A DNA stretch of 37,982 bases, from positions 1-37,982 of the forward strand of contig JAICPS010000002.1 of the NCBI GenBank assembly GCA_025929715.1, given 5' to 3'. A program made the position numbers and the translations under genes. A model generated the notes under the pieces. The model was not told where the DNA came from and searched no databases. It was given only the letters and a program-made list of their open reading frames with translations. Below are positions 1 to 37,982 of the stretch, one piece after another. The first letter of the stretch is position 1; every line of letters begins with the position of its first letter. The stretch is from Anaerolineae bacterium (lineage in GTDB: Bacteria; Chloroflexota; Anaerolineae; Promineifilales; Promineifilaceae).

Positions 1-617
1 AGCAGTGGAACCAGCACGATAAACGGGTTAGGTTTCAGCGCAAGAAGAGCCAATGCAGCACCGGCCGAGAAGGGGCGGTTTCGATGGAGAAGGTAGAGAA
101 ACAGCGATAGAAGCGCCAGCAGCAGATAAGTCATCTGCCCGTTAATCTGCACGAGCACTGTTGAAAGTGAGGTAAAGGCGACCAGGAATAAGATTCCCAC
201 TTCGCCTGTACTGAGCCGGCGTCGTCCAAACATCGAGACAAGTAAAACGGCGCTGAAGACAAGCAAAAGTTCTTGGAAAGTAAGCCACACCGCAGCCGCC
301 ACCTGTATCGGCAGCAACGAAATGGGGATCATTAGCAGAAACGTCCACAGCGGAAATGGCGCTCGCGGATCGGGCATCCAACTACTGCCATAGGCGGCTC
401 GCAGCGGCTGCCAGACGGCTTCGTCATACGGATTCAACCCATGTAGAACTGCCCTCGCGCCGGTCCACAGGCTCATGAAATCCTTATTGGCGTAATCGAG
501 AGGCGCAACCACGAAGCGATAGTGAAGCCAGGCAAGTAGCACGAATGCCAGGGCGAGGATAAGCCCTATCTGCCAACTGTTGCGGCGAACCGGCGTTAAA
601 ATGCTGCTGTCGACCAT
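1..617 (-). CDS. GT87-type membrane glycosyltransferase (3' end cut by window edge)
   Basis: Translating the minus strand from the ATG at 617 gives an open frame of 205 codons that runs off the window start, so the C-terminus is missing. The N-terminus is a short polar stretch, then a membrane helix (residues about 17-35). It is followed by a loop with Asp and the motif TGARAVLHGLNPYD (about 52-65), and then several hydrophobic segments. The loop motif and the polytopic layout fit GT87/DUF2029 polyprenol-phosphate-sugar-dependent mannosyl/arabinosyl-type transferases, which add sugars on the outer membrane face. It is divergent from the flippase-like gene at 830, with which it probably shares a surface-glycan role. 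No clear Shine-Dalgarno site precedes the ATG. The family call is from recognition of the motif only; the substrate is unknown. Confidence 0.6.
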   Translation of the reverse strand, partial: MVDSSILTPVRRNSWQIGLILALAFVLLAWLHYRFVVAPLDYANKDFMSLWTGARAVLHGLNPYDEAVWQPLRAAYGSSWMPDPRAPFPLWTFLLMIPISLLPIQVAAAVWLTFQELLLVFSAVLLVSMFGRRRLSTGEVGILFLVAFTSLSTVLVQINGQMTYLLLALLSLFLYLLHRNRPFSAGAALALLALKPNPFIVLVPL

Positions 618-760
618 ATCAATAGAAGTAAAAGGGATTAGACGCTTTTCAGGAGTGTATCCGAAAATCGAGACAACTTCATGCACCAAAGGTCATATCG
701 TTAATGAAGCGGGTGGTTGTTATCCTCGTTAGGTCTGACATTAGCTGCCACCCTTGGGCA

Positions 761-769
761 TGGTACAAT
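761..769 (+). promoter_or_regulatory. Candidate extended -10 promoter for the flippase-like gene
   Basis: TGGTACAAT is a TGn-extended -10 element (TACAAT at 764-769, one mismatch to TATAAT). The best -35 at 17-bp spacing, TTAGCT at 741-746, is weak. Predicted transcription would begin near 776, upstream of the TTG start at 830 and downstream of the alternative start at 704. This is one reason to prefer the later start. Confidence 0.4.
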
Positions 770-829
770 TGCGTGTTTGCTCCACGAACAGTGTATAACT
801 CAACAGGAGTCTGGGAAGGCATTATCATT

Positions 830-1834
830 TTGAACCGGTGGCAATTCTGGATTGGGCTGGCGATAAGCGCCATATTCTTGTGGCTGGCGCTGCAAGGCCT
901 GGAACTGGGCGACGTTTGGAGCAATATTCGCGGCGCGAATTATTGGTGGCTTATCCCGGGTGTAGGCGCGTACTTTATAGGGGTCTGGGCGCGAACATGG
1001 CGCTGGGATTACATGTTACGACCACTAAAACAGATCCCGGTGCGCAGCTTATTCCGGGTAGTGGTTATTGGCTATATGGGAAACAACGTCTACCCTTTTC
1101 GCGCCGGCGAATTATTGCGCTCCTATGTGCTGCGGCGTAGAGAAGGTGTGCCCATGAGCGCCAGCCTGGCGACGGTCATCGTGGAACGCGTCTTTGATGG
1201 ACTGGTCATGCTGGTATTCGTCTTCGTAGCCCTGCCTTTTGCTCCCTTACCAAGTAATAGCTTGCGCACGCTTGTCGCGGTGGCCAGCCTCGCTTTTCTG
1301 GGAGCCATGTTGATTTTTTTCGGCCTTGCCGCGGCGCCAGAAAGGGCGTTTACGCTGGCAGAGTGGTTCAGTGGTATTTTCGTTCCGCGTCGCGCACGCC
1401 AGCCGGTTCTCGACTTTACCATCCGCTTTTTGCAAGGGCTGGAATCACTACGCAATTTCCGCAACGTGCTGATGATTTTTTTGACGTCGCTGATAATCTG
1501 GTTGCTAGAGACCGTGAAGTACTGGTTTGTCATGCAGGCGTTTCCCTTCCAGGTCTCTTTCTTTGCTTTGCTCCTTATGAATGGTGTCGTCAATCTGGCG
1601 ACAACGCTGCCCTCTGCGCCCGGTTACGTGGGCACGTTCGACACACCGGGGATCGCCATCCTCACGCTTTATAATGTCCCCCCTGATCTGGCCGGCGCAT
1701 ATACACTCGTATTACACGCGGCTCTCTGGCTGCCAATCACCTTACTGGGCGCGTACTATATGCTCCGCGAAGGGCTTGGCTGGTCTGACTTTGGGCGTGC
1801 GGCGAAGGTCGCAGAAGGCGAGGCTACCACGTGA
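830..1834 (+). CDS. Flippase-like / lysylphosphatidylglycerol-synthase TM-region family membrane protein
   Basis: This is a polytopic inner-membrane protein of 334 aa if it starts at the TTG at 830. The frame stays open upstream to an ATG at 704, but that region would lie over the candidate promoter at 761-769. The TTG has GGAAGG ten bases upstream and opens directly into a membrane helix. Visible family features are the early R-x-WRW segment after helix 2 (ARTWRWDYMLRPL), the conserved GYMGNNVYPFRAGELLRSYVL loop, and the VIVERVFDGLVML helix. These are typical of the UPF0104/AglD-like domain also found in MprF. Members move or help transfer lipid-linked sugars or aminoacyl lipids. Its stop overlaps the next gene by four bases (GTGA), so the two are probably translated together. 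A glycan-lipid role is inferred from its neighbours. Confidence 0.72.
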   Translation: MNRWQFWIGLAISAIFLWLALQGLELGDVWSNIRGANYWWLIPGVGAYFIGVWARTWRWDYMLRPLKQIPVRSLFRVVVIGYMGNNVYPFRAGELLRSYVLRRREGVPMSASLATVIVERVFDGLVMLVFVFVALPFAPLPSNSLRTLVAVASLAFLGAMLIFFGLAAAPERAFTLAEWFSGIFVPRRARQPVLDFTIRFLQGLESLRNFRNVLMIFLTSLIIWLLETVKYWFVMQAFPFQVSFFALLLMNGVVNLATTLPSAPGYVGTFDTPGIAILTLYNVPPDLAGAYTLVLHAALWLPITLLGAYYMLREGLGWSDFGRAAKVAEGEATT

Positions 1835-3192
1835 GTGGGCGGACACATGAGTTGAGACGCGACACGAGTGACGACGCGAGCGTGCTCGGGCTCAAGATTG
1901 GCATCGTCGGAGCGGGCGTAACGGGTCTTTCCGCTGCCTATGACCTGCTAAAGCGTGGCCACGAGGTAACTCTGTTCGAAGCGGCCGACCACACTGGTGG
2001 ATTGGCCGCCGGCTTCAAAGATGAAACGTGGGAATGGCCCCTGGAGAAGTTCTACCATCACCTTTTCACCTCAGACGACGCGATTATTGGCCTAGTTGGA
2101 GAGCTAGGCATAGGCGATAAGCTCTTTTTTCCACGGCCGATCACGTCGGTCGTCTATGAGGGCAACATCGTCCCGTTTGATTCTCCATTGGCCTGGATAC
2201 GGTTTCCCGGCTTCAACTTATTGGACGTAGCTCGCTTTGGCCTGGTTAGCGCCTATTTGCGTTTTACGAGTCCCTGGCGTTCATTAGAAAAATTCACGGC
2301 TGACAATTGGTTGCGGCGTTGGTACGGCGACAAAATTTACGAGCTGACGTGGCGCCCGCTTCTGATAGGTAAATTCGGTCCTTATTTTACAAGGGCCAAT
2401 ATGGCCTGGATGTGGGCGCGGCTGAAGGTACGCAGTCCGCGCCTGGGCTACTTTCGCGGTGGATTTCAGATGTTCGTCGATACGCTTACGGAAAATGTGC
2501 GCCAACTTGGCGGGCAAATCTATCTGAATAGCCCAGTCGAGTCGATTGAGCCGGTGGCCGGTGGTGCGATAAGGTTGCGCATTTCGGGCGAGCCTGCCCT
2601 GTTCGACAGGGGATTGGTGACCACCTCGCCGGGCTTACTAAGCCGAATGGCGTATACACTACCCCCGCGTTACGTGGGACAGCTCGCCGGGCTAAAGAGC
2701 ATGGGCGCCGTCGTTTTGACCTTGGCGCTGCGCAGGCAGTTGATGCCCGAAACCTACTGGCTGAATATTCCCGCTAATTCTCCGGAAAAAAGCCAGAGTA
2801 AGTTCCCATTCCTTGCCCTTGTGGAGCACACGAATTACATTGACCGCGCGCATTATGGGGACGACCACATTATCTATTGTGGAGATTACGTTTTGCCAGA
2901 TCATGCCTACTTTACGATGAGTAAGGACGATTTGGAGTCTCTTTTCGTACAAAGTCTGCATCACGTCAACAAGGAATTTCGGCCCGAGTGGGTGCGCAAA
3001 AGCTGGCTATTCCGCGCTCGCTATGCCCAGCCGGTTCCAGAAGTGAACCACTCACAAAATATTCCTGACTTGCGCACGCCTATTCCTAATCTATACTTTG
3101 CTAGTATGAGCCAGGTATATCCCTGGGATCGGGGAACGAATTTTGCAGTGAAGATAGGACGAGAGGTCGCAACGCTAATACAAAAGGGCTAG
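1831..3192 (+). CDS. FAD-dependent oxidoreductase, protoporphyrinogen-oxidase/amine-oxidase-like
   Basis: A 453-aa protein with an N-terminal Rossmann dinucleotide-binding motif GAGVTG at residues 27-32, followed by the acidic residue E50 that would bind the FAD ribose and by the HTGGLAAGF segment. The C-terminal YFASMSQVYPWDRGTNFAVKIG stretch closes the FAD site, as in the amine oxidase/HemY superfamily. The usual annotation is NAD(P)/FAD-dependent or protoporphyrinogen oxidase. However, no heme genes are nearby and the neighbours are a flippase-like protein and UDP-glucose dehydrogenase. A glycan-modifying flavoenzyme (UDP-galactopyranose mutase-like or a carotenoid/lipid oxidase-like relative) is therefore as likely. 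The GTG start at 1831 overlaps the previous stop. A GTG at 1882 would remove a 17-residue polar extension and is a fair alternative. Confidence 0.7.
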   Translation: MSGRTHELRRDTSDDASVLGLKIGIVGAGVTGLSAAYDLLKRGHEVTLFEAADHTGGLAAGFKDETWEWPLEKFYHHLFTSDDAIIGLVGELGIGDKLFFPRPITSVVYEGNIVPFDSPLAWIRFPGFNLLDVARFGLVSAYLRFTSPWRSLEKFTADNWLRRWYGDKIYELTWRPLLIGKFGPYFTRANMAWMWARLKVRSPRLGYFRGGFQMFVDTLTENVRQLGGQIYLNSPVESIEPVAGGAIRLRISGEPALFDRGLVTTSPGLLSRMAYTLPPRYVGQLAGLKSMGAVVLTLALRRQLMPETYWLNIPANSPEKSQSKFPFLALVEHTNYIDRAHYGDDHIIYCGDYVLPDHAYFTMSKDDLESLFVQSLHHVNKEFRPEWVRKSWLFRARYAQPVPEVNHSQNIPDLRTPIPNLYFASMSQVYPWDRGTNFAVKIGREVATLIQKG

Positions 3193-3260
3193 GCTGCTTT
3201 TCCCGCGTCAGTTGTAGAATGTCGGCAGTTTATAGCGAAACCTAAAAAGAGGTCGTCTTA

Positions 3261-3265
3261 AGGAG
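3261..3265 (+). promoter_or_regulatory. Strong ribosome binding site for UDP-glucose dehydrogenase
   Basis: AGGAG lies seven bases before the ATG at 3273 and fixes this start. The 80-base gap before it shows no convincing promoter, so ugd is probably in the same transcript as the two genes upstream. Confidence 0.6.
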
Positions 3266-3272
3266 AAATGTA

Positions 3273-4727
3273 ATGAAAATTATCGTTGTCGGTACAGGTT
3301 TTGTGGGACTTCCGCATGCAGCCGTGCTCTCTGAATACGGGCATGAAGTTTATGCATACGACATAGATGAGGAACGCATTCGCGCGTATCAGTCGGGTGA
3401 CCGGGACCAAATTGAACGATACGTCAACGAACCGGGATTAGTAGAGGCCATCGAAGAGACTATCGACCGGTATCTTCATTTCACGACTAGTCTGGACGAC
3501 GTGATCGAAAGCACCGACATCATTTTCATGTGCCTACCGACGCCACCAAAGCGAGACGGCTCTACTGACCTACGTTTTTACATGAACGCTGCCCACTACC
3601 TGGGCGGACTCCTGGCGCAGCGTTCAGACAAGAAGCGCGTTGTTCTGGTAAATAAGAGTACGGTGCCTGTGAGTACAGCGCGCCAGTTGCAAAAGGTGAT
3701 GGAGGAGCACGGTGTTGAGAATTATGGCGTCGCCTCAAATCCGGAGTTTCTGGCCCAGGGCAGCGCTGTGGAAGGATCGCGCCGTCCCGATCGTGTCGTC
3801 GTCGGAGCCGATACTGAAGAGGATTTCGTCCTATTACGCCAGGTTTATTCTCAATTTGTGAATCACGTGCGCATTCGCTACCTGGAGACGACCCCCGAAA
3901 CCGCAGAATCAATCAAATACGTGGCCAACACGCTGCTTCTCACCTATATCTCCTTCTGGAACGGCGTCGGCGCCAGACTCGGCGAATCATACGCCAACAT
4001 TCACATGGAAGATCTGAAGATCGGCGTAACTGCCGACGAGCGCATCAGCACGTGGGGTTCTTATGTCAGCAATGGGGCAGGTGGAAGCTGCTTTGGTAAA
4101 GATATTCAATCGCTCATTTACCAGCTTAACCGCTCGGGCCGTTCTACGGATCTGCTGCAGGCAGTCTACAATATCAACGAGTACCAGAAGACTTATATGA
4201 TCGATCGCGCGGTATATGAGGCCAATTTTAATTTCAATAACAAACGTGTGGCGTTATTAGGGCTCGCGTTCAAGAAAAGAACCAACGATATGCGCGACTC
4301 TTCTGCGCTGAAGGCAGTGGAATCGCTCCTAGCCAAGGGCGTCGCCGAAATCCGGGCTTACGATCCATTGGCAATGGACGATGCGCAGCGAAGTTGGTTC
4401 AGCCCCGATAATAACCATCTCTTTGAACGCATCACCTACCACGGGACGGCAAAGAAGGCCATCGAGGGGAGCGATGCCCTCTACATTTCTACGGATTGGG
4501 AAGAATTTCGTGGGCTGGCCTCAACCATCGAGCAGGCCGTGGAGCCGCCGTACCTTGTCATCGATGGGCGTCGCATGATTCCCGATTACGATCGACTTAT
4601 CGCCAAAGGGTACGATTATCTTTCTGTGGGTAGCGTGCTGCGCAGGCCGCAGCCTGAAGAAATGGACGAGGATCATAGCAACGGGCAGCTGAATGCAGGC
4701 GTAGGTCAGAAGATGAAAACTGCCTGA
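3273..4727 (+). CDS. ugd: UDP-glucose 6-dehydrogenase (nucleotide-sugar dehydrogenase)
   Basis: A 484-aa enzyme predicted to oxidise UDP-glucose (or a related UDP-sugar) to the uronate with two NAD+. It starts with the NAD-binding motif VVGTGFVGLP (residues 5-14). Other family landmarks are CLPTPPKRDGSTDL (87-100), the STVPVSTA segment (129-136), NPEFLAQGSAV with E158, K215 and N219 in ETAESIKYVANT, and the catalytic cysteine C273 in GGSCFGKD. The usual motif is GGSCFPKD, so the proline is glycine here. The final 25 residues or so are polar and poorly conserved in appearance. The gene ends against the convergent ABC permease, with a hairpin between them. It supplies UDP-glucuronate-type precursor for the surface-glycan genes around it. 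The exact sugar substrate (Glc, GlcNAc or ManNAc) cannot be settled by eye. Confidence 0.9.
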   Translation: MKIIVVGTGFVGLPHAAVLSEYGHEVYAYDIDEERIRAYQSGDRDQIERYVNEPGLVEAIEETIDRYLHFTTSLDDVIESTDIIFMCLPTPPKRDGSTDLRFYMNAAHYLGGLLAQRSDKKRVVLVNKSTVPVSTARQLQKVMEEHGVENYGVASNPEFLAQGSAVEGSRRPDRVVVGADTEEDFVLLRQVYSQFVNHVRIRYLETTPETAESIKYVANTLLLTYISFWNGVGARLGESYANIHMEDLKIGVTADERISTWGSYVSNGAGGSCFGKDIQSLIYQLNRSGRSTDLLQAVYNINEYQKTYMIDRAVYEANFNFNNKRVALLGLAFKKRTNDMRDSSALKAVESLLAKGVAEIRAYDPLAMDDAQRSWFSPDNNHLFERITYHGTAKKAIEGSDALYISTDWEEFRGLASTIEQAVEPPYLVIDGRRMIPDYDRLIAKGYDYLSVGSVLRRPQPEEMDEDHSNGQLNAGVGQKMKTA

Positions 4728-4740
4728 TTTTTCATTTCGC

Positions 4741-4783
4741 CAAGTGACCGGCGTTTCGCGAGTGCCGGTCACATCTGAAAGAT
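4741..4783 (+). repeat. Copy A of a 43-nt hairpin repeat; likely bidirectional terminator
   Basis: The arms GTGACCGGC (4744-4752) and GCCGGTCAC (4764-4772) are perfect inverted repeats, and the stem can continue inward through wobble pairs to a three-base loop. The element sits between the convergent stops of ugd (4727) and the frameshifted tail of the ABC permease (4784). A second copy lies in opposite orientation at 26146-26188: 36 of 43 positions are identical, and the inner stem differs by changes that largely keep pairing. There is no U-tract on the ugd side. Confidence 0.65.
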
Positions 4784-4839
4784 CTAATAGTGCGCCAGGC
4801 TGCCCTCTTTCCGGGCGCGCTCTACTGCGAAGCTGAAAA

Positions 4840-5595
4840 TTAGCAGGGAAGCGGTAGGAGGACAATCGCAAAGGCCGCAAGAATAATCAAGTCTGGCGCC
4901 AGAGTCGCCCACGAAGCGCCTTGCAGCAATGCCAGACGCATGGCGCGCAAAGCATAGGTGATAGGCAGCAGGTTGGCAACAGCCTGTAGCCAGCCAGGCA
5001 TGATTTCCACTGGGTAGAAGACGCCGCCTACAAGCGTAGCGAACCCACCAAAGAGGCCGGTTACTGGATCGCCTCGCTTAATAACCATGATTACGCTCGC
5101 CGCAATGATCCCCAAAGCGGCAAAGGCCGACACGGCGATAAGCAGCGTAACGACAGCGCCCCAGTAGTTCGCGTTCGCCAGTTCCATCCCCAGCGCGATG
5201 CCGAGGAGCAGGTAGACGACGACGCGAAAGGTTGTGAAGGCGTAGCTCCACGCCGCCGAACCAATTATCACGAATGAAACCGGTGCGGGCGTCATGAGCA
5301 TGGCTTCCAACGTTCCGGTAGTCTGCGCCTGGCGCAGGGCGCGAGCAAAACCGCTGAGACCTAGCGTAAAATAACTGGCAAAAGCCACGCCAATGAGCGC
5401 GAATGCAAAATAGTCACCACCATAAGGCGCCAGCAGCGGCCGCACGCTGTCACCGAGCAAACGGGATACGAAGTAGTAGGTGACCGCCGTAAAAATAATG
5501 CCAATGATGCCAAGCAGAAATGAAAAGCGGTAGCTGATTTCGGTACGTAAATCTCGGATCAGGAAGGCGCGGATCAGTCGCAGACGATCCAGCAT
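4840..5595 (-). CDS. ABC-2 type transporter permease, C-terminus frameshifted
   Basis: A 251-aa protein with six hydrophobic segments. It is the membrane half of an ABC-2 exporter whose ATPase lies just upstream (3-base gap). The N-terminal IRAFLIRDLRTEISYRFSF amphipathic segment and the FYPVEIMPGWLQAVANLLPITYALRA loop before the last helix are typical of the NodJ/DrrB-like family. The frame stops abruptly after LLPLPC. The other frame continues without a stop as LLIFSFAVERARKEGSLAHY to a TAG at 4784-4786, which is exactly the usual tail (last helix, charged end) of this family. One base appears to be missing near 4846-4849, or the sequence has an error there. A shift of -1 at the CCC codon would give about 270 aa. 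The substrate is unknown. Confidence 0.82.
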   Translation of the reverse strand: MLDRLRLIRAFLIRDLRTEISYRFSFLLGIIGIIFTAVTYYFVSRLLGDSVRPLLAPYGGDYFAFALIGVAFASYFTLGLSGFARALRQAQTTGTLEAMLMTPAPVSFVIIGSAAWSYAFTTFRVVVYLLLGIALGMELANANYWGAVVTLLIAVSAFAALGIIAASVIMVIKRGDPVTGLFGGFATLVGGVFYPVEIMPGWLQAVANLLPITYALRAMRLALLQGASWATLAPDLIILAAFAIVLLPLPC

Positions 5596-5598
5596 TCG

Positions 5599-6363
5599 TT
5601 ACTCATCCTCCTCGCTCGTGAACTGCGCGAAAACTTCGTCCAAGCTGGATTGCTTCCTCATCTCCGCCGGTTCGCCAACCATCCGAATTCGCCCGTTGCT
5701 CATCACCGCAACCCGATTGCAGAGCTTTTCGGCTTCCGACAGATCATGCGTGATGAGAAATACGGTCATAGTATGTTCTGCTATCAAGCGGCGCAAAAGA
5801 TCGTGAAGCCGTTGGGTGGCAGACGGATCCAGACTTCTGCTGGGCTCGTCAAGGAAAAGAATACGCGGACGGTGTAGGAGGCATCGCGCCAGAGCGATTC
5901 GTTGCTTCATTCCAGTCGAGTAATCGGAGAAGCGACGGTTGGCATGGGCTGACATGTCAACTTGCTCCAACACTTCGTCTACCCTCCTGTGCGCCGTTGT
6001 GCCATGTAATCGATACAGAGCCGCAAAAAATTGCAGGTTTTCCCGCCCGCTCAGTCGCCAGTAAAAACTGCGGTCATCGCTTACCATCATACCGACCGCG
6101 GCCCGAATTTCTGACGCGCGCCGCAACGAAAAGCCGGCAACCGTCGCGGATCCATGGGTAGGCAGGATTAAGGTACAGAGCATCTTTACCAACGTGGTCT
6201 TGCCCGCGCCGTTCGGTCCTAGCAGGCCAAATAGCTCGCCAGAATCTATGCGCAAGTTGACGTCCTGCACGGCCCTTGCGGGTCGCGCGCGACTTAGGCG
6301 TCGCCAACCGCGAGAAAGGGCGTAGTGCTTGGTTAGATTTTGGGTCTCAATGGCCGCATCCAT
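5599..6363 (-). CDS. ABC-2 exporter ATP-binding protein (NatA/DrrA-type)
   Basis: A 254-aa nucleotide-binding subunit. Walker A GPNGAGKT is at 49-56, a divergent signature STGMKQRIALAR at 149-160, Walker B ILFLDEP at 168-174 and the switch histidine H206 in ITHD. The Q-loop glutamine is not evident: the equivalent segment reads MVSDDRSFYWRLSGRENL, a variant I associate with this exporter subgroup. The protein energises the permease encoded next. It starts 21 bases after the nrdJ stop on the same strand, with no obvious Shine-Dalgarno site, so it may be read from the nrdR-nrdJ transcript by coupling. No functional link to nucleotide reduction is apparent. The exported substrate (drug, lipid or polysaccharide) cannot be told from sequence. 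Confidence 0.88.
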   Translation of the reverse strand: MDAAIETQNLTKHYALSRGWRRLSRARPARAVQDVNLRIDSGELFGLLGPNGAGKTTLVKMLCTLILPTHGSATVAGFSLRRASEIRAAVGMMVSDDRSFYWRLSGRENLQFFAALYRLHGTTAHRRVDEVLEQVDMSAHANRRFSDYSTGMKQRIALARCLLHRPRILFLDEPSRSLDPSATQRLHDLLRRLIAEHTMTVFLITHDLSEAEKLCNRVAVMSNGRIRMVGEPAEMRKQSSLDEVFAQFTSEEDE

Positions 6364-6384
6364 CGGCTTGAAATGCTGACCAGG

Positions 6385-8814
6385 CTAGCACTCACTATAG
6401 CCGCAAGCGTGGCACTTACGGCAGCCTTCTTCATTAACCAGGGCTGCCTCGCCACAGTCCGGGCAAAGATCGCCGATCAACAGCCGTGCGCCTTGCTGTG
6501 TGGGGCGTCCGTTATTTCTCGCTTCGAGCATGGATTCACTTTCATCCATAAACTCCCTCAAGATCTGGGCAACGCCATCCGGCAGTGAAAGGACACGATG
6601 TGCGCCGAATCCCAGCGGTCGGCCACCACCGATTCCCTCGAGCTGGCGGATGACCTCATTCATGCGATCGCGCGGTTCTACCGGGGATGAAAGACGTAAT
6701 ACGTAACTTATCAGCCGGCCTATCGCCTCTGAAACTGCCAGGGTATCCGTTCCGGCCTTCGAAGTGTGAATGAAGACCTCGAATGGCTGATCCTGACCAT
6801 TCAGGTTAATTGTTACGTATGTCGTACCTAACGGCGTCGTGATGCGGTGGGTCTGTCCTTTCAACAAAGCCGCGCGCGGCTTTTTCGATTCGTGCCACAA
6901 CATGGGCTGCTCTGCCTTCTGTTCCTTGGCTTCCTTGGTAGCCTTCGTTTCCAGGACGACCTTTTCGCGCGAGCCCGTAACATAGACTGTAAGTCCCTTG
7001 CAGCCTAATTTCCAGGCCAGCTTATAGGCCTTGGCCACGTCTTCCTGTGTGGCGGATTCGGGAAAGTTGCAAGTTTTGGAGATGCTGTTGTCGACGAAGG
7101 CCTGGATCGCCGCCTGCATACGAATATGCTCTTCGGGGCTAATGTCGGCAGCGACCACGAACGTATTGCGCACCGCCTTGGGAACGGCCACCACATGCTG
7201 GCAACTTCCGACACGCACGACTTCCTCGACAATCTCTCGTCGCGTTTTCTCGTCGATGCCGGACTGGGTCAAGGCCCTTTCAAACAACGGGCTGGTGTAA
7301 TAGAGCTCCAGATCGCTGCCCTTGTCGTCCATATGGCGAACATAAGCCAGAGCGAAGACCGGCTCGCAGCCATACCCTTCGCAACCAGAGACCGTAGCGA
7401 TGGTCCCGGTGGGCGCAACGGTCGTTTGCGCCGCATTCCGAATCCCATGCGCCTTGAGATCTTCGACCAGAGCGTCCCAATCCAACGTTGGGCGGCCATA
7501 GCTATTCCGGCTGCTTACCAGTGGTCTGGGAGGCTGCCACTTTAGATTTTCGGGATCATAAATACTCCCGGAGATTGCGGGGAATGGGCCGCGTTCTTTA
7601 GCCAGGGCAATGCTGGTGCGCATGCAATGGAAGCGCACAAATTCCATCACAGCACCGGCCAGCGCCTGACCTTCCTTGCTGCCATAACGCACTCCAAGGC
7701 TATACATCAAGTCGCCAAGACCCATGATGCCCAGACCGATGCGTCGCGCGCGATGCGCCGCCTCCACCAGCTGTGGTACGGCGGGCACGTAGGCATTCGC
7801 CGAAACTACATTGTCGAGGAAGTGAGTCGCTTCTTCAATTGAGCCTTGTAGCGCATCCCAATCGATCTTACCGTCTGCGTCCAGGTGCCGGGCAAGGTTT
7901 ATCGAGCCCAGGCAGCAGTTTTCATAGGGACCGAGCCATTGTTCGCCACAGGGATTGGTGGCTTCCAGCTCATAAAGATGAGGAACGGGGTTGCCACGAT
8001 TTGCCTCATCCAGGAACAGCATGCCGGGCTCGCCGTTGTTATAAGCATAGCGCACAATTTCTTCGAAGAGGTCGCGAGCGCGGATCGTACGCCAGACTTC
8101 GCCGTCGTGTGGATTCACCAGATCAAAGTCTGTGTCGTCTTCCACCGCCTTCATGAACGCATCGGTGATACCTACCGAAATGTTAAAGTTTGTAATGGCA
8201 TCTTCTTGCGCCTTGCAGGATACAAATTCGAAGATGTCTGGATGGTCGACCCGCAGCACTGCCATATTTGCCCCACGGCGCGTGCCGCCCTGTGCGATTT
8301 CGCCAAATGCCTGGTCATAGACGCGTAGAAATCCAACCGGACCGGTGGCCTGTCCGGCTGAACTTTGCACAAGTGCGCCTTTCGGCCGCAGGCGCGAAAA
8401 GGCAAAGCCATTACCGCCTCCTGTCTGCTGAATGAGGGCAGCGTCACGCAGCGTCTGGAATATTCCTGCGCTATCGCGTCCCATATCGTCCTCTATGGGT
8501 AGCACAAAGCATGCCGCCAACTGTCCAAGAGGCGTACCTGCGCCTGTGAACGTTGGACTATTGGGCATAAAGCGAAGCTCGGTTAGCAGGTTATAGAATT
8601 TCTGCTCCGTGGCCTCAGGGTCGTCGCTGAACTCGCTATCCGGCGCTGCAATATGGTGCGCAACGCGCTTAAACATCTCTTCCACCGTTTCCACCGGCTT
8701 GCCATCCTCTCCTCGACGAAGATAACGGCGCTCTAGCACCGCCCTGCCATTTTCACTTAATGGAATTCTAGTCGTGGTTTCGTCGGATTCGATCCGTCGC
8801 AGGTTTTCCAGCAT
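6385..8814 (-). CDS. nrdJ: Adenosylcobalamin-dependent ribonucleotide reductase, class II
   Basis: This enzyme reduces ribonucleotides to deoxyribonucleotides using a B12-derived radical. The start is the ATG at 8814, because GGAGG (8820-8824) lies five bases before it; the frame is open to a TTG at 8826. That gives 809 aa. Numbered from this start, C102 (LAACF) and C300 (ENCCLGSIN) are the expected redox pair, and C289 in NPCGE is the radical cysteine. The 11-residue spacing between the last two matches the well-studied Thermotoga enzyme. The [13 protein letters not shown] and [19 protein letters not shown] segments are classic NrdJ. The C-terminus is cysteine-rich (CPDCG...[12 protein letters not shown]) and would re-reduce the active site. 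No ATP-cone is visible at the N-terminus. nrdR is 71 bases upstream of this start, on the same strand. Confidence 0.95.
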
Positions 8815-8885
8815 ATCAACCTCCAAATAGAATGTGATTTTGCTCGGGCCCCCAAAACGGCTGCAGGATTGGGCGCCAGAGGCGC

Positions 8886-9335
8886 TTACTCCTCTAAAAG
8901 ACGATCTATTTCGTCCTGGATCGACTCCAGGTCGTCCAGTCGCAAGTAGACGATCGCATAACGAACATATGCGACTTCGTCAATCTCTTTTAGTTTGCGG
9001 ATGACCTTATCCCCCACCAGGCGGCTGGGCACTTCTGCCTTGCCGATCTGCTGCAGCTCCGCCTCAATTTCACCAACCATACGCTCAATTGCGGCTGCCG
9101 CCACAGGACGTTTAGCACAGGCGACGCGAATTCCGCCCATTAACTTGTCGCGAGAGAACTCCTCGCGGGTTCCATCTCGCTTAATAAGCAACGGCGTCGC
9201 CAGAATTGGCCGTTCGTAAGTGCTGAAGCGCTCGTCACAGTTGCCGCACACTCTCCGTCGACGTATGCCGCCTCGCGAGTCGTGACTGGTGTCAATTACT
9301 CGCGTTTTTTCGTGGCCGCAGTATGGACATCTCAC
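8886..9335 (-). CDS. nrdR: Transcriptional regulator NrdR (repressor of ribonucleotide reductase genes)
   Basis: A 149-aa protein of standard NrdR length. It has an N-terminal zinc ribbon (C3, C6, C30, C33; MRCPYCG and VCGNCDERF) followed by the [14 protein letters not shown] basic stretch that contacts DNA. An ATP-cone domain follows (about 49-139), beginning [18 protein letters not shown]. It senses ATP/dATP and represses ribonucleotide reductase operons. The start is a GTG at 9335, with GGGAG eight bases upstream. It leads the nrdR-nrdJ pair and is likely autoregulated, because the promoter at 9461-9489 is the only good one upstream of both genes. Confidence 0.96.
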
Positions 9336-9460
9336 CTTTTACACTCCCTGCCGAGCCCGGACTCCAACATATGAACAAACTCGGCAGCACCGACGGAAAC
9401 CACCAGATATAAGGGCACGATAGTAACGCTCCCCCATATTTAGCCCTTCAGGTGTGTGGC

Positions 9461-9489
9461 ATTATAACATGCGGCATGGGCAATGACAA
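9461..9489 (-). promoter_or_regulatory. Predicted sigma70 promoter of nrdR-nrdJ
   Basis: On the minus strand, TTGTCA (9484-9489) and TATAAT (9461-9466) are separated by exactly 17 bases: five of six and six of six matches to consensus. Transcription would start near 9454, giving a leader of about 120 bases before the GTG of nrdR. Confidence 0.65.
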
Positions 9490-9515
9490 GAGAAATTCGA
9501 GTTAATAACCTTAAA

Positions 9516-9525
9516 AGATATATCT
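9516..9525. promoter_or_regulatory. AT-rich palindrome, possible NrdR-box half-site
   Basis: AGATATATCT is a perfect 10-bp palindrome inside AACAGATATATCTTTT (minus strand). It resembles the core of the NrdR box, but NrdR usually needs two boxes about three helical turns apart and I see no second copy at that spacing. It lies upstream of the -35 and could instead be an UP-like AT-rich element. Confidence 0.25.
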
Positions 9526-9577
9526 GTTATGGGCGAGTCATCATTTGGAGAAAGTAGCAGCGAAAACAGGTATCGAC

Positions 9578-9604
9578 TGCCGGCGACCTTAGTGGTCGCC
9601 GGCA
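9578..9604 (-). terminator. Perfect 11-bp hairpin downstream of ftsZ
   Basis: TGCCGGCGACC and GGTCGCCGGCA pair perfectly around the five-base loop 9589-9593, about 80 bases after the ftsZ stop. It probably marks the 3' end of the dcw transcript. There is no run of U after it on the minus strand, only a short T-rich patch about ten bases later, so intrinsic termination is uncertain. Confidence 0.5.
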
Positions 9605-9681
9605 ATCTACCAGAGGGGGTAAACTGTGGTTAGTGGCGACTCAGCCAATAGGACGAGCGCTGACGTCGCCGCCGGTATCGA

Positions 9682-10863
9682 TCAACGCTTTTTCCGCAGG
9701 AACGCCGGAATCTCCAGATCATCCAGACGGAACGAAGACGTCTGGCGCGAAGCGTCGCCTGCAGCAGCGTCAGCAGCGGGATTTGGCGCCGAGCTGGTCA
9801 CCGGTGCTGATTCACGTACCGGCGGACGGGTAGGGCGGCGGTCGGTCGTCCGTGGCGCTGAGGTCATACGGTGAATCGAGGGTAATGTGCGCTCAAAACC
9901 TGTAGCGATCACCGTAATGTGAACCTCGTCGCCCATTTCCTCGTCGACCACCGCGCCAAAGATAAGATTAACGTCTGGATGCGCCGTTTCACGGATAACG
10001 GACGCCGCCTGATTAATCTCGAAAAGGCTAAGATTAGGCCCACCGGTGACGTTGAAGAGAATACCCCTCGCGCCGTCGATAGTTACATCCAGAAGCCGGT
10101 TAGATAATGCCTGCTCCGCAGCAATTTGTGCGCGGTCATCGCCATTACCATAGCCGATCGCCATGAGCGCCGCCCCCCCCATCGACATGATGGTACGGAC
10201 GTCGGCGAAGTCCAGGTTAATAAGACCGGGAACTGTGATCAATTCACTGATACCCTGGATGCCCTGGCGCAATACGTCGTCCGCCAGACGGAATGAATCC
10301 ATCAGCGAAACGCGGCGATCCGCAGTTTCCAGCAGACGGTCGTTCGGGATGACGATTAGTGTATCCACGTGCTCCTTCAGCTGGTCGATACCTTCTTCAG
10401 CAGCCTTGGCGCGCTTCGAACCTTCAAACGTGAAAGGACGAGTGACAACACCTATGGTCAGCGCCCCCTCATCACGAGCCACCTTGGCAACCGTTGGCGT
10501 CGCTCCTGTGCCGGTGCCGCCGCCCATGCCCGCGGTGACGAACACCATATCAGAGCCGCGCAGAACGGACCGCAGCTCGTCCATTGACTCTTCTGCAGCG
10601 CGCGAGCCAACCTCAGGATCCCCGCCTGCGCCGAGACCACGCGTGGCGCGCTCACCGATATGGAGCCGTTGCCGGGCGCGGCTCGACATGAGGGCTTGGC
10701 TGTCGGTATTCACGGCGATGAAGTCGACGCCGGCTATTCCGGCTTCGATCATGCGGTTCACCGCATTACTGCCGCCGCCGCCAACCCCAACGACGCGGAT
10801 CAAAGCCGCACCCTCCACATCGGGCATTCTTTGAACTTCACGTTGTCTTCTCTCTGTACCCAT
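9682..10863 (-). CDS. ftsZ: Cell division protein FtsZ
   Basis: A tubulin-like GTPase that forms the Z ring at mid-cell; 393 aa. The N-terminal motif [15 protein letters not shown] (24-38), NTDSQAL (52-58), the tubulin signature GGGTGTG (114-120) and the T7 synergy-loop segment [11 protein letters not shown] are all intact. After the globular core there is a variable Pro/Ala/Arg linker (about 320-375). The conserved C-terminal peptide [13 protein letters not shown], which binds FtsA and other partners, ends the protein. The ATG at 10863 has an AGAGGGG site six bases upstream. It is the last gene of the dcw cluster, 95 bases after ftsA, and a hairpin follows it. Confidence 0.98.
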
Positions 10864-10874
10864 GTTTACCCCTC

Positions 10875-10892
10875 TTGAACTATATTTTGAAC
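10875..10892. repeat. Short direct repeat in the ftsA-ftsZ gap
   Basis: TTGAAC occurs twice (10875-10880 and 10887-10892) with a 12-base period around TATATT, just upstream of the ftsZ ribosome binding site. On the minus strand TATAGT lies inside it and could act as a weak -10 for ftsZ, but no good -35 is seen. Confidence 0.25.
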
Positions 10893-10958
10893 AATTTCCA
10901 GTTGATACTTCCGATTAGCTTTCTCCGTCTTCAGGCCGGCATAAACATTTGCTCCCCC

Positions 10959-12170
10959 CTATTCGGGCAACAACGCCCGGAAAAAGCCGCCCAGACGCCG
11001 CCCCCATTCGCCCTGTCGGGCGCGGGGACGGTAGGCGTTGCTGCCACTAATTGCCCATCGCAACAGACCCACGCTGGTAGCGTATGCCGGGCTGCGCAAA
11101 GCATCGACAAGTCCCACCAGGCTGCGAGGGGCGCCAACTCGCGCCGGTACATTGAGTACGCGTTGCGCGACGCTGCCTATGCCCCGCAACTGCGAGCCGC
11201 CACCGGTAAGAACGATTCCGGCAGGGAGCAGGCCGTCATAGCCAGACAATTCCACTTCCTGCAGGATTAGTTGGAAAATTTCTTCGACACGCGCTTCGAT
11301 AACGGTCGCCAGGTCTTGCCGGCCTACCAGAATGCGCTCCCCGCTGAAAGGAGACACCGTGAAGTCGGATTCCGGATCAATCTCCTTGGGACGGCAATCA
11401 CCGTACTGTAGTTTCACGCGCTCTGCGACCTCAAAAGGGACGCGCAATCCAATGGCGATGTCGTTCGTAACATGATAACCGCCAACCGGTAGGACCCGCG
11501 TGTGAAATACACTACCGCGCCTGTACAGGGCCAGATCTGTGGTGCCACCACCAATGTCGGCAACTATAACGTCCATATCGCGCTCATTCGGTTCTAGAAC
11601 AGCTTCGCCGGATGCCAGCGCGTTGAGCACGAATTCCTCAGCTTCAATGCCTACGTTGTCGGCGCATTTCCCCAGGTTCAGTAGCGCCGTGGATGCGCCG
11701 GTGACAATATGCGCTTCCACCTCTAGCCGGTAGCCGTGCATTCCTACCGGCTGATGCACGACAGTTTCGTCGACGCGGAAGTGGCGAGGGACCAGATGGA
11801 CGATTTCGCGATTATGGGCAATCGGAACGGCCTGTGCAGCATCGAGCGCCCGTTCAATATCCTCCGTCGTCACGCCGCTTCCGTTGCGGCTGATGGCCAC
11901 CGCGCCATTGCTATTGGTCGATCCAATATGCTCGCCGGCCATGCTAACGAGGGCGCGCGAAAGTGCGTAGCCCGACGTCTCCTCCGCTTTCTCTACCGCT
12001 CGAGCGATGGCCACAGACGCTTCGCCGACGTCGACAATCATCCCCTTTCGCATTCCACGCGAGGGCTCTACGCCATAGCCAATAATGCGCAGCTGTCCCG
12101 TACGCACTTCACCTACGAGTGCGCATACCTTCGTTGTTCCAATGTCCAGACCGAAAAGTATCCCTTCCAT
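10959..12170 (-). CDS. ftsA: Cell division protein FtsA
   Basis: An actin-family ATPase that tethers FtsZ to the membrane; 403 aa. The phosphate-1 motif FGLDIGTTKV is at 6-15, the SHS2/1C subdomain falls around 80-160, and the phosphate-2 motif ADIGGGTTDLALY sits near 205-217. The adenosine motif GIVLTGGGSQLRGI follows. The last 15 residues or so (EWGRRLGGFFRALLPE) form the expected amphipathic membrane-targeting helix. It is followed by ftsZ and preceded by ftsQ, the standard order. There is no frame damage. Confidence 0.97.
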   Translation of the reverse strand: MEGILFGLDIGTTKVCALVGEVRTGQLRIIGYGVEPSRGMRKGMIVDVGEASVAIARAVEKAEETSGYALSRALVSMAGEHIGSTNSNGAVAISRNGSGVTTEDIERALDAAQAVPIAHNREIVHLVPRHFRVDETVVHQPVGMHGYRLEVEAHIVTGASTALLNLGKCADNVGIEAEEFVLNALASGEAVLEPNERDMDVIVADIGGGTTDLALYRRGSVFHTRVLPVGGYHVTNDIAIGLRVPFEVAERVKLQYGDCRPKEIDPESDFTVSPFSGERILVGRQDLATVIEARVEEIFQLILQEVELSGYDGLLPAGIVLTGGGSQLRGIGSVAQRVLNVPARVGAPRSLVGLVDALRSPAYATSVGLLRWAISGSNAYRPRARQGEWGRRLGGFFRALLPE

Positions 12171-12190
12171 CTAATGCCCCTACCATTAAT

Positions 12191-12231
12191 GTGACCGGTG
12201 GCGCCGACAAAAAGCGACCAGGAACCACCGA
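12191..12231. repeat. Imperfect inverted repeat in the ftsQ-ftsA gap
   Basis: CGGTGG (12196-12201) and CCACCG (12226-12231) can pair across a 24-base loop, in the 79-base gap between ftsQ and ftsA. The left side begins GTGACCGG, the same eight bases that open the 43-nt hairpin repeat at 4741 and 26146, so this may be a decayed copy. Confidence 0.25.
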
Positions 12232-12249
12232 CAGTGAGTTATTACCAGG

Positions 12250-13221
12250 CTATGAATCACTCGCCAGATAGAATGGCTTCTCCTGATTGCTTACGCTGAT
12301 ATAAACCGGTATCTCTTGCTCGGCGAGAAGATGTTCTACCAGCGTCTCGTAGACAGCCAGCTTCTGGGCCATCTCAGTGCCGGTACCAAAATACACGCGC
12401 CAGCCTCGACCATCCTGATAACTTAATCCACCCGAGATGTCATAATGGAGGACGGCGATATTTGGCCGCAGCTCGCGGAGCTGCAATGCTCCAGCCAAAA
12501 CTTCGTCAGGAACAAAGGGCATTGACGGTTCTTCCGATTCTGCCGCTTCATCAGGATTCGCGTCTTCTGGCTCGTCTCTTGCCTCCAGAGCTTCGCCTGG
12601 CCCCGTCGCCGCCGGGGCCGGTTCCTCAGCCAATATGTGCAACAGACCGGGAATATCAACGCGCGCCGGCGCCAACTGCCCGTTCCTGTTTACCCAATAC
12701 ACCTCTCCGCCTTGTTCCCACACGGCGATGGGCGAATCTTCGGCGATGCGGATATAGGCCGAGTTCGGCCACTGTAGCGACACTGTGGCGGAGATGACAC
12801 CCGAAATCTGGGCGATCTGCTCTGCAGCCTCAACCGGGTTTGCCGAAAAGATATGTGCTCCGGCAAGGCCGCTTGCATCTACAATTTCCGCGGGTGGAAT
12901 TGAAGCCGCTCCCTCCACGGGAATTATGGTCAGATAGAACCTTTCATCCATGCCTACAAGCACAAGCGATAACACACATATCACCAGCAGAAATAGACTG
13001 ACCCATCGCGAAGAGAGAAGGACCTGCTTGATCGCGGCGGTTGGCAGGCGCAGGGGGCCGCGGTTGCGGCGACGCCGTTTGCGCGCCGTCCGCGGTATTT
13101 CCAGGCGCGGAATCTGAAAACCTGCCCCAGCATCCACGCGACGCATCTTCGGTTGCCTGCGCAATTTCCGTTGGCGCTCCGAGCGCCGTTCTCTAAGCAT
13201 CTCCCTAAGTCTCTCTTTCAT
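12250..13221 (-). CDS. ftsQ: Cell division protein FtsQ/DivIB
   Basis: A bitopic divisome protein of 323 aa. The first 70 residues are cytoplasmic and extremely basic, with runs of Arg and Lys. A single membrane helix follows (about 74-90), then a POTRA domain (95-163: FYLTIIPVEGAASIPPAEIVDASGL...) and the FtsQ domain with VYWVNRNGQLAP. Within the FtsQ domain there is a Pro/Ala/Glu/Asp-rich insertion (about 199-234), not part of the core fold as I know it. The C-terminus ends SVSNQEKPFYLASDS. It starts four bases inside ddl (ATGA overlap), so it is translationally coupled. Sequence conservation in FtsQ is low; the call rests on domain order and gene position. Confidence 0.88.
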   Translation of the reverse strand: MKERLREMLRERRSERQRKLRRQPKMRRVDAGAGFQIPRLEIPRTARKRRRRNRGPLRLPTAAIKQVLLSSRWVSLFLLVICVLSLVLVGMDERFYLTIIPVEGAASIPPAEIVDASGLAGAHIFSANPVEAAEQIAQISGVISATVSLQWPNSAYIRIAEDSPIAVWEQGGEVYWVNRNGQLAPARVDIPGLLHILAEEPAPAATGPGEALEARDEPEDANPDEAAESEEPSMPFVPDEVLAGALQLRELRPNIAVLHYDISGGLSYQDGRGWRVYFGTGTEMAQKLAVYETLVEHLLAEQEIPVYISVSNQEKPFYLASDS

Positions 13222-14348
13222 TCGTCCCCTTCCGGGCGAAAGTTGATCTTCAGGTTCTTTTTTTCATGATGGCGGTCCAGCGCGAGTTCAATAAGCCGGT
13301 CGAGGAGTTCGGGATAAGGAATCCCGCTGGCCTCCCATAACTTTGGATACATTGAGATACGAGTGAACCCAGGAATCGTGTTGATCTCGTTCATGTAGAG
13401 CGAACCATTCTCGCGGTCCATAAGCAGATCAACGCGACCCATGCCGGCACAATCGATGGCCTTGTAAGCTTTAAGGGCAAGATTACGAACCTCGTCGGCG
13501 ACCGCTGCATCAAGGGACGCTGGAATAAGCAGTTCGGAATCGTCGCTGACATACTTGGCCACGTAATCATAAAATGCCCGCCGTGGCCGGACTTCGCCCA
13601 CAATGCTGGCTATGGGCGTATCGTTGCCCAAGACAGCCACTTCCAGCTCACGGGCGTCCGCGCCCTGCTCCACGACGATGCGCCGGTCATACTGCGCCGC
13701 GGTGTCCAGGCCGGTCTCTAGCTCGGCCCGGTCTGCGCAGCGGCATATGCCTACGGACGACCCCAGATTGGCCGGTTTCGTAAACACCGGATAGCAAAAC
13801 ATAGACTCCAGTTGTTCAAGTACCGCGCTGCGCCGCGAGCGCCAGTCGCCTACTAACACCAGGCGCCAGGGTAGTATTGGGATCCCGTTCGCCGCCATGA
13901 CGTTCTTAAAAATGGCCTTATCCATACCTACTGCTGAACCGACGACACCCGCCCCCACGTATGGCAAGTCGGCGAGCTCGAGAAGACCTTGTACGGTGCC
14001 ATCCTCTCCATATGGTCCATGTAAAATTGGCATGATAACGTCGAGCTCTGCTACCTCGGAAAATGAAGATAATTCCATCGAAGCGCGCTCAACAGGCGTC
14101 AATGCTGGCGACTGCGATTCGGGAAGATGCGTTACCGGACGCGTCGCGCTCGATGTGCCGACGTTCAGCGCCGCCAGAGCATCGCCGGCAAGCCACTGGC
14201 CGGCCCTTGTAATGCCCACAGGCACAACCTCATACTTCTCAGGGTCCAGCGCATCCATAACGGACCGCGCCGACATAAGCGAAACCTCATGCTCGCCAGA
14301 GCGACCGCCAAAGATCAACCCAACACGAATCCGACGCTTAATCTTCAT
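13218..14348 (-). CDS. ddl: D-alanine--D-alanine ligase
   Basis: This ATP-grasp enzyme joins two D-alanines for the peptidoglycan stem; 376 aa from the ATG at 14348. The frame is open to a TTG at 14405, but the extra residues would all lie over murB. The ATG is preceded by GAGGAGG within the murB 3' end, though with very short spacing. Family motifs are [20 protein letters not shown] near the start, [37 protein letters not shown] (ATP lid), MGRVDLLMD and the C-terminal [26 protein letters not shown] that binds Mg and D-Ala. It overlaps murB by 11 bases and ftsQ by four. GFT in place of a GFS-type sequence is a minor variant. Confidence 0.95.
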
Positions 14349-15309
14349 CCTCCTCAAACTGCCAATCACCCACAAGCTCAACTTCCAATTCCAACTCGAC
14401 TCCAAACTGTTCGCGGACTGCGTGCCAAGCTTCGGCGATCAACGCACGTACATCTTCGGCCGTCGCCTCGCCCTCATTGATAAAGAAGTTGGCGTGTTTC
14501 TCCGAGATGGCGGCGTCGCCGATGCGGAAGCCTTTCATGCCTGCCGCGTCTATGAGGTAACCGGCATAATAATGCTCAGGATTCTTGAACATCGAGCCGG
14601 TACTCGCGCCGCCTGGTTGCGTTTGCTTGCGATGGGCTGTGAACCCATCAGCGCGCGCCATCAGTACGTCTACAGCCTCCGGTTTCAACTCTAGCTCGGC
14701 GATTAGTACCACGCGACGTTGTACATCCTCGCCTTGTTCGCGCTTTAGGATGCTTTCACGATAGCCATAGGCTAACTCTTCATTACTGTATATACGCGCA
14801 CCCTCCCCTGGTTCCCAGATTGTGGTCGCAACCAGCGTCCCGTTCATGTCTCCACCGTGTGCCCCGGCGTTGCCGACGACTGCACCACCTACCGTTCCGG
14901 GCACGCTGACGGCCCACTCAAGGCCGCCGAGTCCCTTGGCGATACATTGGCGGGCGAGCGATGATAGATTCCGGCCACTCTCTACAGTGCAGATGACGCT
15001 AAAACCTGTATTGCGAAACTTCACTTCGCGGGCCCGGTTCATGATTACCAGGCCACGAATGCCGCTATCTGCGACAAGTATGTTTGAACCTCCACCAAGA
15101 ACGAAAAAGGGAATGTTCTGGGCATAGGCCATTTCCACCGCCATCTGCAAGTCGCTGACGTTGTGTACTGAGAGGAACATATCGGCGGCGCCTCCAACGC
15201 GAGCCGAGGTATAGCGCGAGAGTGAAACGTCTAGTTGGAACGCCTCGCCAAATACCTCGCTGAAGCGTGGGATTACCGCTTGCCACACTGTCGTCTGCAC
15301 GTCCATCAC
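14338..15309 (-). CDS. murB: UDP-N-acetylenolpyruvoylglucosamine reductase
   Basis: This FAD enzyme reduces UDP-GlcNAc-enolpyruvate to UDP-MurNAc with NADPH; 323 aa. Motifs are the Arg/Thr start of the FAD domain ([15 protein letters not shown]), [14 protein letters not shown] (PCMH FAD-binding), [34 protein letters not shown] containing the catalytic serine, and [20 protein letters not shown] near the end. The lack of the extra tyrosine loop and the GSMFKNP form point to a type II MurB. The start is a GTG at 15309 or the adjacent ATG at 15306; both overlap the stop of the 50-aa gene before it. The C-terminus is unusually acidic ([23 protein letters not shown]-like stretch). Confidence 0.96.
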
Positions 15310-15458
15310 TTCTTTGCGTCCTCTCCTTTAAGTTTCGCCACAAGGCGACGAATATCCTCAGCGGAGACCTCCGCCGTGGATCGGTTCGCATTCGTTTCTC
15401 GTGGTTCTCTTGAACCGTTCTCCGCCGCCGATCTCTTTGACTTCTCCTCGCGTGCCAT
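15306..15458 (-). CDS. 50-aa charged protein of unknown function between murC and murB
   Basis: I do not recognise this protein. The ATG at 15458 has a strong AGGAGG site six bases upstream; the frame is open further up to 15503, but that part would overlap murC. The product is very hydrophilic, with a basic/acidic N-terminal half rich in Arg, Glu, Ser and Asn and no hydrophobic segment. It ends in a probable helix, [20 protein letters not shown]. It starts 10 bases after murC ends, and its stop overlaps the start of murB. The good ribosome binding site and tight spacing favour a real gene. An uncharacterised linker gene or a regulator of MurC/MurB are both possible. Confidence 0.6.
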   Translation of the reverse strand: MAREEKSKRSAAENGSREPRETNANRSTAEVSAEDIRRLVAKLKGEDAKK

Positions 15459-15468
15459 GAAATCCCTC

Positions 15469-16932
15469 CTATGGATTAGCCTGGACTCTTCGTCGCAAAC
15501 CATCTAGTATCCACTTTCCAACCTCATCGCCGTCACCGGCGCCAAGCGTTAGGACCAGGTCGCCTGGCAACACACGGTCCAGGATAAATTTTGCAGCCTC
15601 TTCCTTTAACCCAATGTGTCGCGCGTAAGGATGATCCATCTCGGCCACGATTTGCGCTGCGTTTACACCCAGCGTATCCTTTTCGCGGCTGCGGTAGATG
15701 TCCAGCACGATGACCCGGTCGGCATCGCCGAAGGAGCGGGCGAATTCACGTCCCAGCAGGCGTGTGCGACTGTAAGTATGAGGCTGCCACACGGCCCACA
15801 GGCGGCGCCCGCGAAAGCGTTGACGCGCCGCTGCCAGCGTTGCCCTTATTTCAGTAGGGTGATGGGCATAATCGTCGATCACCGTCACATCCCTGATTTC
15901 GCCGACGAGCTGAAAACGACGTTCGACTCCACCAAATGAAATGAGCGCCTGTACGATTTCAGTAAAGGCAACGCCCAGCGCATTGCACGCGGCAATAGCC
16001 GCCAGGGCGTTACGAACATTGTGCTCGCCTGGCAGCCTTAACCGCGCCAGCCCCAACGTATCGCCATTGTATAGTACGACGAAGTCCGTCCCACCAAGCT
16101 GGTTGGGCTGCAAATCGACAGCTCTAAAGTGGAAGCCGTCCGGCGCTTCTCCCGTACCATAAGTCATGACCTGAATGTCGCTGCGTTGATTCTCTGCAAG
16201 CAGCTGGCGCGCCCCTTCATCATCATGGCAACAAATCAACGTGCCGTCAGGTGGCAGGCGGTCGACGAACTTCATGAAGGCGCTGAGGTACGCGGCGGGC
16301 GTGTCAAATAGATCGGGATGATCATATTCCAGATTCGTGACTAGTTCGATCTGCGGACGAAGTCCAAGGAACATGTAATCGTACTCGTCGGCCTCGACGA
16401 CAAAGAGATCGCTTTCTCCGGCGCGCCCGTTACGGCCCAATCCGGGCAGGATGCCGCCGGCGACCAACGATGGATCGCGCCCCGCTTCTAGCAAGATGTG
16501 CGCGATCATGCTGGTTGTCGTCGTTTTGCCATGAGTGCCCGCTACCGCAATTCCCACGGCGCCGGTCATGAGATAGCCGAGAAGATCAGCGCGCTTCAAC
16601 ACAGGGATGCCGGCCTCTAGGGCAGCGACGACTTCGACGTTCTGGGGCGGCACTGCAGATGAAATCACGACCAGTTCAGCGTCTGAAACGTTTTTCGCAT
16701 GGTGCTCCACGTGCACAACTGCGCCCGCCTCCCGCAAAGCGGTTACCAGATCATTCTGGTGTAGGTCGGAACCGGAAACGGCAAAACCGCGTCCTAACAG
16801 TAGCCAGGCAATCGCCGACATGCCACTGCCAGCGATGCCCACAAGATGTATGCGCATTCCCGGCTGCAAATTCAGCTGCTGAGCTTCGTCGATATTCTGC
16901 TGGTCCTGCGTGTGAGTTGCACTCATTAACAT
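15469..16932 (-). CDS. murC: UDP-N-acetylmuramate--L-alanine ligase
   Basis: This enzyme adds the first stem residue (normally L-Ala) to UDP-MurNAc using ATP; 487 aa. The N-terminal Rossmann part has HLVGIAGSGMSAIAWLL with the GSDLHQND loop. The central ATPase domain has GTHGKTTTTSMIAHIL, VVEADEYDYMFL and NLEYDHPDLF, and the C-terminal domain has VIDDYAHHPTEIRATLAA and WAVWQPHTYSRT. All are standard. The first methionine (16932) and the third residue (16926) are both possible starts; neither has a strong Shine-Dalgarno site. It follows the cvpA-like gene by 24 bases and precedes the 50-aa unknown. Confidence 0.97.
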   Translation of the reverse strand: MLMSATHTQDQQNIDEAQQLNLQPGMRIHLVGIAGSGMSAIAWLLLGRGFAVSGSDLHQNDLVTALREAGAVVHVEHHAKNVSDAELVVISSAVPPQNVEVVAALEAGIPVLKRADLLGYLMTGAVGIAVAGTHGKTTTTSMIAHILLEAGRDPSLVAGGILPGLGRNGRAGESDLFVVEADEYDYMFLGLRPQIELVTNLEYDHPDLFDTPAAYLSAFMKFVDRLPPDGTLICCHDDEGARQLLAENQRSDIQVMTYGTGEAPDGFHFRAVDLQPNQLGGTDFVVLYNGDTLGLARLRLPGEHNVRNALAAIAACNALGVAFTEIVQALISFGGVERRFQLVGEIRDVTVIDDYAHHPTEIRATLAAARQRFRGRRLWAVWQPHTYSRTRLLGREFARSFGDADRVIVLDIYRSREKDTLGVNAAQIVAEMDHPYARHIGLKEEAAKFILDRVLPGDLVLTLGAGDGDEVGKWILDGLRRRVQANP

Positions 16933-16956
16933 TTACAATATCCGGTCGTTGGCCGC

Positions 16957-17571
16957 CTATATCACGGCAATGAGGACCACAAAAAACGAAACAAACAACA
17001 GGATGAGCCAGACATTGGGACTGAACAGCCCCATCGGCAGCATGCTAGCCAGCGCCGAGGCGGCAGAAGTAGCCACCGGGCGAACAATGACGCTGGGATC
17101 GAATGGATAGGATTGGCCAGGCTGCAACTGAACGTATCCTAAGTTCGTAATCTGATATTCCAAAAACCCCCAAATAGAGCCAATCGTCAGGTACCCATTA
17201 ACCGCTCCAATCATCGCGCCCACAATGCGCCTTTCCAAACCGCCGCGCAATCGTTCGGCCAGACCTCCGCCGGCCCTCTGTTCTGCCAGGCGCGCCACCA
17301 CCTGATAACTGAAAAAAGCAATCGTGGCGTGAAAAATCGTTTGAATCCAGAACTGCTGGCGTTGAAAAGCCAGTGGATCGGCCGGGTTGATCTGAACCGT
17401 TCCCGTCAAGCCTCCGATAAGCCGTGTAATGGTGTCGCCGAACTGTACGAGCGCCGCCAGGGAGGCGACGAGCCCACTGAGGGCAATCACTTCGCGTTGC
17501 CAGCCCCGCATATACCCAATTAATGCAAAGAAAATGACCATGAACCAGAACACGAAATGCAAGGATACCAT
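16957..17571 (-). CDS. CvpA-like membrane protein in the dcw cluster
   Basis: A 204-aa protein with about four hydrophobic segments: near residues 5-25, 28-45 (weak), 75-95, 112-135, and a strong C-terminal helix at 184-204 ending in IAVI. The opening FVFWFMVIFFALIGYMRGWQREVIALSGLVASL resembles the first helix pair of the CvpA/colicin V production family. The GGLERRIVGAMIGAVNGYLTIG segment matches the second conserved block of that family. It sits between murG (11 bases) and murC (24 bases), where a membrane partner of lipid II synthesis or septum placement would make sense. The family call is moderate; the role is unknown. Confidence 0.6.
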   Translation of the reverse strand: MVSLHFVFWFMVIFFALIGYMRGWQREVIALSGLVASLAALVQFGDTITRLIGGLTGTVQINPADPLAFQRQQFWIQTIFHATIAFFSYQVVARLAEQRAGGGLAERLRGGLERRIVGAMIGAVNGYLTIGSIWGFLEYQITNLGYVQLQPGQSYPFDPSVIVRPVATSAASALASMLPMGLFSPNVWLILLFVSFFVVLIAVI

Positions 17572-17582
17572 GCGTCTGTAAC

Positions 17583-18692
17583 CTATCGTCTTTCTGCCAG
17601 CTCGCGCAGCAGTTGAGCCAGGTGGTAGGCGGCTTGCGGCCGGTCCAATGCCCTGGCGGCTACTCTCATCGCCGAGAGTCGCGCCTCGTCGTTCATCAAC
17701 TCGGTGATGGTGGATATTAGCCTCTCCGGTAATGACTCGTCGTCCAGGCGCACCGCAGCGCCACGTTCTACGAGGTAATCCGCATTGACTTTCTGATAAC
17801 GCCAGGCGTGTGGATAAGGTACCAATACTGAGGGCAGGCTAAAGGCGGGCGATTCACCCAGCATGCTGGCGCCCGCCCGAGCAACGACGAGGTCAGCAGA
17901 ACGGAACGCAAAGCCCATCTTTTCATGGAGAAAGGGAAACGGCCGGTAGTAACGGCGCTGATGCGCTGACAACCGCTCCGCTCCCTGATGCACCTCATGC
18001 CAGTCCAATGCGCCACTCACATGGATTACCTGAAAGGTCTGCAATAGAGTTTCCAGGTTACCCATAAGGGCGCGATTGATGCTGCGCGCTCCTCGACTGC
18101 CGCCGAAAACGAAAACCGTCCTGCGATCGGGCATTAAATCGAATTTAGCAAGAGCCGCCTCGCGGCTCAGGGCCAGCGCGTCGCGCAGTTCCGGTCGGAC
18201 CGGATAGCCGGTCGCCACTACTTTGTGGTGAGGAAAATAGTCTCTGGACGCTGCCGCGGTACATGCTACCCGTTGGGCAAAACGACTCAACATGCGAATT
18301 GCCGTCCCGGGTTCAATATCGGGCAGAAATATAGCAGCCGGAACGCGCAACAATCGGGCTGTTGGCGCCACAGACACGTTGACGTAACCTCCGGTCATAA
18401 ACAAGACGTCAGGACGGAAGCTGCGCAGCAGTCGCGTCACCTTGCCCAGGCTCAAGATTAGTTGGGCGCCGTTCGCCAGACGCGCATTTGGCGCCACGCC
18501 GACGATTGGTCCTCCCTTAATCGTTGCTAAGCTAATTCCTGCGCGCGGTACCAACTCTTCCTCCATTTGTCCGCTTGTACCAATCCAAAGAAATTCCGCC
18601 TGAGATATTCGCTGCCGGCGTAGTTCAGCGACGACCGCCAAAGCGGGATAAATATGACCGCCTGTCCCCCCGCCGCAAACTAAGACTCGCAC
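17583..18692 (-). CDS. murG: UDP-GlcNAc:lipid I N-acetylglucosaminyltransferase
   Basis: This peripheral membrane GT28 enzyme makes lipid II on the cytoplasmic face; 369 aa. The N-terminal loop CGGGTGGHIYPALAVVAEL (6-24) is the first signature. GGSRGARSINRAL is the second G-loop, and the C-terminal RAGASMLGESPAFSLPSVLVPYPHAWRYQKVNADYLVERGAAVRL contains the UDP-sugar site. The usual residues PHAxxxHQ..NA are altered to PHAWRYQKVNA. The start is a GTG at 18692, 68 bases inside the end of ftsW, an unusually long overlap; the signature loop begins only a few residues in, so a later start is not possible. Confidence 0.96.
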   Translation of the reverse strand: MRVLVCGGGTGGHIYPALAVVAELRRQRISQAEFLWIGTSGQMEEELVPRAGISLATIKGGPIVGVAPNARLANGAQLILSLGKVTRLLRSFRPDVLFMTGGYVNVSVAPTARLLRVPAAIFLPDIEPGTAIRMLSRFAQRVACTAAASRDYFPHHKVVATGYPVRPELRDALALSREAALAKFDLMPDRRTVFVFGGSRGARSINRALMGNLETLLQTFQVIHVSGALDWHEVHQGAERLSAHQRRYYRPFPFLHEKMGFAFRSADLVVARAGASMLGESPAFSLPSVLVPYPHAWRYQKVNADYLVERGAAVRLDDESLPERLISTITELMNDEARLSAMRVAARALDRPQAAYHLAQLLRELAERR

Positions 18693-19863
18693 GTAAAGAC
18701 TCCGTAACTGATTTGTTTGGCTGACTTCGCGTCGCCAGGTGAGCGTCTCGTGAAACGTTTAACAGGATACCGACCCCAATAAGGGACATAAGCATCGAAC
18801 TTCCGCCATAGCTCAGGAAAGGCAGCGCGATTCCTGTAAAGGGAATAACTGCCGTAATTACCGCAATATTGATCAGCGCCTGATAACCCAGCCAGCAGGT
18901 AATGCCCAAGGCTAACAATCCGCCATAACTGTCACGAGCAGTTTGCGAGGCGCGAATGCCGCGCCATACCAGCATTCCCAACAGCAAGATGACGACCAGC
19001 GAACCTGCTAAACCCAATTCTTCACCGACGATGGCAAAAACGCCGTCGGTGTGCGCGGCCGGGAGTGGTCCAAACTTCTGTGTGCTGTTTCCCAACCCCA
19101 CGCCCAGTAGACCTCCAGAACCAAGGGCTATCAGCGCCTGTTTCACCTGCCAGATGGCCTGGTTGGGGTCACGCAGCACTTCCTGCCAGGCGGCAACGCG
19201 CGCGGCGGCATGTGGAACGGTCAACGCCAGGAAAACAAAAATGCCGCCGCCAATCGCGCCCGCGATTAACATCTGTCGCAGCTCTGCGCCGGCAACAAAA
19301 AAGATAGTGAGACCGATGATGGCGACAAGGCCGGCGGAGCTAAGATCAGGCTGTACCACGATTAAGAAGCAGACCACGCCGGTAATCACAGAAAACGGCA
19401 GTAGACCGTAGGTAATGTCCTTGATGCGATCCCCTTTTGAAGATAGCCAATGCGAAATGTAAAGGACGGTAGACAGCTTCGCTAACTCGCTGGGCTGGTA
19501 AGAATTGGCATATAGACCGCGCACTGCCCCGAAATTGGATTCGCCGAAAAAGAGCAGAAACACAAGCGAGCCGAGCGTGATGAACATCAAAAGCACCGAA
19601 AAACGCCGCAATATGTGGTAGTCGAACTGCATAATGATCAAGCTGACAACTACCCCAATGACCAGAGCCACCAGTTGCCGGCGAAAGTAGTAAGTCGGTT
19701 GGTCGTGCACCAACAAGCCAAGGTCGAACGTGGTGCTGTACACCATCAACATGCCCACGACAACAAGGCCTGTCGTAGCCAGGAGGAGCCAGTAATCAAA
19801 ATACAGCTTGATTCCCGGGCGGACGCGATCACTTTTCTTTCGAACAACTGTTACTGACGCCAT
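18625..19863 (-). CDS. ftsW: Septal peptidoglycan polymerase FtsW (SEDS family)
   Basis: A ten-helix inner-membrane glycosyltransferase that polymerises lipid II with its PBP partner; 412 aa. SEDS motifs seen are the QPSELAKLSTVLYIS segment, VQPDLSSAG, GSGGLLGVGLGNSTQKFGPLPAAHTDGVFAIVGEELG (containing the catalytic Asp of HTD), and ALPFLSYGGSSMLMSLIGVGILLNVSR near the end. A basic cytoplasmic tail of about 40 residues (SLSLRRGDRRSYLSRFGGRR) follows, encoded partly within the murG overlap. It lies between murD and murG in standard dcw order, which favours FtsW over the elongation protein RodA. Confidence 0.95.
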   Translation of the reverse strand: MASVTVVRKKSDRVRPGIKLYFDYWLLLATTGLVVVGMLMVYSTTFDLGLLVHDQPTYYFRRQLVALVIGVVVSLIIMQFDYHILRRFSVLLMFITLGSLVFLLFFGESNFGAVRGLYANSYQPSELAKLSTVLYISHWLSSKGDRIKDITYGLLPFSVITGVVCFLIVVQPDLSSAGLVAIIGLTIFFVAGAELRQMLIAGAIGGGIFVFLALTVPHAAARVAAWQEVLRDPNQAIWQVKQALIALGSGGLLGVGLGNSTQKFGPLPAAHTDGVFAIVGEELGLAGSLVVILLLGMLVWRGIRASQTARDSYGGLLALGITCWLGYQALINIAVITAVIPFTGIALPFLSYGGSSMLMSLIGVGILLNVSRDAHLATRSQPNKSVTESLRASLSLRRGDRRSYLSRFGGRR

Positions 19864-19884
19864 ACCTTCACCACCTGTTTTGCC

Positions 19885-21294
19885 TCACGCGCGCTCTCGT
19901 TTAAGCCGTTCCACCAGCGAGCGGAACTCCGTCCCTCGCTCTTCGAAGTCCTTGAACGCATCATAGCTGGTCCCGCCGGGCGACAGGAGAACCACGTCGC
20001 CCGGCTGCGCCAACCGCGCGGCGCATCCGACGGCTTCCGCCAGCGTCTCGAGCCGTGTGACGGCTACCTGCGCTTTTGCATCCGACTGCCGCTGCTGCCG
20101 CAGGCTTCGTTCCAGAATAGGGGCCAACTCGCCGAACAGAACGACGTATCGCGCGCGCCGCGCAACCACGTGTGCCCACCGTTCCCAGGCCATCTGCTTA
20201 TCGCGCCCACCCGCAAGCAGTATGATTGGTTCGTGGAATGCAGCAATTCCGGCCAGGGCACGTTCCGGGGCAGTGGCAATAGAGTCATTGACGTATGTAA
20301 CACCGTCAATCACCGCGACTGTTTCCAGGCGGTGTGCAACACCGCGAAAAGCGCGAATCGCATGTCGCATCGACCGCATATCGACGCCAACGGAGTCGGC
20401 CAGGGTGACGGCAGCCAGCACGTTGAGCAGATTATGCTCGCCGCGCAGGCTTATTTCCCCGAGCTGGCACAACTCACGTTCGCTTCCGTCACCCCGAATC
20501 CAGACCTGTCCCTCGTGGATATAAGCGCCGTCCTCGACTGAACCTTGCGCGCTAAATGTTCGTAACCGGCCGCGAACGTGGGCTGCCAGAGCCATCGAGC
20601 CCTCATCATCCATGCTTAAAACGGCGACGCCATCTCCAGGCTGCCGATGCAACAGGTTCGCCTTAGCCGCCGCATACGCTTGCATCGTGCTATGACGATC
20701 CAGATGATTTGGCGTCACGTTCAACACCGCCGCGACGGATGGACCTCGAAACTGCCCGTTGCCCCACTCTGACGACCACATCTCGAGTTGGAAACTGGAT
20801 AATTCCTGCACGACAAGATCGTCTGACGTCATGTGGGACAGATCCGCGATCAGGGGCCGGCCTATATTTCCTCCCACCCATGTCGTGCGACCGCTCTCGC
20901 GACCCATCATGCCCGTGAGAGACGTCGTCGTCGTCTTTCCTGCCGAACCCGTAATGCCCACAATAGGAGCCGGCGAACGCATGGTAAACTCCAGGGCATC
21001 ATTGGAAACGCGGATGCCCCGTTGGCGCGCCGCGGCGACGATGGGCGCGCTGCTAGGCACGCCACCACTCACGGCCAACACGTCCGTTCCCTCCAGGAGT
21101 GTCATCGGATGTTCACCAAATACATACGAAATTTCCAGATTTTGTAGATTTGCCACGTTTTCCTGCACCGCTCCGGCCGGTCGCAGGTCAGACACAATAA
21201 CCTCGGCCCCAACAGATGCCGCAAATCGCGCCAGCGCCTCGCCCTGCCGTGCAAGGCCGAGAATTACGATGCGTTTGCCTGTTAATGGGTCCAT
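19885..21294 (-). CDS. murD: UDP-N-acetylmuramoylalanine--D-glutamate ligase
   Basis: This ligase adds D-Glu to UDP-MurNAc-L-Ala; 469 aa. The N-terminal domain has VILGLARQGEALARF and SGGVPSSAPIV. The ATP loop GSAGKTTTT is at 116-124. The central NVTPNHLDRHSTMQAYAAAKANLL block and the C-terminal FRGVAHRLETVAVIDGVTYVNDSIATAPERALAGIAAF and LLSPGGTSYDAFKDFEERGTEFRSLV blocks are diagnostic of MurD. It begins four bases after mraY ends. Confidence 0.97.
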   Translation of the reverse strand: MDPLTGKRIVILGLARQGEALARFAASVGAEVIVSDLRPAGAVQENVANLQNLEISYVFGEHPMTLLEGTDVLAVSGGVPSSAPIVAAARQRGIRVSNDALEFTMRSPAPIVGITGSAGKTTTTSLTGMMGRESGRTTWVGGNIGRPLIADLSHMTSDDLVVQELSSFQLEMWSSEWGNGQFRGPSVAAVLNVTPNHLDRHSTMQAYAAAKANLLHRQPGDGVAVLSMDDEGSMALAAHVRGRLRTFSAQGSVEDGAYIHEGQVWIRGDGSERELCQLGEISLRGEHNLLNVLAAVTLADSVGVDMRSMRHAIRAFRGVAHRLETVAVIDGVTYVNDSIATAPERALAGIAAFHEPIILLAGGRDKQMAWERWAHVVARRARYVVLFGELAPILERSLRQQRQSDAKAQVAVTRLETLAEAVGCAARLAQPGDVVLLSPGGTSYDAFKDFEERGTEFRSLVERLKRERA

Positions 21295-21297
21295 AAC

Positions 21298-22299
21298 TCA
21301 TATCAATGCCAACGCGATACCCACCATCGCCGCCAGAATTCCCATCAGCCACCAGCGCTGGACGATCTGTGTCTCACTCCAGCCGATCAGCACAAAATGG
21401 TTATGCAGCGGCGCCATGCGAAATGGGCGGATGTCACGACCTATAAAGCGGCGGCTGAGGATAGCAGACATTACCTGTAGAATGGTCGAAAGTGTGGTCG
21501 CCACCGGCACAAAGGCGATGATCGGGAGAATCAACCACTGGTTGGTCATCAGGGCCACGACACCCAGCGCGCCTCCTAGCGCCTGCGAGCCTACGTCACC
21601 CATAAACATCTGGGCGGGATGGGCGTTGAACCACAGAAACGCAAAGCAGGCGCCTACTACGACGAAGCTAAAAATCAATAAGAACTGCTGGTCCTGTAAA
21701 AAGGCAATAATTCCATAGGCGGCGAATGCCGTAGCGGCGATAATGCCTGCCAAGCCATCCAGACCGTCAGTCAAATTCACGGCATTAGCCGTCGCGGTGA
21801 TGATAAAGGTGGCAACAGGGATATACCACAACCCAATGTCGAGAAGTATCTGAACCGTGGGCACCGCGATCCAGCCGTGTGCATCGTTCACAACCCCATA
21901 CAGCAAGATAGCGGCTAGGGCCGCGATGCCTACCTGATACCAGATCTTATATCGAGCAAGCATGCCCACACCCAGTCGCTTGCGGAACCCCTGATAATCG
22001 TCAATGCCACCCAGAACCGAGTAAGCAACCATAACGCCCAGAGGAATTATCACACTCTCCGCGATTTCCAGGTTCTGTACGAGCTGGACGGTGTTGACGA
22101 CAATGCTGATGATGACGGTCCATCCAACGATGAGTATTCCTCCCATGGCAGGTGTACCCATCTTAGCCATGTGCTCCTGTGGGCCTTCGATGCGGATTTG
22201 CTTGCCCAGCCTCAAGCGGCGCATGATCTCAACCAGGGGACTGCCCCAGATCACCGCCATCACAAAGGTAAAACCGCCAAGCGTTAATGCAAATGCCAT
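21298..22299 (-). CDS. mraY: Phospho-N-acetylmuramoyl-pentapeptide-transferase
   Basis: This integral membrane enzyme joins UDP-MurNAc-pentapeptide to undecaprenyl phosphate, giving lipid I; 333 aa with about ten helices. The metal-site aspartates D100-D101 are in GGIDDYQGFRK, NAVNLTDGLDGLAG is at 172-185, and D235 is in FMGDVGSQALGG. The loop before the last helices reads MAPLHNHFVLIGWSETQIVQRWW: the usual three consecutive histidines (HHH) are H299-N300-H301 here. All other signature residues are standard. It lies between murF and murD, separated by short gaps. Confidence 0.95.
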   Translation of the reverse strand: MAFALTLGGFTFVMAVIWGSPLVEIMRRLRLGKQIRIEGPQEHMAKMGTPAMGGILIVGWTVIISIVVNTVQLVQNLEIAESVIIPLGVMVAYSVLGGIDDYQGFRKRLGVGMLARYKIWYQVGIAALAAILLYGVVNDAHGWIAVPTVQILLDIGLWYIPVATFIITATANAVNLTDGLDGLAGIIAATAFAAYGIIAFLQDQQFLLIFSFVVVGACFAFLWFNAHPAQMFMGDVGSQALGGALGVVALMTNQWLILPIIAFVPVATTLSTILQVMSAILSRRFIGRDIRPFRMAPLHNHFVLIGWSETQIVQRWWLMGILAAMVGIALALI

Positions 22300-22346
22300 T
22301 CTTCACCAATGCCGGGGGCGCTTTTCGCCCTATACCGGACTGTTAA

Positions 22347-23786
22347 CTACATTTCTCGATGTGATGGCTCGCGCCTTGCTAGCGCGGTCACAACCTGATC
22401 CAGCGCCACGCCACGCGAGCCCTTCACCAATATAACGTCAAGTGGTTCAATCAAATCTTCTAACAAGGGTATCGCCTCTCCTGCTTCCGCTACAGTAAAG
22501 ACGCGTTTCGGGGACATCCCGTCCAACAGGGCTTCTTCGGCGATCATACGCCCGCGCGTGCCTACCGCTACCAGGATCTGTGCGACGCCTTTGACGCGGC
22601 GTCCAACCAGTCGATGTGATTGTTCTTCGGCCGGACCCAGTTCCAGCATGTCTCCAAGCACCGCTATGCGACGGCCCGGCAAATCTTTAAGCAGGTTCAA
22701 GGCAGCAATGACAGATTCAGGACTGGCGTTATACGTATCGTCCAGGATCAGAGATCCTTGTGGCCCGCGCTCGGTGACAAGTCGCAATTGCGATCGTTCG
22801 TCCTGCAATCCGTCGATAATCTCGTCCCAGCGCATACCAACGATCAGTCCTACCGCGGTCGCCCGCAGCGCAGTATGAACGCTGTGCCGACCGAGTAATG
22901 GAACGTGCACGCGCATCGTATCGCCCCGATAATGAAGTGTGAAGCGTAAGCCGTCCAGACCCATGGAAACGATATCATCGGCCCAGAGGTCGGCTCGTGG
23001 ATCGAGACCGTACGTGAACACCTGCGCTTCGGTATGCTGCGCCATGGCCATCACCAGGGGTTCGTCGCGATTTAGGATGGCTACGCCGTCAAAGGGTAAC
23101 GACTCCACCAACTCCTGCTTGGCAGCCGCGATGGCGTCAAGACTCCCCAATCGAGACATGTGCACCGGACCAACGATCGTAACGACGCCGATGCTGGGGC
23201 GAGCAATGTCGCAAAGAAGCGCGATTTCGCCGCGGGCATACATACCCATCTCCAACACGGCCTGTTGGTGGTATCGCCTAAGATTGAGCAACGTCAGAGG
23301 TAATCCAATCTCATTGTTGTAATTGCCTTCGGATTTTAGCGTGCAAAATCGGCGTGAAAGAACGGCGTACGTGAGTTCCTTAGTGGACGTTTTGCCAACA
23401 CTGCCCGTGATACCTGTCACTTGCACGCTGAAGCGGGTGCGCCACTCTCGGGCCCACCGCTGCAGAGCTTGCATCGTGTCGTCGACGACGACCTGGATCG
23501 GAGGTACAAGCGGTCCATCGGGCACGTCGGCCATTTCCGGACCACTTCGTAAATCGATCGTCCCCACGTCGTCAACGACCGGTCGTTCGGCCAACACAGC
23601 GATGGCACCTTTATCGAAAGCATGCTCGACGAAGTCATGGCCATCCCGTTGCTCTCCGCGAAAGGCGACAAAAACATCGCGCTGTCTGACGCCGCGACTG
23701 TCGATGACGACCGAGCCTATGTCCGGCTCGTTGCCGGTAGAACGATATTCAGATAACGCTTCCAACAGATGGCCTAACGTTAACAT
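22347..23786 (-). CDS. murF: UDP-N-acetylmuramoyl-tripeptide--D-alanyl-D-alanine ligase
   Basis: This ligase adds D-Ala-D-Ala to the UDP-MurNAc-tripeptide; 479 aa. The N-terminal domain contains VVIDSRGVRQRDVFVAFRGEQRDGHDFVEHAF, the UDP-binding block of MurE/MurF. The ATP loop GSVGKTSTKE is at 128-137, followed by NYNNEIGLPLTLLN, which distinguishes MurF from MurE, and LDDTYNASPESVIAAL with LGDMLELG. It is downstream of the PBP gene with a 116-base gap; murE, normally between them, is missing. The substrate Ddl product is made by ddl in the same cluster. Confidence 0.97.
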   Translation of the reverse strand: MLTLGHLLEALSEYRSTGNEPDIGSVVIDSRGVRQRDVFVAFRGEQRDGHDFVEHAFDKGAIAVLAERPVVDDVGTIDLRSGPEMADVPDGPLVPPIQVVVDDTMQALQRWAREWRTRFSVQVTGITGSVGKTSTKELTYAVLSRRFCTLKSEGNYNNEIGLPLTLLNLRRYHQQAVLEMGMYARGEIALLCDIARPSIGVVTIVGPVHMSRLGSLDAIAAAKQELVESLPFDGVAILNRDEPLVMAMAQHTEAQVFTYGLDPRADLWADDIVSMGLDGLRFTLHYRGDTMRVHVPLLGRHSVHTALRATAVGLIVGMRWDEIIDGLQDERSQLRLVTERGPQGSLILDDTYNASPESVIAALNLLKDLPGRRIAVLGDMLELGPAEEQSHRLVGRRVKGVAQILVAVGTRGRMIAEEALLDGMSPKRVFTVAEAGEAIPLLEDLIEPLDVILVKGSRGVALDQVVTALARREPSHREM

Positions 23787-23835
23787 TAATTCTCACATCC
23801 GCAGGTGCCGCGCACTTCGTAAGTATTGGCCCCTT

Positions 23836-23883
23836 AAGTGCCGGTCAACTGGGACAGAACACAGCATAAATACACGACCGGTG
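23836..23883. repeat. Degenerate hairpin-repeat half copy in the pbp-murF gap
   Basis: AGTGCCGGTCA (23837-23847) is identical to the right arm of the 43-nt repeat at 4741 and 26146. A partner GACCGGT (23876-23882) is 29 bases away and pairs with GCCGGTC with one wobble. This is the only notable structure in the 116-base gap between murF and the PBP gene. Confidence 0.35.
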
Positions 23884-23902
23884 AACGATCGACACTCGAC
23901 AC

Positions 23903-25600
23903 TTAATTGCCTCTTACCTCGATTACGTCGGCTTGTAAACGAACTGAATCAGGCGGTACGTTTAGCATGACGACCAGTTCTTCAGCCAGTTCGGCAAAGG
24001 TTGGCGCCGCGGTCATCGAGCCCCACGGCGACGTGGTCATGCGGTCAAGCTTGACGAGTACCACTATTTCCGGAGCATCTGCCGGCAACCAGCCAATGAA
24101 GGAGCCTATGGTAGCGTCAGAAAGATAGACGCCATTCTCGGGAATCTCTGCAGTGCCGGTTTTCCCGGCGACCGTGTAATCTGCTACTTGCGCCGAATTG
24201 ACCTCGCGGCTCACGGCGGTCACTGCCATCGCATTAAGCTGCTGGGCAGTCGTGGCGCTTATCGGCTGATTCCCAACAGTCGGTTCATGTCGGAATATGC
24301 GGTCGTTGCTGTGAATTTCCTGCACCACGTGCGGTTGCATCAGCCGCCCACCGTTGGCGATTGCTGAAACCGACGAAATCATCTGCAGCGGCGTGACTGC
24401 GATACCCTGACCGTAGGCGTTGGTAGCAATGAAAGATTCGGTCCAGAATTCACTTCCGGGTAGATGCAGAGTTCCAGCTGCCTCCGCCATGAGGTCAATT
24501 CCGGTAGGTCGTCCGAATCCAAATCGCTCCAAATATGTGTAGTAGGTTTCTGGGCCCATCCAACTGGCGATGGTCGCCGCGCCAACGTTGAGCGAGCGTG
24601 CCAGCAATGTCGTCATATCTGTCACGCCCGGTCCGCTGCGGTCCCAATTGAATGTCCGGTGCCCGCCAATCTCGATTATGCCGGTGTCATTATAGGTCGA
24701 TTGCGGCGTCACCGTGCCCGAGTCCAGCGCGGCAGCCATCGTCACCAACTTCATTACGGATCCTGGTTCATACTGTTTGCTTACCGCAGGATTGACTAAT
24801 AGATTTTCGGGAGCCTCATAGAACTCATACGGCGAATAGCAAGGATAATTTGCCATCGCGATGATGGCCCCAGTTCGTGGATCCATGACGATAATGGTGC
24901 CACTTTGTGCCCCGTATTCACTTATCGCTCGCTGAAGATGCTGTTCCACTGCATACTGCACAGTGCGGTCGATAGTCAAAACCAGATCGGCGCCCTCGCG
25001 GGCGATGACGCTGCGCTGGGGCGTCAGCGGAGAGATGCTTCGGACGTCGCTTGCTGCTTCACCTGCCAATTCAGTCTGGTAATATCCTTCCAGCCCGGCG
25101 CCGCCTATGCCACCAAAGTCGACGTAACCCAGCACGTGGCACAGTAGCTCGCCCTGGGGATAGATACGGCGCGGGAGTGGATCGATCTGGATGCCATCGT
25201 ACGGCAAGGCGCGGATAGCTTCGGCAACTTCTGGTGAAACACGACCGGCAAGCAGGACGTAAGGTGTATCTGCTTGCATTAGGGCCAGCAATTCATAACG
25301 CTGCTTTTGCAAGATAGGCGCCAGCGCGGTCGCCATCTCTTCAGCCTGGGTTATCAGAGCCGGAGAAACACCAATTTGATAATCGGCACTGTTACCGGCA
25401 AGAACAGCACCATTGCGATCGTAGATAATCCCACGGTCCGGCTTTGCCACCACGTTGATGCGCTGCACTTGCTTGCCTAGCTCCTTCCAGTGGGCGCCTT
25501 GTACCACCTGAAATGCGACCAGGCGACCAATGATGATCATTGATGCAAATCCTAGCCCGATAACGACGATCCACATACGCTTCAACTGGCTGCCGGTCAC
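23903..25600 (-). CDS. ftsI: Septal penicillin-binding protein (FtsI/PBP2B-type transpeptidase)
   Basis: A class B PBP that crosslinks septal peptidoglycan as FtsW's partner; 565 aa. A short cytoplasmic tail and membrane helix (about 10-33) lead to the dimerisation domain with AKPDRGIIYDRNGAVLA (52-68). The transpeptidase active site has S281-x-x-K284 (SVMK), S336-x-N338 (SLN) and K480-T-G (KTGTAE). There are no PASTA repeats at the C-terminus. It is encoded just after the FtsL-like protein, as in typical dcw clusters, which identifies it as the division rather than elongation PBP. Confidence 0.94.
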   Translation of the reverse strand: MTGSQLKRMWIVVIGLGFASMIIIGRLVAFQVVQGAHWKELGKQVQRINVVAKPDRGIIYDRNGAVLAGNSADYQIGVSPALITQAEEMATALAPILQKQRYELLALMQADTPYVLLAGRVSPEVAEAIRALPYDGIQIDPLPRRIYPQGELLCHVLGYVDFGGIGGAGLEGYYQTELAGEAASDVRSISPLTPQRSVIAREGADLVLTIDRTVQYAVEQHLQRAISEYGAQSGTIIVMDPRTGAIIAMANYPCYSPYEFYEAPENLLVNPAVSKQYEPGSVMKLVTMAAALDSGTVTPQSTYNDTGIIEIGGHRTFNWDRSGPGVTDMTTLLARSLNVGAATIASWMGPETYYTYLERFGFGRPTGIDLMAEAAGTLHLPGSEFWTESFIATNAYGQGIAVTPLQMISSVSAIANGGRLMQPHVVQEIHSNDRIFRHEPTVGNQPISATTAQQLNAMAVTAVSREVNSAQVADYTVAGKTGTAEIPENGVYLSDATIGSFIGWLPADAPEIVVLVKLDRMTTSPWGSMTAAPTFAELAEELVVMLNVPPDSVRLQADVIEVRGN

Positions 25601-25645
25601 TTAATTACTTCCTTTTCGAGTTTGATAGCTCGAAGCTTGCTCTAA

Positions 25646-26128
25646 TCATTGGCCAGACTGGCCCAACACCATATCGCTGACGCTGCCACGCAGCGCCAGA
25701 AGGATTGCATCTCCCATGCTTTGCGCCGGAACGGGCGCCGCCTGAAGTGGTTCAGGCGCAGGCTGTGTAGGCGCCGGCGCGGGATATTGCGGTACCACGA
25801 GATATTCCATGTCCTCCGGCGCAGCTCGCACAAAACCCAGGCGCGCCGCTTCCTGCTGCATCCGTTCCAACGATTGCGCTTCGGCAACGGTTCGCTCCAG
25901 CGCTGCATTGTCGCGCTTGATAATTTGCAGATCGTTTTGCAAAATCTGTACCCTGCGGCCGGTACTAGCAATATTACTGGCCTGGCTGAGATAGATTGCT
26001 CCTACCAACGCCGCTACAGCCAGAACTACGAACCAGCCCATCGCTACCTGAGCGTCGGTGAGAATACCAAGTCGTCTCGCCCGCTGCCGCTTTTGTCTTC
26101 CGGAACTTTTTTCTGCTAGGACTGCCAT
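25646..26128 (-). CDS. ftsL: FtsL-like bitopic division protein
   Basis: From the ATG at 26128 (GGAG-type site about nine bases upstream) the product has 160 aa. The frame is open to 26284, but the extra 52 residues would overlap rsmH and read through the hairpin repeat. A basic cytoplasmic segment (1-27, RQKRQRARRL) precedes one membrane helix (about 29-48), a predicted coiled coil (about 57-97, VQILQNDLQIIKRDNAALERTVAEAQSLERM) and a Pro/Ala-rich stretch (114-135). That is the FtsL/DivIC pattern, and it lies between rsmH and the PBP gene where ftsL is expected. Sequence identity in FtsL is always low, so the symbol rests on topology and context. The Pro-rich tail is longer than in model FtsL proteins. 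Confidence 0.75.
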   Translation of the reverse strand: MAVLAEKSSGRQKRQRARRLGILTDAQVAMGWFVVLAVAALVGAIYLSQASNIASTGRRVQILQNDLQIIKRDNAALERTVAEAQSLERMQQEAARLGFVRAAPEDMEYLVVPQYPAPAPTQPAPEPLQAAPVPAQSMGDAILLALRGSVSDMVLGQSGQ

Positions 26129-26145
26129 CGCTACTTGTCTCCGGT

Positions 26146-26188
26146 ATTTTTCAGAGGTGACCGGCACTTTGCAAGCGCCGGTCACTTG
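26146..26188 (-). repeat. Copy B of the 43-nt hairpin repeat, between rsmH and ftsL
   Basis: The perfect 9-bp arms GTGACCGGC (26157-26165) and GCCGGTCAC (26177-26185), with an inner CTT/AAG stem, start about 11 bases after the rsmH stop. Read on the minus strand, it matches copy A (4741-4783) at 36 of 43 positions, including the flank TCTGAAA after the hairpin. It may attenuate or stabilise the transcript inside the dcw operon. Confidence 0.65.
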
Positions 26189-26198
26189 AGAATTTGAG

Positions 26199-27140
26199 TT
26201 ATACGCTAATCGTTGCTCCAAGCTTCTCGGCGACCCGCAATCTTGCGCTGCGGCTGCGAGGATTGATTTCGATTTCCTGCTCACCTGGCTTAACCGCCTT
26301 CCGGGTGATAAGCCTCACGACTGCTTCGGCATCACAGGTGCAGATAGGCTGACGCGGGGGACAAACACAGTCTCTAGTGAGATCTCGAAAAAAATTCTTA
26401 ACGAACCGGTCCTCTAACGAGTGGAAACTGATCACCGCGATGCGGCTACCGGGTTGCAACAGCTCGATGGCTTCCTGCAAGCCCACTTCCAACTCGGCAA
26501 GCTCCTGGTTAACAGCGATCCTTAGCGCCTGGAACACCTGCGTGGCGGGGTGAATTCGGCGGCGCCGCGAGTGGCCTGGCGCTTCGTGTTCGATCAGCTT
26601 TGCCAATTCAAACGTCGTAGATATCGGACGGGCGCTTACAATTGCCCGCGCATACTTACGGCTCAGACGTTCCTCGCCATAGCGCCAGAAGATATCCGCT
26701 AGAGCATTCGCGCTTAGACTGTTAACCAGGTCGGCGGCCGTTTTTCCCGCGCTGGTATCGAAACGCATGTCGAGTGGCCCCTCGCGCTGAAACGAAAAGC
26801 CTCGAGCGGGATTTTCTAACTGTCGTGACGATAAACCCAGGTCTAGCAAAATACCGTCCACCTTTGTAAAGCCATGGATTGGAGCCAATTCTCCCATCCG
26901 AGAGTAGCTGTCGTGCACAAACGTTACACGGTTGCTATGTTCTGCCAGACGATCTGCGGCGAATGACAAGGCCTCTTCGTCGCGATCGAAGGCCAACAAA
27001 CGGCCGTCGGGTGCCGAGGCTTCCAGGATACCGGCGCTGTGTCCGCCGGCTCCAACTGTACCGTCGACGTACTGTCCGCCAGGACGTGGCTCGAGTAAGG
27101 CCAGAACTTCATCGTACAGAACCGGAACATGCTCTTCCAT
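26199..27140 (-). CDS. rsmH: 16S rRNA (cytosine1402-N4)-methyltransferase
   Basis: This SAM-dependent methyltransferase (formerly MraW) modifies C1402 of 16S rRNA at the P site; 313 aa. Motif [11 protein letters not shown] is at 26-35. [39 protein letters not shown]-like, [20 protein letters not shown] and [16 protein letters not shown] are the standard conserved blocks. The C-terminus [15 protein letters not shown] is typical. It follows mraZ as in most bacteria. No Shine-Dalgarno site precedes the ATG at 27140; instead the 75-base gap upstream can fold into a long hairpin (27154-27212). Confidence 0.97.
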
Positions 27141-27153
27141 TTTGGAGAAGGAT

Positions 27154-27212
27154 AGGCTAGAGATCGGAACTTCTTAACGAGAGGATTGAGGGAAGGCCCC
27201 AATCTCTAGCCT
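27154..27212 (-). repeat. Long inverted repeat in the mraZ-rsmH gap
   Basis: AGGCTAGAGAT (27154-27164) and ATCTCTAGCCT (27202-27212) are perfect 11-base inverted repeats. The 37-base interval can form a further small stem around GGGGCCTTCCC (minus strand). The structure spans nearly all of the gap and ends 13 bases before the rsmH start. Confidence 0.55.
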
Positions 27213-27215
27213 CCA

Positions 27216-27641
27216 TTAAACTCCCAGATCTTCCCACCGCCGGGCATCATTGTTGTCCTCGATCGATTCCCGTACCGTCTGCCAGGCGTCAGCGCTCCAT
27301 AGTTCGATGTAATTAAACATGCCCGTGATAATCACTTCCCCATCAATTCCTGCGAATTCACGAAGATATTGGGGTACAATGATACGACCCTGACGATCTG
27401 GTTCGAGATCTACGGCGCCCGAAAAAACGCGACGACGAAAAGCGCGTACGCTTTCATCACCCAAGGGGCGCTGGGCAACCTTCGTGGCCAGCGATTCCCA
27501 TTCTTGAAATGGGAAGACCATAAGATTTTGGTCAAAGCCACGCGTCACGACAAGCCCCGCCGCCAGCTCCCCTCGGAACTTCGCCGGGATCGTAATACGT
27601 CCCTTGTCGTCGATGGTGTGAGTATACTCACCAAGAAACAT
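27216..27641 (-). CDS. mraZ: Transcriptional regulator MraZ
   Basis: The DNA-binding repressor of the dcw cluster; 141 aa, the usual size. It has two SpoVT-AbrB-type repeats: the first begins MFLGEYTHTIDDKGRITIPAKFRGEL (1-26), the second around 80-100 with FSGAVDLEPDRQGRIIVPQYLREFAGI. Each contains the conserved DxxGR motif (DDKGRI and DRQGRI). It is the first gene of the cluster. Three phased GTGGG-type repeats 150-180 bases upstream, next to a promoter, are its probable autoregulatory operator. The leader between promoter and ATG is long, about 180 bases, with no strong ribosome binding site. Confidence 0.97.
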   Translation of the reverse strand: MFLGEYTHTIDDKGRITIPAKFRGELAAGLVVTRGFDQNLMVFPFQEWESLATKVAQRPLGDESVRAFRRRVFSGAVDLEPDRQGRIIVPQYLREFAGIDGEVIITGMFNYIELWSADAWQTVRESIEDNNDARRWEDLGV

Positions 27642-27791
27642 GTCGTCTTAGATTGCCTGACCGAGGAACATCATCTTGAAAACACGGCGTAAGCTGGAAG
27701 TTACTTATGTGGGCCACCGGACCTGTTAAGAATTAGAACATCTGTACGGAATGTCCCATTTTTGGAAGCTTATTGGTCCGGATCTGGGCGA

Positions 27792-27821
27792 TGCGATCCA
27801 CATTCCCCCACTTCGTCCCAC
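27792..27821 (-). promoter_or_regulatory. MraZ operator: three 10-bp-phased GTGGG repeats
   Basis: On the minus strand GTGGGACGAA, GTGGGGGAAT and GTGGATCGCA follow each other without a gap (27812-27821, 27802-27811, 27792-27801). Known MraZ sites are repeats of TGGG or GTGKG separated so that they recur every 10 bases. The third repeat has one change (GTGGA). They start just after the predicted transcription start, a position suited to repression. Confidence 0.75.
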
Positions 27822-27831
27822 ATTCTGCAAC

Positions 27832-27860
27832 AGTATACACGATTAAACACGCTGTGTGAA
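27832..27860 (-). promoter_or_regulatory. Predicted sigma70 promoter of the dcw cluster (PmraZ)
   Basis: On the minus strand TTCACA (27855-27860) and TATACT (27832-27837) have a 17-base spacer and one mismatch each to consensus. Transcription would start near 27825, directly before the MraZ repeats. Confidence 0.65.
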
Positions 27861-27966
27861 GAAGTCCTGGGTACTAACCGGTATATTTTAAGGTACAGTA
27901 GCCGGCACACTTAACGGCTTGGTCTCGTTTTCGTCGCTGGGCCGTTTTAGGTAATACCGAATAAGA

Positions 27967-27989
27967 AGACCGCGGTGTTAAGGCGGTCT
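27967..27989. terminator. Hairpin upstream of the mraZ promoter
   Basis: AGACCGC and GCGGTCT pair perfectly around a nine-base loop. On the minus strand it is followed by TCTTATT, a weak T-rich tail, and could stop readthrough from trmD into the dcw promoter. The function is uncertain. Confidence 0.3.
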
Positions 27990-28195
27990 GAGTAAAGCCA
28001 TGCGCGTTTAAAAATGTTTCATGAAGTCGCAGGCTATAATAGCGGCGCCACTATGCGCTGTTGATGGATTTTCGTATCGAACCGTAAAGACTTTTTAGAT
28101 ACCCCAAGGAAGCGAACAGTCACTTCCACCGGCACAACAGTATTTTAACGCTTTTTTCACGCTTGTCCAGTAATTGCGGCCAAATTTCCCCCAAA

Positions 28196-28213
28196 ATAGC
28201 CCATATTGGCTAT
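28196..28213 (-). terminator. Possible intrinsic terminator of trmD
   Basis: ATAGCC and GGCTAT (six pairs, six-base loop) lie 30-47 bases after the trmD stop. On the minus strand TTTT then GGGGG follows. The stem is short, so termination efficiency is doubtful. Confidence 0.4.
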
Positions 28214-28242
28214 ATGTAACCGTGAATTTACTCCCAATCCTA

Positions 28243-29040
28243 CTATTTCGCGGTTTGCTCCTCGGCCAGAACTGCCAAGAATTTCTTGTCCTCTTCGCTT
28301 AACTCTACAGTCAACAGCAACTCTGGTCGCCTTTGCCACGTGCGGCGTAAGGCCTGTTCCCGGCGCCAGCGGGCGATACGCGCCGCATGTCCTGAGCGCA
28401 ACACATCGGGTACAACCCATTGGCCAAAGGTCGCCGGCCGCGTGTAGTGCGGGCCTTCCAGTAAGCCTGTGGCGAAGCTGTCTTGCTCGGCGGCGTCTTC
28501 TGCACCAAGAACGCCGGGAATCAGCCGGGCGACAGCATCCACGACGACCATCGCTGCTAACTCCCCTCCGGTCAGGACGTAATCACCAATGGACAGTTCA
28601 GCACTCACAAGGTGCTCGCGCACCCGCTCGTCTATACCTTCATAGCGACCACAGAGCAATATTAGACGTGGAAGTAGCGCCAGTTCGCCTGCCATTTTTT
28701 GATTGAATGATTTGCCCTGAGGCGTCAGCAAGATCAGCGGCGGTCGCGAAGGTGGTTGCCACTGCTCACCTCGGTTTTCTTGATCCCCAGGCCAGTTTTC
28801 AAGCACACCGTCCGGCGCGATGGCATTAACAGCCCGAAAGATTGGTTCTGGTTTCAATATCATCCCGCTTCCCCCGCCGTAGGGTGGTTCATCAGTCACG
28901 TGGTGTTTGTCAGTAGTGTATTCACGGATCTGGTGAGTATAGATTTGTAGAAGATCAGTCTCCTGTGCGCGCTCCAGGATGCTCGCCTGAAAATAGCCTT
29001 CAAATACTTCCGGAAAGAGAGTCAGTATGTCGATTCGCAT
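28243..29040 (-). CDS. trmD: tRNA (guanine37-N1)-methyltransferase
   Basis: This SPOUT-family enzyme methylates G37 next to the anticodon and prevents frameshifting; 265 aa from the ATG at 29040. The frame extends to 29076, but TrmD proteins begin [21 protein letters not shown]. Motifs are [38 protein letters not shown], and the trefoil-knot SAM site [13 protein letters not shown] with [30 protein letters not shown]. In many bacteria trmD sits with rpsP, rimM and rplS; here it is alone, divergent from rmlD and upstream of the dcw cluster. A predicted promoter at 29048-29076 would start transcription at the ATG itself. Confidence 0.97.
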
Positions 29041-29047
29041 GTTGCCT

Positions 29048-29076
29048 ATTATCAGTACAGGGCGCCCAGGCGACAA
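29048..29076 (-). promoter_or_regulatory. Predicted trmD promoter giving a leaderless transcript
   Basis: On the minus strand TTGTCG (29071-29076) and GATAAT (29048-29053) are 17 bases apart. The expected start site is about 29041, one base before the ATG at 29040. This fits the absence of a good Shine-Dalgarno site. Confidence 0.5.
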
Positions 29077-29099
29077 GCGATGTGCATTTTGGTGTCAGG

Positions 29100-29128
29100 C
29101 TGACGCCGTCTGCAAGCGGCGCTATAAT
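29100..29128 (+). promoter_or_regulatory. Predicted sigma70 promoter of rmlD
   Basis: CTGACG (29100-29105) and TATAAT (29123-29128) have a 17-base spacer. Transcription would start near 29135, 46 bases before the GTG of rmlD, which has AGGAG (29170-29174) six bases upstream. Confidence 0.6.
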
Positions 29129-29180
29129 TCTGCAGTCAACCACCGGACGATGTTGCGGACAGTGTATCCAGGAGCGACAC

Positions 29181-30026
29181 GTGCAGATCTTGCTCACAGG
29201 AGTAAAAGGCCAATTGGGAAGGGAGCTGTCGGGCGCTCTGAGCGGGCATAACGTAACTGGCATCGATTTGCCCGAGGTGGACATCACCCAGCGCGAAGCG
29301 ATTCTCGCTGCCATAGAGGAGTCGACCGCTGACATCGTGATCCACTGTGCGGCCTATACCGATGTCGACGGCTGCGCGCGTGATCCACAACTCGCCTATC
29401 GCGTAAATGGACTTGGCACCCAAAACGTAGCGTTGGCCTGCCTTCAAACAGCAACCGAAATGGTACACATCAGCACGAACGAAGTTTTTGACGGATTGAA
29501 TCCCAATGGGTATGAGGAGTGGATGGCAATCAACCCACAGAATGCGTATGCCCGGTCCAAAGCTGCCGCCGAGCTTCACGTGCGCCAATTATTGAGCCGC
29601 GCCTATATTGTTCGCACAGCCTGGGCTTATGCTCCAGGCGGTCGCAACTTTGTTCACGCAATCCTGAAACACGCGCGCGATAAGGGCGCGGTCCGCGTTG
29701 TGACCGACGAAATCGGTAATCCAACTTACATGCGCGACGTCGCGGTTGCTATCCGACAGTTGATCGAAACCGGGCAATATGGGACTTACCACTTTGTGAA
29801 CGAAGGAAGTTGCTCGCGATGGGAGTTTGCCAATGAAATTTTGCGCCTGGCAGGCCTCCAGAACGTTGGCAATACGCCGATCCTGAGCCATGAATTTCGC
29901 CGCGCTTCGACGCCGCCCCTCTATGGCGCCCTTCACAACGTCGCCGGGGCTGCGCTGGGCATCAGGTTGCGGCCGTGGGAGGAGGCGTTGACGGAGTTTA
30001 TGGGACTAGAGATTGGAGATTGGTGA
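29181..30026 (+). CDS. rmlD: dTDP-4-dehydrorhamnose reductase-like protein (RmlD family)
   Basis: A short-chain dehydrogenase/reductase predicted to make dTDP-L-rhamnose; 281 aa from the GTG at 29181, chosen because AGGAG precedes it and because the family begins right at ILLTGVKGQLG. The NAD(P) motif TGVKGQLG is at 6-13, and catalytic Y123-x-x-x-K127 lies in NPQNAYARSKAAAE. The usual STDYVFDG reads STNEVFDG (98-105). DEIGNPTYMRDVA and the Trp/Arg-rich C-terminus fit the family. rmlA, rmlB and rmlC are not in this window, so a different nucleotide-sugar reductase role (MAT2B/RmlD-like) is possible. Its stop overlaps the next start by one base. Confidence 0.85.
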   Translation: MQILLTGVKGQLGRELSGALSGHNVTGIDLPEVDITQREAILAAIEESTADIVIHCAAYTDVDGCARDPQLAYRVNGLGTQNVALACLQTATEMVHISTNEVFDGLNPNGYEEWMAINPQNAYARSKAAAELHVRQLLSRAYIVRTAWAYAPGGRNFVHAILKHARDKGAVRVVTDEIGNPTYMRDVAVAIRQLIETGQYGTYHFVNEGSCSRWEFANEILRLAGLQNVGNTPILSHEFRRASTPPLYGALHNVAGAALGIRLRPWEEALTEFMGLEIGDW

Positions 30027-32134
30027 TGGGACGAAATGATGGCGTAGAGCCGCCAGATCTAGAGCGTAAGCCGGTTGAATTGACGATGCATGGGCACACG
30101 CGAATCGACAACTATTATTGGTTGCGTGAGCGGGACAATCCTGAAGTGATTGCTTATCTGGAGGCAGAAAATCGCTTCACACAAGGCGCCCTCGCCCATA
30201 CCGAGGGGCTACAAGAGTCGCTATACGAAGAGATGGTTGGGCGTATTCAGGAGACTGATCAGACGGTTCCAGAGGGGATCGATGATTATTTTTACTACTC
30301 GCGCACAGAAAAAGATAAGGAATACAGAATTTATTGCCGAAAGCATGGCTCAGCAGACACGGTGCCGGGGTCAAACAAGCAAGAAGAAGTTCTTCTGGAT
30401 CTGAACGTACTTGCGGAGGGGCAAGAGTATCTAAACATGGGGATCTATAAGGTCAGCCCCAATCATAACGTGCTGGCCTACTCACTCGATACGGATGGCT
30501 CGGAAGAATACACCATCTACTTTAAGAACCTGCAAACTGGGGAGAGGTGGACAGACGAAATTCGGCGAACGGACTACTCGGCGGAATGGGCCAACGACAG
30601 CCGCACACTTTTTTACACCACTTTTGATGAGGCCAAACGTAGCGATAAGGTGTGGCGCCATAAACTGGGCAGCGATTCCGCGAACGATGAACTTCTTTTC
30701 CACGAAAGTGATGAGCTGTTTCGCGTCTTCTTATATAAGACCAAGGACCAACGCTACATTGTTCAACTTGTTCGCAGCTTAGAAACTTCTGAAGCACATA
30801 CGCTTAACGCCGATCGTCCTGATGGAGAGTTTGCGCTGATCCAAGAGCGCAGTGCCGGCGTTCGCTATCACGCCGAACACCATGATGGGCGTTTCTTCAT
30901 CGTCACCAACCTTGAGGCGACAAATTTCAAGCTGGTAACTGCGCCAGTGGATGCACCCGGCCAGGAAAACTGGCGCGAGTTCCTCGCACACCGCGATTCG
31001 GTTAAGATCGATGATATTGAGCTGTTTGCCGGTCACCTCGTTGTTTACGAACGGAAAAACGGTCTGCGAGCAATCCGTATTACGGATCTACAGAGCAACG
31101 AAACGCATTACGTAGAGTTTCCAGAGCCTGTTTACACTTTTGCGGACAACAGCAATCCAGAATTTCACACGGAGGTGCTTCGATTTACCTACCAATCACT
31201 CACCACGTCCCAATCTGTCTACGACTACAACATGGTTGACGCAAGCCGAGAGCTAAGAAAACAGGAGCCGGTCAAAGGTTATGATCCTCGGGCCTACTGC
31301 AGCGAACGCATCTTTGCGCAGGCGGAAGACGGCGCTCAGATCCCCATATCCCTGGTTTACAGGGCGGATTGTTATGAGGCGGGCCGACCGATGCCTTGTC
31401 TCCTTTACGGCTATGGCTCCTACGGGTACTGCATTGATCCTGGGTTCAGCAGTAGTCGCGTGAGCCTGCTAGATCGGGGGGTAATCTGGGTGATTGCTCA
31501 CGTTCGCGGCGGCGAGGAAATGGGGCGCACCTGGTATGAACAGGGCAAGTTCCTACACAAGCGCAATACGTTTAGCGATTTCATCGCCTGCGCCCGGCGC
31601 CTGATAGACGAGAAGTATACCGACAGCGATAGGCTGGCAATTATGGGGCGCAGCGCAGGTGGACTATTAATTGGCGCCGTTCTTAACATGGCTCCAGAGT
31701 TGTTCAGTGCAGCGGTCGCGGGAGTTCCGTTCGTAGACGTGCTCACCACCATGTTAGACGAGTCAATCCCGCTCACAGTCGGCGAGTTCGAGGAATGGGG
31801 CAATCCAAAAGATCCAGAATACTACCATTACATGCTCTCCTACTCACCCTATGATAACGTAGCGGCGCGCACATATCCCGACATACTCGTGACGGCCGGC
31901 CTGAACGATCCGCGGGTACAATACTGGGAACCTGCGAAATGGGTTGCGCGCCTCCGCGACTCCTGGGCTGGCAACAACCGCCTCCTGCTTAAGACAGAAA
32001 TGGGCGCTGGTCATGCCGGGCCTTCAGGGCGCTACGAATCGCTGCGCGAAGTAGCACTGTACTACGCTTTCGTTCTTGATGCCCTCGCAGTGCCGGCATC
32101 TGGCGGGGGCAGCAGCGAATACGACCGTGCCTGA
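30026..32134 (+). CDS. Oligopeptidase B-like serine peptidase (S9 family)
   Basis: A 702-aa prolyl-oligopeptidase-family enzyme that cleaves short peptides, probably after basic residues; no signal peptide, so cytoplasmic. The N-terminal block ERKPVELTMHGHTRIDNYYWLRERDNPEVIAYLEAEN is typical of PtrB. A beta-propeller follows (about 75-400), then the alpha/beta-hydrolase domain with GYGSYG, VIAHVRGGEEMGRTWYEQGK and the catalytic triad S543 (MGRSAGG), D628 (AGLNDPRV) and H663 (GAGHAGPSGR). E. coli oligopeptidase B is 686 aa. The ATG at 30026 shares a base with the rmlD stop; upstream start codons in frame lie inside rmlD. It is surrounded by glycan genes, without an obvious link. Confidence 0.9.
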   Translation: MGRNDGVEPPDLERKPVELTMHGHTRIDNYYWLRERDNPEVIAYLEAENRFTQGALAHTEGLQESLYEEMVGRIQETDQTVPEGIDDYFYYSRTEKDKEYRIYCRKHGSADTVPGSNKQEEVLLDLNVLAEGQEYLNMGIYKVSPNHNVLAYSLDTDGSEEYTIYFKNLQTGERWTDEIRRTDYSAEWANDSRTLFYTTFDEAKRSDKVWRHKLGSDSANDELLFHESDELFRVFLYKTKDQRYIVQLVRSLETSEAHTLNADRPDGEFALIQERSAGVRYHAEHHDGRFFIVTNLEATNFKLVTAPVDAPGQENWREFLAHRDSVKIDDIELFAGHLVVYERKNGLRAIRITDLQSNETHYVEFPEPVYTFADNSNPEFHTEVLRFTYQSLTTSQSVYDYNMVDASRELRKQEPVKGYDPRAYCSERIFAQAEDGAQIPISLVYRADCYEAGRPMPCLLYGYGSYGYCIDPGFSSSRVSLLDRGVIWVIAHVRGGEEMGRTWYEQGKFLHKRNTFSDFIACARRLIDEKYTDSDRLAIMGRSAGGLLIGAVLNMAPELFSAAVAGVPFVDVLTTMLDESIPLTVGEFEEWGNPKDPEYYHYMLSYSPYDNVAARTYPDILVTAGLNDPRVQYWEPAKWVARLRDSWAGNNRLLLKTEMGAGHAGPSGRYESLREVALYYAFVLDALAVPASGGGSSEYDRA

Positions 32135-33116
32135 TAATCGCGACAGCCGGCAACCACTGGTTTCTGTCATCATTCCACACTGGAACGGCAAGCCCCACCT
32201 GCAGACGTGTCTCACGTCATTGCAACGCCAGACCCTATTGCAGCACGAGGTGATCCTGGTCGATAACGGCTCGACTGATGGATCGCAAGATTTTGTCCGC
32301 GACCGATTCCGGCAAATCATTCTGCTTGAGTTGGGACGCAATCTTGGCTTTACGGGTGCGTGTAACGCGGGCTATCGCGTGGCGCGCGGTGAATTTGTGG
32401 TTTTGTTAAATAATGACACGGAAGCAGATCCCAGGTGGCTTGAAGCGGTTGTCGATAGCTTTCGACGTAACGCGAGCGCCGGCATCATTGCCAGCAAGCT
32501 CCTTCTTTTTGATAGGCGCGACCACTTTCATGCGGCGGGCGATTTTTATCGCGTCGACGGCATTCCCGGCAATCGCGGTGTATGGCAGTTGGACGTGGGT
32601 CAATATGACGTGGAAGAAGAGGTATTCGGCGCGTGTGGCGCGGCGGCAGCCTATCGCAGGCAGATGCTCGACGAGATCGGTTTTCTGGACGACACTTTTT
32701 ACTTTTCATGCGAGGATGTCGATCTGGCGTGGCGCGCCCAGTTAAGCGGCTGGAAAGTAATATACGCGCCGCAAGCCGTCGTCTATCATAAGCTCAAGGC
32801 CACGGGTGGCAGCCTCACCGGCAGCTACTTTGACGGCCGCAATTTCCTATATCTTATTTGGAAAAACTATCCTTCTTCGCTGCTTCGCTGTTACTGGCGC
32901 CAACTCCTGAAAGCTCAATGGTGCATCAGCCATGACGCGCTGGTCTCGTGGCGCGGAAACGCAGCGCGGGCGCGCTTGCGCGGGCAACTGGCCGGAATTT
33001 GCGGCATCGGTCGTATGTTGAGCAGGCGCCGGCGTGTCCAAGCCGATCGGCGAGTGTCCGACGCTTACCTGATGCAGCGCTTAACGGCCGTTGACGTCTC
33101 CTCCTGGCACGGGTAA
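32127..33116 (+). CDS. Glycosyltransferase family 2 (rhamnosyltransferase-like)
   Basis: A 329-aa GT-A fold transferase. The start is taken as the GTG at 32127, eight bases inside the previous gene, because it leads directly to LVSVIIPHWNGKPHLQTCLTSL (11-32); the frame also opens further upstream. DNGSTDGS is at 46-53, the metal-binding LNNDTE around 94-99, and an acceptor-site ED motif in SCEDVDLAWRAQLSGWKVIYAP. This combination is characteristic of the WbbL/RfbF-like branch that often transfers rhamnose. The presence of an rmlD-type gene two genes upstream agrees. The C-terminal third is rich in Arg and Trp and has hydrophobic patches, but no clear membrane helix. The sugar and acceptor are unproven. 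Confidence 0.85.
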   Translation: MPDNRDSRQPLVSVIIPHWNGKPHLQTCLTSLQRQTLLQHEVILVDNGSTDGSQDFVRDRFRQIILLELGRNLGFTGACNAGYRVARGEFVVLLNNDTEADPRWLEAVVDSFRRNASAGIIASKLLLFDRRDHFHAAGDFYRVDGIPGNRGVWQLDVGQYDVEEEVFGACGAAAAYRRQMLDEIGFLDDTFYFSCEDVDLAWRAQLSGWKVIYAPQAVVYHKLKATGGSLTGSYFDGRNFLYLIWKNYPSSLLRCYWRQLLKAQWCISHDALVSWRGNAARARLRGQLAGICGIGRMLSRRRRVQADRRVSDAYLMQRLTAVDVSSWHG

Positions 33117-33180
33117 GATTGCGCGTCTGGCGCCTGTCGAGTGGACCTCGCGCTCTAAATCCGCCAGCGCCGACCTCAAT

Positions 33181-33969
33181 ATGAATAAAAAGACACCCTT
33201 ACTGAGCATTATTGTCCCGGCCTATAATGAGGCTGCTCGTCTGCCTCAGACCCTTCCCCAGATTGTCGAATTTATTCTGGAGCAGCCCTACAAGGCCGAG
33301 TTGCTCATTGTCAACAATAACAGTAATGACGATACGTACGCTATAGCCTGCGACTTTGCCGGCGAATTTCCATTCATTAAAGTTCTTGACGAACCAAACC
33401 AGGGAAAAGGAGCCGCTGTACGTACGGGATTGATGGCCGCCAGCGGCGACTACCTGTTCATGGCAGATGCAGACCTTTCGATGCCGATTGATGAGGTCAG
33501 CAAATTCCTTCCGGCGGCTCTGGGCGATTATGATGTCGCGATTGGCAGTCGCGAAGCGCCGGGCGCAGTACGTTACAATGAACCCGAGTATCGCCATCTC
33601 ATGGGGCGCATCTTCAACCTGATCGTTAAGATTCTGGCGGTTCCCGGCTTTCAGGATACGCAGGCGGGCTTCAAATGTTTTCGACGGCAGGTAGCGCTAG
33701 ACGTACTGTCCAGTCAGACCATCAATGGATGGGCCTTCGACGTTGAGCTGCTCTACATCGCCTTGCTGCGTGGTTACGACATCATCGAGGTGCCCATTCA
33801 CTGGTATTATCGGCGCAACAGCCGCATCAGTCCCATAAGAGACGCCCTGGAAATGGTGCGCGAGGTGTTGCGTATCCGCCTCAACGACCTGCAGGGCCGG
33901 TATGATCGACCGGCATCGCTCGAGACCGCACAGCATAAGCCTGCCGCAAGTCGCAATGAGCTCCAATAA
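33181..33969 (+). CDS. Glycosyltransferase family 2, dolichyl-phosphate glucosyltransferase (ALG5)-like
   Basis: A 262-aa GT2 enzyme from the ATG at 33181; the frame runs back to a TTG at 33091 that overlaps the previous gene. The N-terminal LLSIIVPAYNEAARLPQTL (7-25), NNNSNDDT (45-52), NQGKGAAVRTGLMAASGDY (73-91), the DxD motif D96-A-D98 and DTQAGFKCFRR are the hallmarks of polyprenyl-phosphate glucosyl/mannosyl transferases of the ALG5/DPM1 type. There is no C-terminal membrane helix. It would charge a polyprenyl phosphate with sugar for use by GT87-type enzymes, such as the one at the start of the window. The substrate is inferred only. Confidence 0.85.
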   Translation: MNKKTPLLSIIVPAYNEAARLPQTLPQIVEFILEQPYKAELLIVNNNSNDDTYAIACDFAGEFPFIKVLDEPNQGKGAAVRTGLMAASGDYLFMADADLSMPIDEVSKFLPAALGDYDVAIGSREAPGAVRYNEPEYRHLMGRIFNLIVKILAVPGFQDTQAGFKCFRRQVALDVLSSQTINGWAFDVELLYIALLRGYDIIEVPIHWYYRRNSRISPIRDALEMVREVLRIRLNDLQGRYDRPASLETAQHKPAASRNELQ

Positions 33970-34612
33970 CCGACACGGCACTTTGCCTACCCTGGAACTG
34001 GAAAACGCCGTGCGTGCTGAAACCGGCCTGCGCCACATCGTAGGGCTTGACGAAGCCGGACGTGGGGCTTTGGCGGGTCCGGTCGTCGCCGCTGCCGTCA
34101 TCCTACCGCTCGATGCACCGCATCGACTGCGATATTTGCGGGAGGTCAACGATTCCAAGCAGTTGACCGCAAAGCAGCGGGAACGGCTCTACATTCTTAT
34201 CGTGGAGCACGCGCTTTCTTGGGGCGTGGGTAGTAGCCCCGCCGAGGACATTGACCGGATGGGCATCATTCCCGCCAATGTCAGGGCCATGGAGGCTGCG
34301 CTGAAGCAGCTCGATCCACCCGGCGAGTTTTTGCTGATCGATGGGCGCATGCGCCTGAGTAATGTGTCGCTGCCCCAACAATCGGTGATTCGTGGTGACA
34401 GCCTGAGCCTGAGCATTGCGGCGGCCTCAATTCTGGCTAAGGTCACTCGGGACAGGCACATGATCGCTTTGGAGAGTTCCTATCCCCAATACGGTTTCGG
34501 GCGGCACAAAGGATATTGCACACGGCAGCACGTTGTGGCAATCGACCGTCATGGTCCCTGTCCTACGATTCACCGCTACTCATTCGCGCCGATTCGGCCG
34601 CCGCTCCTCTAG
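33956..34612 (+). CDS. rnhB: Ribonuclease HII
   Basis: This enzyme removes ribonucleotides from DNA and RNA from hybrids; 218 aa from the ATG at 33956, which overlaps the preceding gene by 14 bases. An earlier start at 33902 would lie wholly inside that gene. The metal site is visible as D32-E33 in GLDEAGRGALAGPVVAAAVIL, the DSKQL segment, and the aspartate of AASILAKVTRDRHM. The motif GRGPLAGP reads GRGALAGP here. The tail YPQYGFGRHKGYCTRQHVVAIDRHGPCPTIHRYSF is standard. It is the last + strand gene and converges on the hydantoinase A gene. Confidence 0.95.
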   Translation: MSSNNRHGTLPTLELENAVRAETGLRHIVGLDEAGRGALAGPVVAAAVILPLDAPHRLRYLREVNDSKQLTAKQRERLYILIVEHALSWGVGSSPAEDIDRMGIIPANVRAMEAALKQLDPPGEFLLIDGRMRLSNVSLPQQSVIRGDSLSLSIAAASILAKVTRDRHMIALESSYPQYGFGRHKGYCTRQHVVAIDRHGPCPTIHRYSFAPIRPPLL

Positions 34613-34660
34613 TAGCCGCGATTTCCTTTTGGAACCTAATCCCACACCCGCCTCTGGCAA

Positions 34661-34677
34661 CGCGGTAAGAAACCGCG
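34661..34677. terminator. Hairpin between convergent rnhB and hyuA genes
   Basis: CGCGGT (34661-34666) and ACCGCG (34672-34677) form a perfect six-pair stem with loop AAGAA in the 71-base gap between two convergent stops. No U-tract follows on either strand. Confidence 0.4.
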
Positions 34678-34683
34678 GCAACA

Positions 34684-36795
34684 CTACTGCTCGACGAGCA
34701 GGTTGCCTATTTCATCAACGCTGACGCGCCACAACGGTGGCACTACAGTAGTCGAATCGTACTGCACAATGACTGCCGGTCCAGCAAAGCGGTGTCCTGG
34801 GCGAAGTTTTGAACGGTCATAAAGCTCGGTCACACGCTGTGATCCGTCAAACCACACCAGTTTCTTGCCAACAATCGCCTGCGCGTGGTCTGTGTGCGCG
34901 GTTTCAACGCGCGTCAGAGGCGCCAGCGGCAGCGGTGTGCCCGGCGCTACCACCGTCAGCCGCAGGCTGACCACTTCGACTGCCGCCTGCGGGCGACGGT
35001 AGCCGTAACGCAGTTCGTGAGCCGCGTGAAATTGTTCGGCAACGGCTTGTATCGTCCCTCTTTGATAGCCGACCTTCAATTCGTGCGACTGTCCTAAGTA
35101 GCGCAAATCCAGGCCAGGCCGGAAGTGTAGCCGAGACCTTTCATAGCCTTCTACTTCCATATCCAACACCGCCGATTCGTAGAGCGGATCAAAAGAAACG
35201 TCCAGCCAGGAATCGCCGGCTTCTTCCTTACTATCCAACCTACGTAGCACCGTCTGCGAATAGTCTCGTGTGGGCTCTGCGACCAGCATACCAAGCGCCG
35301 AAAGGACACCTGGCGTCGCCGGGATCAAGACCCGAGGAATTTGCAAGGCTCGTGCCAGGTCACAGGCATGTAGAGGACCGGCCCCACCAAATGCGACCAG
35401 CGTGAAGTCACGCGGATCATACCCTCGCTCCACAGAAATTAGACGGATCGCTCGCTCCATGGTGGCATTTGCCACGCGCACGACGTCCCATGCCGCCGCC
35501 TGCGCCGAGGGCGCGCCAATTTTCTTCGCCAGCGCATCCAGGGCGGCGTCTGCTGCAGCTGCATCAAGGCGTATCGTGCCCCCGAGAAAGTGCTGAGCGT
35601 CCAGACGCCCCAACACCAGGTTGGCGTCAGTGGTCGTAGCGTACATAGCCGCATCACCTTCCGGCGCCGCGCCGGGATCAGTCTGTCGCGAGGCGCGTGA
35701 CAGACCATACGAGATGGGACCAGGATTCGCTCCCGCGCTTTTAGGACCGACATGCAATGCGCCGCCGGCATCCACCGTAACGAGACTGCCGCCGCCCGCC
35801 CCCACGGTATGTATGTCGAGGATCGGCAATCGTAGTGGCATGCCGGCGACCTCACCCTCCGACGTCGTGGGTAAAACTCCCGGGCAGAGGGCAACGTCGG
35901 TGCTGGTACCGCCCATGTCAAAGGTAATCACGTTCTCGAAGCCCGACTGGCGTGCTACGAATTGGCCGCCCACCACGCCTCCTGCCGGGCCAGACAGCAC
36001 TGTGCGCGCGGCGTGCTCGCCGGCGATGTCGGCGCTGATCACGCCGCCGTTGCTCTGCATTACCGTCACCGTTCGCGGCGTTATCGCAGCCGTTAACCGG
36101 CGCAGGTACCGCGACATAATTGGCGCCACGTAGGCGTTGATCACCGTGGTTGCTGTGCGTTCATATTCGCGATACTCAGGCAGGATCTCTGACGATAATG
36201 AAATGTGCAGCCCAGTTTCATCATCACCGCCGAGGTCTGCAATGTGCTCTAATAGATAGCGCCGAATCGCCTGTTCATGCTCTGGCCTAAGAAACGAAAA
36301 AAGCAAACAGACGGCAACCGATTCGATGCTGGACTCGCGTAGCTGGTCAAGAATTACACGTAATTCTCTTACGTCCAGTTGCTTCAGGATCTCACCCTGC
36401 GCGCTCACGCGCTCGTTAACCTCGAAACGCCATTGGCGTGGAATGAGCGGATCAGGCTTCTGCGGGACGAGTGAGTATAAGTCCGGGCGATTTTGGCGCC
36501 CAATGGCCAAAACGTCACGAAAGCCGGCTGTCGTCAACAACGCAGTACGTGCCCCGTTACGCTCCAGCAAGGCATTTGTCGCGACGGTGCTACCGTGAAT
36601 AACCGCAGCTGTATCAGGCAATGATTGTGCCTGGCTTAGCCCGTTTAGAACCGCGCGGGATGGATCGTCGGGGGTGCTGAGCTGCTTATGAACCCTAAGC
36701 TGCCCGTTTTCAAACCATACGAAATCGGTGAATGTGCCGCCGGTGTCAATACCTATTCTGTAGGGCGCGTCAAACGCCTGTTGCTCAGGCGTCAT
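34684..36795 (-). CDS. hyuA: Hydantoinase/oxoprolinase family protein, A subunit (HyuA-like)
   Basis: A 703-aa ATP-dependent ring-opening enzyme subunit from the ATG at 36795; the frame is open to a TTG at 36816. The N-terminal actin-like loop GIDTGGTFTDFVW is at 15-27, with HGSTVATNALLERNGARTALLTTAGFRDVLAIGRQNRPDLY at about 67-107. The second domain has NGGVISADIAGEHAARTVLSGPAGGVVGG, FDMGGTSTDVALC and VGAGGGSLVTVDAGGALHVGPKSAGANPGP, then AFGGAGPLHACDLA. This is the classic A subunit of N-methylhydantoinase, 5-oxoprolinase or acetone carboxylase-like enzymes. The usual B subunit is not next to it in this window. It overlaps the M20 peptidase gene by 11 bases. The substrate is not predictable. 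Confidence 0.88.
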   Translation of the reverse strand: MTPEQQAFDAPYRIGIDTGGTFTDFVWFENGQLRVHKQLSTPDDPSRAVLNGLSQAQSLPDTAAVIHGSTVATNALLERNGARTALLTTAGFRDVLAIGRQNRPDLYSLVPQKPDPLIPRQWRFEVNERVSAQGEILKQLDVRELRVILDQLRESSIESVAVCLLFSFLRPEHEQAIRRYLLEHIADLGGDDETGLHISLSSEILPEYREYERTATTVINAYVAPIMSRYLRRLTAAITPRTVTVMQSNGGVISADIAGEHAARTVLSGPAGGVVGGQFVARQSGFENVITFDMGGTSTDVALCPGVLPTTSEGEVAGMPLRLPILDIHTVGAGGGSLVTVDAGGALHVGPKSAGANPGPISYGLSRASRQTDPGAAPEGDAAMYATTTDANLVLGRLDAQHFLGGTIRLDAAAADAALDALAKKIGAPSAQAAAWDVVRVANATMERAIRLISVERGYDPRDFTLVAFGGAGPLHACDLARALQIPRVLIPATPGVLSALGMLVAEPTRDYSQTVLRRLDSKEEAGDSWLDVSFDPLYESAVLDMEVEGYERSRLHFRPGLDLRYLGQSHELKVGYQRGTIQAVAEQFHAAHELRYGYRRPQAAVEVVSLRLTVVAPGTPLPLAPLTRVETAHTDHAQAIVGKKLVWFDGSQRVTELYDRSKLRPGHRFAGPAVIVQYDSTTVVPPLWRVSVDEIGNLLVEQ

Positions 36796-37982
36796 TGTGA
36801 CTTCTAGAGGGACCAAGCAACATTAGCAAAGCCAGCGTATTGAGTAGCGCCTTGGGTACGAGCGATCCGGGCGACACGTATTCTTGATCTTTGCTCCCGT
36901 CCGAACTGCGCTGAGAGCAATGTGCATTACCGCCAGACGGTCCAAGCGCGTCCAGCGATGGAATATCCCGCCAAAAGTAGTTGCCATCACTCAGGCCGCC
37001 GCGCTGCTCTGGAATAACATTTAGATCCAGCAGCTTTCCCGCCTCCTGCCAAACTGAAAAAAGGCGGCCGGTCTGTTCGTTATGAGGCCACGGTTCTGTG
37101 CGCCGCGTCACTCTGACAGATACGCGGCACTTGTAATCACCATTTGCGCTACCAACGGAGGCTTCGTCCGCCAGGGCAAGCATCCTGGACATGCCATCTT
37201 CGAAGGCATCCATCGTGTATGCCCGCATTTCCACCCGGGCAGAGGCCAGATGCGGCACGCGATTCACGACGCTACCTCCGGCAATTGTCCCCACGTTGAA
37301 GGTAAGTTCACGTTCGTAATCAGTAAAGCCCGCGATTTTCTGCACCATCTCGGCCAGTTGCACGATCGCGTTGGCGCCATTTTGATGGGCGGTACCCGCG
37401 TGAGCAGCCTTTCCCTCAACTTCAACGTGGAAGATCGCCATTCCCTTGCGGGCTACGACGACGTGCGCGCGATCCTCGTCGAGGTAACCGCCCTCGAAGA
37501 TAAAGCATCCCACGGTATCCTCACCTGCCAGCCGTTCCTTGCACAGCCGGCCGAAGTCCTGACCGTCAGTCTCTTCGGAGGCGTCGAGGAGCAATATCCA
37601 GGTCACCTCCTCAAATAAAACCGGTGAAGCCTCGCGGATGGCCTCCAGGACCATATACATGACGACTGTTCCACCTTTAATGTCGACGGTACCCGGACCA
37701 TAGATGCGATCGCCTTCCTCGCGCCAGCAGAAGTCGTTCTCGCGTTCTTCGCCAGGGGGAAAGACTGTGTCCAGGTGTGAGACAAATCCCACTTTTCGAG
37801 CGCCGCTACCCTGACGCGTCAACACCAGGTGGCTGCCATACTGAGGGTTTTCCGAGGAAATCATCTCAGAGGTGAAGCCCAGTTCTGCGAACTGGTTGGC
37901 GGTTAGCTCGCCGAGTTCGTTCACTCCCTCGGGGTTCGCCGTAAAGCTATTTATGGCAACCATCTGGCGCAACTTGTCCAGA
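36785..37982 (-). CDS. M20 family metallopeptidase (CPG2/ArgE-like), 5' end cut by window edge
   Basis: The frame runs off the right edge of the window (LDKLRQMVAINSFTANPEGVNEL... at the edge), so a few tens of N-terminal residues are missing. Zinc ligands are visible in VSHLDTVF, in GPGTVDIKGG, and in the pair of glutamates of LLDASEETDGQDF. A dimerisation domain follows with VARKGMAIFHVEVEGKAAHAGTAHQNGANAIVQLAEMV. The closing DALGPSGGNAHCSQRSSDGSKDQEYV block has the last histidine. The layout matches glutamate carboxypeptidase-type M20A enzymes, which release C-terminal glutamate or deacylate amino acids. The gene overlaps the hyuA-like gene, implying a joint role in turnover of amino-acid derivatives, though that is inference. 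Confidence 0.85.
   Translation of the reverse strand, partial: LDKLRQMVAINSFTANPEGVNELGELTANQFAELGFTSEMISSENPQYGSHLVLTRQGSGARKVGFVSHLDTVFPPGEERENDFCWREEGDRIYGPGTVDIKGGTVVMYMVLEAIREASPVLFEEVTWILLLDASEETDGQDFGRLCKERLAGEDTVGCFIFEGGYLDEDRAHVVVARKGMAIFHVEVEGKAAHAGTAHQNGANAIVQLAEMVQKIAGFTDYERELTFNVGTIAGGSVVNRVPHLASARVEMRAYTMDAFEDGMSRMLALADEASVGSANGDYKCRVSVRVTRRTEPWPHNEQTGRLFSVWQEAGKLLDLNVIPEQRGGLSDGNYFWRDIPSLDALGPSGGNAHCSQRSSDGSKDQEYVSPGSLVPKALLNTLALLMLLGPSRSHNDA

Follow-up and report, generated by a model that had tools for sequence, protein, structure and literature searches.

Palindromic elements in the window

The window, which is the whole 37,982-nucleotide stretch of Anaerolineae DNA analysed here, carries three copies of a palindromic element, two of them in a division and cell-wall gene cluster. 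The copies and their neighbouring genes are as follows:

3273–4727, + strand: ugd-like gene of the UDP-glucose/GDP-mannose dehydrogenase family (Pfam PF03721/PF00984/PF03720); upstream neighbour of copy A
4742–4774, + strand: copy A, palindromic element, 33-nt unit (arms 4742–4756 and 4760–4774, loop CGC); core GTGACCGGCGTTTCGCGAGTGCCGGTCAC at 4744–4772; 3′ flank TCTGAAA reaching 4780
4840–5595, − strand: ABC-2 type transporter permease (Pfam PF01061); convergent neighbour of copy A
22347–23786, − strand: Mur ligase, murE-position (Pfam PF08245/PF02875/PF01225); downstream neighbour of the decayed copy
23803–23850, strand not assigned: third, decayed copy (left arm 23803–23817, right arm 23836–23850)
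23903–25600, − strand: ftsI-like penicillin-binding protein transpeptidase (Pfam PF00905/PF03717); upstream neighbour of the decayed copy
25646–26128, − strand: ftsL-position gene for a short protein (ATG at 26128), named from sequence and position; downstream neighbour of copy B
26155–26187, − strand: copy B, palindromic element, 33-nt unit; core GTGACCGGCGCTTGCAAAGTGCCGGTCAC at 26157–26185; 3′ flank TCTGAAA reaching 26148
26199–27140, − strand: rsmH (MraW methylase; Pfam PF01795, 2e-113); upstream neighbour of copy B

Copy A lies 14 nt past the ugd stop codon in a convergent gene gap, and copy B lies 11 nt past the rsmH stop codon within the division/cell-wall cluster. The gene downstream of copy B, whose product has no Pfam hit, is placed between rsmH and the transpeptidase gene. 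An earlier note on this DNA had described copies A and B as two related hairpins, and both were found where it had placed them. Aligned over 43 nt without gaps (84%), they rank first among the inverted pairs within the window, and the arm pattern at up to three mismatches occurs twice, against 0.02 expected from shuffles. The inner-stem differences between the two copies, said in the note largely to keep pairing, do so only if G-T wobbles are counted (three in A, one in B).

The third copy had been read as a half copy at 23837–23847. That segment belongs to a decayed whole copy in the intergenic space flanked by the genes for the penicillin-binding protein and the Mur ligase; its left arm has three mismatches and its right arm one, and the arms are 18 nt apart rather than 3. 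A further possible half copy, at 12191–12198, comes down to an 8-mer for which we estimate about one chance occurrence. The window also holds an intergenic hairpin at 9575–9607 (13-bp stem, 5-nt loop, GACTGCCGGCGACCTTAGTGGTCGCCGGCAATC), which is unrelated to the palindrome family.

Size, anatomy and decay of the family

The source genome is a draft of 5.06 Mb in 776 contigs and is 94% complete. Searching it with the arm pattern returned 116 matches at up to three mismatches, compared with 5 for the reversed-pattern control, and 69 matches at up to one mismatch, compared with none. We put the family at about 110 copies. The dispersed repeat proposed in the earlier note is therefore real and was understated there, and its floor of three copies genome-wide is exceeded at both stringencies.

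Of 62 matches examined together with their flanks, two had no family flanks and were dropped, leaving 60 of the ~110 copies. The consensus of the 33-nt palindrome is AGGTGACCGGCACTT-NNN-AAGTGCCGGTCACCT, and the extended consensus of the 60 copies is CTCAG-GTGACCGGCACTT-NNN-AAGTGCCGGTCAC-CTCTGGA. Beyond about −5 and +6 the flanks are no more conserved than background, which marks the copies as dispersed units. The conserved unit spans ~33–40 nt rather than the 43 nt first proposed; the TCTGAAA flank is partly conserved, being CTCTGGA-like across the family and fading by +6.

Positions −4 to −1, the foot of the stem, are mostly T, C, A and G (37, 46, 57 and 52 of ~62, respectively). The A and G are the best-conserved bases of the 5′ flank, and a CT flanks the stem on its opposite side. 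GTAG occurs at the foot of a minority of copies only; with a majority foot of TCAG, the palindrome is not a canonical GTAG REP. The consensus flanks contain no CGTC tag either, which sets the family outside the CGTC REP superfamily.

The consensus folds into a 15-bp stem with a 3-nt loop (z-score −8.9; −4.5 for copy A and −7.7 for copy B). Compensatory changes between copies are few: of the cells given by 15 pairs in 60 copies, 45 are mismatched and 10 compensatory, and 23 copies pair perfectly. The pattern resembles decay from a master sequence more than site-by-site structural selection.

Copies lie close to the ends of three contigs (C6, C16 and C445), a few to a dozen bases away. The latter two contigs have a common junction sequence, and the assembly therefore breaks at the palindrome repeat. 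At three loci (L006 on C109, L217 on C715 and L229 on C125) an extra single arm, e.g. AGGTGACCGGC, precedes the full palindrome, as if arms had been duplicated in tandem.

Genomic placement and distribution

Relative to gene calls from a home-made hexamer model, which makes the placement numbers approximate, 45 of the 62 matches lie between two genes (15 in convergent, 28 in tandem and 2 in divergent gaps) and four at contig edges. Overlap with a called gene accounts for the remaining 13; most of these sit at gene ends or are the two matches outside the family. Random positions fell outside genes in 9.5% of trials. The distance from stop codon to copy has a median of 10 nt, so that the placement 11–14 nt after a stop, reported for copies A and B and true of both, extends to the family as a whole. 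Since the loci were selected as element carriers, gap occupancy can be compared only between classes: 16 of 25 convergent, 31 of 115 tandem and 2 of 12 divergent gaps are occupied, and in these relative terms convergent gaps are favoured and divergent gaps nearly empty. Within tandem gaps, 16 copies are oriented with the genes and 12 against them.

Such strong placement right after stop codons, with many convergent gaps, and a very stable hairpin would suit a conserved RNA 3′-end element, one whose copies are retained because their hairpins end transcripts or protect them. However, orientation in tandem gaps is mixed, mismatches outnumber compensatory changes, copy A has no terminator-like T-run, and the division/cell-wall cluster holds two of the three window copies. 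An Rfam scan of the window gave no matches. The element is also lineage-specific: in 29 relatives it is absent from the orthologous slot between rsmH and the next gene. We consider this reading improbable and conclude that the palindrome is not a conserved 3′-end RNA element, though it may have a secondary influence on mRNA 3′ ends. The earlier note had offered "REP-like family or conserved 3′-end element" as a pair; only the REP-like half stands, on copy number, post-stop intergenic placement, lineage-specific amplification and the association, in another genome, of a RAYT-type transposase with the identical palindrome (see below).

An intrinsic (Rho-independent) terminator at copy A was considered separately and rejected, as there is no terminator-like site around the copy and no T-run in the flank profile of the read copies.

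The element is patchy in distribution. Among 52 genomes of the same taxonomic family, the palindrome family occurs only in its own genome, with single matches in a few others; the same-genus genome has no match at up to one mismatch. In a phylum sample of 400 genomes, none of the 399 others contains a related pattern. Among the matches listed from a scan of 84,980 species, identical or near-identical units occur in Chloroflexota MAGs, several with identical 29-mers, and these carriers have 1 to 25 copies each. Viral contigs gave no palindrome match. The matches outside Chloroflexota among those listed, mostly with random inner stems, were judged to be chance.

In several relatives (loci L158, L163 and L171), the rsmH–ftsL gap is occupied by other, unrelated hairpin-like or repeated sequences, as if this gap readily accepts repeats.

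A perfect palindrome with a highly constrained core, spread across many contigs, could also be a dispersed site for a chromosomal protein (nucleoid, segregation or regulator) and be kept for dimer binding. We regard this as very unlikely: the palindrome is abundant here yet missing from the same-genus genome and nearly all relatives, divergent gaps are depleted of copies, and in another genome the identical sequence brackets a RAYT gene.

RAYT-type transposases and the probable origin of the palindrome

In an Anaerolineae MAG (G060, locus L276), perfect copies at 1419–1451 and 2083–2115 bracket a gene at 1501–2085. It encodes a 195-aa protein in which Pfam finds only a Y1_Tnp domain (Y1 HUH transposase, RAYT/TnpA_REP type), with the HuH motif and the Y-x-x-x-NP signature of RAYT/TnpA_REP class 2. 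The protein matches the NCBIfam model NF047646, REP_Tyr_transpos (REP-associated tyrosine transposase), at 1e-19 and 70.9 bits, where the equivalog cut-off is 80, and, judged by its length and its Pfam content, appears to lack a long C-terminal HTH extension of the subclass 2.1 type (PMC6006769). Ten of ten homologues match the same model at E ≤ 0.001, and a profile of the ten matches TnpA_REP (PDB 4ER8) at 7e-9. H60, H62, Y120, N124 and P125 are invariant in the ten homologues and Y61 is present in at least 90%. The exact link between this palindrome and a RAYT comes from one genome, G060.

The identity of the bracketed gene bears on another reading, that of a MITE of a DDE-type transposase with the arms as terminal inverted repeats. 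Inverted arms around a tiny centre, high copy number and a mobile-like distribution are what such a MITE would show, but the gene bracketed in G060 encodes a Y1 HUH transposase, and target-site duplications were absent at every offset (best z 2.5; null maximum ~3.2). We give the DDE reading very little weight; absence of target duplication is expected of Y1 HUH enzymes.

Most of the inspected homologues above 35% identity have a palindrome of their own (3- to 5-nt loop) alongside, usually on both sides; at L279 and L288 it is on one side only, and near the partial match at L289 its position relative to the gene is unplaced. A more distant Pseudomonas homologue (L282, 32% identity) has no such palindrome on both sides. 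Two of these other palindromes are dispersed families in their genomes: the AGACCTC palindrome has 10, 15 and 29 matches in G060, G065 and G068 and 7 each in G062 and G067, and the ACGTGCC palindrome has 21 in G068 and 29 in G062, both with no control matches. In a maximum-likelihood tree, several forks of which are only moderately supported, transposases from different genomes group as sisters if they share a palindrome, and protein similarity correlates with arm similarity (Spearman 0.28, permutation p 0.03). Palindromes are matched to transposase clade.

In the source draft itself no Y1 transposase passes the Pfam cut-off and no RAYT homologue was found; RAYT homologues are likewise missing from the carriers G061, G063 and G064. 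Only ordinary genes were seen between neighbouring copies on contigs C109 and C133. The RAYT may have been lost, or may sit on a short contig that binning missed, given that the draft is 94% complete and that three contigs end at copies. One weak Y1 hit in the source genome (18.7 bits) was rejected as a transposase: it is a 409-aa gene beside a polA-like gene and is also present in the same-genus genome. In several genomes the C-terminal part of this conserved gene of ~370–410 aa (L267 on C128 of the source genome; L265 on contig C340 of the same-genus genome, G014) includes a stretch with very weak resemblance to Y1_Tnp.

Taken together, we propose, with a probability of roughly 0.8, that the palindrome is a REP-like non-autonomous element of the RAYT/TIRYT kind, copied by a single-strand DNA transposase. 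A RAYT-type enzyme (class-2 Y1 HUH, HYH motif) would recognise the perfect hairpin of 13–15 bp with its 3-nt loop in single-stranded DNA, such as that of the lagging strand. The foot tetranucleotide (in most copies TCAG, the AG being conserved) would direct its nicking to CT dinucleotides adjoining the stem, and the hairpin would be re-joined elsewhere without target duplication. Insertions would survive mainly in short post-stop gaps, away from promoters, and later decay. Mobility is what we infer from the distribution of the copies, and the family in the source genome was probably spread by the same RAYT clade as that of G060.

A parallel to the proposed cleavage step is found in the group 3 TnpA_REP proteins (PMC8266576). 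The targets that these proteins recognise are perfect palindromes, one having a 3-nt loop; the proteins cleave at CT sites, the choice of which is believed to lie with the foot AG. By analogy, the foot AG and the CT across the stem suggest the same cleavage logic here. As in the group 3 REPs of Stenotrophomonas maltophilia (REPtron Sm; PMC8266576), the palindrome combines a perfect stem, a 3-nt loop and an AG-ending foot at the stem, brackets a class-2 Y1 HUH gene (in G060) and has dispersed intergenic copies. Unlike them, its foot is mostly TCAG rather than GTAG, its stem is 13–15 bp, and its own draft genome has no transposase that we found. By the general description of REPs, the 33-nt unit is a palindrome of 20–40 nt in many dispersed, mainly intergenic copies, and a Y1 HUH gene flanked by the same palindrome is present in G060, the transposase not being found in the source draft.

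The elements also resemble TIRYTs and TIRtrons (PMC3733652), in which a Y1 gene is flanked by untagged inverted repeats, some self-complementary, that form moderately abundant dispersed families; we likewise observed dispersed, untagged, self-complementary repeats on both sides of the gene, although the GGGGWSAS motif is missing from the palindromes seen. A REP family previously reported from Chloroflexi is GTAG-23, the GTAG-tagged REPs of T. roseum (PMC3733652). It shares dispersed palindromic repeats with the present family and probably the phylum too, as proteins of the source genome lean towards Chloroflexota loci, and differs from it in its GTAG tag, its sequence and its insertion in small GC palindromes. 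With REPINs and BIMEs (PMC3116915) the palindrome has in common that it is short, intergenic, non-autonomous and RAYT-tied; a REPIN consists of two inverted REPs and a spacer, whereas here there is one compact palindrome with partly self-complementary arms.

The family is undescribed, the kind of element is already known, and the case is unsurprising in kind. It adds a REP-like family and matched transposase–palindrome pairs from the poorly studied Chloroflexota, pairs with which one can usefully test how RAYTs select hairpins without a GTAG guide. It further accounts for a recurring hairpin otherwise open to annotation as a regulatory RNA.

At the RAYT flanks (L276–L304), the palindrome arms are partly self-complementary, with a mean self-stem of 5.2 bp. 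For ten partly related arms, uncorrected for kinship, this was equalled in none of 5000 shuffles, which suggests a nested-hairpin design. A tentative extension, which we think possible but rather doubtful, is a Chloroflexota-centred RAYT clade (HYH) that goes with untagged, perfect palindromes whose arms are mini-hairpins, X-c-X′-nnn-X-c′-X′. Each palindrome would be a miniature REPIN with a version for each RAYT lineage, and the family described here would number more than 100 copies without a resident transposase. It is hinted at by the self-complementarity of the arms and by RAYT relatedness, which tracks palindrome similarity.
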